Assembly (NCBI RefSeq): GCF_001440395.1
Contig: NZ_LLXZ01000194.1
Coordinates: forward strand, 1-64,000
Length of the DNA: 64,000 bases
Direction: 5' to 3'
DNA from: Bradyrhizobium jicamae
GTDB taxonomy: Bacteria; Pseudomonadota; Alphaproteobacteria; Rhizobiales; Xanthobacteraceae
The position numbers and the translations under genes were made by a program. Below are positions 1 through 64,000 of the stretch, piece after piece. Below the pieces are notes generated by a model, which had not been told where the DNA came from, ran no database searches, and was given only the letters and a program-made list of their open reading frames with translations. Positions within the stretch are counted from its first letter, which is position 1. Each line of letters starts with the position of its first letter.

Positions 1-255
1 CGCACGGATCGCCGGCGCAGCGGGCCGCGCCATTGCCGGAGGTGCCGCAGGCCGGGCCATGGCTGGAGGAGGCGCCGCTGGGCGGGCCATCGCCGGTGGA
101 GGTGCCGCAGGCCGAGCCATTGCCGGCGGTGCTGCTGGCGCAGCCATGCCACCTCGGCCATGGCCTCCTCTATCCTGGGCGAATGAACCGGTGCTCAGCG
201 CGATCGCAGAGACACCGACGAGGAATATTGCAACGCGAACGCCGAGCGGAAGCAT
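1..255 (-). CDS. Secreted Pro/Ala-rich repeat protein (5' part only)
   Basis: The reading frame is open from an ATG at 253-255 to the window edge (85 codons), so the C-terminal part is missing. A GAGGGAG ribosome site lies 8 nt upstream. Residues 1-27 look like a Sec signal peptide (hydrophobic AIFLVGVSAIAL core, likely cleavage after SFA). A short Gly/His/Arg stretch follows, then five imperfect repeats of about ten residues built on MARPAAPPPA. I do not recognise the family. The repeats suggest a disordered periplasmic or surface region with any folded domain further along. The start and signal peptide are well supported; no function is proposed. Confidence 0.6.
   Translation of the reverse strand, partial: MLPLGVRVAIFLVGVSAIALSTGSFAQDRGGHGRGGMAAPAAPPAMARPAAPPPAMARPAAPPPAMARPAAPPAMARPAAPAIRA
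10..147. repeat. Imperfect tandem ~30-bp repeat coding MARPAAPPPA units
   Basis: Five adjacent 27-30 bp units encode MAAPAAPPA, MARPAAPPPA (twice), MARPAAPPA and MARPAAPA in the partial secreted protein. The unit length and near-identical DNA suggest slippage-driven expansion. Copy number may vary between strains. Confidence 0.7.
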
Positions 256-381
256 GATCGCAACTCCCTCGTGCTTCGTCGCCCGGAAATTTTAACGCGC
301 CAGTGTAAAAATCGTTCGCTCAGGATTCATGGCTTGCGTTGCGGTCTTGTGACGCGGGACTGGTGCCCTTCGTCGGCAGTC

Positions 382-1602
382 CTAGCTGACCACGCAGGGT
401 ACGTTCAGAAATCCGCGGAATCGCACCCGGCCGCCGCGGACCGGTTCGCCGTCGAGCGCATAATCCGGAAAGCGCGCGAGGAAACGCGAGATCGCAATCG
501 CGCCTTCCAGACGCGCCAGCGCCATCCCGGCGCATTGGTGCGCGCCGGTGCCGAAGGCGAGGTGCCGGTTCGGCGTGCGGCTGACATCAAGACGTTCCGG
601 ATCGGCGAACTGCGCGGGATCGCGGTTGGCCGCGCCGATGCACAGCGTCACCGGCGTGCCTGCCGGCATCGCGATGCCGCCGAGCTCGAACGGCTCGACG
701 GTCATGCGGTTGCCGAGCTGGTTAGAGCTCTCGAACCGCAGCATTTCCTCGACCGCGGTCTTGATCAGCGTAGGGTCCTCGATCAGCCGCCGTTTCTCGC
801 CGGCGTGATGCAGCAGCGCCACCAGCCCGTTGCCGATCAGGTTGGTGGTGGTCTCGTGGCCGGCATTGAGCAGGAAGATGCAATTGTGCAGCAGCTCCTT
901 TTCGGTCAGCCGCTCGCCATTGTCTTCGCCCTGAATGAGCCGGGTCAGCACGTCGCGGTCGGGGTTGCCGGGCTTGGCCCGCCGCCGCGCCACCAGCACT
1001 TCCAGATAGGCGAGGAAATCCTTCACCGCCTTGTTGCCGCGCGCAAAGGCCTCCGGGCCAATCACCGGCTCCAGTGCGCCGAGGATGGCGAGCGACCAGT
1101 CGCGCAAAGGGCCGCGCTCTTCCTGCGGAACGTCGAGCAGATTGCCGATCACTTCGATCGGGATCGCGGTCGCAAAATCCTCGATCAGGTCGACCTTGCC
1201 CTTCGCTGCGATGGTGTCGAGCAGCCGGTCCACCAGCCTGATCAGATCGGGCTCCATGCCGGCAATCGCGCGCGGCGACAGCGCGCCCATGATGAGGCGG
1301 CGCACGCGGGTGTGGGCAGGGGGATCGTTGAAGACGAGGCTGGTAGTGTGATGCTCATAGAGCAGGGAGTCGCCGTACTTCGGCGAGAACTCCTTCTTCT
1401 TGTCCGACGAGAACGCCTTGGTGTTCTTGTAGGCTGCGACCAGATCGTCGTAGCGGGTCAGGAAATATGAGCCGTTCGGCATCCGCTTGATCGGCTCGTT
1501 CTCTCGCAGCGCGCGATAGGTAGGGTAGGGATCCGCATAGAAATCCGGCGTCAGCTTTTCGAGGTCGAAGGTCGCCGCCAGTTCGCGCGTATTCGGGTTC
1601 AT
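382..1602 (-). CDS. Cytochrome P450 (stand-alone, bacterial class I type)
   Basis: A 406-residue monooxygenase of usual length for soluble bacterial P450s. The I-helix oxygen-binding motif AGHETT is at about 247-252, an EEMLR (ExxR) K-helix motif follows, and the heme loop FGTGAHQCAG carries the cysteine ligand at 357. It would need separate ferredoxin and reductase partners, which are not adjacent. The open frame extends 37 codons upstream, but the ATG at 1602 begins the conserved region and leaves room for a promoter with a perfect inverted repeat at 1655-1671. The substrate is unknown. The gene is divergent from the TetR gene at 1904, so shared control is possible. Confidence 0.9.
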   Translation of the reverse strand: MNPNTRELAATFDLEKLTPDFYADPYPTYRALRENEPIKRMPNGSYFLTRYDDLVAAYKNTKAFSSDKKKEFSPKYGDSLLYEHHTTSLVFNDPPAHTRVRRLIMGALSPRAIAGMEPDLIRLVDRLLDTIAAKGKVDLIEDFATAIPIEVIGNLLDVPQEERGPLRDWSLAILGALEPVIGPEAFARGNKAVKDFLAYLEVLVARRRAKPGNPDRDVLTRLIQGEDNGERLTEKELLHNCIFLLNAGHETTTNLIGNGLVALLHHAGEKRRLIEDPTLIKTAVEEMLRFESSNQLGNRMTVEPFELGGIAMPAGTPVTLCIGAANRDPAQFADPERLDVSRTPNRHLAFGTGAHQCAGMALARLEGAIAISRFLARFPDYALDGEPVRGGRVRFRGFLNVPCVVS

Positions 1603-1654
1603 GGCTCGCCGTGCTCGTTGGGAGTCGGGATAAGTCGGCAAATTAGTCGCATGT

Positions 1655-1671
1655 GCAACTATCTTAGTTGC
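1655..1671. promoter_or_regulatory. Palindromic operator candidate upstream of the P450
   Basis: Perfect inverted repeat GCAACTA-TCT-TAGTTGC, 53 bp upstream of the P450 ATG. A third related half-site (AGTCGCA, 1645-1651) pairs imperfectly with TGCAACT (1654-1660). This spacing and TTGC/CAAC composition resemble MarR- or TetR-family operators. Which protein binds is unknown. Confidence 0.5.
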
Positions 1672-1865
1672 CGTCCCGGAGGCGTCAAGCCGGAGCGCTG
1701 GTTCCAGCCTCACGCGTCAGCAGCGCGTTGAGGTTGCGGCCTATCCGGAATGAGCCGAAAGGATGCGTGCTGAACTTCTGAGGAAAACCGTGGTTAAACA
1801 AGGCGATGAGGCTGTGCCTTTGACGCCACCTCGGAATAGAATCCGCTTGGTGCGCTGCAATAGAT

Positions 1866-1897
1866 CCTTGACTTCATCAAGGTGAGTGATTACTCAC
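1866..1897. promoter_or_regulatory. TetR promoter/operator: two adjacent inverted repeats
   Basis: CCTTGA-N5-TCAAGG (1866-1882) abuts GTGAGT-GATT-ACTCAC (1882-1897). A possible promoter, TTGACT (1868-1873), 17 bp, TACTCA (1891-1896), overlaps both, so a regulator bound at 1882-1897 would cover the -10 element. TGAGTGA/TCACTCA palindromes are typical of TetR autorepressors next to RND pumps. The exact promoter is inferred. Confidence 0.55.
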
Positions 1898-1903
1898 GCC
1901 CTC

Positions 1904-2605
1904 ATGTCCAGCCTGCGTATGACCAGTGACTTGCGGCGCCAATTGATCCTGAGCGCCGCCAAGCGATGCTTTGCCCGTAACGGCTTTGCCGGCACCACGA
2001 CCAAGAGCGTGGCGGCCGCCGCGGCTATTTCGGAAGGGCTGTTGTTCAAGCACTTCCCGTCCAAGGCTGCGCTCTATGCCGAAATTCTCGCCGAGGAGTG
2101 CGAGGCTGATCCTGACTTCGCGCACCTGCTCGGTCAGGAGCCGTCAACTGCCACACTGGTTGAATTGGTCAAGGGCATGGTTGGCCATTTCATCGAAGTA
2201 TCCAATGGTTCGGATCAGGAAGAAGCGCAGCGGCTGCGGCTGATGACGACCAGCCATCTCGACGATGGCGAGTTCGCGCGCCTGCTCTACGACAAGATCA
2301 GCGGGCTGATCGGGCCGGTGTTCACCGCATCGATCGAAAGCGCGATCGCGTCTGGCGACGCTGCGCGGATCGGCAGCGATCCGCTCAACCTGTTCTGGTT
2401 CGCGCATCACACCGTGCTGATGGCAGCGCTGACGCGGCTTCCGGCCGTGCCCTGTCTCTCCTACGGCAACGCTCCCGATCTGGAGCGACAACTCTCTCAA
2501 TTCATCCTGCGCGGCATCGGACTTACCGAGGCCGCAATTGCTTCTCATCTGGACGGCGGGCTGTCACCGAATTCGGGACAATCGGTAACTGCGGAAAGTG
2601 CATGA
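1904..2605 (+). CDS. TetR/AcrR-family transcriptional regulator
   Basis: A 233-residue repressor-type protein. The N-terminal helix-turn-helix (about residues 12-55) has the family pattern AAKRCFARNGF, TTTKSVA and ISEGLLFKHFPSK. The C-terminal ligand-binding region is variable, as expected. The frame is open from a GTG at 1886, but that codon lies inside a palindromic operator candidate, so ATG 1904 is preferred; ATG 1919 is also possible because neither has a strong ribosome site. The stop is two bases before the efflux adaptor ATG, so regulator, adaptor and pump form an operon. It probably represses the pump and itself. Confidence 0.88.
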   Translation: MSSLRMTSDLRRQLILSAAKRCFARNGFAGTTTKSVAAAAAISEGLLFKHFPSKAALYAEILAEECEADPDFAHLLGQEPSTATLVELVKGMVGHFIEVSNGSDQEEAQRLRLMTTSHLDDGEFARLLYDKISGLIGPVFTASIESAIASGDAARIGSDPLNLFWFAHHTVLMAALTRLPAVPCLSYGNAPDLERQLSQFILRGIGLTEAAIASHLDGGLSPNSGQSVTAESA

Positions 2606-2606
2606 C

Positions 2607-3800
2607 ATGAATATCGCGACTGAACCCAAACTTTCGGGCAAGCCGTTCACCGACAAACCGCACAAGCGGCCGGTCCGGATGGTGCGCTGGTTCATCATCA
2701 TCGGAACGCTGCTGGCTCTGCTGGCCGGCGGCCTGGTCTGGTTCAACTACTTCCGCGGCAAGATGATCGCGCAGTTCTTCGCCAGCATGAAGCCGCCCCC
2801 GACCAGCGTCAATATTGCCACGGCGAAGTCTGAGATCATTCCGAACCTCCTGACCGCGGTCGGCGATCTCGCCGCCGTGCATCAGGTCAACGTGACCTCC
2901 GACGTGAACGGCCGCATCACCGACATCCAGTTCAAGGCGGGCGCCAGCGTGAAGGCGGGTACGCCGCTGGTGCAGCTGTTCGACGGCCCCGAGCAGGGCG
3001 ACCTCGCCAACTACAAGGCACAGCAGCGCGTGGCGCAGATATCGCTGGACCGCGCCAAGCAACTGGCCGAGCGCCAGGTCGGACCGCAGGCGACGGTGGA
3101 CAACGCCCAGGCTGTGTTCGATCAGGCCAGCGCCGGTATTGCCAAGACGGAAGCCATCATCTCGCAAAAGCTGGTGCGCGCTCCTTTCGATGGTGAACTC
3201 GGCGTTCGCAGAGTCGAGGTCGGACAATATCTGACCGCCGGGACGCAGATCGTCTCGTTGACCGATCTGTCGGTGCTGTTTGCGAACTTCACCGTGACGG
3301 AAAAGGATTCCGGCCAGCTCAAGGTCGGCCAGATCGTCCGTATCGCGGTCGATGCCTATCCGGGCCGCCCGTTCGAAGGCAAGATCACCACCATCGAGCC
3401 GCAGATCGCGACCGAAACGCGCAACATTCGCGTGCAGGCGACGATCCAGAATCCGGACAAGATCCTCAAGCCCGGCATGTTCGCGACGACCACCGTGGTG
3501 TTGCCCGACAAGCCGCCGGTGGTCACCGTGCCCGAAACCGCGGTCGACTACACGCTCTATGGCGACTCGGTCTACCTCGTCAGCGAGAAGAAGGAAGAGG
3601 ATGGCAAGACCAGCCTCACGGTGACGCGGACCTTCGTGCAGACCGGCAACCGCATCGAAGGACGCGCCGAAATCCTGAAAGGGCTGAAGGACGGCGACCG
3701 CGTCGTGGCGGTGGGCCAGCTCAAGCTGCAATCGGGATCGGCGGTGACGGTCTCGAGCGATCCGGTGCCGCCGATTCCGGCGAAGCCGCCGCGCTACTGA
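2607..3800 (+). CDS. RND efflux periplasmic adaptor (membrane fusion protein)
   Basis: A 397-residue adaptor linking an inner-membrane RND pump to an outer-membrane channel. A basic cytoplasmic N-terminus and one transmembrane helix (about 25-48) anchor it; there is no lipobox. Then come the lipoyl/hairpin region (VTSDVNGRITDI, VRAPFDGELGVRRVEVGQ) and beta-barrel and membrane-proximal domains (KPGMFATTTVVLP). A GTG at 2598 is in frame, but ATG 2607 has GGAAAG at proper spacing. It is nearly contiguous with the TetR gene and 118 bp before the pump gene. The substrate cannot be read from the sequence. Confidence 0.9.
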   Translation: MNIATEPKLSGKPFTDKPHKRPVRMVRWFIIIGTLLALLAGGLVWFNYFRGKMIAQFFASMKPPPTSVNIATAKSEIIPNLLTAVGDLAAVHQVNVTSDVNGRITDIQFKAGASVKAGTPLVQLFDGPEQGDLANYKAQQRVAQISLDRAKQLAERQVGPQATVDNAQAVFDQASAGIAKTEAIISQKLVRAPFDGELGVRRVEVGQYLTAGTQIVSLTDLSVLFANFTVTEKDSGQLKVGQIVRIAVDAYPGRPFEGKITTIEPQIATETRNIRVQATIQNPDKILKPGMFATTTVVLPDKPPVVTVPETAVDYTLYGDSVYLVSEKKEEDGKTSLTVTRTFVQTGNRIEGRAEILKGLKDGDRVVAVGQLKLQSGSAVTVSSDPVPPIPAKPPRY

Positions 3801-3918
3801 CGCGCCTGGTAACCGACGATCGCGCGGCCCAGGGGGGGGCGCGCGGACAAAAGACGGGCAGCGGTGTTCTCGAATGAGGCCGCGCCCGAAATGCTGAACT
3901 CAGCGGGATGATCCACAG

Positions 3919-6900
3919 ATGGCCTTCACCGATATTTTCATCAAGCGTCCGATCCTGTCGGTCGTTGTCAGCCTGCTGATCCTGCTGATCGGTCTGCGGG
4001 CCGCCAGCGTATTGCCGATCCGGCAGTATCCGAAGCTGTCGAATACCGTGGTCACCATCACCACCGTGTACCCGGGCGCATCGGCCAACCTGATCCAGGG
4101 CTTCATCACCACGCCGATCGAGCAGGCGGTCGCCTCGGCCGAGGGCGTCGACTACATCACGTCGTCGTCGGTGCAGGGCACCAGCACGATCCAGGTTTAC
4201 GTCAAGCTGAATTTTGACCCGAACCAGGCGCTGACCGAAGTGCTCGCCAAGGTGAACTCGGTCAAATATCTGATCCCGAAGGAATCGAACGATCCCATCG
4301 TGGTCAAGACGACCGGTCAGACCACGGCCGTGATGTATCTCGGATTCTCCAGCGACGAGCTCTCGGGTTCGGCGATCTCGGACTACCTGACGCGCGTGGT
4401 GCAGCCGGTGCTGTCGACGGTCGACGGCGTGGCGTCGGCCGACATTCTCGGCGGGCAGACATTCGCGATGCGCCTATGGCTCGATCCGGTCAAGATGGCG
4501 GGCCGCGGCGTCTCGCCGAGCGATGTCTCGGCGGCGATCGCCGCCAACAACTTCCAGGCCGCGGCGGGGCAAGCCAAGGGCTACTTCATCGTCTCGAACG
4601 TTCAGACGAACACGGACCTGCGGAACCTCGAGCAGTTCAAGAAGATGATCGTCAAATCCAAGGACGGCGGCTTCGTGCGGATCGAGGATGTCGCAACCGT
4701 CGAGCTTGCCGCCCAGAGCTCGGATGCGAGCGTCGCCTTCAGCGGCGAGCGCGCGATCTTCATCGGCGTGCAGGCGACGCCGCAAGGCAACCCGCTGACG
4801 CTGGTCAAGGGCGTGCGCGCGCTGATGCCGGAGATCGAACGCAACCTGCCGCCTTCGATGAAGATGAAGGTGGCCTATGACTCCACCAAGTTCATTCAGT
4901 CGTCGATCGACGAGGTGCAGCACACGCTGATCGAGGCGGTGCTGATCGTCGTGGTCGTGATCTTCCTGTTCCTGGCCTCGTTCCGCTCCGTCATCATTCC
5001 GGTGGTCACGATTCCGCTGTCGTTGATCGGCGTCTGCAGCCTGATGCTGGCGCTGGGCTTCAGCTTCAATCTTCTGACGCTGCTGGCGATGGTGCTGGCG
5101 ATCGGCCTGGTGGTCGACGACGCCATCGTGGTGGTCGAGAACATCCATCGACATCTGGAGGAGGGCAAGACGCCGGTGCAAGCGTCGCTGCAGGGCGCGC
5201 GCGAAATCGTCGGTCCCGTGATCTCGATGACGATCACGCTGGCGGCGGTGTATGCGCCGATCGGCTTTCTCGGCGGCCTCACCGGTTCGCTGTTCCGCGA
5301 ATTTGCCTTCACGCTGGCGGGTTCGGTGATCGTGTCGGGTGTGATCGCGCTGACGCTGTCGCCGATGATGTGCTCGGTGCTTCTCAAGAGTGCGGATGAG
5401 GGACGGTTCGCCAGGCTCGTCAACCGGGTGTTCGGTGCGATGACGCGCTGGTACGGCCGTCAGCTCGACCGTTCCCTCGACTATCGTCCGATCACCGGGC
5501 TGTTCGCGCTGACGATCCTCGGTCTGGTCGGCTTCCTCTATATGAACACCTCCAAGGAGCTGGCGCCGGAAGAGGATCAGGGCATCGTGTTCTCGGTGAC
5601 CAAGGCGCCGAAATACGCCAACATCGACTATGTCGACTTCTATGGCGACAAGCTCGACAAGGCGTTCCAGAAGTTTCCCGAGACCGACCTGACTTTCGTC
5701 CTCAATGGTATCAACGGGCCGCAGGGCGGCATTGCCGGCATGCTGCTCAAGCCGTGGGACGAGCGTAAGCGTTCCTCGATCCAGCTGAAGCCGCTGGTGC
5801 AGGCTGAAATCGGCAAGATCGAAGGCGTCCAGGCATTCGCGTTCAACCTGCCGCCGCTTCCGGGCGGGCCGGGCGGCCTGCCGATACAGATGGTGATCAA
5901 TTCGACTGCCGGGTTCCAGGCTGTCTATGAGCAAATGGCGAAGCTGAAGGAGGCCGCGCGCAAGAGCGGCATGTTCATCGTCTCCGACAGCGACCTCGAG
6001 TTCAACCAGCCGGTGGTGCGCGTCTCCATCGACCGTTCCAAGGCGAGCGACCTCGGCATCAACATGGCGCAGGTCGGCAGCACGCTGCAGACGCTGCTGG
6101 GCGGCAACTACGTCAACCGCTTCAACCTCGAGGGACGGTCCTATCAGGTGATCCCGCAGGTGCCGCGCGGCATGCGGCTGTCGCCGGAATCGCTTGGCGG
6201 TTACTATGTCCCGACCAACACCGGGCAGTTGGTGCCGCTGTCGACCATCGTGTCGATCGAGACGGCGACCGATCCGAACTCGCTGACGCATTACAATCAG
6301 CTCAATTCCGCGACCTTCCAGGCGGTGCCGATGCCGGGCGTGACGGTCGGGCAGGCGGTGGACTTCCTGGAAGGCGAAGCCAAGAAGCTGCCCGCCGGCT
6401 TTAGTCACGACTATCTGGCCGACTCCCGCCAATATGTGCAGGAAGGCAACCAGCTTGCGATCACCTTCGGCTTCGCGCTGATCATCATCTTCCTGGTGCT
6501 GGCGGCGCAGTTCGAAAGTCTGCGGGATCCGCTGGTGATCATGATCAGCGTGCCCATGGCGATCGTCGGCGCGCTGATCCCGCTGTTCTTCGGCGTGGCG
6601 ACCATCAACATCTACACCCAGGTGGGACTGTTGACGCTGGTCGGGCTGATTACCAAGCACGGCATCCTGATGGTGGAGTTCGCCAACGAACTGCAGCTCA
6701 AGGAAGGCCTCGACAAGCGTTCGGCGATCGAGATGGCGGCCCGCATCCGGCTGCGTCCCATCCTGATGACGACGGCGGCGATGGTCACCGGCCTGATCCC
6801 GCTGCTGACGGCAACCGGCGCCGGCGCCGCCAGCCGTTTCTCGATCGGCCTTGTCGTCGTATCCGGCATGTCGATCGGCACGCTGTTCACGCTGTTCGTG

Positions 6901-7014
6901 CTGCCGGCGGTCTATGTCTGGATGGCCACGGACCACCAGGCGAGTGCCGACTCGCAGCGGAACAAGGAGATCGCCGATTTCGACCTCGGCACGCAGGGGC
7001 TCAAGCCGACCTGA
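3919..7014 (+). CDS. RND multidrug efflux permease (HAE1 family)
   Basis: A 1031-residue proton-driven pump of full family length. It begins with the family signature FIKRPILSVVVSLLILLIG, has the two large periplasmic loops (after TM1 and TM7) and TM4 with LVVDDAIVVVENIHRH, whose two adjacent acidic residues carry protons. The C-terminal half has GLITKHGILMVEFANE. It follows the adaptor gene; no outer-membrane factor is nearby, so it probably shares a TolC-like protein encoded elsewhere. A strong terminator follows at once. The 118-bp gap before it contains a run of eight G. Confidence 0.95.
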   Translation: MAFTDIFIKRPILSVVVSLLILLIGLRAASVLPIRQYPKLSNTVVTITTVYPGASANLIQGFITTPIEQAVASAEGVDYITSSSVQGTSTIQVYVKLNFDPNQALTEVLAKVNSVKYLIPKESNDPIVVKTTGQTTAVMYLGFSSDELSGSAISDYLTRVVQPVLSTVDGVASADILGGQTFAMRLWLDPVKMAGRGVSPSDVSAAIAANNFQAAAGQAKGYFIVSNVQTNTDLRNLEQFKKMIVKSKDGGFVRIEDVATVELAAQSSDASVAFSGERAIFIGVQATPQGNPLTLVKGVRALMPEIERNLPPSMKMKVAYDSTKFIQSSIDEVQHTLIEAVLIVVVVIFLFLASFRSVIIPVVTIPLSLIGVCSLMLALGFSFNLLTLLAMVLAIGLVVDDAIVVVENIHRHLEEGKTPVQASLQGAREIVGPVISMTITLAAVYAPIGFLGGLTGSLFREFAFTLAGSVIVSGVIALTLSPMMCSVLLKSADEGRFARLVNRVFGAMTRWYGRQLDRSLDYRPITGLFALTILGLVGFLYMNTSKELAPEEDQGIVFSVTKAPKYANIDYVDFYGDKLDKAFQKFPETDLTFVLNGINGPQGGIAGMLLKPWDERKRSSIQLKPLVQAEIGKIEGVQAFAFNLPPLPGGPGGLPIQMVINSTAGFQAVYEQMAKLKEAARKSGMFIVSDSDLEFNQPVVRVSIDRSKASDLGINMAQVGSTLQTLLGGNYVNRFNLEGRSYQVIPQVPRGMRLSPESLGGYYVPTNTGQLVPLSTIVSIETATDPNSLTHYNQLNSATFQAVPMPGVTVGQAVDFLEGEAKKLPAGFSHDYLADSRQYVQEGNQLAITFGFALIIIFLVLAAQFESLRDPLVIMISVPMAIVGALIPLFFGVATINIYTQVGLLTLVGLITKHGILMVEFANELQLKEGLDKRSAIEMAARIRLRPILMTTAAMVTGLIPLLTATGAGAASRFSIGLVVVSGMSIGTLFTLFVLPAVYVWMATDHQASADSQRNKEIADFDLGTQGLKPT

Positions 7015-7039
7015 GCTTTTTCGCCGGGAACGATCGCGG

Positions 7040-7074
7040 GCGACGGCAGCGGAAATCGCTGCCGTCGCTTTTTT
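7040..7074 (+). terminator. Rho-independent terminator after the RND operon
   Basis: Perfect 11-bp GC-rich stem (GCGACGGCAGC, 7-nt loop, GCTGCCGTCGC) followed by six T, 26 bp after the pump stop codon. Confidence 0.93.
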
Positions 7075-7144
7075 ATGTCGGGGATGGAACTCCGGCGACG
7101 CCGTCGGCTCTCCATGCTAGGAAACTAGAAAAAAGGGAGCCAGC

Positions 7145-7888
7145 ATGACCAGTGACTTTGCAGCCGGAAACTACCGCTTCATTCCAGCCGTGTTTCAATA
7201 CTCCGGTGGGGTAGCCGCCAATCCCGGGTATGAAATCGAGCGGGTGCGCTTCGATAAATGGGTGCCGCTCGCCGAGGGATTTGCGCAGATCGCAAAATAC
7301 ATTCAGGCGGCGGGGCGGCCGCTGACCTCATTCTGCGCCTGCGAGCTCCGATCGCCGGCCGCCTTCACCGACGAGGGCTTTCGCAATTTCAACCTGCACT
7401 ACGTCAAGACGCTGGCGGAGTGGGGCATATACGACGGCACGACCAACCCGGTGGCGCGCAGCAATGTCTGCCCGGAGATAGAGCCGCCCGCCGAGCCGTC
7501 GTTCCATGCCTTTTCATTCACGCGGCCGAGCCAGGGCACGACGCCGAGCTTCGTGATCGCAGGCAGTGGCGAATCGCAGGAGGGCAACGCCAGCTACGCC
7601 GAGCGTACGGTCCGTTACCGCGACATCAGCCCCGAGGGCATTGCCGAGAAGGTCCGCTACGTCGCCGGCGTGATGGAGCGGCGCATGGGCGAGTTCGGGG
7701 TCGGCTGGAAGGATGCGACTGCTGTGCAGACCTATACCATCCACGATTTCCATCACGTCTTCGCCGATGCACTGGTTCGCCGCGGCGCCGCGCGTTCGGG
7801 GTTGAGCTGGCATTTTGCCCGGCCGCCGGTGATCGATCTTGAGTATGAGATGGATTGCCGGAGGGTGATGAGGGAGATGGTGGTTTAG
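7145..7888 (+). CDS. RidA/CnbZ-like conserved protein
   Basis: A 247-residue protein with GGGAG seven bases before the ATG. The overall pattern (SFCACELRSPAAF early, YRDISPEG mid-way, TYTIHDFHHVFAD near the end) resembles the family that includes the 2-amino-5-chloromuconate deaminase CnbZ and is distantly RidA-like. This assignment is from memory of the family, so the reaction (deamination of an enamine or 2-aminomuconate-type compound) is tentative. It stands alone between the RND terminator and a convergent gene. Nothing nearby suggests an aminoaromatic pathway. Confidence 0.6.
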   Translation: MTSDFAAGNYRFIPAVFQYSGGVAANPGYEIERVRFDKWVPLAEGFAQIAKYIQAAGRPLTSFCACELRSPAAFTDEGFRNFNLHYVKTLAEWGIYDGTTNPVARSNVCPEIEPPAEPSFHAFSFTRPSQGTTPSFVIAGSGESQEGNASYAERTVRYRDISPEGIAEKVRYVAGVMERRMGEFGVGWKDATAVQTYTIHDFHHVFADALVRRGAARSGLSWHFARPPVIDLEYEMDCRRVMREMVV

Positions 7889-7930
7889 CCGAACAAGGGC
7901 GTCGGCTATTGCTAGCGCGTCAGCCGCCGT

Positions 7931-8884
7931 TCAGTCATGAACGAAAAGCCCCCGCTTTGTTGCATCAAAGGTCTTGCCCGCAATCGCTGCCGGGTCCTCG
8001 GCTGTGAAGATGATCTCGATACCTCGGACCGTGTCGATGACATCGGGAGGGACCTCGGTCTTCCGGAAAGCGCCAAGGTACCAGCCGGCACCGCTGTTGG
8101 ACCATTCCCGGTCGCCGGGGCGCTTTGACTTTTGTTCCCGTGTCCAGCCTATGTGCGCGACCTGCTCGTTCCCCGGTATGCGACGTACTTCCCGCATGAA
8201 CGACTGAACCAGCGCGAGCGCAGCATCGCTCAGCCTTACCGAGCCTTGGGGCGGGGCCCCTTTGCGGAAGGCTGCGTCGCTCTCGGCCGCGCGGGGCTGC
8301 TCCGGAACCGCTTCCAGCATCTTCGCAAACAGGTCAGGATAGGCGTCGAGCGCGACCTGGCTTGCGAATGAGAGTTCGGCGGCAGCATCGATGAATGGCT
8401 CCAGTGCTTTCGTGGCGGCGCTCTGATCGACGGACCGGTCAACCCTGTCCCCACCGAGTTTGGCGATGTCTTTCTGAAGGCGAGCTATCTCGTCGTTGAG
8501 TCGGATGGCGGGTATTCGTTCGATATCGCGTGGTGTCGCGTGGAATGTCTTCGCAATGGCCTGCCGCTGCGAGGCAAGCGCAATGTTCGGATGGGCGCGA
8601 TAGATCGGGCCGATGATGCTGTCGTAGAGATCGGCACGAATAGAGTCGGATCGCGAGCCTTCATCGCCAGCACTGGCCAGGAGGCGGCAGGCGTTGTGAA
8701 CATGCTTGATCACATAGACCGCACCGCGGCGGCTGATCTGAAGCGGCGCAACTGGCTTTGCGGAGATTTTCACCCGGCAAGGATCACTAGTCGTGATTAG
8801 CTTGCTGTTGGGAAGGTCCAGCTCCGCGGCGTGGGCAAGCACGGCCGATCCCCAGATCAGGATCGACGCTATGACGATGCGCAT
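7931..8884 (-). CDS. Secreted protein of unknown function
   Basis: A 317-residue protein starting at ATG 8884 with a clear signal peptide (MRIVIASILIWGSAVLAHA, cleavage before AELD). The open frame runs 23 codons further upstream, but those residues do not look like a leader. A helical middle rich in Ala/Asp/Arg follows. The last 85 residues (GNEQVAHIGWT to TKRGLFVHD) look like a separate beta-rich domain, vaguely like the HesB/IscA fold but without its cysteines. It sits downstream of the long transporter operon after a 96-bp gap and is convergent with the CnbZ-like gene. No function is claimed. Confidence 0.7.
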   Translation of the reverse strand: MRIVIASILIWGSAVLAHAAELDLPNSKLITTSDPCRVKISAKPVAPLQISRRGAVYVIKHVHNACRLLASAGDEGSRSDSIRADLYDSIIGPIYRAHPNIALASQRQAIAKTFHATPRDIERIPAIRLNDEIARLQKDIAKLGGDRVDRSVDQSAATKALEPFIDAAAELSFASQVALDAYPDLFAKMLEAVPEQPRAAESDAAFRKGAPPQGSVRLSDAALALVQSFMREVRRIPGNEQVAHIGWTREQKSKRPGDREWSNSGAGWYLGAFRKTEVPPDVIDTVRGIEIIFTAEDPAAIAGKTFDATKRGLFVHD

Positions 8885-8980
8885 GAGATGCCCCACGGAA
8901 AGCTGCAACCGGCCATGCAGAAGGTCGCCGCTTTCCGTAAACAAATCATGCACTTCGAGGTTGCGATTTGACCGATGCGC

Positions 8981-9868
8981 CTACCTCTCCCTCGGATCCA
9001 GCGCGTCGCGCAGCCCGTCGCCGACCAGGTTGAACGACAGCACGACAAGGAAAATCGCCAGTCCCGGCCAGATCGCCATCCATGGCGCATTGGTGAGGAA
9101 GCGCTGCGCGGCGTTGAGCATGCTGCCCCAGGAGGGGGCGGGCGGCTGCTGGCCGAGGCCGAGGAAGGATAGCGCGGCCTCCGCGATGATGGCGGCGGCG
9201 ATCGACAGCGTCGCCTGCACCAGCAGCGCCGGCATGATGTTCGGCAGGATGTGAAACAGAGCGATGCGCCAGCGCGGGTTGCCCATCGCGCGCGCGGCCT
9301 CGACATAATCCTCGACCTTGACGCTCATCACCTGGCCGCGGGTCAGCCGCACGAAGATCGGCGTCGCCGATATGCCGATCGCGATCATGGCGTTGCCGAG
9401 GCTGGGACCCAGGAACGCGGCCAGTGCAATCGCGAGGATCAGGAACGGGCAGGCCAGCATCGCATCCGTGATGCGGCTGATCAGGGCGTCGATGAAGCCG
9501 CCGCGATAGCCCGACAACAGGCCGAGCGGTACGCCGATCGACAACGCGATGCCGACCGAGATCGCGCCGGCCAGCAGCGACGCCCGCGCGCCGTAGATCA
9601 CTCGCGCAAGAATGTCGCGGCCGAGCTCGTCGGTCCCGAACCAGTGCAGTGCGGAAGGCGGTTTGCGCACCAGCGACCAGCTCGTCGCGATCGGTTCGTA
9701 AGGCGAGATCAGCGGCGCAAACAGCGCGAGCAATACGAAAGCGCCGATCACGACGAGGCCCGCTACCGCGCCCTTGCGCTTGAACAGCCGGCGCAGCGCG
9801 CGTCGCGCCGGGCTCTCGAGTTCATCGGAAGCGGCAATTGGCAGTGCATTGAGCGTCGCGTCGGCCAT
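8981..9868 (-). CDS. Dipeptide/oligopeptide ABC permease, DppC type (set 1)
   Basis: A 295-residue inner-membrane permease. A cytoplasmic N-terminal extension is followed by TM1 (GAVAGLVVIGAFVLLALFAPL), the DppC/OppC motif HWFGTDELGRDILARVIYGA and the EAA loop VEAARAMGNPRWRI that contacts the ATPases. It is the last gene of the long minus-strand run and starts 3 bp after the DppB-type gene. It should pair with the DppB protein at 9872, the binding protein at 10838 and the two ATPases at 12362 and 13471. Confidence 0.93.
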   Translation of the reverse strand: MADATLNALPIAASDELESPARRALRRLFKRKGAVAGLVVIGAFVLLALFAPLISPYEPIATSWSLVRKPPSALHWFGTDELGRDILARVIYGARASLLAGAISVGIALSIGVPLGLLSGYRGGFIDALISRITDAMLACPFLILAIALAAFLGPSLGNAMIAIGISATPIFVRLTRGQVMSVKVEDYVEAARAMGNPRWRIALFHILPNIMPALLVQATLSIAAAIIAEAALSFLGLGQQPPAPSWGSMLNAAQRFLTNAPWMAIWPGLAIFLVVLSFNLVGDGLRDALDPRER

Positions 9869-9871
9869 GGC

Positions 9872-10813
9872 CTAGGCCCTCAGCCGCGGATTGACGAGCA
9901 CATAGGCGATATCTGCAATGAGATTGAGCGTGATGTAAATCGTCGCCGTCGTCAGCACCACGCCTTGCACGACGGCATAATCGCGGTTGAACACGGCGTC
10001 GACGATCAGCTTGCCGAAGCCGGGAATCGAAAAAATCTGCTCGGTCAGCACTGCGCCTGACAGCAGCGTGCCGAGTTCGAGCGCGCCGAGCGTGATCACC
10101 GGCGTCAGCGCGTTGCGCATGGCGTGCTTGAGAATGACCGAGCGTTCCAGAAGGCCCTTGGCGCGGGCGGTGCGGACGTAGTCGCTTTCGAGCACCTGCA
10201 GCATGGCGCTGCGGGTATGGCGCATCAGGATCGCGGCGATCGCGTTGCCCAGCACGAATGCCGGCATGATGGTGGAGGCGATGCTGGCGCGCCAGTTCTC
10301 GGTCAGCGGCACATAGCCCGACGCCGGCAGCCAGCCGAGCTGGATCGAGAACAGAAAGATCAACATGATGCCGAGCCAGAAATTCGGCGTCGAGATCCCC
10401 CACAGCGCGAAGAAGTTGGCGCCATAGTCCCAGGCCGTGCCTTTCTTCACCGCCGAGACGATGCCGGCGGGAATGCCGATCAGGAAGGCAATGACGATCG
10501 CCATCGACGCCAGCTGCATCGTCACCGGTAGTTTTTGCGCGATCAGTTCGCGCACCGGCACCTTGTTGCGCAGCGACTCGCCGAAATCGCCTGACAGCAC
10601 GCCCTTGACCCAGTAGACATATTGTACCGGCACCGGCTGATCGAGCCGATACTGCGCGCGGATCTGCGCGATGACATCGGGGTCGCGTTCCTCGCCCGCC
10701 ATGACCAGCGCCGGATCGCCCGGCAGCAATTGCTGCAGCGAGAAGATCAGGACCGATACGAAGAACAGCGTCGGGATGAGCTGGACGAGACGCCGCGCGA
10801 GGAAGTTCAGCAT
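9872..10813 (-). CDS. Dipeptide/oligopeptide ABC permease, DppB type (set 1)
   Basis: A 313-residue permease with the DppB start pattern (RRLVQLIPTLFFVSVLIFSL, LPGDPA), six predicted membrane helices and the EAA loop YVRTARAKGLLE. It ends in the typical DppB tail IAYVLVNPRLRA. It lies 24 bp downstream of the binding-protein gene and 3 bp upstream of the DppC partner. It forms half of the membrane channel for a family 5 binding protein. The transported peptide or solute is unknown. Confidence 0.93.
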   Translation of the reverse strand: MLNFLARRLVQLIPTLFFVSVLIFSLQQLLPGDPALVMAGEERDPDVIAQIRAQYRLDQPVPVQYVYWVKGVLSGDFGESLRNKVPVRELIAQKLPVTMQLASMAIVIAFLIGIPAGIVSAVKKGTAWDYGANFFALWGISTPNFWLGIMLIFLFSIQLGWLPASGYVPLTENWRASIASTIMPAFVLGNAIAAILMRHTRSAMLQVLESDYVRTARAKGLLERSVILKHAMRNALTPVITLGALELGTLLSGAVLTEQIFSIPGFGKLIVDAVFNRDYAVVQGVVLTTATIYITLNLIADIAYVLVNPRLRA

Positions 10814-10837
10814 GGCGCTACCCGTGTCGTCCTTCGC

Positions 10838-12349
10838 TCACTTCAACTTCAACCCGACCACGCGCACCAGCCCGTCCGGCATCTGCTTGTAGCCTTCGAG
10901 CTTGGTCGTATGCGCGATCAGGATGCGGCGGTGATAGATGTAGAGCAGCGGCTTCTCGTCGAGCACGATCTTGGCCAGCTTCTCATAGATCGCCTTGCGC
11001 TGCGCTTGATCGGTGACCAGGCGGCCTTCATCGAGCGCCTTGTCGGCGTCCTTGTTGGACCAGGCACTGTAGTTCTGCGGCGCGTCGGTCTTCTGGAAGA
11101 TGTAGGAATTGCCGTCCGGATCGATCCGGCCGCTCCAGGCCAGCAGATAGGCCTGGTATTCGCCGGCCTCGGCCTGCTTCAGCGACGTCGCGAACTCGGT
11201 GACCCGGAGCTTCATGTCGAAGCCGGTCTCCGCCGCCATCGACTGGATCACCTGCGCGGCCGCTTCGGTTTCGGCGCCCTTCGACACCATGAAGTCGACG
11301 CTGACCGGCGTCGTGACGCCAGCCTCCTTCAACAGCGCCTTGGCCTTGGCGACGTCGCGCTTCGGCACCGGAAAGGCCTTTTGATAATAGGGATGATCCG
11401 GATTGACCCACTGGTTGCCGGGCTTGAACTCACCGTTGGACACCACCTCGCTGATCGCATCGCGGTCGAGCGAGAGGTCGAGCGCCTGGCGCACCTTGGC
11501 GGACTGGCTGAGCGGTCCCTTGGCCTTGTCCTTGCCGACGTTCAGCGTCACGCCCTGATAGCCGAGCTCGATGGCGCTCGACAGTTTGAGTTTTGCGTCA
11601 CCCTTGACTTCCTTGATGTCGGTCGCAAGCAGACGCTCGATCAAATCGAGGCCGCCGGATTTCAGATTGGCAAGACGAACCGTCGCGTCCACCAACGGCA
11701 GATAGACGATGCGGTCGATATGGATGTTATCCTTGTTCCAGTAATCGGCGAACTTCTCGAACACCATGCGGTCCTGCTGCACGCGTTCGACGAATTTGTA
11801 GGGACCGGCGCAAACCGGGCGCAGGCCGAACTTGTCGCCGGCCTCTTTCGCTGCCTTGGGAGAAACCATCATCCCGGCACGATCGGTGAGCTGCGCGACC
11901 AGCGGCGAGTAGGGCGCCTTCAATGCCAGCTTGATGGTGAGGGGATCGACCACGTCGATGCGTTCGACCGCTGCCAGCTCCGGCTTCCGGAACGAGCCCG
12001 GGAATGTCAAATGGCGCTCCAGCGAAAACTTGGCGGCTTCCGCGTTGAATTCCTCGCCATCGTGAAACTTGACGCCGGGCCGCAGTTTGATGGTGACTTC
12101 CTTGCCGTCGGCCGAGGTCTCATGGCTCAACGCAAGCTGCGGCACGATGTTGAGCTTGTCATCAATGTCGAACAGCTTGTCGCAGAACGAGGCGAATACG
12201 ATCCGGCCCACATAAGTGCGGGCCATGGTCGGGTCGAGAATATCAGGGTCCTCGGCAAGCCCGATCCGCAGCGTCGTCTGGGCCTGAACATTTGCCGGAA
12301 GCGACAGCAGCAGCGCCGCCGCGGTAACTGCGTAACGAATGATTTTCAT
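10838..12349 (-). CDS. ABC substrate-binding protein, family 5 (set 1)
   Basis: A 503-residue periplasmic binding protein with a Sec signal peptide (YAVTAAALLLSLPANVQA). Family 5 features follow: RIGLAEDPDILDP, ATIKLRPGVKFHDGEEFNAE-like core (KLRPGVKFHDG) and FMVSKGAE. It captures a peptide or similar ligand and delivers it to the DppBC pair immediately downstream. The gene is 12 bp after the ATPase gene at 12362. In set 1 the ATPase genes precede the binding protein, whereas in set 2 they follow the permeases; this suggests the sets were joined rather than duplicated in place. Confidence 0.92.
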   Translation of the reverse strand: MKIIRYAVTAAALLLSLPANVQAQTTLRIGLAEDPDILDPTMARTYVGRIVFASFCDKLFDIDDKLNIVPQLALSHETSADGKEVTIKLRPGVKFHDGEEFNAEAAKFSLERHLTFPGSFRKPELAAVERIDVVDPLTIKLALKAPYSPLVAQLTDRAGMMVSPKAAKEAGDKFGLRPVCAGPYKFVERVQQDRMVFEKFADYWNKDNIHIDRIVYLPLVDATVRLANLKSGGLDLIERLLATDIKEVKGDAKLKLSSAIELGYQGVTLNVGKDKAKGPLSQSAKVRQALDLSLDRDAISEVVSNGEFKPGNQWVNPDHPYYQKAFPVPKRDVAKAKALLKEAGVTTPVSVDFMVSKGAETEAAAQVIQSMAAETGFDMKLRVTEFATSLKQAEAGEYQAYLLAWSGRIDPDGNSYIFQKTDAPQNYSAWSNKDADKALDEGRLVTDQAQRKAIYEKLAKIVLDEKPLLYIYHRRILIAHTTKLEGYKQMPDGLVRVVGLKLK

Positions 12350-12361
12350 GCTGCCATCCCC

Positions 12362-13470
12362 TTATCCACGATCAATTGGCCGTGTCCTTGATAGATCAAC
12401 CCCGGCGCGGCCTGCGCCTTCCGTGCCGCCGCTGAAGGCGGCGACCAATTTTTCCAGCACCGGCGAAAAGTCGCCATCGGCCGGAACGATGGATTCGGAT
12501 GCCGGCAGCTCGGCTGTGCGGTGACATGCCGTGGCGTGTCCCGTGCCGTCCGCGAGCAGCGGCGGAACTTCGGTCCGGCAGCGCGCGATGACGTAGGGGC
12601 AGCGGGTATGGAAGCGGCAGCCGGAAGGCGGATGAAGCGCGCTCGGCATCTCGCCCTCCAGCACGATGCGGCTGCGCTTGGCCTGCGGCTTGGGTACGGG
12701 GATCGCCGACAGCAACGCACGGCTATAAGGGTGCCGGGGCGCGGCAAACAGCGCATCGGCCTGCGCAGTCTCGACGATGCCACCGAGATTCATCACGGCG
12801 ACGCGGTCGGCGATGTGCTTTACGACCGCAAGATCGTGGGAGACGAAGATATAGGCGAGGCCGAGCCGGTCCTGCAGGTCGCGCAACAGATTGAGGATCT
12901 GCGAGCGGATCGAAACGTCGAGCGCCGACACCGGTTCGTCGCAGATGATCAATTTCGGCTCCACGGCAAGCGCCCGCGCAATCGCGATGCGTTGGCGCTG
13001 GCCGCCGGAAAACTCATGCGGATAGCGGCGGGCAAAGCGCGGCTCCAGCCCGACCAGCCGCAGCAACTCGCCAACGCGCTCGCGCCGCCGCTTGGCCGGC
13101 ACCAGATCGTGCAACGCCAGCGGCTCGCTCAGGATCTGACTGACGGTCATACGCGGGTTGAGCGATGCATAAGGATCTTGAAAGATAATCTGCGCATCGC
13201 GGCGGAAGGCACGCAATTCATTGGCGTTTAGTGCGCCGAGGTCGCGGCCTTCAAAGCGAACAGTGCCCGCATCCGGCTCGATCAGCCGCAGCACCAGCCG
13301 GCTCACGGTGGATTTGCCACAGCCGGATTCGCCGACCAGCGCCAGCGTCTTGCCGGCCTCGACGGTGAAGCTGACGCCGTCGACCGCCTTCACATGGGCG
13401 GTGGGCCGGCCGAACACAGAGCGCGCGGCGACGAAATGTTTCACCAGGCCTTCGACTTCGAGGAGGGACG

Positions 13471-13474
<4 letters not shown>
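12362..13474 (-). CDS. Oligopeptide ABC ATPase, DppF/OppF type (set 1)
   Basis: A 370-residue cytoplasmic ATPase with Walker [10 protein letters not shown] at 48-56, Q-loop [10 protein letters not shown], signature [15 protein letters not shown] and Walker [13 protein letters not shown]. The oligopeptide-transporter C-terminal domain carries the cysteine cluster [15 protein letters not shown] poorly conserved tail of about 50 residues ends the protein. It overlaps the upstream ATPase by 4 nt (13471-13474), indicating translational coupling. Confidence 0.93.
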
Positions 13475-14456
<982 letters not shown>

Positions 14457-14460
<4 letters not shown>

Positions 14461-15167
14461 GCCTTGCCCGTCGTCGCGGCTTGAACGCTGGCGTCAATGA
14501 CCGCGCGGTCGGTGATCCCCGCCGGGTTCTTCCGCGTCGGCAGGAAGGGGCGAAAGTGCACCCAACGCTCGCGGCTCACTTGTTCCAGGCGTTCGAGTTC
14601 GGCCAGCGGATCGGTGTGGTCGTCGACGCGCAGGTCGAGATCGGACCATTCCTCCTCGCTATGGATCAATAGTGCCGCCGATTGCTTGCCGCGCTTGTCG
14701 CCGCCGGCGGCTTCGCCCGCCTTCATCGCGGCGATCAGCCGTTGCGCAAAGGGAAGGGTGGCGTTGGCGGCGTAGGCTTTCGCGGTGTCGTCGAGCACGG
14801 CGGCGCCGGCCAGCATGTTGCCGGCGAGGGAAAAGCCGTCGCCCTGGATATGTCCGCACCAGTCGATGCATTCGCGGCCGGTATGCGTGGCGATGCGGCC
14901 CTTGATATCCATGACGTGGAGCTGGCGGGCCTCGCGGCCGTCATCAATGGCAATCAGCGTATCGATCACCTCGCGCGGACTGCGCCCTTCGTGCAGCAGC
15001 TTGACGCCGTCGATACCGTAATAGGGATTGACCAGCGCTTGCGTTGCGATGCCGCCGATGCCGGGGGCGATATGCGGCACGCGCGCGCCGACCGCGAAAA
15101 ACCGGGTCGCTACCGCAATGCCAATCTGGCCGGTAAGGGGATCACGGGCGATGATCGACCAGGTCAT
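14457..15167 (-). CDS. DUF1028 family protein (Ntn-hydrolase-like)
   Basis: A 236-residue protein beginning TWSIIARDPLTGQIGIAVATR after the Met, the DUF1028 signature, then HTGRECIDWCGHIQGDGFSLAGNML. DUF1028 proteins are often encoded with gamma-glutamyltransferases and peptide transporters; their biochemistry is little known. The open frame extends 130 codons upstream into the next gene, but ATG 15167 has GAGGGGAC at good spacing and matches the family start. It sits between the GGT-like gene (20 bp upstream) and the set 1 ATPases (4-nt overlap), so a role in processing the imported peptide is likely but inferred. Confidence 0.88.
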
Positions 15168-15187
15168 CTTGTCTTGTCCCCTCTGAA

Positions 15188-16993
15188 TTACCTTCCCGCC
15201 GCGTAGCCCTGCATGCCCCTCGGATTGGCGGCGGCGCGGCGGCGGCGGCCGACCCTTGAGGCTGCAGTGAGGCGGCCTTCCGACCATTCGGGACCGATCT
15301 CGACGACATGGCCGCGACCCTTCAGCGTATCGACCGTCGCCTTCGGCACGCGGCTTTCGAGCACGAGCACGCCGGGGCGTGCAGTGCGCGGCCAGAACGA
15401 GATCGGGAAATGTTCGGAGTGCCAGGCCGGCGCGTCGATCGCTTCTTGCAGGTTCAGCTTGGCGTGGACATGGCGCAGGAAGAATTGCGTGGTCCATTGG
15501 TCCTGCTGGTCGCCGCCGGGCGATCCCCAGGCCATGTAGGGCTCGCCGTCGCGATAGCACATCGTCGGCGAAAGCGTGGTGCGCGGGCGCTTGCCGGGCG
15601 CCAGTGCTGCCGGATGATCTTCCTCCAGCCAGAACATCTGCGCGCGGCTGCCGAGGCAGAAGCCGAGTTCCGGAATGACCGGCGAGGATTGCAGCCAGCC
15701 GCCGGACGGCGTTGCCGAGACCATGTTGCCGGCCTGGTCGATGATGTCGAAATGCACGGTGTCGCCGCGCACCTCGCCGAAGCGGCCGACGGTCGGCTCG
15801 CCCGCGCCCATGGCGCCGACCGCCTCGCGGTGGCCCTCGGCGCGACGCAGCTTGACCACCGAACCAAAACCTTCCACCGAACCCGGGATGAAATCCAGCG
15901 AGGCCGCGTCCCTCGAGATCAGTTTGCGGCGCTCATCATTGTAGGCGTCCGACAGCAACGTCGTGATCGGGATATCCGTGAACTTGGGATCGCCATAAAA
16001 CTTCTCGCGGTCCGCAAAGGCGAGTTTGGCGCATTCGATCTGCAGATGGATGAACTCCGGACCGGCCGGATCGAGCCCGTCGAGTTCAAAGCCTTTCAGC
16101 AACGCGAGCTGCTGCAGCATCACCGGGCCCTGGCTCCACACCCCGGGTTTGCAGACGGTATAGCGGCCATAGTCATAAGTAAGCGGCGCCTCGACGGTCG
16201 GCTGCCAGCGCGCCATGTCGTCGGCGGAGAGCACACCGCGATGTGGTGAGCCGGAGACGTCCATCACGTCCTGTGTGCGGCAGAATTTATCGATCGCCTC
16301 CGCGACAAAACCCTGCGACCAGGATTGTCGCGCGCGCTCGATCTGCGCGACGCGGTCGCCGCCTGCGCTCTCGGCCTCTTTCAAAATACGGGCGTAGGTT
16401 TCCGAGAGTTTCGTGTTGGTGAACAGCGTGCCCGGCCGGGGCACTTCATTGTTCGGCAAATAGACAGCCGCTGACGTCGTCCAGTGCTGCCGGAATAGTT
16501 TCTCGACCACCTGGATCGTTGCGGAGGCGCGCTCGACCAGCGGGTAGCCGTTGCCGGCATAGGCGATTGCGGGCTCCAGCACGTCACGCAGCCGCATCGT
16601 GCCGTAATCGCGCAAGAGCAGCATCCAGGATTCGAACGTGCCGGGGACGCAGGCCGCTAGAAGTCCGGTGCCGGGCACCATCTCCAGCCCTTCGCTCTTG
16701 TAATGTGCGATGGTGGCTTTCGCCGGTGCAGGGCCTTGGCCGCAGATCACCTCGGTGCGGCCGCGCTTGACGTCATGCACGATGATCGGCACGTCGCCGC
16801 CGGGGCCGTTCAGATGCGGCTCCACCACCTGCAGCGTGAACGCGGTGGCAACACCGGCATCGAATGCGTTGCCGCCCTTTTCCAGAATGCCCATGCCGAC
16901 CGCGGTCGCGATCCAGTGCGTCGAGGTGACGACGCCAAAGGTGCCTTCGATTTCCGGCCTTGTGGTGAAGGGATCGGGATTGATGTTGCTCAT
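15188..16993 (-). CDS. ggt: Gamma-glutamyltransferase-like Ntn hydrolase
   Basis: A 601-residue protein of the gamma-glutamyltranspeptidase family (EC 2.3.2.2 / 3.4.19.13 type). The large-subunit part has GGNAFDAGVATAFTLQVVEP and LNGPGGD. The predicted self-cleavage point is GD-T(412)-VHFDIIDQAGN, with Thr412 as the new N-terminal nucleophile of the small subunit, followed by the GGT-type serine pair region VSATPSGG. I see no signal peptide, so it may be cytoplasmic, unlike classic periplasmic GGT. It lies between the two transporter sets. Start ATG 16993 was chosen because upstream codons cross an operator-like palindrome. It may act on gamma-glutamyl or other amides. Confidence 0.9.
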   Translation of the reverse strand: MSNINPDPFTTRPEIEGTFGVVTSTHWIATAVGMGILEKGGNAFDAGVATAFTLQVVEPHLNGPGGDVPIIVHDVKRGRTEVICGQGPAPAKATIAHYKSEGLEMVPGTGLLAACVPGTFESWMLLLRDYGTMRLRDVLEPAIAYAGNGYPLVERASATIQVVEKLFRQHWTTSAAVYLPNNEVPRPGTLFTNTKLSETYARILKEAESAGGDRVAQIERARQSWSQGFVAEAIDKFCRTQDVMDVSGSPHRGVLSADDMARWQPTVEAPLTYDYGRYTVCKPGVWSQGPVMLQQLALLKGFELDGLDPAGPEFIHLQIECAKLAFADREKFYGDPKFTDIPITTLLSDAYNDERRKLISRDAASLDFIPGSVEGFGSVVKLRRAEGHREAVGAMGAGEPTVGRFGEVRGDTVHFDIIDQAGNMVSATPSGGWLQSSPVIPELGFCLGSRAQMFWLEEDHPAALAPGKRPRTTLSPTMCYRDGEPYMAWGSPGGDQQDQWTTQFFLRHVHAKLNLQEAIDAPAWHSEHFPISFWPRTARPGVLVLESRVPKATVDTLKGRGHVVEIGPEWSEGRLTAASRVGRRRRAAANPRGMQGYAAGR

Positions 16994-17053
16994 GGGAGTC
17001 CAATGCCGTGCTGGTATCGCGATGCCGGTGCACTTGACCACAGGCGAGGCCGA

Positions 17054-17070
17054 ATGCCAACCGTTGGCAT
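17054..17070. promoter_or_regulatory. Perfect 7-3-7 palindrome upstream of the GGT-like gene
   Basis: ATGCCAA-CCG-TTGGCAT lies in the 103-bp gap between the DppF-type gene (set 2) and the GGT-like gene, 61 bp before the GGT ATG. It could be an internal operator that separates control of the second half of the operon. The binding protein is unknown. Confidence 0.45.
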
Positions 17071-17096
17071 GCCACGCATTGCACCCATCCCTGTGA

Positions 17097-18095
17097 TCAT
17101 ACCGCGGCGGCAGTCTCAACCGGATGGTTGACGGCGTGGCAGGCGACGCCGTTGATCAGGGCGGGGGCTTCCTTCCGGCACAGATCGAACGCCAGCGGGC
17201 AGCGCGGGTTGAAGGCGCAGCCGGGCGGCGGGTCGATCGGGTTGGGGATTTCGCCCTTCACCGGAATCCGCTGGCGGCCGGACATCGCGAGATCAGGGAC
17301 GGCGCCGAGCAGCATCTTGGTGTAGGGCATCCGCGGATTGGCGAACAATTCGCGCCCCTCGGCGATCTCGACAATACGCCCGAGATACATCACGCCGATG
17401 CGCGTCGCCATGTGCCGGACCACGGCGAGGTTATGGCTGATGAGGAGATAGGTCAGGCCGAACTTGTCCTGCAGGTCGCGCATCAGATTGAGGATCTGCG
17501 CCTGCACGGATACGTCGAGCGCCGAGGTCGGCTCGTCGCAGACGATGAACTCGGCGTCCGATGCCAGCGCGCGCGCAATCGCGATGCGCTGGCGCTGGCC
17601 GCCGGAGAATTCATGCGGATACTTCAGCCCGTCGTCCGGATGCAGCCCGACGAGACTCAATAGTTCACCGACGCGCGAGCGGATGTCGCGCTCGCCCTGG
17701 ATCAGGTCGAAGGCGCGGATCGGCTCGGAGACGATGGCATCGACCCGGAAGCGCGGATTGAGGCTCGCATAGGGATCCTGAAAAATCATCTGGATGCGGC
17801 GGCGCAGCCGCTGACGTGCCTGGGCCTGCCTCGGATTCGTCATCGACACGCCGTCGATGACGACTTCGCCCGAGCTCGGCGGCAGCAATCCCACCACCAT
17901 CCGCGCCACGGTGGTCTTGCCCGAACCGGACTCGCCGACGAGCGCGAATGTTTCGCCCTTCCTGATGTCGAAGGTTACGCCATCGACGGCCTTCAGAAAC
18001 TCCAGATGGCCGCCTTCCAGCACGCGGTTGAGCCACGGTTTTGATACGTCGAATACGCGGCGCAGATTTCTCACGTCGACATAGGAGGCCGTCAT
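17097..18095 (-). CDS. Oligopeptide ABC ATPase, DppF/OppF type (set 2)
   Basis: A 332-residue ATPase with Walker A GESGSGKTT at about 54-62, Q-loop [14 protein letters not shown], signature [15 protein letters not shown] and Walker B FIVCDEPTSALD. The peptide-transporter tail has CAFNPRCPLAFDLC. An insertion after residue 17 (KPWLNRVLEGGHLEFLKA) is common in OppF proteins. It overlaps the preceding DppD-type gene by 4 nt. It belongs with the permeases at 19087 and 20071. Confidence 0.93.
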   Translation of the reverse strand: MTASYVDVRNLRRVFDVSKPWLNRVLEGGHLEFLKAVDGVTFDIRKGETFALVGESGSGKTTVARMVVGLLPPSSGEVVIDGVSMTNPRQAQARQRLRRRIQMIFQDPYASLNPRFRVDAIVSEPIRAFDLIQGERDIRSRVGELLSLVGLHPDDGLKYPHEFSGGQRQRIAIARALASDAEFIVCDEPTSALDVSVQAQILNLMRDLQDKFGLTYLLISHNLAVVRHMATRIGVMYLGRIVEIAEGRELFANPRMPYTKMLLGAVPDLAMSGRQRIPVKGEIPNPIDPPPGCAFNPRCPLAFDLCRKEAPALINGVACHAVNHPVETAAAV

Positions 18096-19090
18096 GCCGC
18101 GCTCTCCTTCGCGGTTTCGTTGGGCGCCGGATCATAGAGATGGCAGGCGACCGCATGCGACCCCTGCTTGAGCGGTTCGGGGCGTTCGACGCGGCAGCGG
18201 TCGAACGCAAAGGCGCAACGCGGATTGAACGAGCAGCCCGGCGGGATCGCCGACAGCCGCGGCATCGAGCCTGGAATTTGCACCAGCCGCTTCTCTTCGC
18301 CCGCGAGCGTCGGGATCGCGCCCATCAACCCCTTGGCGTAGGGATGCAGCGGGTTCTGCACGACGTCCTGCACCGGGCCGATTTCGGCGATCCGGCCGGA
18401 ATACATCACCGCGACGCGGTCCGAGGTTTCGGCGATCACGCCCATGTCGTGGGTGACCAGCATGACGGCCGTGCCGTGATCGCGCCCGAGCCGCTTGATC
18501 AGCGAGATGATCTGCGCCTGCACGGAGACATCGAGCGCCGTCGTCGGCTCGTCGGCGATGATCAGTTCCGGCTCGGCGCAGATCGCAAGCGCAATCACGA
18601 CGCGCTGGCGCATGCCGCCGGAGAATTCGTGCGGATAGGCGTCGATGCGCTTTTCCGGTGCGGGAATTCCGACCTCGGCCAAAAGATCGATCGCACGCTT
18701 GCGCGCCGCGGTCTCCGACAAGTTCATGTGGGTTCTGATCGTCTCAACGATCTGGTCGCCGACCCGGTACAGCGGATTGAGGCTGGTCAGCGGATCCTGA
18801 AAGATCATGCCGATCCGCTTGCCCCGGATGCGGCGGATTTCTTCGGTCGGCAGATGGTCGATCCGCGTTCCCGACAGATAGATCTCGCCGCCGGCGATGC
18901 GGCCGGGCGGATCGATCAGCCCGATGACGGCTAGTCCCGTGACCGATTTGCCGGCGCCTGACTCGCCGACCACGCCGAGCACCTCGCCCTTGGCGATGTC
19001 GAAGGACACGCCGTTGATCGCGCGCAGCGTGCTGCGGCGGGTGAGGAATTCCACCTCGAGGTTACGCACGGAGAGGACAGGAGCGGTCAT
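18092..19090 (-). CDS. Oligopeptide ABC ATPase, DppD/OppD type (set 2)
   Basis: A 332-residue ATPase with Walker A GESGAGKS at 42-49, Q-loop [14 protein letters not shown], signature [15 protein letters not shown] and Walker [13 protein letters not shown], ending with [14 protein letters not shown]. The open frame runs far upstream, but the ATG at 19090 begins the conserved domain and overlaps the DppC-type stop by 4 nt. It pairs with the 17097 ATPase. Confidence 0.93.
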
Positions 19091-20058
19091 CGGAGTTTTG
19101 GATTGAGCGCGTCGCGCAGCCAGTCGCCGAGCAGGTTGATGGAGAGGATCAGCCCCGCCAGCGCTATGCCGGGGAAGGCGACGATCCACCATTCGCCAGC
19201 GAACAAATAGTTGTTGCCGATCCGGATCAGCGTGCCGAGCGAGGGCATGGTGTCGGGCATGCCGGCGCCGAGGAACGACAGCGTCGCTTCGGTAATGATG
19301 GCAAGTGCGAGGTTGATGGTCGCGATCACGAGGATCGGCCCCATCGTATTCGGCAGCACGTGCCGCAGCATGATCTTGGGCGCGGGCAGGCCGATCAGTT
19401 GCGCGGCGGCGACATAATCCTTGCTCTTCTCGACCATGACCGAGCCGCGCACGGTGCGGGCATATTGCACCCAGAAGCTCAGGCCGATCGCGATCACCAG
19501 CACGCCCAGCGTGCTCATGGCGTCCAGCCGGTTGCCGAGCACGGATTTGGCAACGCCGTTGACCAATAGCGCAATCAGGATGGCGGGGAAGGTGAGCTGC
19601 ACGTCGGCGATGCGCATGATCAGCCCGTCGACCGCGCCGCCGACATAGCCCGCGATGAGGCCAAGCGTGATGCCGAGCGTGCCGGCCAGGATGACGCCGA
19701 GCACGCCGACCACGAGCGATATCCGCAAGCCGTAGAGAATGGCCGAAAACACGTCGCGGCCCTGTTCGTCGGTGCCGAGCAGGAACGGGCTCTGGCCTTC
19801 GGCGGTCCACAGCGGCGAGATCCGGGAGTTCATCAGTTGCAGCTGTGCCGGATCGAACGGGTTCTGCACCGACAATTGCGAAGCAAAGATCGCGAGCAGG
19901 AAGAACAGGACGGTGATGGCGGCCGCGACCATCGTCATGCGGGAACGGCGGAACGAATAGAAAATATCGCTGTCGAGCGCACGCTTCAGCCAGCTTGTCC
20001 CGGAACGCGCCGCCGCTGCGTTCGGCTCGACTCGGTGTGGTACGACGGCATCGGACAT
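19087..20058 (-). CDS. Dipeptide/oligopeptide ABC permease, DppC type (set 2)
   Basis: A 323-residue permease. A cytoplasmic N-terminus of about 40 residues is followed by TM1 (MTMVAAAITVLFFLLAIFA), the DppC motif FLLGTDEQGRDVFSAILYGL and the EAA loop YVAAAQLIGLPAPKI. The tail is [12 protein letters not shown]. It starts 12 bp after the DppB-type gene and overlaps the ATPase start by 4 nt. Confidence 0.93.
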   Translation of the reverse strand: MSDAVVPHRVEPNAAAARSGTSWLKRALDSDIFYSFRRSRMTMVAAAITVLFFLLAIFASQLSVQNPFDPAQLQLMNSRISPLWTAEGQSPFLLGTDEQGRDVFSAILYGLRISLVVGVLGVILAGTLGITLGLIAGYVGGAVDGLIMRIADVQLTFPAILIALLVNGVAKSVLGNRLDAMSTLGVLVIAIGLSFWVQYARTVRGSVMVEKSKDYVAAAQLIGLPAPKIMLRHVLPNTMGPILVIATINLALAIITEATLSFLGAGMPDTMPSLGTLIRIGNNYLFAGEWWIVAFPGIALAGLILSINLLGDWLRDALNPKLR

Positions 20059-20070
20059 CTGGTCGCTCGC

Positions 20071-21051
20071 TTATGCCGGACGGCTGATGGTCGAGCGCAG
20101 GCGCGGATCGACGATGGTGTAGAGAATATCGACCACCAGATTGATGGTGACGAAAATCAGCGACACCATCAGCAGGTAGGCGGCCATGATCGGGATGTCG
20201 ACGTTTTGCACGGCCTGCACGAACAACAATCCCATACCCGGCCACTGGAAGACGGTCTCGGTGATAATGGCAAATGCAATAACCGAGCCAAACTGCAGCC
20301 CCGCTACGGTGATCACGGGAACCAGTGTGTTCTTCAGCGCGTGGCCGAAATGGATGGCACGCGTCGTCAGGCCGCGGGCGCGGGCGAAGCGGATGTAATC
20401 GGTACGGAGCACTTCAAGCATTTCAGCGCGCACCAGCCGCATGATCAGGGTCATCTGAAACAGACCGAGCGTGATCGAGGGCATGATCAGCGCCTTCAGT
20501 CCGGACAGCGTGAGCAGGCCGGTGGTCCACCAGCCGATCCGCACCACATCGCCGCGGCCGAATGAAGGCAGCCACCCGAGCGTCACCGAGAACAGATAGA
20601 TCAGGAGAATGCCGATCAGGAAGGTCGGCAGCGAGATGCCGATCAGCGACACCGCCTGGAAGAATTTTGTGAGAATCGTATCGCGCCGCAGCGCCGAATA
20701 GACGCCCATCAGAATGCCGAACACCATGGCGAGAACGGTGGCACAGGCCGCGAGTTCCAGCGTCGCCGGCATCCGCTCCATCAGAAGGTTCGAGACCGGC
20801 TGGCGAAATTGATAGGAGACCCCGAACTTGAATTGCACGGCGTTGGTAAAATAGCGCACGAACTGCACCGGCACGGGATCATCGAGCCCGAGCGACTTGC
20901 GCACCGCCTCGCGCTCGGCGGCCGGCGTATCCAGCGAGACGATCTGATTGACGGGGTCGCCGGCGAAACGGAACATCGAGAAGGCAATGACGCCGACCGC
21001 GATCATGACGCCGATGGCCTGGATAGCGCGGCGAAGAGTGAAAGCGAGCAT
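20071..21051 (-). CDS. Dipeptide/oligopeptide ABC permease, DppB type (set 2)
   Basis: A 326-residue permease beginning LAFTLRRAIQAIGVMIAVGV, with the DppB features FAGDPVNQIV, YQFRQPVSNLL and EAA loop YIRFARARGLTT, and the tail ILYTIVDPRLR. It lies 104 bp downstream of the binding-protein stop and 12 bp before its DppC partner. Confidence 0.93.
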   Translation of the reverse strand: MLAFTLRRAIQAIGVMIAVGVIAFSMFRFAGDPVNQIVSLDTPAAEREAVRKSLGLDDPVPVQFVRYFTNAVQFKFGVSYQFRQPVSNLLMERMPATLELAACATVLAMVFGILMGVYSALRRDTILTKFFQAVSLIGISLPTFLIGILLIYLFSVTLGWLPSFGRGDVVRIGWWTTGLLTLSGLKALIMPSITLGLFQMTLIMRLVRAEMLEVLRTDYIRFARARGLTTRAIHFGHALKNTLVPVITVAGLQFGSVIAFAIITETVFQWPGMGLLFVQAVQNVDIPIMAAYLLMVSLIFVTINLVVDILYTIVDPRLRSTISRPA

Positions 21052-21155
21052 GAATTCCTTTCACTGCTCTTTAGATGCGGCGGCGGACGTCGCTGTCGCC
21101 TCGATAAAGAAAGGTCCCGGAAGCCATAAGCCGCCGGGACCTGTGTTGAAGCCGA

Positions 21156-22751
21156 TTAGTCCTGTTTGGTTGCCCAGTAGAGCAGGACCTGGTTGTCGGC
21201 GCGCTGGCTCAGCTTGACCTTCTTCGATACGCCCCAGGCCAGCGCCTGCTGGTGCAGCGGGATGTATCCGAAGTCCTTGGCGCCGATCGCGTAGGCGTCC
21301 TTGATCAGGAGATCACGCTTGCTCATGTCGGACTCCTGCAACACCTTGTCGGTGAGTTCGTCGAGCTTCTTGTTGCAGTAGCCGCCGAGATTGCCCTCGC
21401 CGCGCGCCGATTTCGGATCGTCGCGGCAACCCATGATGTCGAACAGGACGTTGTGCGAATCGAGCGTGCCGGGCGTCCAGCCGAGCAGATAGAACGAGGT
21501 CTGGTAACCGCCGGGCTTCAGCACCTTGGCGAAATACTGCGCCTTGGGCTGGGCCAGCAGCGTCACCTTGACGCCGATGCGCGCCAGCATGCCGACGACC
21601 GCCTGACAGATCGCGGCGTCGTTGACATAACGGTCGTTCGGGCAGTCCATCGTGACTTCGAAGCCGTCGGGGTAGCCGGCTTCGGTCAGGAGCTTCTTGG
21701 CGCCATCAGGATCGAATTTCGGGCGCGTGAAGTCGCCGGACAGCTTGAACAATTGCGGTGCGATCATCAGCGGCGAGGGCGTCGACAGGCCGCGCATGAC
21801 GCGGGTCTTGATCAATTCGATGTCGACGGCCTTGAAGAAGGCCTCGCGCACCTTGATGTCCTTGAACGGATTCTTGCCCTTGACGTTGGAGTAGAGCAAC
21901 TCGTCGCGCACCTGATCCATGCCGAGGAAAATGGTGCGAAGTTCCGGTCCCTTCAGCACCTGGGCGTTCGGGCTGGAATCGACCCGCGTGATGTCCTGGA
22001 TCGGAACTGGCTCGATGACGTCGACTTCGCCCGACAGCAGTGCGGCGACGCGCGTGGCGTCCGAGCCGATCGGGGTGAAGACGATTTCCTTGAGGTTATG
22101 CTCGGGCTTGCGCCACCAGTTCGGATTGGCCTTGTAGACGGTCTTGACGCCCGGCTGATGGCTTTCGACCGTGAAGGGGCCGGTGCCGTTGGCATTGAGC
22201 GAGGCAAAGCTCGGTGTCGTTGCCGCGGCCGGTGTGGGCTCGACGGCGTTGTTCGCCTCGGCCCACTTCTTGTCCATGATGTACCAGGTATCCCATTGCG
22301 AATTGAGGATGGGATTGGGCGAGGTCAGGATGAAATCCACCGTGTGGTCGTCAATCTTCACGACCTTGGCGTCGGTGGGAATGCGGGTCTGCAGGTTCGA
22401 GCCCTTCTTGCGGACACGATCCGCCGAGAAGACCACGTCGTCGGCGGTGAAGGGGTCGCCATTGTGGAATTTCACGCCCTTGCGCAGATGGAACCGCCAG
22501 CGGGTGGGCTCCGGCGTTTCCCATTTTTCCGCGAGCGCGGGGATGATCTTCAGATCCTTGTCGCGGGCGACGAGGCCTTCGAAGACGTGCCCGAGATGGG
22601 CGTGGGTGGTGCTTTCGTTCAGCGTGTAGGGGTCGAGCGACTTGAGGTCGCCCTGGTTGGCATAGCGCAGGGTCTGGGCCGATGCCGGCGCTATTGCAAA
22701 GGCGAGGATGGAGGCCGTGGCCGCTGCAAGCAAAGTGTGACGTACCGACAT
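21156..22751 (-). CDS. ABC substrate-binding protein, family 5 (set 2)
   Basis: A 531-residue periplasmic binding protein with a Sec signal peptide (LLAAATASILAFAIAPASA, cleavage before QTLR). Family 5 signatures include LRYANQGDLKSLDPYTLNES and FHLRKGVKFHNGDPFTADDVV. ATG 22751 has GGGGGA eight bases upstream; an in-frame ATG six codons earlier is possible. It is the first gene of the roughly 13.8-kb minus-strand run, so the main promoter should lie in 22752-22947, shared with the divergent oxidase gene. The ligand is unknown. Confidence 0.92.
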   Translation of the reverse strand: MSVRHTLLAAATASILAFAIAPASAQTLRYANQGDLKSLDPYTLNESTTHAHLGHVFEGLVARDKDLKIIPALAEKWETPEPTRWRFHLRKGVKFHNGDPFTADDVVFSADRVRKKGSNLQTRIPTDAKVVKIDDHTVDFILTSPNPILNSQWDTWYIMDKKWAEANNAVEPTPAAATTPSFASLNANGTGPFTVESHQPGVKTVYKANPNWWRKPEHNLKEIVFTPIGSDATRVAALLSGEVDVIEPVPIQDITRVDSSPNAQVLKGPELRTIFLGMDQVRDELLYSNVKGKNPFKDIKVREAFFKAVDIELIKTRVMRGLSTPSPLMIAPQLFKLSGDFTRPKFDPDGAKKLLTEAGYPDGFEVTMDCPNDRYVNDAAICQAVVGMLARIGVKVTLLAQPKAQYFAKVLKPGGYQTSFYLLGWTPGTLDSHNVLFDIMGCRDDPKSARGEGNLGGYCNKKLDELTDKVLQESDMSKRDLLIKDAYAIGAKDFGYIPLHQQALAWGVSKKVKLSQRADNQVLLYWATKQD

Positions 22752-22947
22752 TGTTCGATTCCCCCGCATTGATCGGCAATTTCTGCAATTAGCGCGGATA
22801 TTGCCGAGCCATGTTGCCAAAGTCCAGCCGCCGCGCAAAGCATCATTATCCCGCACTGCGTGCCGGTTTGCGCGGCGGTGCGGCAATGAGTAGGTTCACC
22901 ATAGGACGTGCGCGTAAGCCCGTTACATTAAACTTTCGGAGTGCTGG
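22752..22947. promoter_or_regulatory. Divergent promoter region, transporter operon and oxidase
   Basis: This 196-bp non-coding gap separates the binding-protein gene (minus) from the DadA-like gene (plus). It must hold the promoters for both. I see no convincing -35/-10 pair or operator palindrome. Confidence 0.4.
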
Positions 22948-24201
22948 ATGGCGGAACTGAAGGCCGACGTTCTCGTCCTGGGTGCGGGCATGGTCGGCGT
23001 CAGCGCCGCCTTGCACCTGCAGAAGCGCGGCCGGAACGTGGTTCTGATCGACCGGCACGGCACTGCCGGCGAGGAGACCAGTTACGGCAATGGCGGATTG
23101 ATCGAGTGCGCCTCGGTTTTTCCCTATATGTTTCCGCGGGACGTGGGGCAGATCCTGCGCTACGCGTTCCTTCGCGCGCCCCAAGTGAGCTATCATTTCC
23201 GGGACTTGCCGTCCTTCCTGCCGTGGTTGACGCGGTATTTCCTCGCCTCGTCACCCAAGCGTGCACTGCACAGCGCGATGGCCGAATTGCCGCTGATCCA
23301 GCGCAGCCTGATCGAGCATGAGGCGCTGATTACGGAAGCCAATGTGCCGGAACTGTTGCGGCGGACCGGCTGGATCAAGCTGTTTCGCTCTGAGGCGACG
23401 TTTGCGGGTGCCGTGCAGGATCTCAAGCGCGCCGGGCAGCATGGCGTCACCGGCGAGGTGCTGGACGGGCCTGCGATTATCGCGCGCGAGCCGCATCTGA
23501 CCGGCGAATTCTCCGGCGCCATCCATTTTCCCACGCCGGGGTTTGTGCCCGACCCCGGCGGGCTGGCCAAGGCCTATTCCGCATTGTTCGGCCGCAAGGG
23601 CGGGCGCTATCTGATCGGCGATGCCCGAACGCTCGAACCATCGGGCGGAAGGTGGCGGGTGGCGACACTGGAAGGCTCTGTTACGGCGCGTGAGGTCGTG
23701 GTGGCGATGGGGCCGTGGTCGGATCAGGTCCTCCGGCCGCTTGGCTATTCGATCCCGCTGCAGGTCAAGCGCGGTTATCACCTGCATCTCAAGCCGCGCG
23801 GCAATGCGGTCCTGCATCATCCCGTGCTGGATACCGATCTCGGCTATCTGCTGGCGCCGATGAACCGTGGCATTCGCCTGACCACCGGTGCCGAGTTTGC
23901 CCACCGCGATCGACCGCCGACGCCGGTCCAGGTCGAGCGGGCCCTGCCGCGGGCGCACCGATTGTTCCCGCTGGGCGAGCCGGTCGACGCCAAGCCATGG
24001 ATGGGCGCACGGCCCTGTCTGCCCGATATGCTGCCGGTGATCGGCAAGGCCCCCCGCCATGACGGGCTGTGGTTCGATTTCGGCCACCAGCACCATGGCC
24101 TGACGCTCGGCCCCGCGACCGGCCGCCTGCTGGCCGAAATGATGACCGGCGAGACCCCGTTTGCCGATGTCAGGCCGTTTGCCATCGAACGGTTTGGTTG
24201 A
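22948..24201 (+). CDS. FAD-dependent oxidoreductase, D-amino acid dehydrogenase (DadA)-like
   Basis: A 417-residue flavoprotein of the DAO/DadA family. The N-terminal dinucleotide-binding motif GAGMVGVSAALHLQKRG is at about 11-27 with ETSYGNGG soon after. The C-terminal FAD-contact region is PWMGARPCLPDMLPVIGKAP and GHQHHGLTLGPATG. GGAG lies 7 nt before the ATG. It would oxidise an amine or D-amino acid and pass electrons to a quinone or other acceptor. Being divergent from a peptide-transporter operon with a gamma-glutamyl hydrolase fits a role in amino acid salvage, but that is inference. Confidence 0.85.
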   Translation: MAELKADVLVLGAGMVGVSAALHLQKRGRNVVLIDRHGTAGEETSYGNGGLIECASVFPYMFPRDVGQILRYAFLRAPQVSYHFRDLPSFLPWLTRYFLASSPKRALHSAMAELPLIQRSLIEHEALITEANVPELLRRTGWIKLFRSEATFAGAVQDLKRAGQHGVTGEVLDGPAIIAREPHLTGEFSGAIHFPTPGFVPDPGGLAKAYSALFGRKGGRYLIGDARTLEPSGGRWRVATLEGSVTAREVVVAMGPWSDQVLRPLGYSIPLQVKRGYHLHLKPRGNAVLHHPVLDTDLGYLLAPMNRGIRLTTGAEFAHRDRPPTPVQVERALPRAHRLFPLGEPVDAKPWMGARPCLPDMLPVIGKAPRHDGLWFDFGHQHHGLTLGPATGRLLAEMMTGETPFADVRPFAIERFG

Positions 24202-24217
24202 CCATATCGGGCATAGG

Positions 24218-24235
24218 GAGCCGGGGGACCGGCTC
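24218..24235 (+). terminator. Weak terminator-like hairpin after the oxidase gene
   Basis: GAGCCGG, 4-nt loop, CCGGCTC: a perfect 7-bp stem 17 bp past the stop, followed only by TTGTCCTT, so termination may be partial. Confidence 0.4.
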
Positions 24236-24297
24236 TTGTCCTTGCGTCATCAGGGCCATCGTGGCGATACTGCAAGGAACCAGCAAGAGGAGCGGTC

Positions 24298-24549
24298 ATG
24301 AAAGTTAACGTCGAAATCGATTGCACGCCGCTGGAGGCCAGGCAGTTCTTCGGATTGCCGGACGTCTCGCCGATGCAGACCGCCGTGATGGACAAGATGC
24401 AGCAGCAGGTGATGGCCAACATCGAAAAGGTCTCACCGGAGTCGCTGATCCAGAGTTGGTTCACGTTCGATCCCAAGATCGCCGAGCGATTCCAGGATAT
24501 GTTCGTGACCATGGCCGGTCTTGGCGGCATGACCAAGAAGGACAAGTAA
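24298..24549 (+). CDS. Small DUF6489-like protein
   Basis: An 83-residue acidic helical protein with no signal peptide or membrane segment; GAGGAG precedes the ATG. The pattern KVNVEIDCTPLEARQFFGLPDV and the central Met/Gln-rich helix match the alphaproteobacterial family I know as DUF6489, of unknown function. Its stop codon is immediately followed by the GTG of the next hydrolase gene, so the two are co-translated. The QSWFTFDPKIAERFQDMF segment resembles phasin/PHA-granule helical proteins only vaguely. Confidence 0.75.
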   Translation: MKVNVEIDCTPLEARQFFGLPDVSPMQTAVMDKMQQQVMANIEKVSPESLIQSWFTFDPKIAERFQDMFVTMAGLGGMTKKDK

Positions 24550-25350
24550 GTGACGGTCGCGGAGAGCGCGGCTGCGACGGAGGAGCAAAGGCTTCGGCCA
24601 CCCAGCCTGTTTCTGATGCTGGCCGAGACGAGGGCGCTGTTCGAACTGAACTCGAGCCTGTTGCTGTCGCCGCTCCTGATGCGCGCGCCGCGGGGCGACG
24701 GACATCCAGTGCTGACGCTGCCGGGCTTTCTTGCCAGCGATCTTTCGATGGCGCCGATGCGGCGCTACCTGAAAGAACTCGGCTACGACGCCTATGCGTG
24801 GAACATGGGCCGCAATTTCGGCGGCGTCGTTTCCAAGCGCAGTGCGTTGCGCGAACTGCTGCAGCGCATTCATGACCAGACCGGCCGCAAGGTCAGTTTG
24901 GTCGGCTGGAGTCTCGGCGGTGTTTATGCGCGCGATCTTGCGCTGCAGATGCCGGAGATGGTGCGTTCCGTGATTACGCTCGGCAGCCCGTTTGCCAACG
25001 ACATCCGGGCGACCAACGCCACGCGTCTGTATGAGGCGCTGTCGGGGGAGACCGTCGACGACAACCCGGAAATCCTCCAGGCGATCGCCGGTGACCTGCC
25101 GGTGCCGGCGACCTCGATCTATTCGCGGACCGACGGCATCGTGAACTGGCACACCAGCCTGTTGCGTCCCTCCGTATCAGCCGAAAATATCGAGGTGTAC
25201 TTCGCCAGCCATATCGGGCTCGGCGTCAATCCCGCGGCCTTATGGGCGGTGGCCGACCGCCTGGCGCAGGCGGAGGGCGAATTTAAGCATTTTGACCGAT
25301 CAGGACCATTTGCCATTGCCTACGGCCCCCCGGAAAATGCACAATCGTAA
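24550..25350 (+). CDS. Alpha/beta hydrolase (lipase/esterase-like), paralog A
   Basis: A 266-residue alpha/beta hydrolase with the nucleophile elbow GWSLGG (Ser121), preceded by GHPVLTLPGF (oxyanion region), and TLGSPF after it. The C-terminal YSRTDGIVNWHTS supplies the likely Asp, and SHIGLGVNP the catalytic His. It starts with GTG directly after the DUF6489 stop. A paralog at 37875 shares the same order of motifs. Substrate unknown; a lipid or polyester ester fits the location beside WS/DGAT and PHA genes. Confidence 0.82.
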   Translation: MTVAESAAATEEQRLRPPSLFLMLAETRALFELNSSLLLSPLLMRAPRGDGHPVLTLPGFLASDLSMAPMRRYLKELGYDAYAWNMGRNFGGVVSKRSALRELLQRIHDQTGRKVSLVGWSLGGVYARDLALQMPEMVRSVITLGSPFANDIRATNATRLYEALSGETVDDNPEILQAIAGDLPVPATSIYSRTDGIVNWHTSLLRPSVSAENIEVYFASHIGLGVNPAALWAVADRLAQAEGEFKHFDRSGPFAIAYGPPENAQS

Positions 25351-25507
25351 GTCAACGCCCTGAGCCAAAGGGCATGATCCCGAAACTTCCCGCCCTGCAA
25401 TTGATGCGGGATAGCTAGCGGTTTTCGGATATGCTCCAATAATAAAGACATTCCTGACGCCAGAAGCGCCGCCAAGGCGCCGCGTTATCTACTGCGGGAG
25501 GAAAAGC

Positions 25508-27052
25508 ATGGCGGACGCCAAGAAACTGTCTTCGCTGGACGCGTCGTTTCTGTATCTGGAAACGCCGGAGATGCCGATGCATGTCGGCAGCATGGCGATC
25601 TTCCGCCTGCCCGAGGGCTACAAGGGCGACTTCTTCGAAGAGTTCAAGGCGATGATCGCCTCGCGGCTGCACATCGCGCCGATCCTGAAAGCGCGCCTGG
25701 AGAAGGCGCCGCTCGACATCGACCATCCCTCCTGGGTCGAGGACGACCAGTTCGACATCGATCGCCATATCTTCCGCGCCAGTTTGCCGGCGCCGCGCGA
25801 TCGCGCGACGCTGGAACGTATCGTCGGCTGGATGCATGCAAAACTGCTCAACCGCGCCCGTCCGCTCTGGGAGTTCTATGTCTTCGAAGGTATGAAGGAC
25901 AACGAGATCGGACTCTATTCCAAGATGCACCATGCCTGCATTGATGGCGGCGCCGGCGCGGCGCTGACCAGCATGATCTATGACATCACGCCGGTGCCGC
26001 GTCAGGTCGAGCCGCCGACCGCGCCCAAGGTAGCGCAGGAGCCGCGCGACATCGCCGCCAACCTGATCGATTCCTACCAGCAGCTCTGGACGCAGCCGTT
26101 CGACGCCAAGGCGGCGCCGAAGACCCTCGAACTGCCGCGCACGGGAAAAAGCGATCTCGGTTCGATCCTGTTCGACAACGCCATGTTCCAGATCGAATCC
26201 GCGGTGAAGTTCGCCAGCAGCGTGCCGACGGTGCTGAAGAGCCTCTCCGACGTCGTCGGCAAGGTTGCCGATCCCAAATCGCGCGACAGCCTGGCCAGCA
26301 TGGCCTCGCCGCCGACCATTCTCAACAAGACCATCTCGTCGGAGCGCAGCTTCGCCGGCGTCTCGATCTCGCTGTCGCGTGCCAAAGCGTTGGCGAAAGC
26401 GTCCGGCGGCAAGCTCAACGACGTCGTGCTGGCGCTATCGTCAGGCGTGGTGCGGCGCTATCTCATCAGCCAGGGCGGTCTGCCGAACAAATCGCTGACG
26501 GCGGCGGTGCCGATCTCGCTGCGAGAGGAGGGCAATGCCGACGCCAATAACCAGGTGTTCGGCATGATCTGCTCGATCGCCACCAATATCGAGGATCCGA
26601 AGGGGCGGCTGGAAACCATCATCGCGCAATCCACCAAGTCGAAGGAGATGTCGCATCCGCTGCGGGCGCTAATGCCGCAGGTCTCCAACCTCTCGATGCT
26701 GGGCGCGCCGATCGTGACCCAGATATTGGCGCTGCTCTACAGCCGCTCCAACCTCTCCGACGTGCTGCCGCCGGCCGCCAACATCACCGTTTCAAACGTC
26801 CCCGGGCCGCGACAGACGCTGTATGCGGCCGGTGCCGAACTCCTGCACATCTTCCCGGTCTCGATCTCGACGCATGGCATTGCGCTCAACATCACCGTGC
26901 AGAGCTATCGCGACCAGCTCGATTTTGGCTTCATCTCCGGTGCCAACATCATTCCGCATGTCCAGGTTCTCTGCGACATGCTCCCGCAGGAATTTGAAGC
27001 ACTGGAGGCGGCATACGCACCGCCGCCGAACATGACCAGCGCGGCTGAATAG
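25508..27052 (+). CDS. Wax ester synthase/diacylglycerol acyltransferase (WS/DGAT)
   Basis: A 514-residue acyltransferase making wax esters or triacylglycerol from acyl-CoA and an alcohol or diacylglycerol. The N-terminal motif LSSLDASFLYLETPEMPMH, the active-site HHACIDG (His141-His142...Asp146), PLWEFYVFEG and the C-terminal NITVSNVPGPRQTLYAAGA are all family features. Length is normal (450-520). GGGAGG precedes the ATG. It is followed after 9 bp by an epoxide-hydrolase-like gene. WS/DGAT is common in actinobacteria and less usual in rhizobia. Confidence 0.93.
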   Translation: MADAKKLSSLDASFLYLETPEMPMHVGSMAIFRLPEGYKGDFFEEFKAMIASRLHIAPILKARLEKAPLDIDHPSWVEDDQFDIDRHIFRASLPAPRDRATLERIVGWMHAKLLNRARPLWEFYVFEGMKDNEIGLYSKMHHACIDGGAGAALTSMIYDITPVPRQVEPPTAPKVAQEPRDIAANLIDSYQQLWTQPFDAKAAPKTLELPRTGKSDLGSILFDNAMFQIESAVKFASSVPTVLKSLSDVVGKVADPKSRDSLASMASPPTILNKTISSERSFAGVSISLSRAKALAKASGGKLNDVVLALSSGVVRRYLISQGGLPNKSLTAAVPISLREEGNADANNQVFGMICSIATNIEDPKGRLETIIAQSTKSKEMSHPLRALMPQVSNLSMLGAPIVTQILALLYSRSNLSDVLPPAANITVSNVPGPRQTLYAAGAELLHIFPVSISTHGIALNITVQSYRDQLDFGFISGANIIPHVQVLCDMLPQEFEALEAAYAPPPNMTSAAE

Positions 27053-27061
27053 GAAGTCGCC

Positions 27062-28057
27062 ATGATTGAAATGCCGCCGCTGCAATTTGCCGAGGTGAAC
27101 GGCATTCGCATGGGCTTCTATGAGGCGGGGCCCGCATCCGACAAGCCGCCGGTCGTGCTGTGCCACGGCTGGCCGGAAATCGCTTTCTCCTGGCGTCACC
27201 AGATCAAGGCGCTGAGCGAAGCCGGCATCCGGGTGATTGCGCCGGACCAGCGTGGTTATGGCGCGACCGACCGGCCCGAGCCGGTCGAGGACTACGACAT
27301 GGAGCACCTGACCGGCGATCTCGTCGGTCTGCTCGACCATCTCAAGATCGACAAGGCGATCTTCGTCGGCCACGACTGGGGCGGCTTCATCGTCTGGCAG
27401 ATGCCGCTGCGCCATATCGACCGCGTCGCCGGCGTGGTCGGCGTCAACACCCCGCATTGGGATCGCGCGCCGGCCGACCCGATCGAGCTGTTTCGAAAGC
27501 GTTTCGGCGACAGCATGTATATCGTGCAGTTTCAGGATCCTGCCCGCGAGCCGGACAGGATTTTCGGCAGCCGGGTCGAGCAGACCTTTGACGCGTTCAT
27601 GCGCAAGCCGGTGGCGCGGCCCCCCGGCACGCCGGAGGAGCAGCCGATTGCCGGCGTCGGCGCATCGGCGCGGCTCAATCTGGCGTTTCCGCAGATGATC
27701 GCGAATTACGATGCCAGGCACGATCCGCGCACGCCGATCCTGTCGGCGGAAGAAAAGAAGGTGTTCGTCGATACTTTCACCAGAACGGGCTTCACCGGCG
27801 GCATCAACTGGTATCGCAATTTTTCGCGCAACTGGCAGCGCTCGGAAGGGCTCGACCATACGGTGCGCGTGCCCTCGCTGATGATCATGGCCGAGAACGA
27901 CGGGGTGCTGCCGCCGTCGGCCACCGTGGGCATGGAGAAGCTGGTGCCCGATCTCGAGAAGTATCTCGTGCGCGACAGCGGCCATTGGACGCAGCAGGAA
28001 AAGCCGGACGAGGTCAGCGCCAAGCTGATCGAATGGCGTAGAAAAAGGTTTGGGTGA
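27062..28057 (+). CDS. Alpha/beta hydrolase, epoxide hydrolase-like
   Basis: A 331-residue soluble hydrolase. HGWPE (oxyanion HGxP motif), GHDWGGFIVW with Asp105 as nucleophile, and a C-terminal DSGHWTQQEKP with the catalytic His match epoxide hydrolases of the EPHX2 type, in which Asp forms the ester intermediate. The lid has YRNFSRNW, with a Tyr that could protonate the epoxide. It follows the WS/DGAT gene by 9 bp and is followed by an intergenic repeat. It may handle epoxy fatty acids made by the neighbouring P450, which is speculative. Confidence 0.86.
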   Translation: MIEMPPLQFAEVNGIRMGFYEAGPASDKPPVVLCHGWPEIAFSWRHQIKALSEAGIRVIAPDQRGYGATDRPEPVEDYDMEHLTGDLVGLLDHLKIDKAIFVGHDWGGFIVWQMPLRHIDRVAGVVGVNTPHWDRAPADPIELFRKRFGDSMYIVQFQDPAREPDRIFGSRVEQTFDAFMRKPVARPPGTPEEQPIAGVGASARLNLAFPQMIANYDARHDPRTPILSAEEKKVFVDTFTRTGFTGGINWYRNFSRNWQRSEGLDHTVRVPSLMIMAENDGVLPPSATVGMEKLVPDLEKYLVRDSGHWTQQEKPDEVSAKLIEWRRKRFG

Positions 28058-28059
28058 CA

Positions 28060-28163
28060 CGTCATTCCGGGGCGATGCGAAGCATCGAACCCGGAATCTC
28101 GAGATTCCCCGATGCGCAATTGCGCATCTGAGGTCTGGTCCTTCGGACCATCGCGGAATGACG
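28060..28163. repeat. Palindromic intergenic repeat, family A, copy 1
   Basis: Bounded by the inverted pair CGTCATTCCG/CGGAATGACG, with an inner AACCCGGAATCTCGAGATTCC core. An insert of about 20 bp distinguishes it from the copy at 43613. It lies between the epoxide-hydrolase-like gene and the P450 fusion gene. Confidence 0.8.
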
Positions 28164-28195
28164 GGTGAGTGGGAAGGGTAGGAGAAACTTCGACA

Positions 28196-31100
28196 ATGGC
28201 GTCCGGCAACAAACTGAACCCGATCCCGCATCCGCCGAAAAAACCCGTCGTCGGCAACATGCTGTCGCTGGACCCCAACGCGCCGGTGCAGCACCTGGTC
28301 AAGCTTTCCAAGGAGCTCGGGCCGATCTTCTGGCTCGACATGATGGGCGCGCCGCTCGTCATCGCCTCCGGCCACGACCTGATCGACGAGCTTTCCGACG
28401 AGAAGCGTTTTGACAAGACCGTGCGCGGCTCGCTGCGCCGCGTCCGCGCCGTCGGCGGCGACGGGCTCTTCACCGCAGATACGACCGAGCCGAACTGGAG
28501 CAAAGCGCATAACATCCTGCTGCAGCCATTCGGCAACCGCGCGATGCAGTCCTATCACCCGAGCATGGTCGACATCGCCGAGCAGCTCGTGAAAAAATGG
28601 GAGCGGCTCAACCCCGACGACGAAATCGACGTCGTGCAGGACATGACGGCGCTGACGCTCGACACCATTGGTCTCTGCGGTTTCGACTATCGCTTCAATT
28701 CGTTCTACCGCCGCGACTATCACCCGTTCGTGGAATCGCTGGTGCGCTCGCTCGAGACCATCATGATGACCCGCGGCCTGCCGCTGGAAAATCTCTGGAT
28801 GCAGAAGCGACGCAAGACGCTGGCCCAGGATGTCCACTTCATGAACAAGATGGTCGACGAGATCATCGCCGAGCGCCGCGGCAACGCGGAAGCCACTGAT
28901 GCCAAGAAGGACATGCTGGGCGCCATGATGACCGGCGTCGACCGTTCAACCGGCGAGCAACTCGACGACGTCAACATCCGCTACCAGATCAACACCTTCC
29001 TGATCGCGGGCCACGAGACCACCAGCGGCCTGTTGTCCTGCACGATTTACGCGTTGCTCAAGCATCCGGAAATCCTCAAGAAGGCCTATGAGGAAGTCGA
29101 CCGGGTGCTCGGCCCCGACATCGACGCAAAGCCGACCTATCAGCAGGTCACCCAGCTCACCTACATCACGCAGGTGTTGAAGGAAGCGCTGCGGATGTGG
29201 CCGCCGGCGCCGGCCTACGGCATCACGCCGCTGCAGGACGAGACCCTTGGCGGCGGCAAGTACAAGCTGAAGAAGAACACGTTCATCACCGTGCTGGTGA
29301 TGGCGCTGCACCGCGACCCCAGCGTCTGGGGCCCGAATCCCGATGTGTTCGATCCCGAGAATTTCAGCCGCGAGGCGGAGGCCAAACGTCCGATCAATGC
29401 GTGGAAGCCGTTCGGCAACGGCCAGCGCGCCTGTATCGGCCGTGGCTTTGCGATGCATGAGGCGGCGCTGGCGATCGGCATGATCCTGCAGCGCTTCAAG
29501 CTGATCGACCATCACCGCTACCAGATGCACCTCAAGGAAACGCTCACCGTCAAGCCGGATGGTTTCAAGATCAAGGTGCGGCCGCGCGCCGACAAGGACC
29601 GCGGCGCCTTCGCCGGCCGTGCTGCGGTAGCGGCGGCCGCCTCGAGCGCAGCGGTGCCGCAGGCACGAACCCGCCCGGGACATAACACGCCGCTGCTCGT
29701 GCTCTACGGCTCCAACCTCGGTACTGCAGAAGAACTGGCAACACGGGTTGCCGACCTCGCCGAGGTCAACGGCTTCTCGACCAGGCTCGGCGCGCTCGAC
29801 GATTACATCGGCAAGCTGCCGGAAGAGGGCGCGCTGATGGTCTTCTGCGCGTCCTACAACGGCGCGGCTCCTGATAACGCCACGCAGTTCGTTAAATGGC
29901 TGGACAGCGGCCTGCCGAAGGATGCGTTCGCCAAGGTGCGCTACGCCGTGTTCGGCTGCGGCAACAGCGACTGGGCCGCGACCTATCAGTCGGTGCCGCG
30001 GATCATCGACGAGCAGTTGGCGGCGCATGGCGCGCGCAGCCTCTATGGCCGCGGCGAGGGCGATGCCCGCAGCGATCTCGACGGCCAGTTCGAAAAATGG
30101 TTCGCGGCGGCAGCGCCCGCGGCGATGAAGGAATTGGGCGTCGATTCCAGTTTCGCGCGCAGCGCCGACGACGCGCCGCTCTACTCGATCGAGCCGGTGG
30201 CGCCTTCCGCCGTCAACACCATCGTGACCCAGGGCGGCGTCGCGCCGATGAAGGTGCTGGTCAATTCCGAGCTGCAGAACAAGGCCGGCGCCAATCCATC
30301 CGACCGCTCGACCCGGCATATCGAGGTGGAATTGCCGCCCGGCATCGCCTACCGCGTCGGCGACCATCTCAGCGTGGTGCCGCGCAACGATCCGGCGCTG
30401 GTGGATTCCGTTGCGCGCCGTTTCGGTTTCCTGCCGGCCGATCAGATCCGGCTGCAGGTCGCCGAGGGCCGCCGCGCGCAATTGCCGGTCGGCGATGCCG
30501 TCTCGGTCGGGCGTCTCTTGACCGAGTTCGTGGAGTTGCAGCAGATCGCGACCCGCAAGCAGATCCAGATCATGTCGGAACACACGCGCTGCCCCGTCAC
30601 CAAGCCGAAGCTGCTCGCCTATGTCGGTGACGATGCCGCGTCCACCGAGCTTTATCGCTCGGATGTCCTCGCCAAGCGCAAATCGGTGTTCGATCTGCTG
30701 GAGGAACATCCGGCCTGCGAATTGCCGTTCCACGCCTATCTCGAAATGCTGTCGCTGCTGGCGCCGCGCTATTACTCGATCTCATCCTCTCCCTCGCTCG
30801 ACTCGACGCGCTGCAGCGTCACCGTCGGCGTGGTGGAAGCGCCGGCGAGCTCGGGACGCGGTGTCTACAAGGGCGTCTGCTCCAATTATCTCTCCGGCCG
30901 TCGCGTCGGCGACAGCGTGCATGCGACCGTGCGCGAGACCAAGGCCGGCTTCCGTCTGCCCGACGATCCGTCGGTGCCTGTGATCATGATCGGCCCCGGT
31001 ACAGGGCTGGCGCCGTTCCGCGGCTTCCTGCAGGAGCGCGCGCATCGCAAGGCGCAGGGCGCCAATCTCGGCCCGGCGATGCTGTTCTTTGGCTGCCGTC

Positions 31101-31435
31101 ATCCCGAACAGGATTTCCTCTATGCGAATGATTTGAAGGCCTTCGCCGCCGACGGCATCACCGAGCTGCACACCGCCTTCTCGCGCGCCGACGGACCGAA
31201 GACCTATGTGCAGCATCAGGTGGCCGCACAGAAGGACCGCGTCTGGAACCTGATCGAGCAGGGCGCGATCGTCTATGTCTGTGGCGACGGCGGCAAGATG
31301 GAGCCTGACGTCAAGGCGGCGCTGGTTGCGATCTATCGCGAAAAGTCGGGTGCGGATGCCGATGCGGGTTCGCGCTGGATCGACGATCTCGGCACCAAGA
31401 ACCGCTACGTGCTGGACGTGTGGGCGGGCGGATAA
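28196..31435 (+). CDS. Self-sufficient cytochrome P450-reductase fusion (CYP102 type)
   Basis: A 1079-residue fusion like P450 BM3, hydroxylating or epoxidising fatty acids with NADPH. The heme domain has AGHETT (about 272-277) and the heme loop FGNGQRACIGRG with Cys413. A flavodoxin-like FMN domain starts near 500 (VLYGSNLGTAEELA). The FAD site RYYSISSSP is near 860, the NADPH site GPGTGLAPFRGF near 933, and the C-terminus DVWAGG is like BM3. ATG 28196 has GGAGAA nine bases upstream; an earlier in-frame start lies within the repeat. All catalytic modules look intact. Confidence 0.96.
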   Translation: MASGNKLNPIPHPPKKPVVGNMLSLDPNAPVQHLVKLSKELGPIFWLDMMGAPLVIASGHDLIDELSDEKRFDKTVRGSLRRVRAVGGDGLFTADTTEPNWSKAHNILLQPFGNRAMQSYHPSMVDIAEQLVKKWERLNPDDEIDVVQDMTALTLDTIGLCGFDYRFNSFYRRDYHPFVESLVRSLETIMMTRGLPLENLWMQKRRKTLAQDVHFMNKMVDEIIAERRGNAEATDAKKDMLGAMMTGVDRSTGEQLDDVNIRYQINTFLIAGHETTSGLLSCTIYALLKHPEILKKAYEEVDRVLGPDIDAKPTYQQVTQLTYITQVLKEALRMWPPAPAYGITPLQDETLGGGKYKLKKNTFITVLVMALHRDPSVWGPNPDVFDPENFSREAEAKRPINAWKPFGNGQRACIGRGFAMHEAALAIGMILQRFKLIDHHRYQMHLKETLTVKPDGFKIKVRPRADKDRGAFAGRAAVAAAASSAAVPQARTRPGHNTPLLVLYGSNLGTAEELATRVADLAEVNGFSTRLGALDDYIGKLPEEGALMVFCASYNGAAPDNATQFVKWLDSGLPKDAFAKVRYAVFGCGNSDWAATYQSVPRIIDEQLAAHGARSLYGRGEGDARSDLDGQFEKWFAAAAPAAMKELGVDSSFARSADDAPLYSIEPVAPSAVNTIVTQGGVAPMKVLVNSELQNKAGANPSDRSTRHIEVELPPGIAYRVGDHLSVVPRNDPALVDSVARRFGFLPADQIRLQVAEGRRAQLPVGDAVSVGRLLTEFVELQQIATRKQIQIMSEHTRCPVTKPKLLAYVGDDAASTELYRSDVLAKRKSVFDLLEEHPACELPFHAYLEMLSLLAPRYYSISSSPSLDSTRCSVTVGVVEAPASSGRGVYKGVCSNYLSGRRVGDSVHATVRETKAGFRLPDDPSVPVIMIGPGTGLAPFRGFLQERAHRKAQGANLGPAMLFFGCRHPEQDFLYANDLKAFAADGITELHTAFSRADGPKTYVQHQVAAQKDRVWNLIEQGAIVYVCGDGGKMEPDVKAALVAIYREKSGADADAGSRWIDDLGTKNRYVLDVWAGG

Positions 31436-31438
31436 ATT

Positions 31439-31529
31439 GTAGGGTGGGCAAAGCGAAGCGTGCCCGCCATCGCTTGCGCCAGACGGCAGAATGGTGGGCA
31501 CGGCGCTTGCGCGCCTTTGCCCACCCTAC
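31439..31529. repeat. Palindromic intergenic repeat, family B, copy 1
   Basis: Ends are the inverted pair GTAGGGTGGG/CCCACCCTAC, with inner GCAAAGCGAAGCGTGCCC matched by GGGCACGGCGCTTGCGCGCC. It lies 4 bp after the P450 fusion stop. Further copies are at 32248 (half) and 58346. Confidence 0.85.
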
Positions 31530-31568
31530 GGCTCTTCGCATGCCGCTGATCATGCTAAAAGCCCCCGC

Positions 31569-32243
31569 ATGATTCCCTGGGAAAAAATCGACACCGCCCG
31601 CATTCCCGGTACCGACGACGACCTCCGCCTGATGCGCCGCGGCAAGGAGTTCTCCATCAAGCTCGGCTCCAACGAGCTGATGAACAGCCGCCTCTCGGGC
31701 TCCGAGGAGGCGCTGGCAACCCTTGCGGCGAGGAAGATCGAGAAGGTCGCCGGCCCGCGCGTGCTTATCGGCGGATTGGGCATGGGCTTTACGTTGCGCG
31801 CCGCGCTTGCCGTGTTCGGAAGCAAGGCGCAGATCGTGCAGGCAGAGCTTGTTCCGGCGGTCGTCGCCTGGGCGCGGGGACCGATGGCGGAGATCTTTGG
31901 CGATAGTCTCGCCGATCCTCGCGTGAACATTCGCGAAGGCGATGTCGCCGAGATCATCCGATCGCATCGCGGCGCATTCGACGCCATTCTCCTCGATGTC
32001 GACAACGGCCCCGAAGGGCTCACCCGCAAGGCCAACGATGCGCTCTACGATTCAGTCGGGCTGAACGCGACGCGCGCGGCGCTGCGGCCGGGCGGCGTGC
32101 TGGCGGTGTGGTCTTCGGGGCCTAACGCGGCATTCGCAAAGCGCTTACGCAGCGCACGCTTCGACGTCAACGAAGTCAACATCCGCGCCACCGGCAAAGG
32201 CCGCGGCGTGCGTCACATCATCTGGATCGCGACGAAAAGTTAG
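31569..32243 (+). CDS. Spermidine-synthase-like methyltransferase-fold protein
   Basis: A 224-residue Rossmann-fold protein of the SpeE/MnmC-like superfamily. The nucleotide-binding loop is VLIGGLGMGFTLRAAL, an acidic residue follows in VQAELVPAVVAWARG, and the later ILLDVDNGP matches the DxxD region of polyamine synthases. The substrate could be an aminopropyl or methyl donor reaction; I cannot decide. ATG 31569 is chosen because the 26 codons upstream are repeat DNA. It faces a convergent hydrolase across a half-repeat. Confidence 0.78.
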   Translation: MIPWEKIDTARIPGTDDDLRLMRRGKEFSIKLGSNELMNSRLSGSEEALATLAARKIEKVAGPRVLIGGLGMGFTLRAALAVFGSKAQIVQAELVPAVVAWARGPMAEIFGDSLADPRVNIREGDVAEIIRSHRGAFDAILLDVDNGPEGLTRKANDALYDSVGLNATRAALRPGGVLAVWSSGPNAAFAKRLRSARFDVNEVNIRATGKGRGVRHIIWIATKS

Positions 32244-32247
32244 AAAG

Positions 32248-32278
32248 GTAGGGTGGGCAAAGCGCAGCGTGCCCACCA
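32248..32278. repeat. Family B repeat, half copy
   Basis: Only the left half of the family B element (GTAGGGTGGGCAAAGCG, then CAGCGTGCCCACCA) is present, itself able to pair as a small hairpin, between two convergent genes. It may work as a bidirectional terminator. Confidence 0.7.
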
Positions 32279-32293
32279 CTTCCACCGATTAAC

Positions 32294-33208
32294 CTACGCC
32301 GCCTTCGCCGCCGCGCCATGCGCGTGCTTGTCGATCGCATCGATGATCTGTGGCCACATCGGGATCGGCAGCGCATGACCCATGCCCTCGATCATCAGCA
32401 GCTTTGCGCCTGGTATCGATGCCGCCGTGTCCTTGCCGCCTTCGGGCCGCACCAGCGGATCGACGGTGCCGTGAATGACCAGCGTCGGTGTCTTCACCTG
32501 GGCGAGGCGCTCCTTGCGGCTGCCGGAGGCCAGCACCGCCCGCAATTGCCGGCCGACGCCGGCAGGGTTGAGGCCGCGTTCATAGGTGCGCGCGGCGCGC
32601 GCCGGATCGAGTGCCTCGTCTTCGGGGAAGGAGCCGACACGCAGCACTTTCCAGGTCTTGGCGAACCGCGCGAAGTATTCTTCCTTCGATGTCGGCGGCG
32701 GCGCCATCAGCACGGCGGCGGCCTCGCGCGTCGGCGCCGGGATCTTGGGATTGCCCGTGGTCGACATGATCGAGGTCAACGAGCGCACCCGCTGCGGGAA
32801 TGAGAGTGCAATCTCCTGTGCGATCATCCCGCCCATTGAGGCGCCGACGAGGTGCGCCGACTGGATGCCGAGCGCGTCCATCAGGCCGACGGTATCCTTG
32901 GCCATGTCGATCAATCTGTAGGTCGACGCCACCGGGATCTTCAGGAACCGCTGCTTCAGTAGTTCGAACGGCGTCAGCCGCTTGCCACCGGTGAGGTGCG
33001 AGGATTTGCCGATGTCGCGATTGTCGAAGCGGATGACGCGAAAGCCGCGCCCGGCGAGCTGGCGGCAGAAATCGTCATCCCAATGGATCATCTGGGCGCC
33101 GAGCCCCATGATCAGGAGCAGCGGTTCCGCGGCCGGATCGCCGAAGATCTCGTAGCAGATGTCGATGCCGTTGGCGTGGGCGATCTGTGGCGGCTGATGG
33201 GCAAGCAT
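32294..33208 (-). CDS. Alpha/beta hydrolase
   Basis: A 304-residue hydrolase with GLGAQMIHWDD near the oxyanion site, nucleophile elbow GASMGG (Ser near 114), HGTVDPLVRPEGG with the Asp, and EGMGHALP with the His. The opening IAHANGIDICYEIFGDP is typical of a large family annotated as alpha/beta hydrolases or 3-oxoadipate enol-lactonase-like proteins. It is divergent from the PHA operon across 161 bp. Substrate unknown. Confidence 0.83.
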   Translation of the reverse strand: MLAHQPPQIAHANGIDICYEIFGDPAAEPLLLIMGLGAQMIHWDDDFCRQLAGRGFRVIRFDNRDIGKSSHLTGGKRLTPFELLKQRFLKIPVASTYRLIDMAKDTVGLMDALGIQSAHLVGASMGGMIAQEIALSFPQRVRSLTSIMSTTGNPKIPAPTREAAAVLMAPPPTSKEEYFARFAKTWKVLRVGSFPEDEALDPARAARTYERGLNPAGVGRQLRAVLASGSRKERLAQVKTPTLVIHGTVDPLVRPEGGKDTAASIPGAKLLMIEGMGHALPIPMWPQIIDAIDKHAHGAAAKAA

Positions 33209-33369
33209 CGCGTGTGTCTTCCCTCAAGTGATACCGGAGTAACTATGGCACGGTTTCCCGCACCGCAGAAGGCTTGGCGGCGGTTGACCGGCCCGCCGCA
33301 ACGGTGTGGTATGGGCCAAATACAAGCGAAGCGTGGCAAGCGCTCGTAACCGTGAGGGAGAGGGCGCCT

Positions 33370-33750
33370 ATGGCCGACAAAGGCAACGATCCTGCCGTGA
33401 TCTGGCAGACCATGATCGGGGAGATGGAGAAGGGGTTCAACTCCTTTGCCAACCAGGCGATGACGTCGCCGGAGTTCTCCAAGGTAATGAACCAGGTCGG
33501 CGGCGCGACCGCAGGCGCGCAAAAACAGCTTGGCGAACTGATGGAGAAGTATCTCCTGGCGATGAACCTGCCGAGCCGGGCGCAGATGGTCGGCATGGCC
33601 GAGCGCATCCAGGCGATCGAAGGCCAGCTCAACGAGATCAAGGCGCTGCTGCAGCAGGTGCACCACAACTCGCTGGCGCCGGACAGCGGCTACGGCACGC
33701 CACGGCCGCCGCGCACCAAGCGTCCGCCATCGGAGGGAGAGCAAAAATGA
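33370..33750 (+). CDS. Short PhaE-like PHA synthase-associated protein
   Basis: A 126-residue, mostly helical protein: NSFANQAMTSPEFSKVMNQ, MEKYLLAMNLPSRAQMVGMAERI, a short coiled-coil (IEGQLNEIKALLQQ) and a basic Pro-rich tail. The middle region matches the C-terminal part of class III synthase subunit PhaE, but family members usually have over 300 residues. Its stop overlaps the phaC start (ATGA at 33747-33750). It probably binds and activates PhaC; the assignment rests on the motif and context. Confidence 0.72.
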   Translation: MADKGNDPAVIWQTMIGEMEKGFNSFANQAMTSPEFSKVMNQVGGATAGAQKQLGELMEKYLLAMNLPSRAQMVGMAERIQAIEGQLNEIKALLQQVHHNSLAPDSGYGTPRPPRTKRPPSEGEQK

Positions 33751-34829
33751 ACGCTCCCACCGGTCTCGATTTCGCCTCCATCTCGGAGCGGGTCCAGTCC
33801 GAGGTGCAGCGCGCGATCCAGCGCAGCATCAAGGGCGTCGAATATTTTTCCTCGTCCGGCCCCTCGCTCGGCTCGACGCCAAAGGACATCCTGGCCGTCC
33901 GCGGCACCATGAACCTCTATCACTACCGGCCGGTTGCGGATGAAATCTACCGCGTCCCGATCCTGATCGTGATGGCCACCACCAACCGCGGCTACATCCT
34001 CGACATGGTGCCCGGCCAGAGCTTCATCGAGTTTCTGCTGAAGCGCGGCTACGACGTCTACATGCTGGACTGGACCGCGCCGAAGCCGGAAGAGAAGAGC
34101 TTGCGGATGGAGGACTACGTCCTCGACTTCATTCCGGACTGCATCCGCCGCGTGCAGCAGGATTCCGGCGAAAAGGACGTCAGCATCATCGGCTATTGCT
34201 TCGGCGGCGTGCTGTCGCTTCTGTATGGCTCGATCTTCCACGACGGGCCGATGAAGAACCTGATCTGCTTCACCACGCCGATCGATTTCCGCGAAATGAA
34301 GCTGTTCTCGAACTTCTCCGACCGCCGCTATTTCGATGTCGACCGCCTGATCGACACCACCGGCAACATGCCGCCCGAACTGATCCTGCAGTCGTTCGAG
34401 ATGCTGCGGCCGGGCTCGCGCGTCGCGAGCCAGGTACAGCTCTGGGACAACATCTGGAACGACGAATACGTCAAGGCCTACCGGATGATGGATCGCTGGG
34501 GCACCGATACCTTGCCGCTGGCCGGCGAGTACTTTCGCGCCATCACCAAGGACCTGATGTGGGACAACAAGCTCTACAACGACACCATGACGGTTGGCGG
34601 GCGCGAGGCAAAGCTTGCGAACATCAAGGTGCCGATCCTGCATGCGGTCGCCGAGCACGATCACATCGTGCCCTATGACGCCGCCAAGCATCTGATCGCC
34701 AAGATCGGCTCATCGGACAAGGAAGAGGTGGTGCTGAAGGGCGGTCACGTCAGCGTCGTCGCCGGCGCCAACGCCATCAAGCGGCTGTGGCCGAAACTGG
34801 ATTCCTGGCTAGGTAAGAGATCAACATGA
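33747..34829 (+). CDS. phaC: Class III-type poly(3-hydroxyalkanoate) synthase PhaC
   Basis: A 360-residue polymerase, the size of class III PhaC (about 355) rather than class I (about 590). The lipase-like box GYCFGG carries the catalytic Cys151. VAEHDHIVP provides the Asp and KGGHVSVV the His. It joins 3-hydroxyacyl-CoA units into storage polyester at the granule surface. ATG 33747 overlaps the PhaE-like stop by 4 nt and its own stop overlaps the GNAT start by 4 nt, so three genes are translationally coupled. Confidence 0.93.
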   Translation: MNAPTGLDFASISERVQSEVQRAIQRSIKGVEYFSSSGPSLGSTPKDILAVRGTMNLYHYRPVADEIYRVPILIVMATTNRGYILDMVPGQSFIEFLLKRGYDVYMLDWTAPKPEEKSLRMEDYVLDFIPDCIRRVQQDSGEKDVSIIGYCFGGVLSLLYGSIFHDGPMKNLICFTTPIDFREMKLFSNFSDRRYFDVDRLIDTTGNMPPELILQSFEMLRPGSRVASQVQLWDNIWNDEYVKAYRMMDRWGTDTLPLAGEYFRAITKDLMWDNKLYNDTMTVGGREAKLANIKVPILHAVAEHDHIVPYDAAKHLIAKIGSSDKEEVVLKGGHVSVVAGANAIKRLWPKLDSWLGKRST

Positions 34830-35419
34830 GCGAGACACGTTCCTATCCGCGCCACGTCAAGACCGACGCGGGCGACATCGAATTTCGACTGATGGCGCGC
34901 GCCGATGAGCCGGCGGTGCTGGCGTTTGCGCAAAAACTTCCGACGCATGATCTGCTGTTCCTGCCGCGCAATATCAGCCAGCCCAAAGTGCTGTCGGCCT
35001 GGGTCAACGAGATCGAGCGCGGCGCTATCACGAGCCTGCTGGCGGTGAAGAACGGGACGGTGGTCGGTTGCGGCACGCTGGTGTGCGACCCGCATTCCTG
35101 GTCGCCCCATGTCGGCGGGATCAGGATGGTGGTGTCGCTTGATGTCCGCGGGCAGGGGGTCGGCCGGGCGCTCTCCCAGGAGACCTTCGCGCTGGCGCTT
35201 GGTGCCGGGCTGGAAAGGCTGACGGTGCAGATGACGGTCGACCAGCAGGCGGCGATCGCCCTGTTCGAGAGCCTCGGCTTCAAGGCCGAGGCCCTGCTGC
35301 GGGACCATGTTCGGGACATCGACGGCAAGAAGCACGACATCGTTGTGCTCGGGCACAACGTGGCGCAGGTTCGGGCACAGCTCGAGGCCTATGGGGTCCC
35401 CGGGGCGGTCCAGCACTAG
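34826..35419 (+). CDS. GNAT-family N-acetyltransferase
   Basis: A 197-residue acetyltransferase. GIRMVVSLDVRGQGVGRALSQE carries the acetyl-CoA pyrophosphate loop (RGQGVGRAL), followed by LTVQMTVDQQAAIALFESLGF, the usual motif B. The acceptor is unknown. The ATGA overlap with phaC makes it part of the PHA operon, raising the possibility that it modifies a PHA-related protein; this is inference. Confidence 0.82.
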   Translation: MSETRSYPRHVKTDAGDIEFRLMARADEPAVLAFAQKLPTHDLLFLPRNISQPKVLSAWVNEIERGAITSLLAVKNGTVVGCGTLVCDPHSWSPHVGGIRMVVSLDVRGQGVGRALSQETFALALGAGLERLTVQMTVDQQAAIALFESLGFKAEALLRDHVRDIDGKKHDIVVLGHNVAQVRAQLEAYGVPGAVQH

Positions 35420-35469
35420 CGGTGCCAGAGCCCGGACAAAAACTCGCAAAACAACCCCATGCAAAGTAG

Positions 35470-35487
35470 GCCGGGCGGGGGCCCGGC
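35470..35487. terminator. GC-rich hairpin after the PHA operon
   Basis: Perfect GCCGGGC-GGGG-GCCCGGC stem-loop 50 bp after the GNAT stop. It lacks a T run, so it may slow rather than terminate transcription. Confidence 0.35.
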
Positions 35488-35546
35488 ATTAGACCAAAGT
35501 GGAATTTTGCCGGTTCGCGCGGCAAAGCGCTCATTTGGCAGGCTCT

Positions 35547-35590
35547 TCACGATTTCGTGATATCGCGATGCAACATTGATGTTGCGTCGC
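35547..35590. promoter_or_regulatory. Tandem palindromes upstream of the phasin gene
   Basis: TCACGA-TT-TCGTGA (35547-35560) is followed by a long dyad at 35565-35590 with 12-bp arms and one mismatch around GCAACAT-TG-ATGTTGC. They sit 90-133 bp before the phasin ATG. A PhaR-type granule-sensing repressor is a reasonable candidate ligand because PhaR sites are TGC-rich, but this is unproven. Confidence 0.5.
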
Positions 35591-35679
35591 ACCATTAACT
35601 ATGGCACAACACTCGTGCCCCGGGCCAAACCGGACGGGGTGAGCCCCGTTGCTCAAACCTGAGGATGGAGAGACCCCCA

Positions 35680-36156
35680 ATGACCACCGAAACCAATTCC
35701 GTGCTGAACACCGTCAAGGAAGCCTTCGCCCCCGTCACCGAGGCGTTCACCAAGCTCCAGAACCTGGAAGTTCCGGAAGCCGCCCGTGAGTTCGTGAAGA
35801 AGCAGGCCGAGACCGCGAAGGTTCGCGCTGCCGACTTCCATGCCGGTTCCGAGAAGGTCACTGCTGCCGTCGAGACCGCCGTTGCCGGTTCGGTCGCCGA
35901 GGCCGCCAAGATCAGCCGCAACATCCAGCAGGCGCTGTACCAGGACGCGGAAGCGTTCTTCGCCGGCATCGACAAGCTCGCTTCGGCCAAGTCGCTGAGC
36001 GAAGCCGCCCAGATCCAGTCGGACCTGGTCCGTGCGCGTGGCGAAGTGCTCGTGTCGCGGGCGAAGGCCTCCACCGAGTATCTCGGCAAGCTCGTCGCCG
36101 ACGGTGCCAAGACCGCGCAGGACAATTTCTCCAAGGTCTATTCCAAGACCGCCTGA
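35680..36156 (+). CDS. Phasin family protein
   Basis: A 158-residue amphipathic helical protein that coats PHA granules. The phasin pattern is visible: VTEAFTKLQNLEVPEAAREFVKK early and EAFFAGIDKLASAKSLSEAAQIQ in the middle, ending in a helical Lys/Ala tail. ATG 35680 is preferred over a start five codons upstream. The upstream gap carries two palindromes and a terminator follows, so it is its own transcription unit next to phaC. Confidence 0.9.
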   Translation: MTTETNSVLNTVKEAFAPVTEAFTKLQNLEVPEAAREFVKKQAETAKVRAADFHAGSEKVTAAVETAVAGSVAEAAKISRNIQQALYQDAEAFFAGIDKLASAKSLSEAAQIQSDLVRARGEVLVSRAKASTEYLGKLVADGAKTAQDNFSKVYSKTA

Positions 36157-36185
36157 TCGCGATCCGCTGACAACTGTCCAATTCG

Positions 36186-36212
36186 AAGGCCCGCCTAGCG
36201 GGCCTTCTTTTT
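36186..36212 (+). terminator. Rho-independent terminator after the phasin gene
   Basis: AAGGCCCGC, CTA loop, GCGGGCCTT (9-bp perfect stem) followed by CTTTTT, 29 bp past the stop. Confidence 0.92.
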
Positions 36213-36249
36213 GTCGGGGGTCGGCATAGATCAATGCTGCATCCTCCTG

Positions 36250-36365
36250 CGTCATTGCCTGCGACAAACGCGAAGCGTTTGCGCAAGGGAGCGAAGCGAC
36301 GAAGCAATCCACCTCAGCTTTCCGCCCGCGGTGAGGTGGATTGCTTCGCTGCGCTCGCAATGACG
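36250..36365. repeat. Palindromic intergenic repeat, family C, copy 1
   Basis: Bounded by CGTCATTGC/GCAATGACG. The inner parts pair GGGAGCGAAGCGACGAAGCAATCC with GGATTGCTTCGCTGCGCTCGC, and an inner hairpin AAACGCGAAGCGTTT lies on the left arm. Other copies are at 53785 and 56110. Confidence 0.85.
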
Positions 36366-36406
36366 GAGTAGGCTGACGCAGGCGCGAATCTCCTTCGAAA
36401 GCCGTC

Positions 36407-37693
36407 ATGACGCTTCCCGCCACCTTCGTCATCGATACGCCCGGCGACGCCGCGCGCGCCGCCGAATTGCGGCGCGTGAAGTTGCTGGCGACGGGGGTGC
36501 TTGCGGCGACGTTTGTCGTTTTCCTTGGCGCGAAGGCGTTGGTGCCGGTACATCCGGTATTCGGCTTCATCGCAGCTTTTGCCGAGGCGGCGACCATCGG
36601 CGGTCTCGCCGACTGGTACGCCGTGGTCGCGCTGTTCAAACGGCCGCTGGGCCTGCCGATCCCGCACACTGCGATCATCCAGAGCAACCAGCACCGTATC
36701 GCCGACAAGCTTGGCGAATTCATCGAACAGCATTTCCTGGAAGCCGCGCCCGTCGAAGCCAAGCTGCGGGAGATCGATTTCGGTTCGTTCATCGCCGACT
36801 GGCTGCGCGACCGCAAACGCAGCGAGGATCTCGCGCGCTTTGCGCTGCGGCTGCTGCCCGAAGCGGTAGCCGCGACCGAGAACTCGGGGCTGATGACCTT
36901 CGTCAGCCGCCGCATCACCGCGCAACTGATGGCGATCGATCTGGCGCCGCTGGCCGCCGGCACCTTGCGTACCTTCGTGAAGGAGGGCCGCCATCAGGGC
37001 CTGCTCGACGATCTCCTGCGCGGCGTGCATGAGACGATGACGCAGGCCGAGACCATGGCGATGATCCGCGAGAAGATCCGCGCCGAATTGCCGACGCTCT
37101 TGAAGCTCTATCGCGCCGACAAGTTTCTGGTGAACAAGATCGTGGCTTCCGCCACCGCCTTCTTCGAGGAAGTCCGCAACGATCCCGCGCATCCGTTCCG
37201 CGGCGAGTTCGACCGGATGGTGCTGACCTTCGTCGATCGCCTCGGCACCGATCCGGTATATGCCGAGAAGATCGCCGGCCTGAAGCGCGACCTGCTGGCG
37301 CGTCCCGAACTGACCGGTCTTGCACGCCACATCTGGGCGAACGTGCGCTCCTTCTTCGAGCGCAGCGCCTCCGGCGAAACGCAGGTACTGGAACAGTATC
37401 TCGTGCGCATGTTCGTAACAGCAGGCGAGGCCTTGGCCAGCGACGCCGAACTGCGCGCCGAAATCAACCAGGGTCTCGTCGCGGTGCTGCGCACGGTCGT
37501 TGCCGAACAGAAGAGTGGCGTCTCCACCTTCATCTCCGACCAGGTCAAGTCGTGGGACATGGGGCAGCTGATCTCGCTCATCGAGATCAACATCGGCCGC
37601 GACCTGCAATACATCCGCTTCAACGGCTCGCTGATCGGCGGGCTTGCGGGGCTGGCGCTCTACACGCTCGAATACCTGCTGCGGCTGCTGTGA
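36407..37693 (+). CDS. DUF445 family membrane protein
   Basis: A 428-residue protein with an N-terminal membrane segment (LLATGVLAATFVVFLGAKAL) and a second, GFIAAFAEAATIGGLADWYAVVALF, the DUF445 signature, followed by GLPIPHTAIIQSNQHRIADKLGEFI. A long helical cytoplasmic or periplasmic region ends with a C-terminal helix (GLAGLALYTLEYLLRLL). The family function is unknown. It lies between a family C repeat and a hydrolase paralog. No ribosome site is obvious before ATG 36407. Confidence 0.88.
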   Translation: MTLPATFVIDTPGDAARAAELRRVKLLATGVLAATFVVFLGAKALVPVHPVFGFIAAFAEAATIGGLADWYAVVALFKRPLGLPIPHTAIIQSNQHRIADKLGEFIEQHFLEAAPVEAKLREIDFGSFIADWLRDRKRSEDLARFALRLLPEAVAATENSGLMTFVSRRITAQLMAIDLAPLAAGTLRTFVKEGRHQGLLDDLLRGVHETMTQAETMAMIREKIRAELPTLLKLYRADKFLVNKIVASATAFFEEVRNDPAHPFRGEFDRMVLTFVDRLGTDPVYAEKIAGLKRDLLARPELTGLARHIWANVRSFFERSASGETQVLEQYLVRMFVTAGEALASDAELRAEINQGLVAVLRTVVAEQKSGVSTFISDQVKSWDMGQLISLIEINIGRDLQYIRFNGSLIGGLAGLALYTLEYLLRLL

Positions 37694-37788
37694 CTAATTG
37701 ATCACGTCAACGCTTTTACTTTTCCCAAGTGTGATCTGGGCCGCTTGCAAGAGCAAAACCGGTTCCCTAGCTTTTTATGGAACAATGT

Positions 37789-37817
37789 TGCGTTGCGAAC
37801 GATTCTGCTGCGTTGCG
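37789..37817 (+). promoter_or_regulatory. Direct-repeat operator candidate upstream of hydrolase B
   Basis: The 9-mer TGCGTTGCG occurs at 37789-37797 and 37809-37817, 20 bp (two helical turns) apart, about 60-85 bp before the ATG. It resembles the TGCGTCGC right arm near the phasin gene. Confidence 0.45.
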
Positions 37818-37874
37818 TCTAACTGAACCAGTGGCCTGGCTGCCGAGACGTAAGGGGCCGACCCGAGAGGAGAC

Positions 37875-38648
37875 ATGATGTCCGTTGCTACACAGACGCT
37901 TGCGCCGCCGTCCAGGACCCTGATGTTTCTGGAGGGCCGTGCCATTTCCGAGTTGGGTGCTTTTCTCGGCGCGTTGCCGCTGCTGAGCCTCGCCCCGCGT
38001 GGTGACGGTCATCCGGTGCTGGTGCTGCCCGGGCTCGTTGCTTCCGATACCTCGACGCGGCCGCTGCGGACTTTCCTGCGCAATCGCGGCTACGCCGTCT
38101 CAGGCTGGCGCCAGGGACGCAATCTCGGTCTGCGCCATGGCGTGCAGAACGCGATGGTCGATCTGGTGCAGGAGTTGAACGATACCCATGGCCGCAAGGT
38201 CTCGCTGGTCGGCTGGAGCCTCGGCGGTCTCTACGCGCGCCAGCTCGCCAAGATGATGCCGGAGCGCGTGCGCTCGGTGATCACGCTCGGCAGCCCGTTT
38301 GCGTCGGGCCCGAAGGCAACCAACGCCTGGCGTGTTTACGAGATCGCAAGCGGCCGCCGCGCCGACGAGGAGGACCACCGTTTCGGCGGCGCGCTGTCTT
38401 CGACGCCGCCGGTGCCGACCACCGCCATCTTCAGCCGCACCGACGGCATCTGCGCCTGGCAGGGCTGCATGGAGAAGACCTCGGCGACCTCGGAGAGCAT
38501 CGAGGTCGAGAGCAGCCATTGCGGCATGGGCCATCATCCCGCCGTCGTCTACGCGGTCGCCGATCGCCTGGCGCAGCGGGAAGGCGAGTGGGCGCCGTTC
38601 GATCGAAGCGGCTGGCGCGCGTTGGTGTATCCGAACCCGCATCGCTGA
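37875..38648 (+). CDS. Alpha/beta hydrolase (lipase/esterase-like), paralog B
   Basis: A 257-residue paralog of the hydrolase at 24550. It shares RGDGHPVLVLPGLVASD, GRKVSLVGWSLGGLYAR with Ser115, SVITLGSPFA, FSRTDGICAWQGC (Asp) and SHCGMGHHP (His). AGAGGAGAC precedes the ATG pair at 37875/37878. Both paralogs flank the WS/DGAT-PHA region, which suggests a shared polyester or lipid substrate. No signal peptide is evident, so it is probably cytoplasmic. Confidence 0.83.
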   Translation: MMSVATQTLAPPSRTLMFLEGRAISELGAFLGALPLLSLAPRGDGHPVLVLPGLVASDTSTRPLRTFLRNRGYAVSGWRQGRNLGLRHGVQNAMVDLVQELNDTHGRKVSLVGWSLGGLYARQLAKMMPERVRSVITLGSPFASGPKATNAWRVYEIASGRRADEEDHRFGGALSSTPPVPTTAIFSRTDGICAWQGCMEKTSATSESIEVESSHCGMGHHPAVVYAVADRLAQREGEWAPFDRSGWRALVYPNPHR

Positions 38649-38683
38649 GGCGCGGGCCGCGAACTCCGACAGCCTCGCCCCGC

Positions 38684-38803
38684 CTGCGGGGAGAGGCCGA
38701 CGCGCAGCGGCGGATGAGGGGGCTCTCCGCGTACTCCGTTCTATCGAATTTGCGGAAGCAGCCCCTCACCCCGACCCTCTCCCCGTGAAGGACGGGGAGA
38801 GGG
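38684..38803. repeat. Palindromic intergenic repeat, family E
   Basis: Contains CGCCTGCGGGGAGAGG on the left and a 12-bp stem CCCTCTCCCCGT/ACGGGGAGAGGG (38775-38803) on the right. It lies between hydrolase B and paaX. The right-hand hairpin could end transcription. A single copy is seen in this window. Confidence 0.6.
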
Positions 38804-38854
38804 AAGACCACCCCACATTGTCGCTATCCCGAAAAACGCGCTATGCCTTGACGC

Positions 38855-39724
38855 ATGTCGCCGCCGCTTGCCCGCATCATTCAGCAGTTGAAGCGCGAAC
38901 CCTCGCGCACCGGCTCCATCGTCATCACCGTGTTCGGTGACGCCATCGTGCCGCGCGGCGGCTCGGTCTGGCTCGGCACGCTGCTGGAATTCTTCGAGCA
39001 GCTCGACATTGACGCCAGCGTGGTGCGCACCGCGATGTCGCGGCTCACTGCCGATGGTTGGTTCGAGCGAAATAAAATTGGCCGCAACAGCTTCTATCGC
39101 CTGGTGCAGAGCGGGCGGCAAACCTTTGATATCGCGACAAAACACATCTACGGTCCGCCGGCCTCCGACTGGACCGGGCGCTTCGAACTGCTGCTGATCG
39201 GCAATGGCGAGGACCGCGACGCTTCGCGCGAGGCGCTGAAGAATGCTGGCTTCGGCAGTCCGCTGCCGGGCGTGTGGGTCGCGCCATCGGGCGTGCCGGT
39301 GCCGGAAGAAGCCGCTGGCGCCATTCGCCTCGAAGTCTCGGCTGAAGACGACAGCGGCCGGCGCCTGCTCAGCGAAAGCTGGCCGCTCGATCGCACCGCG
39401 GACGCCTATCAGAAATTCATGAAAACCTTCGCGCCATTGCGGGAGTGGATCGGCCGTGGCGAGCGGCTGACGGAAGCCGATGCCTTTACCGCGCGCGTGC
39501 TGCTGATCCACCATTACCGCCGCGTCGTGCTGCGCGATCCGTTACTGCCGACCGCGCTGCTGCCCGCGGACTGGCCGGGCAGGGCGGCCCGGACGCTCTG
39601 CGGCGAGATCTATCGCGCGCTGCTTCCCGTATCCGAACAATGGCTTGACCGCCATGCCACCAACGAAAGTGGACCCTTGCCAAAGCCCGGCGCGGAACTT
39701 TCGAAGCGCTTTGGCGATCCGTAA
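38855..39724 (+). CDS. paaX: Phenylacetate degradation repressor PaaX
   Basis: A 289-residue PaaX-family repressor (GntR-like winged helix) that releases DNA on binding phenylacetyl-CoA. The N-terminal part has RTGSIVITVFGDAIVPRGGSVWLG and DASVVRTAMSRLTADGWFERNKIGRNSFYRL, the recognition helix region. The middle and C-terminal PaaX domains are complete (LLIHHYRRVVLRDPLLP). It stops 75 bp before paaA in the same direction, with the paaA control region between. It probably controls the genes downstream. Confidence 0.92.
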   Translation: MSPPLARIIQQLKREPSRTGSIVITVFGDAIVPRGGSVWLGTLLEFFEQLDIDASVVRTAMSRLTADGWFERNKIGRNSFYRLVQSGRQTFDIATKHIYGPPASDWTGRFELLLIGNGEDRDASREALKNAGFGSPLPGVWVAPSGVPVPEEAAGAIRLEVSAEDDSGRRLLSESWPLDRTADAYQKFMKTFAPLREWIGRGERLTEADAFTARVLLIHHYRRVVLRDPLLPTALLPADWPGRAARTLCGEIYRALLPVSEQWLDRHATNESGPLPKPGAELSKRFGDP

Positions 39725-39799
39725 ATATGTTACAGAATTATATTGCATATCGTAATTTGTGTTATATATTGCCTCCCAACAAATTCAGGGAGGTCCGCC
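39725..39799 (+). promoter_or_regulatory. paaA promoter/operator region, very AT-rich
   Basis: An abrupt AT-rich stretch with the octamer TATATTGC at 39739-39746 and 39765-39772, 26 bp apart, and TTACAGAATT nearby. In a GC-rich context this is likely the paa promoter and PaaX target. The exact PaaX box is not identifiable by eye. A ribosome site GGGAGG lies at about 39788-39793. Confidence 0.55.
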
Positions 39800-40792
39800 A
39801 TGTACACGCAGGCGCTCAATACGTCCGACGGCGACGAACGCCACGTTGAGGACGCCGAACGTGCCACGCAGTTTCAGGCGCGCATCGATGCCGACGAGCG
39901 CATCGAGCCGAACGACTGGATGCCGGCGGCCTATCGCAAGACGCTGACGCGGCAGATTTCCCAGCACGCGCATTCCGAAATCGTCGGCATGCTTCCCGAA
40001 GGCAACTGGATCACCCGCGCGCCGTCGCTGCGCCGCAAGGCCGCGCTGCTCGCAAAAGTGCAGGACGAATGCGGCCACGGGCTCTATCTCTACGCCGCCG
40101 CCGAAACGCTCGGCTCATCGCGCGAAGAACTGGTCGATGCGATGCTGGCAGGGAAAGCAAAATATTCCTCGATCTTCAACTATCCGACGCTGACCTGGGC
40201 CGATATCGGCACCATCGGCTGGCTGGTCGACGGCGCGGCGATCATGAACCAGATCCCGCTGTGCCGCTGCTCCTATGGTCCGTATGCACGCGCGATGATC
40301 CGCGTCTGCAAGGAGGAATCCTTCCACCAGCGCCAGGGCTTTGAGATCATGCTGACGCTGTGCCGCGGCACCGCCGAGCAGAAGGCAATGGCGCAGGATG
40401 CGCTGAACCGCTGGTGGTGGCCGGTCTTGATGATGTTCGGTCCGCCCGACCAGGTCAGCCAGCACTCGGACACCTCGACCAAATGGAAGATCAAGCGCTT
40501 CTCCAATGACGAGCTGCGCCAGAAATTCGTCGATGCCACCGTGCCGCAGGCGCAATTCCTGGGGCTGACCTTTCCCGATCCCGGCATGAAGCAGAACGCG
40601 AACGGAAACTGGGAATACAGCGCGATCGACTGGGAAGAGTTCAAGCAGGTGCTATCAGGCAATGGCCCGTGCAATCGCGATCGCCTCGCGGCGCGGCGCA
40701 AGGCGCACGACGATGGCGCCTGGGTGCGCGAGGCCGCGATGGCTTATGCCGGGAAGCGCAAGCAGCGCGCCGCCTTGCAGGCCGCAGAGTAG
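39800..40792 (+). CDS. paaA: 1,2-phenylacetyl-CoA epoxidase, catalytic subunit A
   Basis: A 330-residue di-iron oxygenase subunit that epoxidises the ring of phenylacetyl-CoA together with PaaB, PaaC and PaaE. The di-iron ligand regions [16 protein letters not shown] and [11 protein letters not shown] are intact, as is [26 protein letters not shown] 39800 has GGGAGG upstream. It heads the paaABCDE cluster. Confidence 0.97.
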
Positions 40793-40803
40793 GGAGAGCA
40801 GCA

Positions 40804-41091
40804 ATGGCGACGCCGAACATTCCACTCTGGGAAGTCTTTATCCGCAGCCGCAATGGCCTCGCGCACAAGCATGTCGGATCGCTGCACGCGACCGACGCCA
40901 CGCTGGCGCTGCAGGCAGCCCGCGATATCTATACCCGCCGTGGCGAGGGCCTCTCGATCTGGGTGGTGCCGTCGAACGCGATCACGGCGTCCGATCCGTC
41001 GGAAAAGGGCATGATGTTCGAGCCGGCGGAATCCAAGATCTATCGGCATCCGACGTTTTACGATGTGCCGGATGAAGTCGGGCATATGTAA
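40804..41091 (+). CDS. paaB: 1,2-phenylacetyl-CoA epoxidase subunit PaaB
   Basis: A 95-residue subunit of the PaaABCE complex with the family pattern LWEVFIRSRNGLAHKHVGSLHA and LSIWVVPSNAI. It lies 11 bp after paaA with GGGAG upstream. It is separated from paaC by a repeat of about 120 bp, which is unusual in this operon. Confidence 0.96.
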   Translation: MATPNIPLWEVFIRSRNGLAHKHVGSLHATDATLALQAARDIYTRRGEGLSIWVVPSNAITASDPSEKGMMFEPAESKIYRHPTFYDVPDEVGHM

Positions 41092-41101
41092 CTCTTTCTC
41101 C

Positions 41102-41219
41102 CCTCATGGTGAGGAGGCGCGCAAGCGCCGTCTCCGGACGAAGCTTCGCATCGCCGGGAGAACCATGGGGCCCGCGGCCCATCCTTCGAGACGCGCCTGC
41201 GGCGCTCCTCAGGATGAGG
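41102..41219. repeat. Palindromic intergenic repeat, family D, copy 1
   Basis: Ends pair CCTCATGGTGAGGA with TCAGGATGAGG; the core has GTCTCCGGACGAAGCTTCGC and GGAGAACCATG, then CATCCTTCGAGACGCGC. It lies inside the paa operon between paaB and paaC. A second copy is at 55955. Confidence 0.8.
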
Positions 41220-41250
41220 TTTGAGCAAGTGGACACAGGTGGAAGCCGTT

Positions 41251-42027
41251 ATGACCGTCGCCAACATCTCCGTCTCCGAAACCCCGCTGGTGCTCTACAC
41301 CCTGCGCCGCGCCGACGACGCGCTGATCCTCGGCCACCGCCTGTCGGAATGGTGCGGCCATGCGCCGATGCTGGAAGAGGACATGGCACTCGCCAATACG
41401 GGACTGGACCTGCTCGGTCAGGCCCGCGAACTCTACTCCTACGCCGCAAAGGTTGAGGGCAGGGACAACGACGAGGACAAGTTCGCCTACCTTCGTGATG
41501 TCAGGCAGTACCGAAATCTCCTGCTGCTCGAACAGCCCAACGGCGATTTTGCGCGCACCATGGTGCGGCAGTTCTTCTATGCGACCTTTGCCGATCTCTA
41601 CTGGCGCGCGATGATGCGCTCCAGCGATCTTACGCTGGCGGCGATTGCGGCGAAATCGGAAAAGGAAAGCGCCTATCACGTCCGCCATTCCTCGGAGTGG
41701 ATCGTTCGCCTCGGCGACGGCACCGAGGAAAGCCACCACCGGACGCAATCGGCCATCGATGAACTCTGGGCTTTCATCGGCGAGATGTTCGCCGTTGATG
41801 ACAGCGAGCGCGGCCTGATCGACGCCGGTATTGCGGTTGATCCGGTAGCGTTGCGCCCGCAGTGGCTCAAAACGGTGTCCAGCGTCGTCAGCGAGGCGAC
41901 GCTCGCGCTACCGAAGAGCGACTGGATGCAGCAGGGCGGCCGCAGCGGCCGACACAGTGAGCATCTCGGCCATCTTCTCAGCGAGTTGCAATCGATGCAG
42001 CGGACGTTTCCGGGGGCGACATGGTGA
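41251..42027 (+). CDS. paaC: 1,2-phenylacetyl-CoA epoxidase subunit PaaC
   Basis: A 258-residue structural partner of PaaA with the same ferritin-like fold: LGHRLSEWCGHAPMLEEDMALAN and KESAYHVRHSSEWIVRLGDGT. A TTG-initiated extension of ten codons from 41221 begins in the repeat, so ATG 41251 is chosen. It overlaps paaD by 7 nt. Confidence 0.96.
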   Translation: MTVANISVSETPLVLYTLRRADDALILGHRLSEWCGHAPMLEEDMALANTGLDLLGQARELYSYAAKVEGRDNDEDKFAYLRDVRQYRNLLLLEQPNGDFARTMVRQFFYATFADLYWRAMMRSSDLTLAAIAAKSEKESAYHVRHSSEWIVRLGDGTEESHHRTQSAIDELWAFIGEMFAVDDSERGLIDAGIAVDPVALRPQWLKTVSSVVSEATLALPKSDWMQQGGRSGRHSEHLGHLLSELQSMQRTFPGATW

Positions 42028-42524
42028 CAGTGGCTCTCAGCGATACCGATTTGCGCCGGCGTGCCTGGGAGGCGGCCGCGCAGGTGGTCGATCCTGAAAT
42101 CCCCGTGCTCACCATCGCCGATCTCGGCGTGCTGCGCGATATCGAGGTCCGTGACGGCCGCGTCGAGGTCGCGATCACGCCGACCTATTCCGGCTGCCCC
42201 GCCATGAACATGATCGCATTCGAGATCGAATTGGCGCTGGAGCGCGCCGGCATCGCGCGGCCGACCATTCGCACCGTGCTGTCGCCGGCCTGGACCACCG
42301 ACTGGATGAGCGAGGACGGCCGCAACAAGCTGCGCGAGTACGGCATCGCGCCGCCGCAAGCGTCAAGTTCACGTCGCGCGCTGTTCGGGGAACAGCAGGT
42401 GACCTGTCCGCAATGCGGCTCTGACAATACCGAGCTGCTGTCCGAATTCGGCTCGACCTCCTGCAAGGCGCTGTGGCGCTGCAAGGCTTGCCGCGAACCC
42501 TTTGATTATTTCAAGTGTCATTGA
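42021..42524 (+). CDS. paaD: PaaD, phenylacetyl-CoA epoxidase maturation protein
   Basis: A 167-residue SufT/MIP18-like protein thought to help assemble the Fe-S cluster of PaaE. The N-terminal domain has VVDPEIPVLTIADLGVLRDI and PTYSGCPAM. A C-terminal zinc ribbon has CPQCGS, CKALWRCKAC and the family-specific ending EPFDYFKCH. It sits between paaC and paaE. Confidence 0.96.
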   Translation: MVTVALSDTDLRRRAWEAAAQVVDPEIPVLTIADLGVLRDIEVRDGRVEVAITPTYSGCPAMNMIAFEIELALERAGIARPTIRTVLSPAWTTDWMSEDGRNKLREYGIAPPQASSSRRALFGEQQVTCPQCGSDNTELLSEFGSTSCKALWRCKACREPFDYFKCH

Positions 42525-42526
42525 TC

Positions 42527-43606
42527 ATGTCTGTAGCACCGCGCTTTCATCGTCTGGCCGTCAACGATCTGCGTCGCGAAGCTGCTGACGCCGTATCGAT
42601 GACATTCGTCATCCCGAAGGAACTGGAAGACGACTACAGCTTTACGCCGGGCCAATACCTTACCCTGCGCACGAGGATGGACGGCGAGGAAGTGCGCCGT
42701 TCCTATTCGATCTGTTCCGGCCCCGACGACGGCGAGCTCCGCATCGCGGTGAAGAAGGTCGATGGCGGCGCGTTCTCGAACTGGGCGGCGGACGAACTGA
42801 AGCCCGGTGACGAACTCGACGTGATGACTCCGACCGGGCGCTTCGGCGTCGCGCATGCGCCCGGGGAGGCACGTGTGTATGTGGGCTTCGCTGCCGGAAG
42901 CGGCATCACGCCGATCCTGTCGATCGTCAAGGGCGTGCTGGCGCGCGAGCCGAACAGCCGCTTCTTCCTGTTCTACGGCAACCGCTCGACCACGAGCATG
43001 CTGTTCCTCGAAGAGCTGGAGGAACTGAAGGACCGCTTCATGCAGCGGCTGTCGCTGTTCCACGTCATTTCGGGTGAGGAGCAGGACATCCCGATCCTGC
43101 ACGGCCGGCTCGATGGCGAGAAGGTCCGCGTGCTGCTGCGCTCGCTGGTGCCTGCGGCAAGCGTCGATCACGTCTTCGTCTGTGGCCCCCTGGGCATGAG
43201 CGAGGATATCGAGGCGACCTGCCGCGAGATCGGGATCGCCGAGGAGCGCATTCACGTCGAGCGTTTCGTCTCGGAGTTCGGCGGCAAGCCGCGTCCGAAG
43301 AAGATTATTGAAGCTTCTGCTCCGCCCAAGGCTGTGGCGTCGCTGATCATCGATGGCAAGCGCCGCGAGGTGCCGGTCGCCGAGGAGGAATCCATCCTCG
43401 ATGCAGCGCTGCGTGCCGGCATGGACCTGCCGTTCGCCTGCAAGGGCGGCATGTGCTCGACCTGCCGCGCCAAGCTGGTCGAGGGCGATGCGCAGATGGA
43501 GCTCAATTATTCGCTGGAGCCGTGGGAGCTGAAGGCAGGATTCATCCTGACCTGTCAGGCCCGGCCATGTTCGGACAGGGTCGTGGTGGACTACGACCAT
43601 GTGTGA
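42527..43606 (+). CDS. paaE: 1,2-phenylacetyl-CoA epoxidase reductase PaaE
   Basis: A 359-residue reductase passing electrons from NADPH to PaaA. The FAD-binding domain has RRSYSICSGPDDGELRIAVK, the NAD(P)H domain has GFAAGSGITPILSI and VFVCGPLGM, and the C-terminal plant-type [2Fe-2S] site uses Cys305, Cys310, Cys313 and Cys343. ATG 42527 is preferred over a GTG four codons upstream. It is two bases after paaD. Confidence 0.97.
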   Translation: MSVAPRFHRLAVNDLRREAADAVSMTFVIPKELEDDYSFTPGQYLTLRTRMDGEEVRRSYSICSGPDDGELRIAVKKVDGGAFSNWAADELKPGDELDVMTPTGRFGVAHAPGEARVYVGFAAGSGITPILSIVKGVLAREPNSRFFLFYGNRSTTSMLFLEELEELKDRFMQRLSLFHVISGEEQDIPILHGRLDGEKVRVLLRSLVPAASVDHVFVCGPLGMSEDIEATCREIGIAEERIHVERFVSEFGGKPRPKKIIEASAPPKAVASLIIDGKRREVPVAEEESILDAALRAGMDLPFACKGGMCSTCRAKLVEGDAQMELNYSLEPWELKAGFILTCQARPCSDRVVVDYDHV

Positions 43607-43612
43607 CCATGA

Positions 43613-43695
43613 CGTCATTCCGGGGCGCGTCGCAGACGCGAACCCGGAATCTCGAGATTCCGGGTCTGGTGCTTACGCACCATCCCGGAATGACG
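43613..43695. repeat. Palindromic intergenic repeat, family A, copy 2
   Basis: CGTCATTCCG and CGGAATGACG at the ends and an internal perfect palindrome AACCCGGAATCTCGAGATTC with its continuation CGGGTCTGG. A shorter form of the copy at 28060. It starts 6 bp after paaE. Confidence 0.85.
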
Positions 43696-43829
43696 GAAGC
43701 TAGAGATTAGGGATCGTTGACACCTTGGGTGCTTCGTCCGCAGACTGAACGACTACGTAACGAGGCTTGATAACGAGCCCGGCAACAGGGAGAGAACGTC
43801 GTGAAACCGTCTTGCGCGGACAACCCGCT

Positions 43830-44282
43830 ATGAACGTCGCGCTTTCGCCCGACGAGATCGCCCGCGCCTGCGCGGATGCGATGTGGAAGGAAGACGACGC
43901 CAGCAAGGGCCTCGGCATGAAGATTGTCGAGGTAAAACCCGGCTTTGCGACGCTGACGATGACGGTGCAGCCGCACATGGTCAACGGTCAGCGCATCGCC
44001 CATGGCGGCTTCATTTTCCTCCTCGCCGATTCCACCTTCGCCTTTGCCTGCAACTCGCGCAATGAGCGCGCCGTCGCCGCGCAATGCGACATCGCCTTCA
44101 TCCGGCCGGGCAAGCTCGGCGACGTGCTGATCGCGACCGCGCGGGAAATTTCGCGCAACGGCCGATCCGGCATTTATGACGTTCGCGTCACCGCCGGCGA
44201 TGTCGTGATCGCCGAATTCCGCGGCCATTCCCGCACCATCGCCGGCACATGGCTGCCGGTAGCGGGCAACGAGGCCGGTTAA
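43830..44282 (+). CDS. paaI: Hydroxyphenylacetyl-CoA thioesterase PaaI
   Basis: A 150-residue hotdog-fold thioesterase that clears stalled ring-hydroxylated CoA esters from the pathway. The family signature HMVNGQRIAHGGFIFLLADSTFAFA is intact, with the Asp expected at the active site. The reading frame is open from 43767, but ATG 43830 matches the usual start. It sits 25 bp before paaK. Confidence 0.93.
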   Translation: MNVALSPDEIARACADAMWKEDDASKGLGMKIVEVKPGFATLTMTVQPHMVNGQRIAHGGFIFLLADSTFAFACNSRNERAVAAQCDIAFIRPGKLGDVLIATAREISRNGRSGIYDVRVTAGDVVIAEFRGHSRTIAGTWLPVAGNEAG

Positions 44283-44307
44283 GAGTACAGACCAAGGGGA
44301 ACGCACC

Positions 44308-45639
44308 ATGGCCATGGCACGATTGAAATCCAGCGGAAGCGGTTACAGCGCTGAATTGGACGAGGCCGAACGCGCCTCGCGCGACGAGATCATGGCGCTG
44401 CAGACCAGGCGTCTCGCCTGGTCGCTCAAGCACGCCTACGACAACGTCGCGCATTACAGAAAAGCGTTCGATGCCGGCGGCGTGCATCCGTCCGATTTCA
44501 AAGCGCTTTCCGATCTCGCCAAATTCCCGTTCACGGTGAAGACCGATCTGCGCGACAATTATCCCTTCAACATGTTCGCGGTGCCGCGCGAAAAACTGGT
44601 CCGCGTTCACGCGTCCTCCGGCACGACCGGCAAGCCGATCGTGGTCGGCTACACGCAGGGCGACATCGACATCTGGTCGGACGTGATGGCGCGCTCGATC
44701 CGCGCCGCCGGCGGCCGCACCGGCATGATCATTCACAACGCTTACGGCTATGGCCTGTTCACCGGCGGCCTCGGCGCGCATTACGGTGCCGAGAAACTGG
44801 GTTGCACGGTGGTGCCGGTTTCCGGCGGCATGACCGAGCGGCAGGTGCAACTGATCAATGATTTCAGACCCGACATCATCACGGTGACGCCGAGCTACAT
44901 GCTGGCCATTCTCGATGAGTTCAAGCGGCAGGGCCTCGACCCCAGAAAATCGTCGCTGAAGTTCGGCATCTTCGGCGCCGAGCCCTGGACCAACGCGATG
45001 CGCGCCGAGATCGAGCAGGCTTTTGACATGGACGCGACCGACATCTACGGGCTGTCGGAAGTGATCGGTCCCGGTGTCGCGCAGGAATGCGTGGAAACCA
45101 AGGATGGCCTGCACATCTGGGAGGATCATTTCTACCCTGAAATCATCGATCCCGAGACCGGCGCGGTGCTGCCCGACGGCGAGAGGGGCGAACTGGTCTT
45201 CACCTCACTCACCAAGCAGGGTTTTCCGATCATCCGTTACCGCACCCGCGACCTGACGCGATTGCTGCCCGGCACTGCGCGCCCCGGCATGCGGCGCATG
45301 GAGAAGGTGACGGGACGCTCCGACGACATGATCATCCTGCGCGGAGTCAACGTCTTTCCCACCCAGATCGAGGAAGCGCTGCTCGCCACCGACTGGTGCG
45401 GCGGCCATTTCATCATCGAGCTGACGCGCGAGGGGCGGATGGACGAGATGACCGTGCTCGCCGAAGCCCGCCCCGAAAGCTGGGACGGCAGCGGGCTGTT
45501 GCCACACGCCGAAAAGGTCGCGGTCTTCATCAAGAACACCATCGGCATCACCGCCCGTATCAAGGCCGTCGCCCCGAACACCCTGGAGCGTTCGCTCGGC
45601 AAGGCGAAACGGGTTTACGACAAGCGGCCGAAAGGGTAA
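44308..45639 (+). CDS. paaK: Phenylacetate-CoA ligase PaaK
   Basis: A 443-residue AMP-forming ligase that activates phenylacetate to phenylacetyl-CoA, the first pathway step and the PaaX inducer. VHASSGTTGKPIVVGYT is the phosphate-binding loop, IYGLSEVIGPGVAQEC and GRSDDMIILRGVNVFPTQIE are the PaaK adenylate and hinge motifs. GGGGAA precedes the ATG. The later genes of the pathway (paaFGHJZ) are not in this window. Confidence 0.96.
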   Translation: MAMARLKSSGSGYSAELDEAERASRDEIMALQTRRLAWSLKHAYDNVAHYRKAFDAGGVHPSDFKALSDLAKFPFTVKTDLRDNYPFNMFAVPREKLVRVHASSGTTGKPIVVGYTQGDIDIWSDVMARSIRAAGGRTGMIIHNAYGYGLFTGGLGAHYGAEKLGCTVVPVSGGMTERQVQLINDFRPDIITVTPSYMLAILDEFKRQGLDPRKSSLKFGIFGAEPWTNAMRAEIEQAFDMDATDIYGLSEVIGPGVAQECVETKDGLHIWEDHFYPEIIDPETGAVLPDGERGELVFTSLTKQGFPIIRYRTRDLTRLLPGTARPGMRRMEKVTGRSDDMIILRGVNVFPTQIEEALLATDWCGGHFIIELTREGRMDEMTVLAEARPESWDGSGLLPHAEKVAVFIKNTIGITARIKAVAPNTLERSLGKAKRVYDKRPKG

Positions 45640-45672
45640 CTCCTGCTGCCTGGAAGCCAGCGGGAATGCCTG

Positions 45673-46692
45673 ATGTCTGCTACCGAAAAGTCCGATGCTC
45701 GACCGGCCACGGTCCAGGCCCGCTGCGTCCGCCTGCCGGCGAAGGTTGCCGATGCCGCTTCGCTGACGCCTGTGATCGAGACGCATGCGCTGTCGCGCGG
45801 CGAAAACGATCTGCTGATCGAGATCAAGGCCGCAGCCGTCAACCCGTCTGACGTCAAGGCAGCTACCGGCCTGATGCCTTACGCCGTCTTTCCGCGAACG
45901 CCGGGCCGCGATTATGCGGGTGTCGTGATCGATGGGCCGCAGGGCTGGATCGGGCGCGAGGTGTTCGGCTCCTCCGGCGATCTCGGCATTCGCCGCGACG
46001 GCACGCATGCGACGCATCTCGTGGTCGAAGCCGACGCCGTGGTGGAGAAACCCAGAAGCATTTCATGGGAGGAGGCCGCCGGCATCGGCGTGCCCTTTGT
46101 TACCGCGATGGAAGGCCTGCGCCGCGCCGGCATCCCGAAAGCGGGCGAGACCGTGCTGGTGATGGGCGTCAACGGCAAGGTCGGGCAGGCCGCGGTGCAG
46201 ATCGCGACCTGGCACGGGGCGCGCGCGATCGGCGTCGTGCGCAAGGCCGAGGCTTACGAAGGCCACGCCAATTCGAAGGTGGAAGTCGTCGATGCCTCCG
46301 CCACCGACGTCGCGGCGCGCGTGCGCGAACTCGCCGGCGGCAAGGGCGCCGATATCGTGTTCAATACGGTCGGCGATCCCTATTTTGAGGCCGCGCACAA
46401 GTCGCTCGGCTTGCGCGGTCGCCAGATCCTGATCGCCGCGGTCGATCGCATCGTGCAGTTCAACATCCTGGAGTTCTATCGCGGCCAGCACACCTATGTG
46501 GGCATCGATACGCTCGGACTGTCGTCGGTCGCGACGGGTGCGGTGCTGCGCGAACTCGCTCCCGGCTTCGCCGGCGGCCATCTCAAGCCGTTCCCGATCA
46601 AGGCGAGTGCGATCTTTCCACTGGAACAGGCAAAGGCTGCCTTCATCGCCGTGGCCGGCTCGTCGCGGGATCGGGTAATCCTGCGGCCTTGA
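45673..46692 (+). CDS. Zinc-independent MDR/quinone oxidoreductase-like protein
   Basis: A 339-residue medium-chain dehydrogenase/reductase with LIEIKAAAVNPSDVKAATG at the N-terminus, PGRDYAGVV, and the NADPH site VLVMGVNGKVGQAAVQIA. No zinc-binding cysteine pattern is present, so it is more like quinone oxidoreductase than alcohol dehydrogenase. It follows paaK by 33 bp in the same direction and could be read through from it. Substrate unknown. Confidence 0.85.
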   Translation: MSATEKSDARPATVQARCVRLPAKVADAASLTPVIETHALSRGENDLLIEIKAAAVNPSDVKAATGLMPYAVFPRTPGRDYAGVVIDGPQGWIGREVFGSSGDLGIRRDGTHATHLVVEADAVVEKPRSISWEEAAGIGVPFVTAMEGLRRAGIPKAGETVLVMGVNGKVGQAAVQIATWHGARAIGVVRKAEAYEGHANSKVEVVDASATDVAARVRELAGGKGADIVFNTVGDPYFEAAHKSLGLRGRQILIAAVDRIVQFNILEFYRGQHTYVGIDTLGLSSVATGAVLRELAPGFAGGHLKPFPIKASAIFPLEQAKAAFIAVAGSSRDRVILRP

Positions 46693-46930
46693 AGGCAGGC
46701 ATTCGCTGCAAGCGTGGGATTCCGCCAATTTCTCATGGGGAATGAACCTGCCGTCCTCCAATCTCGTGCAAGGATTTTGTTCTGCTGTCGTCGATCCCGG
46801 CGATCAATTTATTCTCCGGATCGTTGGTACGTGGACGCGCGCAGCTTTCCAACATATTAGCAACGGCTGAAATTGCTTCCTATTTGAGCGGTGACGGCTG
46901 GATCGGCCGCGAGGGAACAGGAAAACGCCC

Positions 46931-47989
46931 GTGCTGGACAGTGCCAATATCGTCGTGATCAGCGGATTGCTGATCGGCCTCGTCTATGGATCGGTGGGAT
47001 TGTTGAGCGGGTTCTGCCTGCTCAGCAGCCTCAGGGGTTTTTGGGCCGAAGGCGACGGACGATTGGTCCGCAGTTATGCGCTGGCAATCGGCGTGGCGGT
47101 TGCCATGACGCAGTTGCTGGCCGCGGGCGGGTTCGTCGATATCGGCAAGTCGATCTATCTGCAGCCGTCCTTCTCCGTGCCGGTGATGTTCTTCGGCGGG
47201 CTGCTGTTCGGCTACGGCATGGTGCTGTCGAACGGTTGTGGCTCGCGTGCGCTGGTGCTGCTCGGGCGCGGCAATCTCCGTTCCTTCGTGGTGGTGGTCG
47301 TGCTGGCGATTTTCGCCCAGATGACATTGAAAGGCCTGATCGCGCCGTCGCGCATCGCGATGGTCGGCGCCTCACAGACCACGACCACCGAGAACTCGGT
47401 GCCGGCACTGCTCGCCGGCATGGGCCTGAGTGCCACAGCCGCGCGCATGCTGGCCGCTTCGATCATCTCCGCAGCCCTGATCATTTTTGCCTTTGCGCAT
47501 CCGGCGTTCCGGCGGTCGCCGGGCCAGATCGCCGCCGGCCTCGTGATCGGCCTGCTGGTGGCCGCAGGCTGGTTTGCCACCGGCTATCTCGGCGCCGATG
47601 ATTTCAACCCCGTGCCGGTGACTTCGCTCACCTTCATCGCGCCGATCGCGGATGCCTTGCAATATGTCATGCTCTCGACGGGATCGACGCTCAATTTCGG
47701 TATCGTCACGGTGTTCGGCGTGTTCGCCGGCAGTCTCGCAACGGCACTGTTGACCGGCCGCTTCCAGCTCGAAGGCTTTCAGTCGCCGCGCCACATGCTG
47801 CGCTCGGGCGGCGGCGCCGCGCTGATGGGCGCAGGCGGCGTGATGGCATTCGGCTGCTCGATCGGGCAGGGCCTGACCGGATTTTCGACGCTGGCGCTGG
47901 CGTCATTGATCGCCTTCGCCGGCATCCTCGTCGGCACTGCCGCGGGCTTGCGCGGCGCACTGCGCGTCCGCCCGCTGGCGGCGGCTTAA
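46931..47989 (+). CDS. YeeE/YedE-family sulfur-compound transporter
   Basis: A 352-residue integral membrane protein with about nine helices. The family cysteine motifs are present: LSNGCGSRALVLLGRGN and MAFGCSIGQGLTGFSTLA, used in thiosulfate passage in TsuA-type proteins. It starts with GTG. The 238 bp before it show no recognisable feature. Its stop codon overlaps, in a TTAA palindrome, the stop of the convergent OsmC-fusion gene. It may import thiosulfate or a related reduced sulfur compound. Confidence 0.88.
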   Translation: MLDSANIVVISGLLIGLVYGSVGLLSGFCLLSSLRGFWAEGDGRLVRSYALAIGVAVAMTQLLAAGGFVDIGKSIYLQPSFSVPVMFFGGLLFGYGMVLSNGCGSRALVLLGRGNLRSFVVVVVLAIFAQMTLKGLIAPSRIAMVGASQTTTTENSVPALLAGMGLSATAARMLAASIISAALIIFAFAHPAFRRSPGQIAAGLVIGLLVAAGWFATGYLGADDFNPVPVTSLTFIAPIADALQYVMLSTGSTLNFGIVTVFGVFAGSLATALLTGRFQLEGFQSPRHMLRSGGGAALMGAGGVMAFGCSIGQGLTGFSTLALASLIAFAGILVGTAAGLRGALRVRPLAAA

Positions 47990-49209
47990 TCCGCCGCCTT
48001 CGTCACGATCCGGATCTCCGATTTCAGCGTCCGGTGCACCGGGCACTTGTCGGCGATTTCCATCAGCCGCGCGCGCTGGTCGGCATCGAGCGCGCCTTCG
48101 ATCGTGATCACGCGGTCGATCTGATCCAGCATGCCCTCCCGCGTTTCGCATTCCTCGCAATCCCTTGCGTGGATCTTGCTGTGCTTCAGCGTCACGGTGA
48201 CGCGATCCAGCGGCAGCGATTTGCGGTCGGCATACATCCGCATCGTCATCGATGTGCAGGCGCCAAGGCCGGTGAGCAGGAAATCATAGGGGCCCGGTCC
48301 GGCGTCCTGGCCGCCGGCGGCCACCGGCTCGTCCGCCAGCATCTTATGTGGACCTGTGGTCACGATCTGCTGGAATTTGCCGTTGCGGGTTTCGCGCACC
48401 ACAACGTTGCGCGGCGCCTCGCTTGCGGCCGCTGCAGGCTGAGCGGCAATGGGCTCGATATAGCGTTCGGCCCAGGCGGCGATGACACCGGCGACATAGG
48501 CGGCATCGCGCTTGCCGCTCAGCAGATGATCCGCGCCCGACAACGACACAAAACTCTTGGGATGCTTGGCCATGACGAAGATCTTTGTCGCATTGTCGAT
48601 GCCGACCGTATCATCGGCTGGCGAATGCATGACCAGCAGCGCCTTGTGAAGTTTTGCGATGCGCACCGCCAGGCTGTGCTCGGCGATGTCGTCGAGGAAT
48701 TCGCGCTTGATGTGGAACGGCCGCCCGGCAAGCTGGACCTCCACCTTGCCCTGCGCGCGGATGTCCTCGATGCGATCTTTGAACAGATGCGTGACGTGCA
48801 CGGGATCGGAAGGGGCTGCGATCGTCACGACCGCCTTTGCCTCCGGGATCTGTCCGGCGGCGGCGAGGATCGCTGCGCCACCGAGGCTGTGGCCGATCAG
48901 GAGCGTGGGCGCGCCGCGGGTTTCCCGCAGATGGGCGGCGGCGCGGACGAGGTCGGCGACGTTGGAAGAGAAGGTCGAGTTGGCGAAATCGCCTTCGCTG
49001 GAGCCGAGGCCCGTAAAATCGAACCGCAGCACCGCGATGCCCCGTGCGGCCAGCGCGGTCGCAATGCGCTTGGCGGCCAGCACGTCCTTGCCGCAGGTGA
49101 AGCAATGCGCGAACAGCGCGTAGGCGTGCACCGGTCCATCCGGCGTATCCAGCGCGGCGGCAAGCTGATGACCGCCTTCGCCGGTGAATTGGAAGCGTTC
49201 CGTCGGCAC
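47986..49209 (-). CDS. Fused alpha/beta hydrolase - OsmC domain protein
   Basis: A 407-residue fusion. Residues 1 to about 250 are an alpha/beta hydrolase (FAHCFTCGKD, IGHSLGGAAI with the nucleophile Ser, SGADHLLSGKRD with the His). From about 275 an OsmC/Ohr peroxiredoxin domain follows, with GLGACTSMTMRMYA and the second cysteine in DKCPVHRTL. A GTG at 49209 with GAGGAG upstream is the best start, although the frame stays open to 49350. It should detoxify organic hydroperoxides or act on acylated thiols. It ends a three-gene operon with the sulfite-oxidase-like and MHS genes. Confidence 0.9.
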   Translation of the reverse strand: MPTERFQFTGEGGHQLAAALDTPDGPVHAYALFAHCFTCGKDVLAAKRIATALAARGIAVLRFDFTGLGSSEGDFANSTFSSNVADLVRAAAHLRETRGAPTLLIGHSLGGAAILAAAGQIPEAKAVVTIAAPSDPVHVTHLFKDRIEDIRAQGKVEVQLAGRPFHIKREFLDDIAEHSLAVRIAKLHKALLVMHSPADDTVGIDNATKIFVMAKHPKSFVSLSGADHLLSGKRDAAYVAGVIAAWAERYIEPIAAQPAAAASEAPRNVVVRETRNGKFQQIVTTGPHKMLADEPVAAGGQDAGPGPYDFLLTGLGACTSMTMRMYADRKSLPLDRVTVTLKHSKIHARDCEECETREGMLDQIDRVITIEGALDADQRARLMEIADKCPVHRTLKSEIRIVTKAAD

Positions 49210-49238
49210 AGGCGTTCTCCTCGCTTGGTGTTGTTGCG

Positions 49239-49904
49239 TCAGTCGCTGGAATATCGCTGTTCCAGCCAGGGGTCGCCGCGGTTGTGATAGCCGCGGACTT
49301 CCCAATAGCCGGGCGCGTCGTGTTCGAGAAACTCGATGCTTTGCAGCCACTTTGCGCTCTTCCAGAAATAGAGATGCGGCACCACGAGGCGCACCGGGCC
49401 GCCATGCTCCTGCTCCAGCGGGGCGCCGGACCAGCTATGGGCCAGCAGCGCGTCCTCGGCGGCGAAATCTTCCAGCGGCAGGTTGGTGGTGTAGCCGTCA
49501 TGCGAATGCAGCACGACGAAGCGGGCTTCGTCGCGCGGCCGGCAGGCCTCGAGGAGATCGCGGGTCGCCAATCCCTCCCATTGATTGTCGTAGCGCGACC
49601 AGGTCGTGACGCAGTGAATGTCTGATACGAACTTGCTCTGCGGTTGCGCGGTGAACTGGGTAAAATCCCAGAAGATCGGATGTTCGACTGCGCCGTAGAC
49701 GTCGAGCCGCCAGCGCTCGCGCGAGATGTTCGGCGTCAGTCCAAGATCGAGCGTTGGCCAGTCTCTGGTCAAATGCTGACCGGGCGGCAGGCGCATTTCC
49801 TCAGGCCGCGAAATCTTGCCCGTGAGAAACTTCCCCTCGCGCGCCCAGCGCGCCTTGCTGCGCGTCAGCTTGCTTTCCGGCGGCGGCTCGGTTTCGTCGT
49901 CCAT
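49239..49904 (-). CDS. Sulfite oxidase-like molybdopterin oxidoreductase
   Basis: A 221-residue molybdenum-cofactor protein of the sulfite oxidase/MsrP superfamily. SDIHCVTTWSRYDNQWEG supplies the cysteine ligand (Cys98), and HGGPVRLVVPHLYFWKSAKW is a family signature. There is no signal peptide, unlike MsrP, so it is probably cytoplasmic; the physiological substrate is not known. It starts 9 bp after the MHS transporter gene and ends 29 bp before the hydrolase-OsmC gene. Confidence 0.9.
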   Translation of the reverse strand: MDDETEPPPESKLTRSKARWAREGKFLTGKISRPEEMRLPPGQHLTRDWPTLDLGLTPNISRERWRLDVYGAVEHPIFWDFTQFTAQPQSKFVSDIHCVTTWSRYDNQWEGLATRDLLEACRPRDEARFVVLHSHDGYTTNLPLEDFAAEDALLAHSWSGAPLEQEHGGPVRLVVPHLYFWKSAKWLQSIEFLEHDAPGYWEVRGYHNRGDPWLEQRYSSD

Positions 49905-49913
49905 GTCTAACAG

Positions 49914-51236
49914 TCACTCGTGGCGATGCATTGCGGACGCATGTTTGGTATCGCGCATGGTCGCATAGATGAGGAGCGAGAGGAAGATCATGCCGCTGAG
50001 ATAATAGTAGAACCAGTCCTCATGCCCCATTGTCTTGAAATAGAGCGCGACCGCCGGCGCGGTACCGCCGAACAGCGACACCGTGATGGCATAGGGCAAG
50101 CCGACGCCGAGTGCGCGGACATTGGTCGGGAACAGTTCGGCCTTCACCACCGCGTTGATCGAGGTGTAGCCGGCGACGAAAATCCAGGCGGCGCAGATCA
50201 GCAGGAAGGCGGTGAACGGCGATTTGGTTTGCTGCAGCATGGTCAGGATCGGGACGGTTGCGAGCGTGCCGGCGGCCCCGAAGAAGATCAGCAGCGGCTT
50301 GCGGCCGATCCGATCGGACAGGGCGCCATAGATCGGCTGCAGCAGGGTCGCGAAGATCAGCGAGCCGAAGATCACGGTCGTGGTCTGGTCCTCGGTGAGG
50401 CCGACCGAGAGTTTTACAAAGGTCTGCATGTAGGTGGTGAAGGTATAGAACGCAGCCGTGCCGCCGGCGGTGAGGCCGACCACCAGCAACAGCTCGCGCG
50501 GATACTTCAGAAGTCCTCGGATCGAGCCGGTCGGCTTTGTCAGCTTCTTCGCTTCCTCGAACGCCTCGGTCTCATGCAGATTGCGGCGCATGACGGCGGC
50601 GAAGATCGCAAGCAGCGCGCCGATGACGAAGGGAATCCGCCAACCCCAATCCTTGAGCTGCTCCGGCGTGAGAAATACCTTCTGCAGCAGCAACAGCACC
50701 ATGATCGCAGTGAGTTGGCCGCCGATCAGCGTTACATACTGGAAGCTTGAATAGAATCCGCGGTGCTTGGGATCGGCGACCTCGGTCAGATAGGTCGCGC
50801 TGGCGCCGTATTCGCCGCCGAGGCTCAAGCCCTCGATGATGCGCGCCAGCGCCAGAATGGCGGGGGCGGCGAAGCCGATGGTGGCGTAGGTCGGTGTCAC
50901 CGCAATGATCAGCGAGCCGAAGCACATGCAGACGACGGAAAGTGTCAGCGATAGCCGCCGGCCGTAGCGGTCGGCGATGAAGCCGAACAGCCAGCCGCCG
51001 AGCGGCCGCATCAGGAAAGTCGCCGCGAACAGAACGGCGGCGTTGAGCTGCTGCACCACGGGATCGCTGTTCGGAAAGAAGGCCGGCGCGAAATACAGCG
51101 CGAACGCCGTGTAGGCGTAGAAGTCGTACCATTCGACGAGATTGCCGATCGAGCCGATGAAGATCGCCTTGATCCGCCGCTCCATATCCTGGATGTCGAA
51201 ACGATCGTCGGCGGATTTGATGGCTTGATCGGTCAT
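49914..51236 (-). CDS. MFS transporter, metabolite:H+ symporter type
   Basis: A 440-residue, 12-helix transporter. GNLVEWYDFYAYTAFALYFAPAFF and RPLGGWLFGFIADRYGRR are the MHS-subfamily (KgtP/ProP/CitA-like) features, and RIIEGLSLGGEYGASATYLTEVA is the helix 4-5 motif. Such proteins import carboxylates or osmolytes with protons. TTTGGAGACGG precedes the ATG. It is first in the operon with the molybdoenzyme and OsmC-fusion genes; a plausible link is a sulfonate or sulfur-containing acid, which is inference only. Confidence 0.9.
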   Translation of the reverse strand: MTDQAIKSADDRFDIQDMERRIKAIFIGSIGNLVEWYDFYAYTAFALYFAPAFFPNSDPVVQQLNAAVLFAATFLMRPLGGWLFGFIADRYGRRLSLTLSVVCMCFGSLIIAVTPTYATIGFAAPAILALARIIEGLSLGGEYGASATYLTEVADPKHRGFYSSFQYVTLIGGQLTAIMVLLLLQKVFLTPEQLKDWGWRIPFVIGALLAIFAAVMRRNLHETEAFEEAKKLTKPTGSIRGLLKYPRELLLVVGLTAGGTAAFYTFTTYMQTFVKLSVGLTEDQTTTVIFGSLIFATLLQPIYGALSDRIGRKPLLIFFGAAGTLATVPILTMLQQTKSPFTAFLLICAAWIFVAGYTSINAVVKAELFPTNVRALGVGLPYAITVSLFGGTAPAVALYFKTMGHEDWFYYYLSGMIFLSLLIYATMRDTKHASAMHRHE

Positions 51237-51396
51237 GATCCGTCTCCAAAGGGCGATGCACGATCCCTTTGTCCCGGATCAATTCGCCGCACAATGGCGG
51301 GAAACGACGACGAGCTATGCCGGGTTCCCCGATCACGAAACGGCGAGCGTTGGGCCGGATGGAGACGTCGTCCTGACGATCGCGCTTACATCGCGC
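51237..51396. other. Gap between MHS transporter and amidase
   Basis: 160 bp with no certain gene. On the plus strand an ATG at 51256 opens a frame with plausible codons (HDPFVPDQFAAQW) that runs into the amidase on the other strand; it may be a remnant or chance. Confidence 0.4.
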
Positions 51397-52821
51397 TTAC
51401 TTGGGCGCCCTTGGATCGATCGGCGTCGTGCCGCGCACGCCCAGAATGTCTTCCAGCACCTTGCTGCCTGCGAGCAATTGCGCTTCGCCGCGCGGCGGCG
51501 CCACCACCTGCAGGCCGATCGGCAGGCCGGAGGCGGTGAAGCCACAGGGCAGCGAGAGCGCGGGACAACACACCAATGTGATCGCATAGACGATGCCGAG
51601 CCATTCGACGTAATTGTCGAACTTCTTGCCGGCGCATTCGGCGACGTAGCGGTTCTCGACCGGGAAGGGCGGCACGATGGTCGCCGGCGCCAGCAATAGA
51701 TCGTATTTGTCGAAAAATTCCAGCGTGCGTGCGGTCATGGCGACGCGCTGCGCCTCGGCGCGTTCGAGCTGCTCGACCGTCAGCTTGAGGCCTTCCTCAA
51801 TATTCCAGATCACCTCAGGCTTGAGCAGGTCGCGCTTGGAGCGCAGCAGTGCTGCCTTGGAGAGTGCGAAATCGAACGCGCGCAGCACGTGGAAGCATTC
51901 ATGGGCCTCGCGCAGGTCCGGATGGGCTTCCTCGACGACGACACCCGCTTCCGCAAAGCGCTGCGCCGCCTTGCGGGTGACGGCGGCGACTTCGGGATCG
52001 ACCGGTGTGATGCCGAGATCGGGCGAATAGGCGACGCGCTTCGGCTTGCTGCTGCCGGAGCGCGCAGCGGAAAGAAATGACGTCGGCAGCACCGGCAGCG
52101 AGAGCGGATCGCCGCGATGCTCGCCGCTCATGGCGTCGAGCAGCAGCGCGAGATCTTCGACGTTGCGCGCCATCGGGCCCTGGACGCCGAGATTGCGGTC
52201 GACCGCGGCTGCCAGGCTGTGCGCGACACGGCCGATGCTCGGACGCAGCCCGACGATGCCGCAGAAGCTCGCGGGGTTGCGCAAGCTGCCGCCCATATCG
52301 GAGCCATGCGCCAGCCATGCCGTGCCGGTGGCTAGCGCTGCCGCCGCGCCGCCCGAGGAGCCGGCGGCGGAGCGCGAAGTGTCGAAAGGATTGCGGGTTG
52401 CGCCGAACACCTCGTTGAAGGTGTTGGCGCCGGCGCCGAATTCCGGCGTGTTCGACTTGGCGTAGATCACCCCGCCGTTGTTTTCGAGATGCTCGACCAG
52501 GATGTCCGACTTGGTGGGGATCGCATCCTTGTAGATCGGTGAGCCCTGCGTGGTCAGGACACCAGCGACATTGGTCAGGTCCTTGATCGGGATCGGCAGG
52601 CCGGCGAGCAAGCCACGCTCGGCTGCCGGCTTTTTCATCAGCGCGGTGGCGTGCTTGCGGGCGCGATCGAAACACAGCGTCGGCAGCGCGTTGACCTTGC
52701 CGTCGACCTCGGCGATCCGCTTTTCCAGCACGTCGAGCAGGTCGAGGGGCGTAACCTCGCCCGCTTTCAATTTGCCGACAATGGCAACCGCCGTCTCACG
52801 CACCAGCCCCTGATCTGCCAC
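51397..52821 (-). CDS. Amidase (amidase signature family)
   Basis: A 474-residue amide hydrolase with the Ser-cisSer-Lys triad: Lys80 in PIPIKDLT, Ser155 in AAGSSGGAAAALATG and Ser179 in GSDMGGSLRNPASF. GTG 52821 with GGGAG upstream was chosen; the frame continues 38 codons further. The protein is soluble with no signal peptide. A 160-bp gap downstream separates it from the MHS gene, so it is probably a separate unit. Confidence 0.92.
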   Translation of the reverse strand: MADQGLVRETAVAIVGKLKAGEVTPLDLLDVLEKRIAEVDGKVNALPTLCFDRARKHATALMKKPAAERGLLAGLPIPIKDLTNVAGVLTTQGSPIYKDAIPTKSDILVEHLENNGGVIYAKSNTPEFGAGANTFNEVFGATRNPFDTSRSAAGSSGGAAAALATGTAWLAHGSDMGGSLRNPASFCGIVGLRPSIGRVAHSLAAAVDRNLGVQGPMARNVEDLALLLDAMSGEHRGDPLSLPVLPTSFLSAARSGSSKPKRVAYSPDLGITPVDPEVAAVTRKAAQRFAEAGVVVEEAHPDLREAHECFHVLRAFDFALSKAALLRSKRDLLKPEVIWNIEEGLKLTVEQLERAEAQRVAMTARTLEFFDKYDLLLAPATIVPPFPVENRYVAECAGKKFDNYVEWLGIVYAITLVCCPALSLPCGFTASGLPIGLQVVAPPRGEAQLLAGSKVLEDILGVRGTTPIDPRAPK

Positions 52822-52925
52822 TTCGATAACTCCCGTTTCGGTTTTTCTTGACCGCAGATGGTGCTGTAGAACATTTTCCGGCAAAGTGGAAACGCACCCA
52901 CGTTGTGGCCGACCGGAGATATTGC

Positions 52926-53777
52926 ATGACGACACTGTTTTCCGCGCTGGACTGGCGCTCCCTGAGCCGGGAGGCGCTCGACCTCGGCCTCAATAACGGC
53001 GTCGCCGTATCAGGCAGCGTCGAGATGGTGGCCGGCTGAGAACAGCGCTCCGCCGACATGCGCAAGCGTTTTCCCGGGCATATCGACCTGCGATCTGGTC
53101 CGCGCGAGCGCAACCGGATCGACTTCCTGAAAGCCGCCGACAACGCGCCGACGCTGTTGTTCATTCACGGCGGCTACTGGCAGGCGCGGGCGAAGGAAGT
53201 CTTCACTGTCGTGGCGGAAGGGCCGATGGCGCATGGCATCAATGTCGCGCTGATCGGCTACACGCTGGCGCCGGAGGCTGCGCTCGACGAGATCGTCGCC
53301 GAAATCCACGCCGGTATCGATTACCTCACCGGGCAATTGCCGACGCTTGGCGCCGCTGCTGGAAGCATCGTGGTATCGGGCTGGTCTGCCGGCGGCCACC
53401 TGACCTCGATGGCGTTGTCGCATCCGAAGGTGAGGGCGGGCATGGCCATATCAGGCATCTACGATCTCGAACCGATCCGACACTCCTATCTCAATGAGAA
53501 GCTCAGGGCGGATGAGGCAACCTCGCGCCGCAACTCGCCGATGATGCAGGAGGACGGGTCGCCAAAGCCGCTCTCACTGGTCGTCGGCAGCGCCGAGCTG
53601 CCGCTGCTGCGCAAGCAGACCGCCGATTTCGCCGGCCACCGCGCGCGATATGGCTTGCCGGTGACGTATGAGGAAATCACCGGCGCTGATCATTTCACCA
53701 TCATGTACGAGATGATGTCGCCGAAGGGCAGGATCACGACGCTGATCCGGCAGTTGTTTGAGCGGACGACGGGCTAG
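52926..53777 (+). pseudogene. Arylformamidase-like alpha/beta hydrolase with in-frame TGA
   Basis: GGAG lies 7 nt before ATG 52926. The first 37 codons (MTTLFSALDWRSLS to VEMVAG) are followed by TGA (53037-53039), then the same frame continues with EQRSADMRKRF without a shift. The natural residue at this point would be Trp (TGG), so this looks like a one-base nonsense change. The rest has the arylformamidase motif HGGYWQ, the nucleophile elbow GWSAGGH, and GADHF with the His. Reinitiation at ATG 53058 could still make 239 residues with all catalytic parts. A sequencing error is possible. Confidence 0.75.
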
Positions 53778-53784
53778 CGGACCC

Positions 53785-53895
53785 CGTCATTGCCTGCGAC
53801 AAACGCGAAGCGTTTGCGCAAGGGAGCGAAGCGACGAACCAATCCATGCCGCCACTTGCGGCGCCATGGATTGCTTCGCTTCGCTCGCAATGACG
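53785..53895. repeat. Palindromic intergenic repeat, family C, copy 2
   Basis: Same outer ends CGTCATTGC/GCAATGACG and left arm (AAACGCGAAGCGTTT hairpin, GGGAGCGAAGCGACGA) as the copy at 36250, with a different centre. It lies between convergent genes and could serve as a bidirectional terminator. Confidence 0.85.
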
Positions 53896-53911
53896 GTGGA
53901 GGCTGCTGCGC

Positions 53912-54688
53912 CTAACTCCAGCCCGACGTATGCCCGCCGTCGACGGTAAAGATCACGCCCGACGTATACCCCGACCGGTCCGATGCCAAAAACGCCATGA
54001 GGTCGCCGATCTCGCGCGCATGCGCGGGCCGGCCGAGCGGCATGCCTTTCTGGAATTCCCTGTATCGGTTTTCGTCGCCGAACTGGTTCCTGGCCCGCGT
54101 CTTCAATAGCGTCACATGGCGGTCGGTGCCGACCGGCCCCGGATTGATGCCGACGACGCGGATGTTGTCGGCGAGGCTTTTTCCGCCGAGTGCGCGGGTG
54201 AACGCCATCAGCGCGGCATTGCCAGCGCTGCCGCAGATATAATTGGCATCGAATTTTTCGCCGGCGGCGCCGATGTCGTTCACGATGACGCCGTGCCCTC
54301 GCGCCTTCATCTGCGCGTAGATCGCGCGGGTGAGGTTGATATAGCCGAACACCTTCAGCTCCCAGGCATGCCGCCAGGTTGCCTCGTCGATCTTGTCGAC
54401 CGAGCCGCCGGGGATGTCGCCGGCGTTGTTGACGAGGATGTCGATATCGGCGGCTTCCTTGACCAGCCGCGCGATGTCCTCGCCCTTGCGCAGGTCGACG
54501 ACATGGGTTGTCGCGCCGATCTGGTGCGCCGAGCGTAGCCGTTCGGCAAGGGCCTTGAGTTGCTCGCCGTTGCGGGCGGCCAGCATGATGTCGGCCCCTT
54601 CCTCGGCAAAGGCTTCGGCCGCGGCCGCGCCAATGCCTTTGGAGGCGCCGGTGATCAGGACGCGCTTGCCGCGCAGGTGCAGATCCAT
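53912..54688 (-). CDS. SDR-family oxidoreductase with atypical active site
   Basis: A 258-residue Rossmann-fold protein with the cofactor motif TGASKGIG (13-20) and NNAG (87-90). The usual catalytic set is altered: Tyr150 is followed by ICGS, so Ser154 replaces the Lys of YxxxK, and the Ser normally about 12 residues before Tyr lies in NDIGAAGE, where no Ser is present. The C-terminal VDGGHTSGWS is typical. It may be inactive as a dehydrogenase or use another mechanism. ATG 54688 has a poor ribosome site. It is divergent from a tartrate/malate dehydrogenase-like gene. Confidence 0.85.
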   Translation of the reverse strand: MDLHLRGKRVLITGASKGIGAAAAEAFAEEGADIMLAARNGEQLKALAERLRSAHQIGATTHVVDLRKGEDIARLVKEAADIDILVNNAGDIPGGSVDKIDEATWRHAWELKVFGYINLTRAIYAQMKARGHGVIVNDIGAAGEKFDANYICGSAGNAALMAFTRALGGKSLADNIRVVGINPGPVGTDRHVTLLKTRARNQFGDENRYREFQKGMPLGRPAHAREIGDLMAFLASDRSGYTSGVIFTVDGGHTSGWS

Positions 54689-54867
54689 GGGGGGTCTCGC
54701 TTCGGTGAGGGAGGCAGGAAGAGGAGGCCGGGAAATTGTTAGGCTTGGGGCGCCACGGCGGTCAACATTGCAGTGCAGCGTTGCGCAAGCGGCGGGTTTG
54801 GTCCATTGCAAGGCGATCAAATAAGCGGCATTAGCCGGCTCAGCAAAGGTAACCAAGGAAACTCTCG

Positions 54868-55947
54868 ATGAGCAGCGCCAAGAAACAATATCGGATCGCC
54901 GTCATTCCTGGCGACGGCATCGGCAAGGAAGTGATGCCGGAGGGGCTGCGCGTGCTGGAGGCGGCAGGGAAAAAGCACGGGGTATCCGTGCAATTCGATC
55001 ATTTCGATTTCGCCTCCTGGGACTATTACGAAAAGCACGGCGAGATGATGCCGGCGGACTGGAAGGCGCAGATCGGCAAGCACGACGCGATCTATTTCGG
55101 CGCGGTCGGCTGGCCGGCGAAGATCCCCGATCACGTCTCCCTGTGGGGCTCGCTGATCAAGTTCCGGCGTGAGTTCGACCAGTACGTCAATTTGCGCCCG
55201 GTGCGGCTGATGCCCGGCGTGCCGTCGCCGCTCGCCAACCGCAAGCCCGGCGATATCGATTTCTGGGTGGTGCGGGAGAACACCGAGGGCGAGTATTCCT
55301 CCGTCGGCGGCCGCATGTTCCCCGATACCGACCGCGAATTCGTTACCCAGCAGACGGTGATGACGCGCACCGGCGTCGACCGCATCCTGAAATTTGCGTT
55401 TGAGCTGGCGCAATCGCGGCCGAAGAAGCATTTGACCTCGGCGACCAAGTCCAACGGCATCTCGATCACGATGCCCTACTGGGACGAGCGCGTGGAGGCG
55501 ATGGCGAAGAAGTACCCGAAAGTGAAGTGGGACAAGTACCACATCGACATCCTCACCGCGAACTTCGTCTTGCATCCGGACTGGTTCGACGTCGTGGTCG
55601 GCTCGAATCTGTTCGGCGACATCCTCTCCGATCTCGGACCGGCCTGCACCGGCACCATCGGCATTGCGCCGTCGGGCAACATCAATCCGGAAGGCAATTT
55701 CCCATCCGTGTTCGAGCCGGTGCACGGTTCGGCGCCCGACATCGCGGGGCAGGGCATCGCCAACCCGATCGGCATGATCTGGTCCGGCGCGATGATGATG
55801 GAGCATCTCGGCGAGAAGGCCGCGGCCGAATCCATCGTCGGCGCCATCGAGCGCACCCTCGGCGAACGTACGCTCCGCACGCGCGACCTCGGCGGCAACG
55901 CGGACACCACGGCGTGCGGCAAGGCCGTGGCCGATATGGTGGATTGA
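54868..55947 (+). CDS. Tartrate/D-malate dehydrogenase-like enzyme
   Basis: A 359-residue enzyme of the isocitrate/isopropylmalate dehydrogenase family. VIPGDGIGKEVMPEGLRVLE opens the protein; RENTEGEYSSVGG and GDILSDLGPACTGTIGIAPSGNI are the family active-site and cofactor regions; FEPVHGSAPDIAGQGIANP is the metal-substrate signature. The FRREFDQYVNLRPVR stretch fits tartrate dehydrogenase/D-malate dehydrogenase rather than LeuB. AAGGAAA precedes the ATG. It would use NAD+ and a divalent metal. The exact substrate is not settled. Confidence 0.9.
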   Translation: MSSAKKQYRIAVIPGDGIGKEVMPEGLRVLEAAGKKHGVSVQFDHFDFASWDYYEKHGEMMPADWKAQIGKHDAIYFGAVGWPAKIPDHVSLWGSLIKFRREFDQYVNLRPVRLMPGVPSPLANRKPGDIDFWVVRENTEGEYSSVGGRMFPDTDREFVTQQTVMTRTGVDRILKFAFELAQSRPKKHLTSATKSNGISITMPYWDERVEAMAKKYPKVKWDKYHIDILTANFVLHPDWFDVVVGSNLFGDILSDLGPACTGTIGIAPSGNINPEGNFPSVFEPVHGSAPDIAGQGIANPIGMIWSGAMMMEHLGEKAAAESIVGAIERTLGERTLRTRDLGGNADTTACGKAVADMVD

Positions 55948-55954
55948 GTGGAAT

Positions 55955-56095
55955 CCTCACGGTGAGGAGCGCGTCTTCGTGCGTCTCCGGACGATGCTTC
56001 GCGTCGCTCGGAGAACCATGAGGCCCCGATCTCACTCGCGGCCATCCTTCGAGACGACCGCTGCGCGGTCTCTTCAGGATGACGGGGAAGAGTGA
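55955..56095. repeat. Palindromic intergenic repeat, family D, copy 2
   Basis: Shares CTCACGGTGAGGA, GTCTCCGGACGATGCTTCGC, GGAGAACCATGAGG and CATCCTTCGAGACGACCGC with the copy at 41102. It starts 8 bp after the dehydrogenase stop and is followed 15 bp later by a family C copy, so two elements are stacked. Confidence 0.8.
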
Positions 56096-56109
56096 AGTTA
56101 GCTCCTCCT

Positions 56110-56187
56110 CGTCATTGCCAGCGCAGCGAAGCAATCCACATCTCGGCGCAGGGATAGATGGATTGCTTCGCTGCGCTCGCAATGACG
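56110..56187. repeat. Palindromic intergenic repeat, family C, copy 3 (short)
   Basis: CGTCATTGC and GCAATGACG ends with GCGAAGCAATCCA / GGATTGCTTCGC pairing. It lacks the AAACGCGAAGCG insert of copies 1 and 2. It lies between convergent genes. Confidence 0.8.
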
Positions 56188-56237
56188 GGCAGATAGCTTC
56201 ACAATCTTTCAGGATGAGGTCAGTGTTTGTGGCAAGT

Positions 56238-57623
56238 TCAGTACAACCCGGTGAGATAGAAGAACCCGATCGCAACAAACACCGCGGCGGTTTTCGTTAG
56301 CGTGATCACGAACACGTCTCCGTAGGCCTGCCTGTGGGTGAGACCCGTCACGGCAAGCAGCGTGATGACGGCGCCATTGTGGGGCAACGTGTCCATACCA
56401 CCGCTCGCCATCGCCGCGATCCGATGAAAAACCTCAAGCGGAATGTTGGCGGCCTGCGCGGCGGCAATGAATTCATTGGACATCGCGGCGAGGGCAATGC
56501 TCATGCCCCCGGATGCGGAGCCGGTGATGCCGGCGAGCACCGTCACCGTAACGGCCTCGTTCACGAGCGGATTGGGAATTGCCCGGAGCGCGGCGGCCAC
56601 CATCTCGAAGCCCGGCAACAGCGCAATCACGCCGCCGAACCCGTATTCGGAGGCGGTGTTGAGCGAGGCCAGCAGGGCGCCGGCTACCGCCGCCTTGCTG
56701 CCATCCGCGAACTTCGCCAACACGGGACGCCAGGCAAAGATGAACACCGTCAGGATGCCGAGCAATAGCGCGCCCTCGACGGCCCATATGGCTGCCAGCG
56801 GACCGACCTTCGTCACGATCGCGTGGCCGCCGAGGTTGACCTCATGAACTGCGCCATAGGCGCGAGGCACCAGCTGCGTGAATACGAAGTTCATGACGCC
56901 CACCACGACCAGCGGCGCAAGGGCGATCCACGGGTTCGGCAACTCCTTTTCTTCGAACGGCTCGGGCTCGTTCACAAGCTCGGTGCCGTATCCTTCGCCG
57001 CGCTTTTGCGCGGCGCGGCGGCGGTTTTCGATATAGGCAAGACCGACCCCGAAGACGAAAACGCTGCCGACCAGCCCAAGTATGGGCGCGGCCCATGTCG
57101 TCGTGTTGAAAAACGTGGTCGGAATGATGTTCTGGATCTGCGGCGTTCCCGGCAGGGCGTCCATCGTGAAGCTGAAAGCGCCGAGCGCGATCGTGCACGG
57201 AATGAGCCGCTTGGGAATATTGCCTTGGCGGAACATCTCGGCTGCGAACGGATAGACCGCGAACACCACGACGAACAGCGACACGCCGCCGTAGGTCAGG
57301 ATCGCGCAGACCACGACAATGGACAGGACAGCGCGCTCCCGGCCAAGTACCCCGATGACCGCGGCCACGATCGACTTCGAGAAGCCCGATAGTTCGATGA
57401 CCTTGCCAAAGACGGCGCCGAGCATGAACACAGGAAAGTAGTTCTTGATGAAGCCGACCATCTTCTCCATGAAAACGCTGGAGAACATCGGCGGGACCAG
57501 TGAGGGATCGGTCAGGAACACGGCGCCCAAAGCGGCAACCGGCGCAAACAGGATCACGCTGTAGCCGCGATAGGCGACAAACATCAGAAAGACAAGAGCG
57601 GCCAGCACGATCAGGAGGTTCAT
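56238..57623 (-). CDS. GntP-family permease
   Basis: A 461-residue membrane protein with about 12 helices and the GntP-type pattern: NYFPVFMLGAVFGKVIELSG, LPGTPQIQNIIPTTFF and ASGGMDTLPHNGAVITLLAVTGLTH. Such proteins import gluconate, glycerate or other small sugar acids with protons. GGAG precedes ATG 57623. It is convergent with the tartrate/malate dehydrogenase-like gene; together they could handle a hydroxy-dicarboxylate, which is inference. Confidence 0.88.
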   Translation of the reverse strand: MNLLIVLAALVFLMFVAYRGYSVILFAPVAALGAVFLTDPSLVPPMFSSVFMEKMVGFIKNYFPVFMLGAVFGKVIELSGFSKSIVAAVIGVLGRERAVLSIVVVCAILTYGGVSLFVVVFAVYPFAAEMFRQGNIPKRLIPCTIALGAFSFTMDALPGTPQIQNIIPTTFFNTTTWAAPILGLVGSVFVFGVGLAYIENRRRAAQKRGEGYGTELVNEPEPFEEKELPNPWIALAPLVVVGVMNFVFTQLVPRAYGAVHEVNLGGHAIVTKVGPLAAIWAVEGALLLGILTVFIFAWRPVLAKFADGSKAAVAGALLASLNTASEYGFGGVIALLPGFEMVAAALRAIPNPLVNEAVTVTVLAGITGSASGGMSIALAAMSNEFIAAAQAANIPLEVFHRIAAMASGGMDTLPHNGAVITLLAVTGLTHRQAYGDVFVITLTKTAAVFVAIGFFYLTGLY

Positions 57624-57669
57624 GGCGACACTCCACTTCAAAATCGCAGGTCACCGGACCCGGCTATTC

Positions 57670-58149
57670 TCAAGCCGTTGACGTCAGCATCGTCATTCGT
57701 TCGCGCTCAAGCTCGCTGATGACCTTGGTGTGATGTTCTACCGCCTCACGCAACAGGTCCCGAACCGAGATGACGCCCACCGTCTTCTCGTTGTCGACAA
57801 CCGGCAGGTGACGAATGCCGTGCGTGTGCATCAATCTCAAACAGTCAGCAAATGTGCTCTCGAGATTGGTTGTGACGACATCTCGAACCATGACGTCCAT
57901 CACCAGCGTCACTTCAGGATATTTGCGGGCCAGTACCACGCGCCGAATGCAATCGCGTTCGGAAAGAACGCCGACGATCTTTCCATTCTCCAGAACCACC
58001 AGAAAGCCGATGTTCTTTTCGGCCATTATCTGCACCGCTGACAGGATGCTGTCTGTCGGGCCCACACTCCAAAGCGCTCTGGGCTTGAGCATCTGTTTCA
58101 TTGATCGATAAGCCAGAATTTCTTCCGGGCGTCTGAGCGGATGGTCCAT
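57670..58149 (-). CDS. Two-CBS-domain protein
   Basis: A 159-residue protein made of a tandem CBS pair. SVGPTDSILSAVQIMAEKNIGFLVV with VGVLSERDCIRRVV is CBS1, and TLVMDVMVRDVVTTNLESTFADCL with GIRHLPVVDNEKTVGVISVRDLLRE is CBS2. These bind adenine nucleotides. A helical tail follows. It starts about 80 bp downstream of a FixK2/FNR-like site, so it is probably induced at low oxygen. Its partner is unknown. Confidence 0.92.
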   Translation of the reverse strand: MDHPLRRPEEILAYRSMKQMLKPRALWSVGPTDSILSAVQIMAEKNIGFLVVLENGKIVGVLSERDCIRRVVLARKYPEVTLVMDVMVRDVVTTNLESTFADCLRLMHTHGIRHLPVVDNEKTVGVISVRDLLREAVEHHTKVISELERERMTMLTSTA

Positions 58150-58229
58150 CGTGCGTCGCCTTCTGCCGGGTCGCTCGTACTGGTTGCGGCCCTGAAGGCG
58201 TACACTCTCGCAGATTGGGTTGCTCAGGT

Positions 58230-58243
58230 TTGACCTAGATCAA
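58230..58243 (-). promoter_or_regulatory. FixK2/FNR-type box upstream of the CBS gene
   Basis: Read on the minus strand: TTGATCTAGGTCAA, fitting the rhizobial FixK2 consensus TTG(A/C)-N6-(T/G)CAA and one base off the FNR palindrome. Its centre is 87 bp before the CBS ATG; activation at -41 would give a 5' leader of about 45 nt. Confidence 0.65.
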
Positions 58244-58345
58244 AGGCTTGCGGGCACGGTCCGCCGGCGGTGACGCATTTGCTGCGGTGCCCCCGGCCGC
58301 GAGGTCCGCGTCAGCGATTCACCTTCTCCCACAAGGAGCGAGACC

Positions 58346-58436
58346 CGTAGGGTGGGCAAAGCGAAGCGTGCCCACCATCGTTTGCGATTGAGATAGATGG
58401 TGGGCACGGCGCTAACGCGCCTTTGCCCAGCCTACG
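58346..58436. repeat. Palindromic intergenic repeat, family B, copy 2 (full)
   Basis: CGTAGGGTGGGC and GCCCAGCCTACG ends with GCAAAGCGAAGCGTGCCC and GGGCACGGCGCTAACGCGCC inside. It is 91 bp long, the same length as the copy at 31439, and lies 13 bp past the SUFU gene end. Confidence 0.85.
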
Positions 58437-58448
58437 CTGCGTGAAAAG

Positions 58449-59096
58449 CTACACGTACGATTTCCGCGCCGGATCGAAGATCGGCGGATAGTCATTCTTG
58501 TCCAGCAGATCCAAGAACGTGTCGAGCCCCTCATTCCTGATCAGCTCATACTCGCGGTCGGAGATCAGGTTGACGGTCAGGATTTCCACCGGATCCCCCG
58601 CGATCGAAAGCTGCTCTGCGATGCGCTGGTCAGGGGTGATGATCGGCGTGAGGAACAGGAAGGTCTTGAAGTCCGTGCCTCGGACAGGCGGTGCCGGCAT
58701 GGGCACACGGTGCCCGAACCCGAACCAGGTGTTGTCGATGAACGGCACCGACGCGAGCCAGCGCAGGTTGCTGCAAATCTCCGTTGTTCCCTCGCGGACG
58801 TACCACATCAGCTCGGCGCGCGCCTTTGCCTCCGTCGCCTGAGGCGGCACGGCCATGCGCTGCTCGCTCATGCCGTTGGTCAGGAGCACGTAGCCCTCGT
58901 CCGAGCCCTCTTCGCAATCCGGCACGAAATCCCGGCCGAAGGCGTGCACATCGATGCGGCGGTCACCGGGGTCGCGGGAGGTGAATTCGGGTTCGTCGAG
59001 TTCGCCCTGGTAGATGGCCAGCCGCCGTTTGTAGGGATCGGCGGCGTCTGCGGGCTGACCTCGATCGAACAGCGAATTCATGAAACGTGACAGCAT
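58449..59096 (-). CDS. Suppressor-of-fused (SUFU) domain protein
   Basis: A 215-residue protein whose core (SVPFIDNTWFGFGHRVPM, FLFLTPIITPDQRIA, ILTVNLISDREYELI) matches the SUFU domain. Bacterial SUFU proteins are often immunity proteins in polymorphic toxin systems, but no toxin gene is adjacent here. ATG 59096 was taken; ATG 59081 is possible. The neighbours (CBS protein and hydroxyacid dehydrogenase) are metabolic, so the role is unknown. Confidence 0.82.
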   Translation of the reverse strand: MLSRFMNSLFDRGQPADAADPYKRRLAIYQGELDEPEFTSRDPGDRRIDVHAFGRDFVPDCEEGSDEGYVLLTNGMSEQRMAVPPQATEAKARAELMWYVREGTTEICSNLRWLASVPFIDNTWFGFGHRVPMPAPPVRGTDFKTFLFLTPIITPDQRIAEQLSIAGDPVEILTVNLISDREYELIRNEGLDTFLDLLDKNDYPPIFDPARKSYV

Positions 59097-59188
59097 GTGA
59101 ACCTCGGATGCGTGCGCCAGGGGGCGGGCGCTCCCTGTGGTCGCGAAGGCGCGCGATCCGGTTCAACCCTGCAGGGGGAGCTTTGCGG

Positions 59189-60103
59189 CTATTTCCCCTT
59201 CGCGATCCGCCGGCAATGCTGCCACGCCGCGCTCATCAGATTCTCGCTCGCCTCGGGTGTGCGGAATGCCGAATGCGCCGACAGCGTGACGTTTTCCAGC
59301 TTGGTCAGCGGATGGTCCGCCGGCAGCGGCTCGATGTTGAAGACGTCGAGCCCGGCATGACGGATATGGCCGGATTTCAGGCCGTCGATCATCGCGTCCT
59401 CGTCGACGATCGCGCCGCGCGCGGTGTTGACGAGGATGACGCCGGGCTTCATCCCCTCGATGCAGGCGCGCGAGATCATGCCGCGCGTCTCGTCGTTGAG
59501 CAGCAGATGGATCGAGACCACGTCACTCTCGGTCAGCACTTCGTCGTAATCGAGGAACTCGACCTTCGGATATTTCTTCGGCGACCGGTTCCAGGCGATC
59601 ACGCGCATGCCGGAGCCGAGCGCGATCCGCGCGACTTCGGCGGCGATGCCGCCAAAGCCGATCAGGCCGAGCGTCTTGCCGGTGAGCTGCATGCCGTCGT
59701 CGCGCAGCCAGTTGCCGGCGCGGATGCCACGGTCCATCTTGGCGAGGCCGCGCGCGCCTTCCCACATCAGCGCGATGGCGCATTCGGCCACCGCCGTATC
59801 ACCATAGCCCTTGATCAGGTGCACGTGGATGCCGGTCTCGGCGAGTTCGTCGGGGTTCATGTAGCTGCGCGCGCCGGTGCCGAGAAACACCACGTGCTTC
59901 AGGCCCGCGCATTTCTTCGCGATGTCGGTCGGCAGCGCGGTGTGATCGACGATGGCAATCTCGGCGCCGTCGAGGATCTCCGGATACTGCTCCGGGCGGA
60001 TGTCGGGATCGCGGTTGATCCGTACCTCGGGATCGCCTGGCTTCTGCAGGCGCTCGAAGATCACGGCCAGCGATTCATTGGCGTCGACGAAAACTCCGCG
60101 CAT
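59189..60103 (-). CDS. D-2-hydroxyacid dehydrogenase family protein
   Basis: A 304-residue NAD-dependent dehydrogenase. LGLIGFGGIAAEVARIALGSG is the dinucleotide fold, NTARGAIVDEDAM holds the conserved Arg, and the His is in LSAHSAFRTPEAS with Glu in NIEPLP. It reduces a 2-oxo acid or oxidises a D-2-hydroxy acid. GGGGAA precedes the ATG. It lies 27 bp after the M20-type amidohydrolase gene in the same direction and is likely cotranscribed with it. Confidence 0.9.
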   Translation of the reverse strand: MRGVFVDANESLAVIFERLQKPGDPEVRINRDPDIRPEQYPEILDGAEIAIVDHTALPTDIAKKCAGLKHVVFLGTGARSYMNPDELAETGIHVHLIKGYGDTAVAECAIALMWEGARGLAKMDRGIRAGNWLRDDGMQLTGKTLGLIGFGGIAAEVARIALGSGMRVIAWNRSPKKYPKVEFLDYDEVLTESDVVSIHLLLNDETRGMISRACIEGMKPGVILVNTARGAIVDEDAMIDGLKSGHIRHAGLDVFNIEPLPADHPLTKLENVTLSAHSAFRTPEASENLMSAAWQHCRRIAKGK

Positions 60104-60130
60104 GGCATTTCCCCATGTTCTGTTTGATTA

Positions 60131-61381
60131 TCAGGACGCGACGCCGGCCAGCGCCAGCACGGTATGCATCAGCACGTTGGCGCCCGCCGCGCAATCGGCT
60201 TGCGTGGCGTCTTCGAGTTCGTTGTGGCTGATGCCGTCCTTGCAGGGCACGAACACCATCGCTGTCGGCATCACGGTGTTGAGGTTGCAGGCATCGTGGC
60301 CGGCGCCGGAAGTGATACGGCGATGCGAATAACCCAGCATCTTGGCGGCACTCTCCACCGCATCCACCAGCTTGGGATCGAAATGGGTCGGCGGCTTGCG
60401 CCAGATCAGGTCGAACTGCACCTCGACCTTGCGCCGGGCCGCGATCTCGGCGATCGCGGCGCGCAGATCCCTGTCCAGCGCATCCATGATCGCGGCGTCG
60501 GCGCTGCGGCAATCCACCGTGAAGGCGATCTCGCCGGGAATGACGTTGCGCGAGGGATTGGCGATCACGGCTTCCCCAATGGTGCCGACGGCTTTAGGTC
60601 CGTGCTTTTTCGCAATCGCTTCCATCGCCAGCACGATTTCCGACAGCGTCGCCAGCGCGTCGCGCCGCAGCGGCATCGGGGTGGAGCCGGCATGGCTCTC
60701 GAACCCGGTGATCTTGCCGTCGTACCACAGCACGCCCTGGCCGGAATCGACGACGCCGATGGTCTTGTTCTCGGCCTCCAGGATCGGGCCCTGCTCGATA
60801 TGCAGTTCGACGAAGCCCGAGAATTTCTGCGTTCCCACCGGCCGGTCGCCGCGATAGCCGATGCTGTCGAGCGCCTGCGCCACGGTGACGCCCTCGGCGT
60901 CCTTGCGCGACAAAATGTCGTCGGTGGTGAAATCGCCGACATAGGCGGCGGAGGCCATCATCGCCGGCGCAAACCGCGAGCCTTCCTCGTTGGTCCAGTT
61001 GCAGATGCAGATCGGCGTCTCGGTTTCGATGCCGGCATCGTTGAGCGTGCGCACCACTTCCAGCGCCGCCAGCGTGCCGAGCACGCCGTCATATTTGCCG
61101 CCGGTCGGCTGCGTGTCGAGATGCGAGCCGAGCCCGATCGGGGCCTTCGACATGTCGCGCCCCTTGCGCACGCCGAACATCGAGCCCAGCGCGTCGACAT
61201 GCACGTCCAGCCCGGCGGCCTCGCAGGCGTTCCGGAACCAGTCGCGTACCTGCCTGTCCTCCGGCCCCAGCGTCAGCCGCCGCACGCCGCCTTTCGGCGT
61301 GGCGCCGAATTTGGCGGTTTCGTGAATGGCGCCCCACAGCCGGGCGGAATCGATTTGCAGGTTGGAGCCGATCTTGGTCAT
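60131..61381 (-). CDS. M20-family amidohydrolase (allantoate/N-carbamoyl type)
   Basis: A 416-residue zinc hydrolase of the AllC/HyuC group, which cleaves allantoate, N-carbamoyl-L-amino acids or beta-ureidopropionate. Metal and substrate motifs are GSHLDTQPTGGKYDGVLG, NWTNEEGSRFAPAMM and ELHIEQGP, with SGAGHDACN near the end. It is likely in an operon with the 2-hydroxyacid dehydrogenase gene and possibly controlled by the LysR gene 50 bp upstream. Exact substrate is not decided. Confidence 0.9.
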   Translation of the reverse strand: MTKIGSNLQIDSARLWGAIHETAKFGATPKGGVRRLTLGPEDRQVRDWFRNACEAAGLDVHVDALGSMFGVRKGRDMSKAPIGLGSHLDTQPTGGKYDGVLGTLAALEVVRTLNDAGIETETPICICNWTNEEGSRFAPAMMASAAYVGDFTTDDILSRKDAEGVTVAQALDSIGYRGDRPVGTQKFSGFVELHIEQGPILEAENKTIGVVDSGQGVLWYDGKITGFESHAGSTPMPLRRDALATLSEIVLAMEAIAKKHGPKAVGTIGEAVIANPSRNVIPGEIAFTVDCRSADAAIMDALDRDLRAAIAEIAARRKVEVQFDLIWRKPPTHFDPKLVDAVESAAKMLGYSHRRITSGAGHDACNLNTVMPTAMVFVPCKDGISHNELEDATQADCAAGANVLMHTVLALAGVAS

Positions 61382-61430
61382 GCACTATTCCGGGATGGGC
61401 AGTCGCTTGTTCATTCTCGTTCAGGCATTT

Positions 61431-62348
61431 TCAATGACGCGCCTGCGGCGGCGCGTCAACAATGACGCCGCCGCGGGCCAGATTTGCGGCGAGCTCGGCC
61501 ACGCGCTCCACGGCGACGGTATCGGGCGAGGCCAGCCAGCTCGCCGAAAACGTCAGCTTTGGCAGTTGCACGTCGGTCGACAGCAATTGCAGCCGGCCGT
61601 CGGTCATTTCGCTTTCGACGATCGCGGTCGGGATCACGGCAATGCCGAGGCCCTCGATCGCCATGTGAATGACGGTCGCAATCGAGGCGCTGGCGTGCAG
61701 GCGCATCGGCGGCAGGTCCGGCCGGTTGAACAGCGATCGCACGACCTCATAGGGCGGGGTCTTGCGCGGGAAGGTGATGATCGGAAATTTCGCGAGATCA
61801 TGCACCGTCAGTTGGCGGGTGCCGAGGCCGAGGGAAGGGCTAGCGAGGAACCCGACCGGATAGTCGCACAGCACGCGGTTGCTGACGCTCGGCGCAGTCA
61901 AGGGCCCGAGCAGGAACGCGAGTTCGATCTCCTGCGCCAAAAGGCGCGTCCGCAGGTTCGAGGTGATGTCGACTTCGATTTCGAGCGAGAGGTTGGGGTA
62001 GGCGTGATTGACGCTCTTGATCAGCTGCGACAGCCAGGTGTGCACGATGGTTTCGGCGACACCGAGCCGCAGCACGCCGCGCATCGCCGAGCGATCGCCG
62101 ACCACGGCGAGCATCTCCGAGCGCAGCCCGATCAGCTTCTCGGCATAGACCATCAGTTGCCGTCCGCTTGGCGTCGGCAACACCATGCGGCGGTCGCGCT
62201 GCAGCAGCCGCACGCCCACCTCGCGCTCGAGCTGGGCGATCCGCTGCGAGATCGCGGGCTGGGTGGTGTTGAGCTTCTGGGCCGCGCCGCGAAAACTGCC
62301 GAGCGTCACCACCCACATGAAAGTCTCAATTGCCTTGAAATCAGTCAT
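61431..62348 (-). CDS. LysR-family transcriptional regulator
   Basis: A 305-residue regulator. The N-terminal winged HTH has TFMWVVTLGSFRGAAQKLNTTQPAISQRIAQLEREVGVRLLQRD; an effector-binding PBP-like domain follows (about 95-300). It is divergent from the DUF1445 gene and co-oriented with the amidohydrolase gene, so it may control either. An ATAA-N7-TTAT dyad in the shared 120-bp gap is a possible LysR box. Confidence 0.92.
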   Translation of the reverse strand: MTDFKAIETFMWVVTLGSFRGAAQKLNTTQPAISQRIAQLEREVGVRLLQRDRRMVLPTPSGRQLMVYAEKLIGLRSEMLAVVGDRSAMRGVLRLGVAETIVHTWLSQLIKSVNHAYPNLSLEIEVDITSNLRTRLLAQEIELAFLLGPLTAPSVSNRVLCDYPVGFLASPSLGLGTRQLTVHDLAKFPIITFPRKTPPYEVVRSLFNRPDLPPMRLHASASIATVIHMAIEGLGIAVIPTAIVESEMTDGRLQLLSTDVQLPKLTFSASWLASPDTVAVERVAELAANLARGGVIVDAPPQARH

Positions 62349-62369
62349 GCATCATCTGCCCGCAGATCG

Positions 62370-62384
62370 ATAACGAGGTTTTAT
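62370..62384. promoter_or_regulatory. LysR-box candidate in the divergent gap
   Basis: ATAA-CGAGGTT-TTAT, a dyad of the T-N11-A kind used by LysR regulators, in an AT-rich stretch 22 bp before the LysR ATG and about 85 bp before the DUF1445 start. Confidence 0.4.
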
Positions 62385-62468
62385 TGAAGTTGATTAGAAA
62401 AGACGATTAGACATTATCATAGTCCTATGCGGGAGTAGATGTCGACAAGAATGGACGCGGGGACAACG

Positions 62469-63290
62469 ATGACCAGCTTGGCGAGGACGGAACGGGAAGG
62501 CCAGGATACGGCGGATTTATCGCCGAGCGTTGCGGCCCGTCATGCCTGCCGCAACGGCATGGCCCATCACACCGCGGGCGTCGCCAACGGCTTCGTCCAG
62601 GGCAACCTCGCCATCCTGCCGGAAAAACTCGCCGGAGCCTTTCATCGCTTCTGCCAGCTCAATCCCAAGCCGTGCCCGATCATCGGGATGTCCGATGTCG
62701 GTGACCCCCGCATTCCCGCGCTTGGCATCGATCTCGACATCCGCACCGACCTGCCGCGCTATCGCATCTGGCGTGACGGCGAAATCGTGGAGGAGCCGAC
62801 CGACATCATGGCGCACTGGCGCGATGATCTCGTCGCCTTCGTGCTCGGCTGCTCGTTCTCCTTCGAGGAAGCGCTGCTGGAGGAAGGTCTGCCGATCCGC
62901 CATATCGAGCGCGACGTGCGCGTGCCGATGTACCGCACCAATATCGCCTGCAGCCCCGCAGGTCCGTTTGCCGGACCGATGGTGGTGACGATGCGGCCGT
63001 TCAAGCCCGCGGATGCGATCCGCGCGGTGCAGATCACGTCGCGTTTCCCCTCGGTGCATGGGGCGCCGGTTCATATCGGTCTCCCCGAGGCGATTGGCAT
63101 CGCTGACCTCGCCATGCCTGACTACGGCGATCCCGTGCCGGTCGAGGCCGACGAAATTCCGGTGTTCTGGGCGTGCGGCGTGACCCCGCAATCGGTCATC
63201 CAGGCCGCGAAGGTGCCGTTTGCGATCACGCATGCGCCCGGATTGATGCTCGTGACCGATCTCAGGAACAAAGCGCTTGCCGTGCTTTGA
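62469..63290 (+). CDS. DUF1445 family putative hydro-lyase
   Basis: A 273-residue protein (from ATG 62469, which has GGGGAC upstream; ATG 62439 would add ten residues). The family pattern is [52 protein letters not shown] and [13 protein letters not shown]-like ending ([19 protein letters not shown]). DUF1445 proteins include D-glutamate cyclase-type enzymes. It is divergent from the LysR gene and followed by an ABC binding protein gene, so a catabolic role for an amino-acid-like compound is plausible. Confidence 0.88.
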
Positions 63291-63373
63291 TGCAGCTTCT
63301 GCTGCTCATTCAGGCTTTACCGTAACCTTCGCCCGCTTCATCGATAGTCGCCATCCAGCATAAGGATATCGCC

Positions 63374-64000
63374 ATGAACATCACGCGCCGTAACGTACTG
63401 CTTGGAGCCACTGCTGCCGCAGCGCTCGGACCTGTCGCGGCCCGCGCGCAGACGTCCGAAGTCGTGATCGGCGTGATCTATCCGTTCTCCGGCGCCAGCG
63501 CGCAGATGGGCGTCGATGCCCAGAAGTCGTTCGAGACCGCGCTCGACATCATCAACAAGAACCATGATTTCGATCTGCCGCTGGCGAAGGGCGAGGGCCT
63601 GCCCGGCCTCGGCGGCGCCAAGATCCGCCTCGTCTTCGCCGACCATCAGGCCGATCCGCAGAAGGGCCGCGCCGAGACCGAGCGCCTGATCACCCAGGAG
63701 AAGGTCTGTGCCGTCATCGGCACCTATCAGAGCGCGGTCGCCGTCACCGTCAGCCAGATCTGCGAGCGCTACCAGGTGCCGTTCATCTCGGCGGACAATT
63801 CCTCGCCGAGCCTGCACAAGCGCGGCCTCAAATTCTATTTCCGCGCCGCGCCCCATGACGAGATGTTCTCGGCCGCGATGTTCAACTTCTTCGACGTGAT
63901 GAAGAAGAAGGGCACCAAGATCGACACGCTGTCGTTGTTCCACGAAGACACCATCTTCGGCACGGACTCCGCCAATACGCAGCTCAAGCTTGCTTCCGAG
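63374..64000 (+). CDS. Branched-chain amino acid-type ABC binding protein (5' part)
   Basis: The first 209 codons of a LivJ-like periplasmic binding protein, cut by the window end. A signal sequence with a twin Arg and a hydrophobic core (TRRNVLLGATAAAALGPVAARA) leads into VVIGVIYPFSGASAQMG, then VFADHQADPQKGRAETERLI and AVIGTYQSAVAVTVSQIC, standard family 4 features. The twin-Arg motif suggests possible Tat export, otherwise Sec. It follows DUF1445 by 83 bp and may head a Liv-type transporter operon. Confidence 0.9.
   Translation, partial: MNITRRNVLLGATAAAALGPVAARAQTSEVVIGVIYPFSGASAQMGVDAQKSFETALDIINKNHDFDLPLAKGEGLPGLGGAKIRLVFADHQADPQKGRAETERLITQEKVCAVIGTYQSAVAVTVSQICERYQVPFISADNSSPSLHKRGLKFYFRAAPHDEMFSAAMFNFFDVMKKKGTKIDTLSLFHEDTIFGTDSANTQLKLASE

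Follow-up and report, generated by a model that had tools for sequence, protein, structure and literature searches.

The closest described relatives of the gene examined here are serine hydrolases with the alpha/beta-hydrolase fold. HaHSL of Halocynthiibacter arcticus has the motifs GxSAGGxL and HGG and a Ser-Glu-His triad, according to the part of its description consulted (PMC6921082). The closest solved structure is that of Lipase 1 from Pseudomonas chlororaphis PA23 (PDB 9n8r), with an E value of 8.5e-50 by sequence. More distant in sequence, at 19-21% identity, but with the same fold is the kynurenine formamidase of Drosophila (PDB 4e11/4e14/4e15); enzymes of this eukaryote type are serine hydrolases, as stated in the consulted part of PMC4243253.

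The stretch of DNA analysed, 64,000 nucleotides that we call the window, lies in a 128-kb contig of a draft Bradyrhizobium genome (8.73 Mb in 235 contigs). It contains a gene for an HSL-type hydrolase with a single in-frame TGA (Table 1), flanked by genes for an amidase, an SDR protein, a tartrate dehydrogenase and an MFS transporter. The start codon at 52926 has GGAG seven bases before it and is followed by 37 sense codons and then the TGA (53037-53039), after which the frame runs on unchanged, with no frameshift, to a TAG at 53775-53777. This arrangement had been described in the initial annotation with the right coordinates. The motifs HGGYW (residues 81-85) and GWSAGG (152-157) both lie past the TGA, and an in-frame internal ATG starts 18 bases after it. 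The interrupted frame is not a chance one, since frames that are open in related genomes match it over its whole length and carry TGG in place of the stop in 101 of 104 copies. We consider it highly probable that a once intact HSL-type hydrolase gene has been inactivated in the lineage of this strain by one substitution, which changed Trp codon 38 to TGA.

Table 1. Features of the interrupted hydrolase gene in the window
Feature	Position	Strand	Evidence
HSL-type alpha/beta-hydrolase (esterase-like) gene with one in-frame TGA, probable pseudogene	52926..53777	+	frame reading, Pfam, NCBIfam, structures, genus alignment
GGAG, probable Shine-Dalgarno sequence for the ATG at 52926	52915..52918	+	read by eye
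N-terminal segment (codons 1-37), conserved, with D19 and N24 constant in the family	52926..53036	+	alignment, predicted structure
In-frame TGA, codon 38; TGG aligned here in 101 of 104 genus copies	53037..53039	+	
Frame from the internal ATG (Met45), 239 aa, lacking a Shine-Dalgarno sequence, D19 and N24	53058..53777	+	
Codon of the presumed catalytic Ser154 within GWSAGG; presumed partners Glu224 and His256	53385..53387	+	

Both BD-FAE and Abhydrolase_3 of Pfam match the hydrolase protein above their cut-offs. With the TGA read as W, the best NCBIfam match is to NF058665 (HSL-type, HaHSL), over residues 21-272 with 150.2 bits. The protein has the marks of the HSL type: GxSAGG as GWSAGG, HGG within HGGYW, and a Ser-Glu/Asp-His triad as S154, E224 and H256, the triad being mapped to HaHSL by the order of the residues in the consulted part of PMC6921082. 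These three residues are invariant in all 45 aligned sequences (the window and 44 of 80 loci from wider relatives). While the motifs GxSAGGxL and HGG and the Ser-Glu-His triad are shared with HaHSL, as far as the consulted part of its description goes (PMC6921082), the NF058665 score is under half the equivalog cut-off of 320 bits, and the intact orthologue of B. lablabi CCBAU 23086 (L037), the best named relative match, reaches 155.7 bits. The structure of the hydrolase was predicted with a mean pLDDT of 91. In the fold search it was closest to Lipase 1 (TM 0.91, 37% identity), followed by 2pbl (0.83) and the Drosophila kynurenine formamidase (0.75-0.78). The match to Lipase 1 starts at residue 8 and so includes the N-terminal segment, though Lipase 1 has a Leu in place of Trp38. 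The window gene would be best called an HSL-type esterase.

The initial annotation had called the gene arylformamidase-like. This holds only at the level of the fold, and the protein does combine an alpha/beta-hydrolase fold with HGGxW, a motif that we take to mark the kynurenine formamidase family, but its closest structures are those of HSL-like esterases, the best matches being Lipase 1 and 2pbl, with kynurenine formamidase behind them. Arylformamidase is therefore probably the wrong name for it. Neither a tryptophan 2,3-dioxygenase nor a kynureninase gene, which would be supporting rather than strictly defining, was found among its neighbours. Both enzymes score above their cut-offs elsewhere in the genome, on contig C3, and it is an intact paralogue there (L002 1174-2193; G000:C3:65277-66296, + strand; 33% identical), not the window gene, that the tryptophan-catabolism genes (L268, L269) adjoin. 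The zinc-type KynB (TIGR03035) was absent from the NCBIfam matches of the window protein at E<=0.001, and its best score genome-wide was 72.9 bits against a cut-off of 223, a weakly controlled result as none of 14 control genomes passed. The paralogue on C3 is likely to be an arylformamidase of the serine-hydrolase type, and is a better candidate than the window gene because it adjoins kynureninase and tryptophan dioxygenase. For annotation, the name arylformamidase would be better sought at this paralogue.

To place the stop among orthologues, the 265 genomes of the genus were searched with the read-through protein at E<=1e-75, a threshold that loses short remnants such as that in G044, where only query residues 135-245 were matched. 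The search gave 104 matches in 102 genomes, and all 104 copies (the one in the window, 29 loci and 74 further stretches) were read at the DNA level. The initial annotation had proposed a recent TGG-to-TGA change or a sequencing error and called for an alignment with orthologues. Codon 38 is TGG in 101 of the copies, TGC in one (G024), unaligned in one (G080) and TGA in the window copy only, so that a single substitution separates the window from the rule of the genus. In G080 the DNA itself reads TGG, and a base is missing in codon 40. The copy in G197 (L127) reads TGG and Tyr57 if the last aligned piece is counted, and GCA and Ser57 if the first is; its in-frame piece reads Trp at 38 and Tyr at 57. 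In a first, smaller comparison all 29 relatives had TGG. Among 80 loci of wider relatives, position 38 is W in 49, F in 14, R in 14, L in one, C in one and unaligned in one. Trp38 is thus nearly constant across the genus, yet it is not a catalytic residue, since the wider family has Phe, Arg, Leu or Cys at this position.

The DNA of G023 and G113 is mostly 90-95% identical to the window. The hydrolase frames of the two nearest relatives are intact, each with 58 differences from the window in 849 nt, which supports the view that the change is recent. The gene therefore has the disabling change against intact orthologues, TGA against TGG, that is expected of a pseudogene. Where five close copies agree, the private codon changes of the window number six synonymous and two non-synonymous, the stop being one of the latter. 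At the amino-acid level, among six close copies, the window has four private changes (the stop, Y57S, G210D and P252T), its two nearest relatives have two and none, and the other three have 3, 4 and 10; this is at most a hint of relaxation. Private changes at constant columns, counted over 99 copies (the other five of the 104 being four frame-broken copies and one cut by a contig end), number one in 18 copies, the window with its Y57S included, two in one copy and none in 80. Since these private-change counts give no clear sign of long decay of the window gene, loss of function would be indicated by the stop alone, and an error in base calling would look the same.

Such an error in the consensus of the draft, with the gene intact in the organism, is the alternative that survives best, though we regard it as improbable. 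The TGA is a lone substitution in an otherwise constrained frame, and the assembly is a draft of 235 contigs, as would suit an error; against this, substitution errors are rare in the consensus of short-read assemblies. Stops in the window were also surveyed against conserved frames of at least 150 aa with at least 95% identity over their last two thirds. Of 49 such frames from G113, two have an internal stop in the window, the hydrolase gene and a gene at the window edge, and the stop in the latter sits in an N-terminal stretch of lower conservation (identity is 88% ahead of the stop and 99% behind it). Among 48 conserved frames from G023 there is a single one with a stop, 158 aa long and interrupted at alignment column 10, which is probably a matter of the start site. 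That the G023 frames with a stop do not include the hydrolase gene is probably due to its mechanical ORF in that genome being joined to a frame upstream. A looser survey gave 35 frames of G113 or G023 with stops in the window; those not named here were removed by the rules on length, identity and overlap. The survey was confined to conserved frames; a greedy-ORF survey was dominated by antisense shadow frames. As there is no other clear mid-gene stop among the 49 frames of G113, the window consensus does not look error-rich, and a real mutation appears well ahead of a base-call error.

If the substitution is real, translation from the normal ATG would yield a 37-residue peptide and then stop. 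The initial annotation had suggested that a shorter enzyme may still be made from the internal ATG, by what would be reinitiation past the TGA. The position of this ATG, in frame and close behind the stop, is favourable, and its product would keep the presumed catalytic S154, E224 and H256, as had been claimed. However, no Shine-Dalgarno sequence was seen by eye before it, and residue 45 is Met in no more than 46 of the 103 other genus copies and in 13 of the 80 wider relatives. The product would also lose D19 and N24, which every one of the 103 other genus copies and of the 80 wider relatives has, together with the modelled helices before residue 45 (15-21, 24-27 and most of 31-48), a segment that is present in the sequences of the two closest solved structures too. 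A working enzyme from Met45 is thus unlikely, judging by conservation and the model, and we would give very little credence to a functional product made in this way. Nor is the internal ATG the true start: orthologues that all begin there had been named as evidence against an interrupted gene, and the upstream ATG is present in all 103 other genus copies, 102 by alignment and one (L183, where the alignment starts at residue 7 and the DNA has the ATG) by codon reading. With a restart that would be weak and a product lacking the conserved N-terminal segment, little or no working enzyme would be expected from the gene inactivated at codon 38. In annotation, the frame is best given as one disrupted gene rather than as a 239-residue enzyme.

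While the hydrolase gene is found in 102 of the 265 genomes of the genus, a query with the neighbouring tartrate dehydrogenase matched 262 of 265 at E<=1e-90, a number to which paralogues may add. As a control for broken copies this neighbour is weak, its best E value among the matches listed being under 1e-233 in 257 of the 262 genomes; the other five genomes have 80-95% completeness, and paralogues are counted throughout. Four other genus copies of the hydrolase gene (L125, L126, L127 and L128) are frame-broken by four different indels, at codon 40 in G080, at different bases near codons 73-75 in G041 and G197, and near codon 103 in G260, all four within the first 104 codons. Some of these frameshifts may be sequencing errors in drafts; the genome of G260 is a single contig. 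With this patchy distribution and independent lesions in four other copies, the likeliest reading is that the gene is accessory and dispensable, carried by a minority of Bradyrhizobium genomes and independently broken elsewhere. The case is then an ordinary example of accessory-gene loss. That the 104 copies carry five different lesions, none of them beyond codon 104, might instead reflect a repeated, selected on/off breakage in Bradyrhizobium. Some niches would then favour loss of the gene, or a product that is shortened or made at a low level by readthrough, and the cause would not be neutral decay; we think this a long shot.

The weakest alternative is readthrough of the TGA or its recoding, as Trp or selenocysteine. 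UGA is the leakiest of the stop codons, and in the wider family residues other than Trp are tolerated at position 38, so that leaky readthrough could give an active protein as the residue is non-essential there; Cys itself occurs at this position in G024 of the genus and in one wider relative (L112). However, with Cys in one of 103 other genus copies and one of 80 wider relatives, Trp is the rule of the genus, and the orthologous column is not one of Cys or Sec as in selenoproteins. Neither a SelB nor a genuine tRNA-Sec was found in the genome: the best SelB match, a 400-residue frame that would fit EF-Tu, scores 182 bits, below the cut-off of 242 (passed in two of 14 control genomes), and a tRNA-Ser is the sole match above the cut-off for tRNA-Sec. 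The three tRNA-Trp genes found share the anticodon CCA. A suppressor tRNA-Trp of the Hirsh type has an A in the D stem, where the standard tRNA-Trp here has G. Applied to the loci of the 30 top-scoring tRNA matches and to stretches spanning the other 41 of 71, ARAGORN gave a tRNA whose type is unclear for one stretch (L263) and no tRNA for another (L264). No suppressor anticodon was seen among the scored tRNA candidates, the scoring having covered 150 of 166 first-look candidates, so that a tRNA among the rest would be missed. On the SelB, tRNA-Sec and tRNA-gene searches, recoding as Sec or Trp was rejected, and readthrough of any kind is hardly credible here.

The tRNA searches also brought up a 6-kb stretch (L245, G000:C49:113800-119800) with 25 tRNA genes on one strand, many of them low-scoring and one a tRNA-Trp. 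Mobile elements and phages are known to carry arrays of this kind. At L201 (G000:C214:2549-2619, - strand) there is another tRNA-Trp (CCA), which is divergent and has an unusual D stem.

Elsewhere in the window, a 436-codon open frame on the reverse strand (35653-36963) corresponds, in each of the two nearest relatives, to two halves that do not share a frame; a Pfam search with it gave no matches, and it may be a shadow frame. A gene with a Suppressor-of-fused (SUFU) domain is found at 58449-59096, also on the reverse strand.
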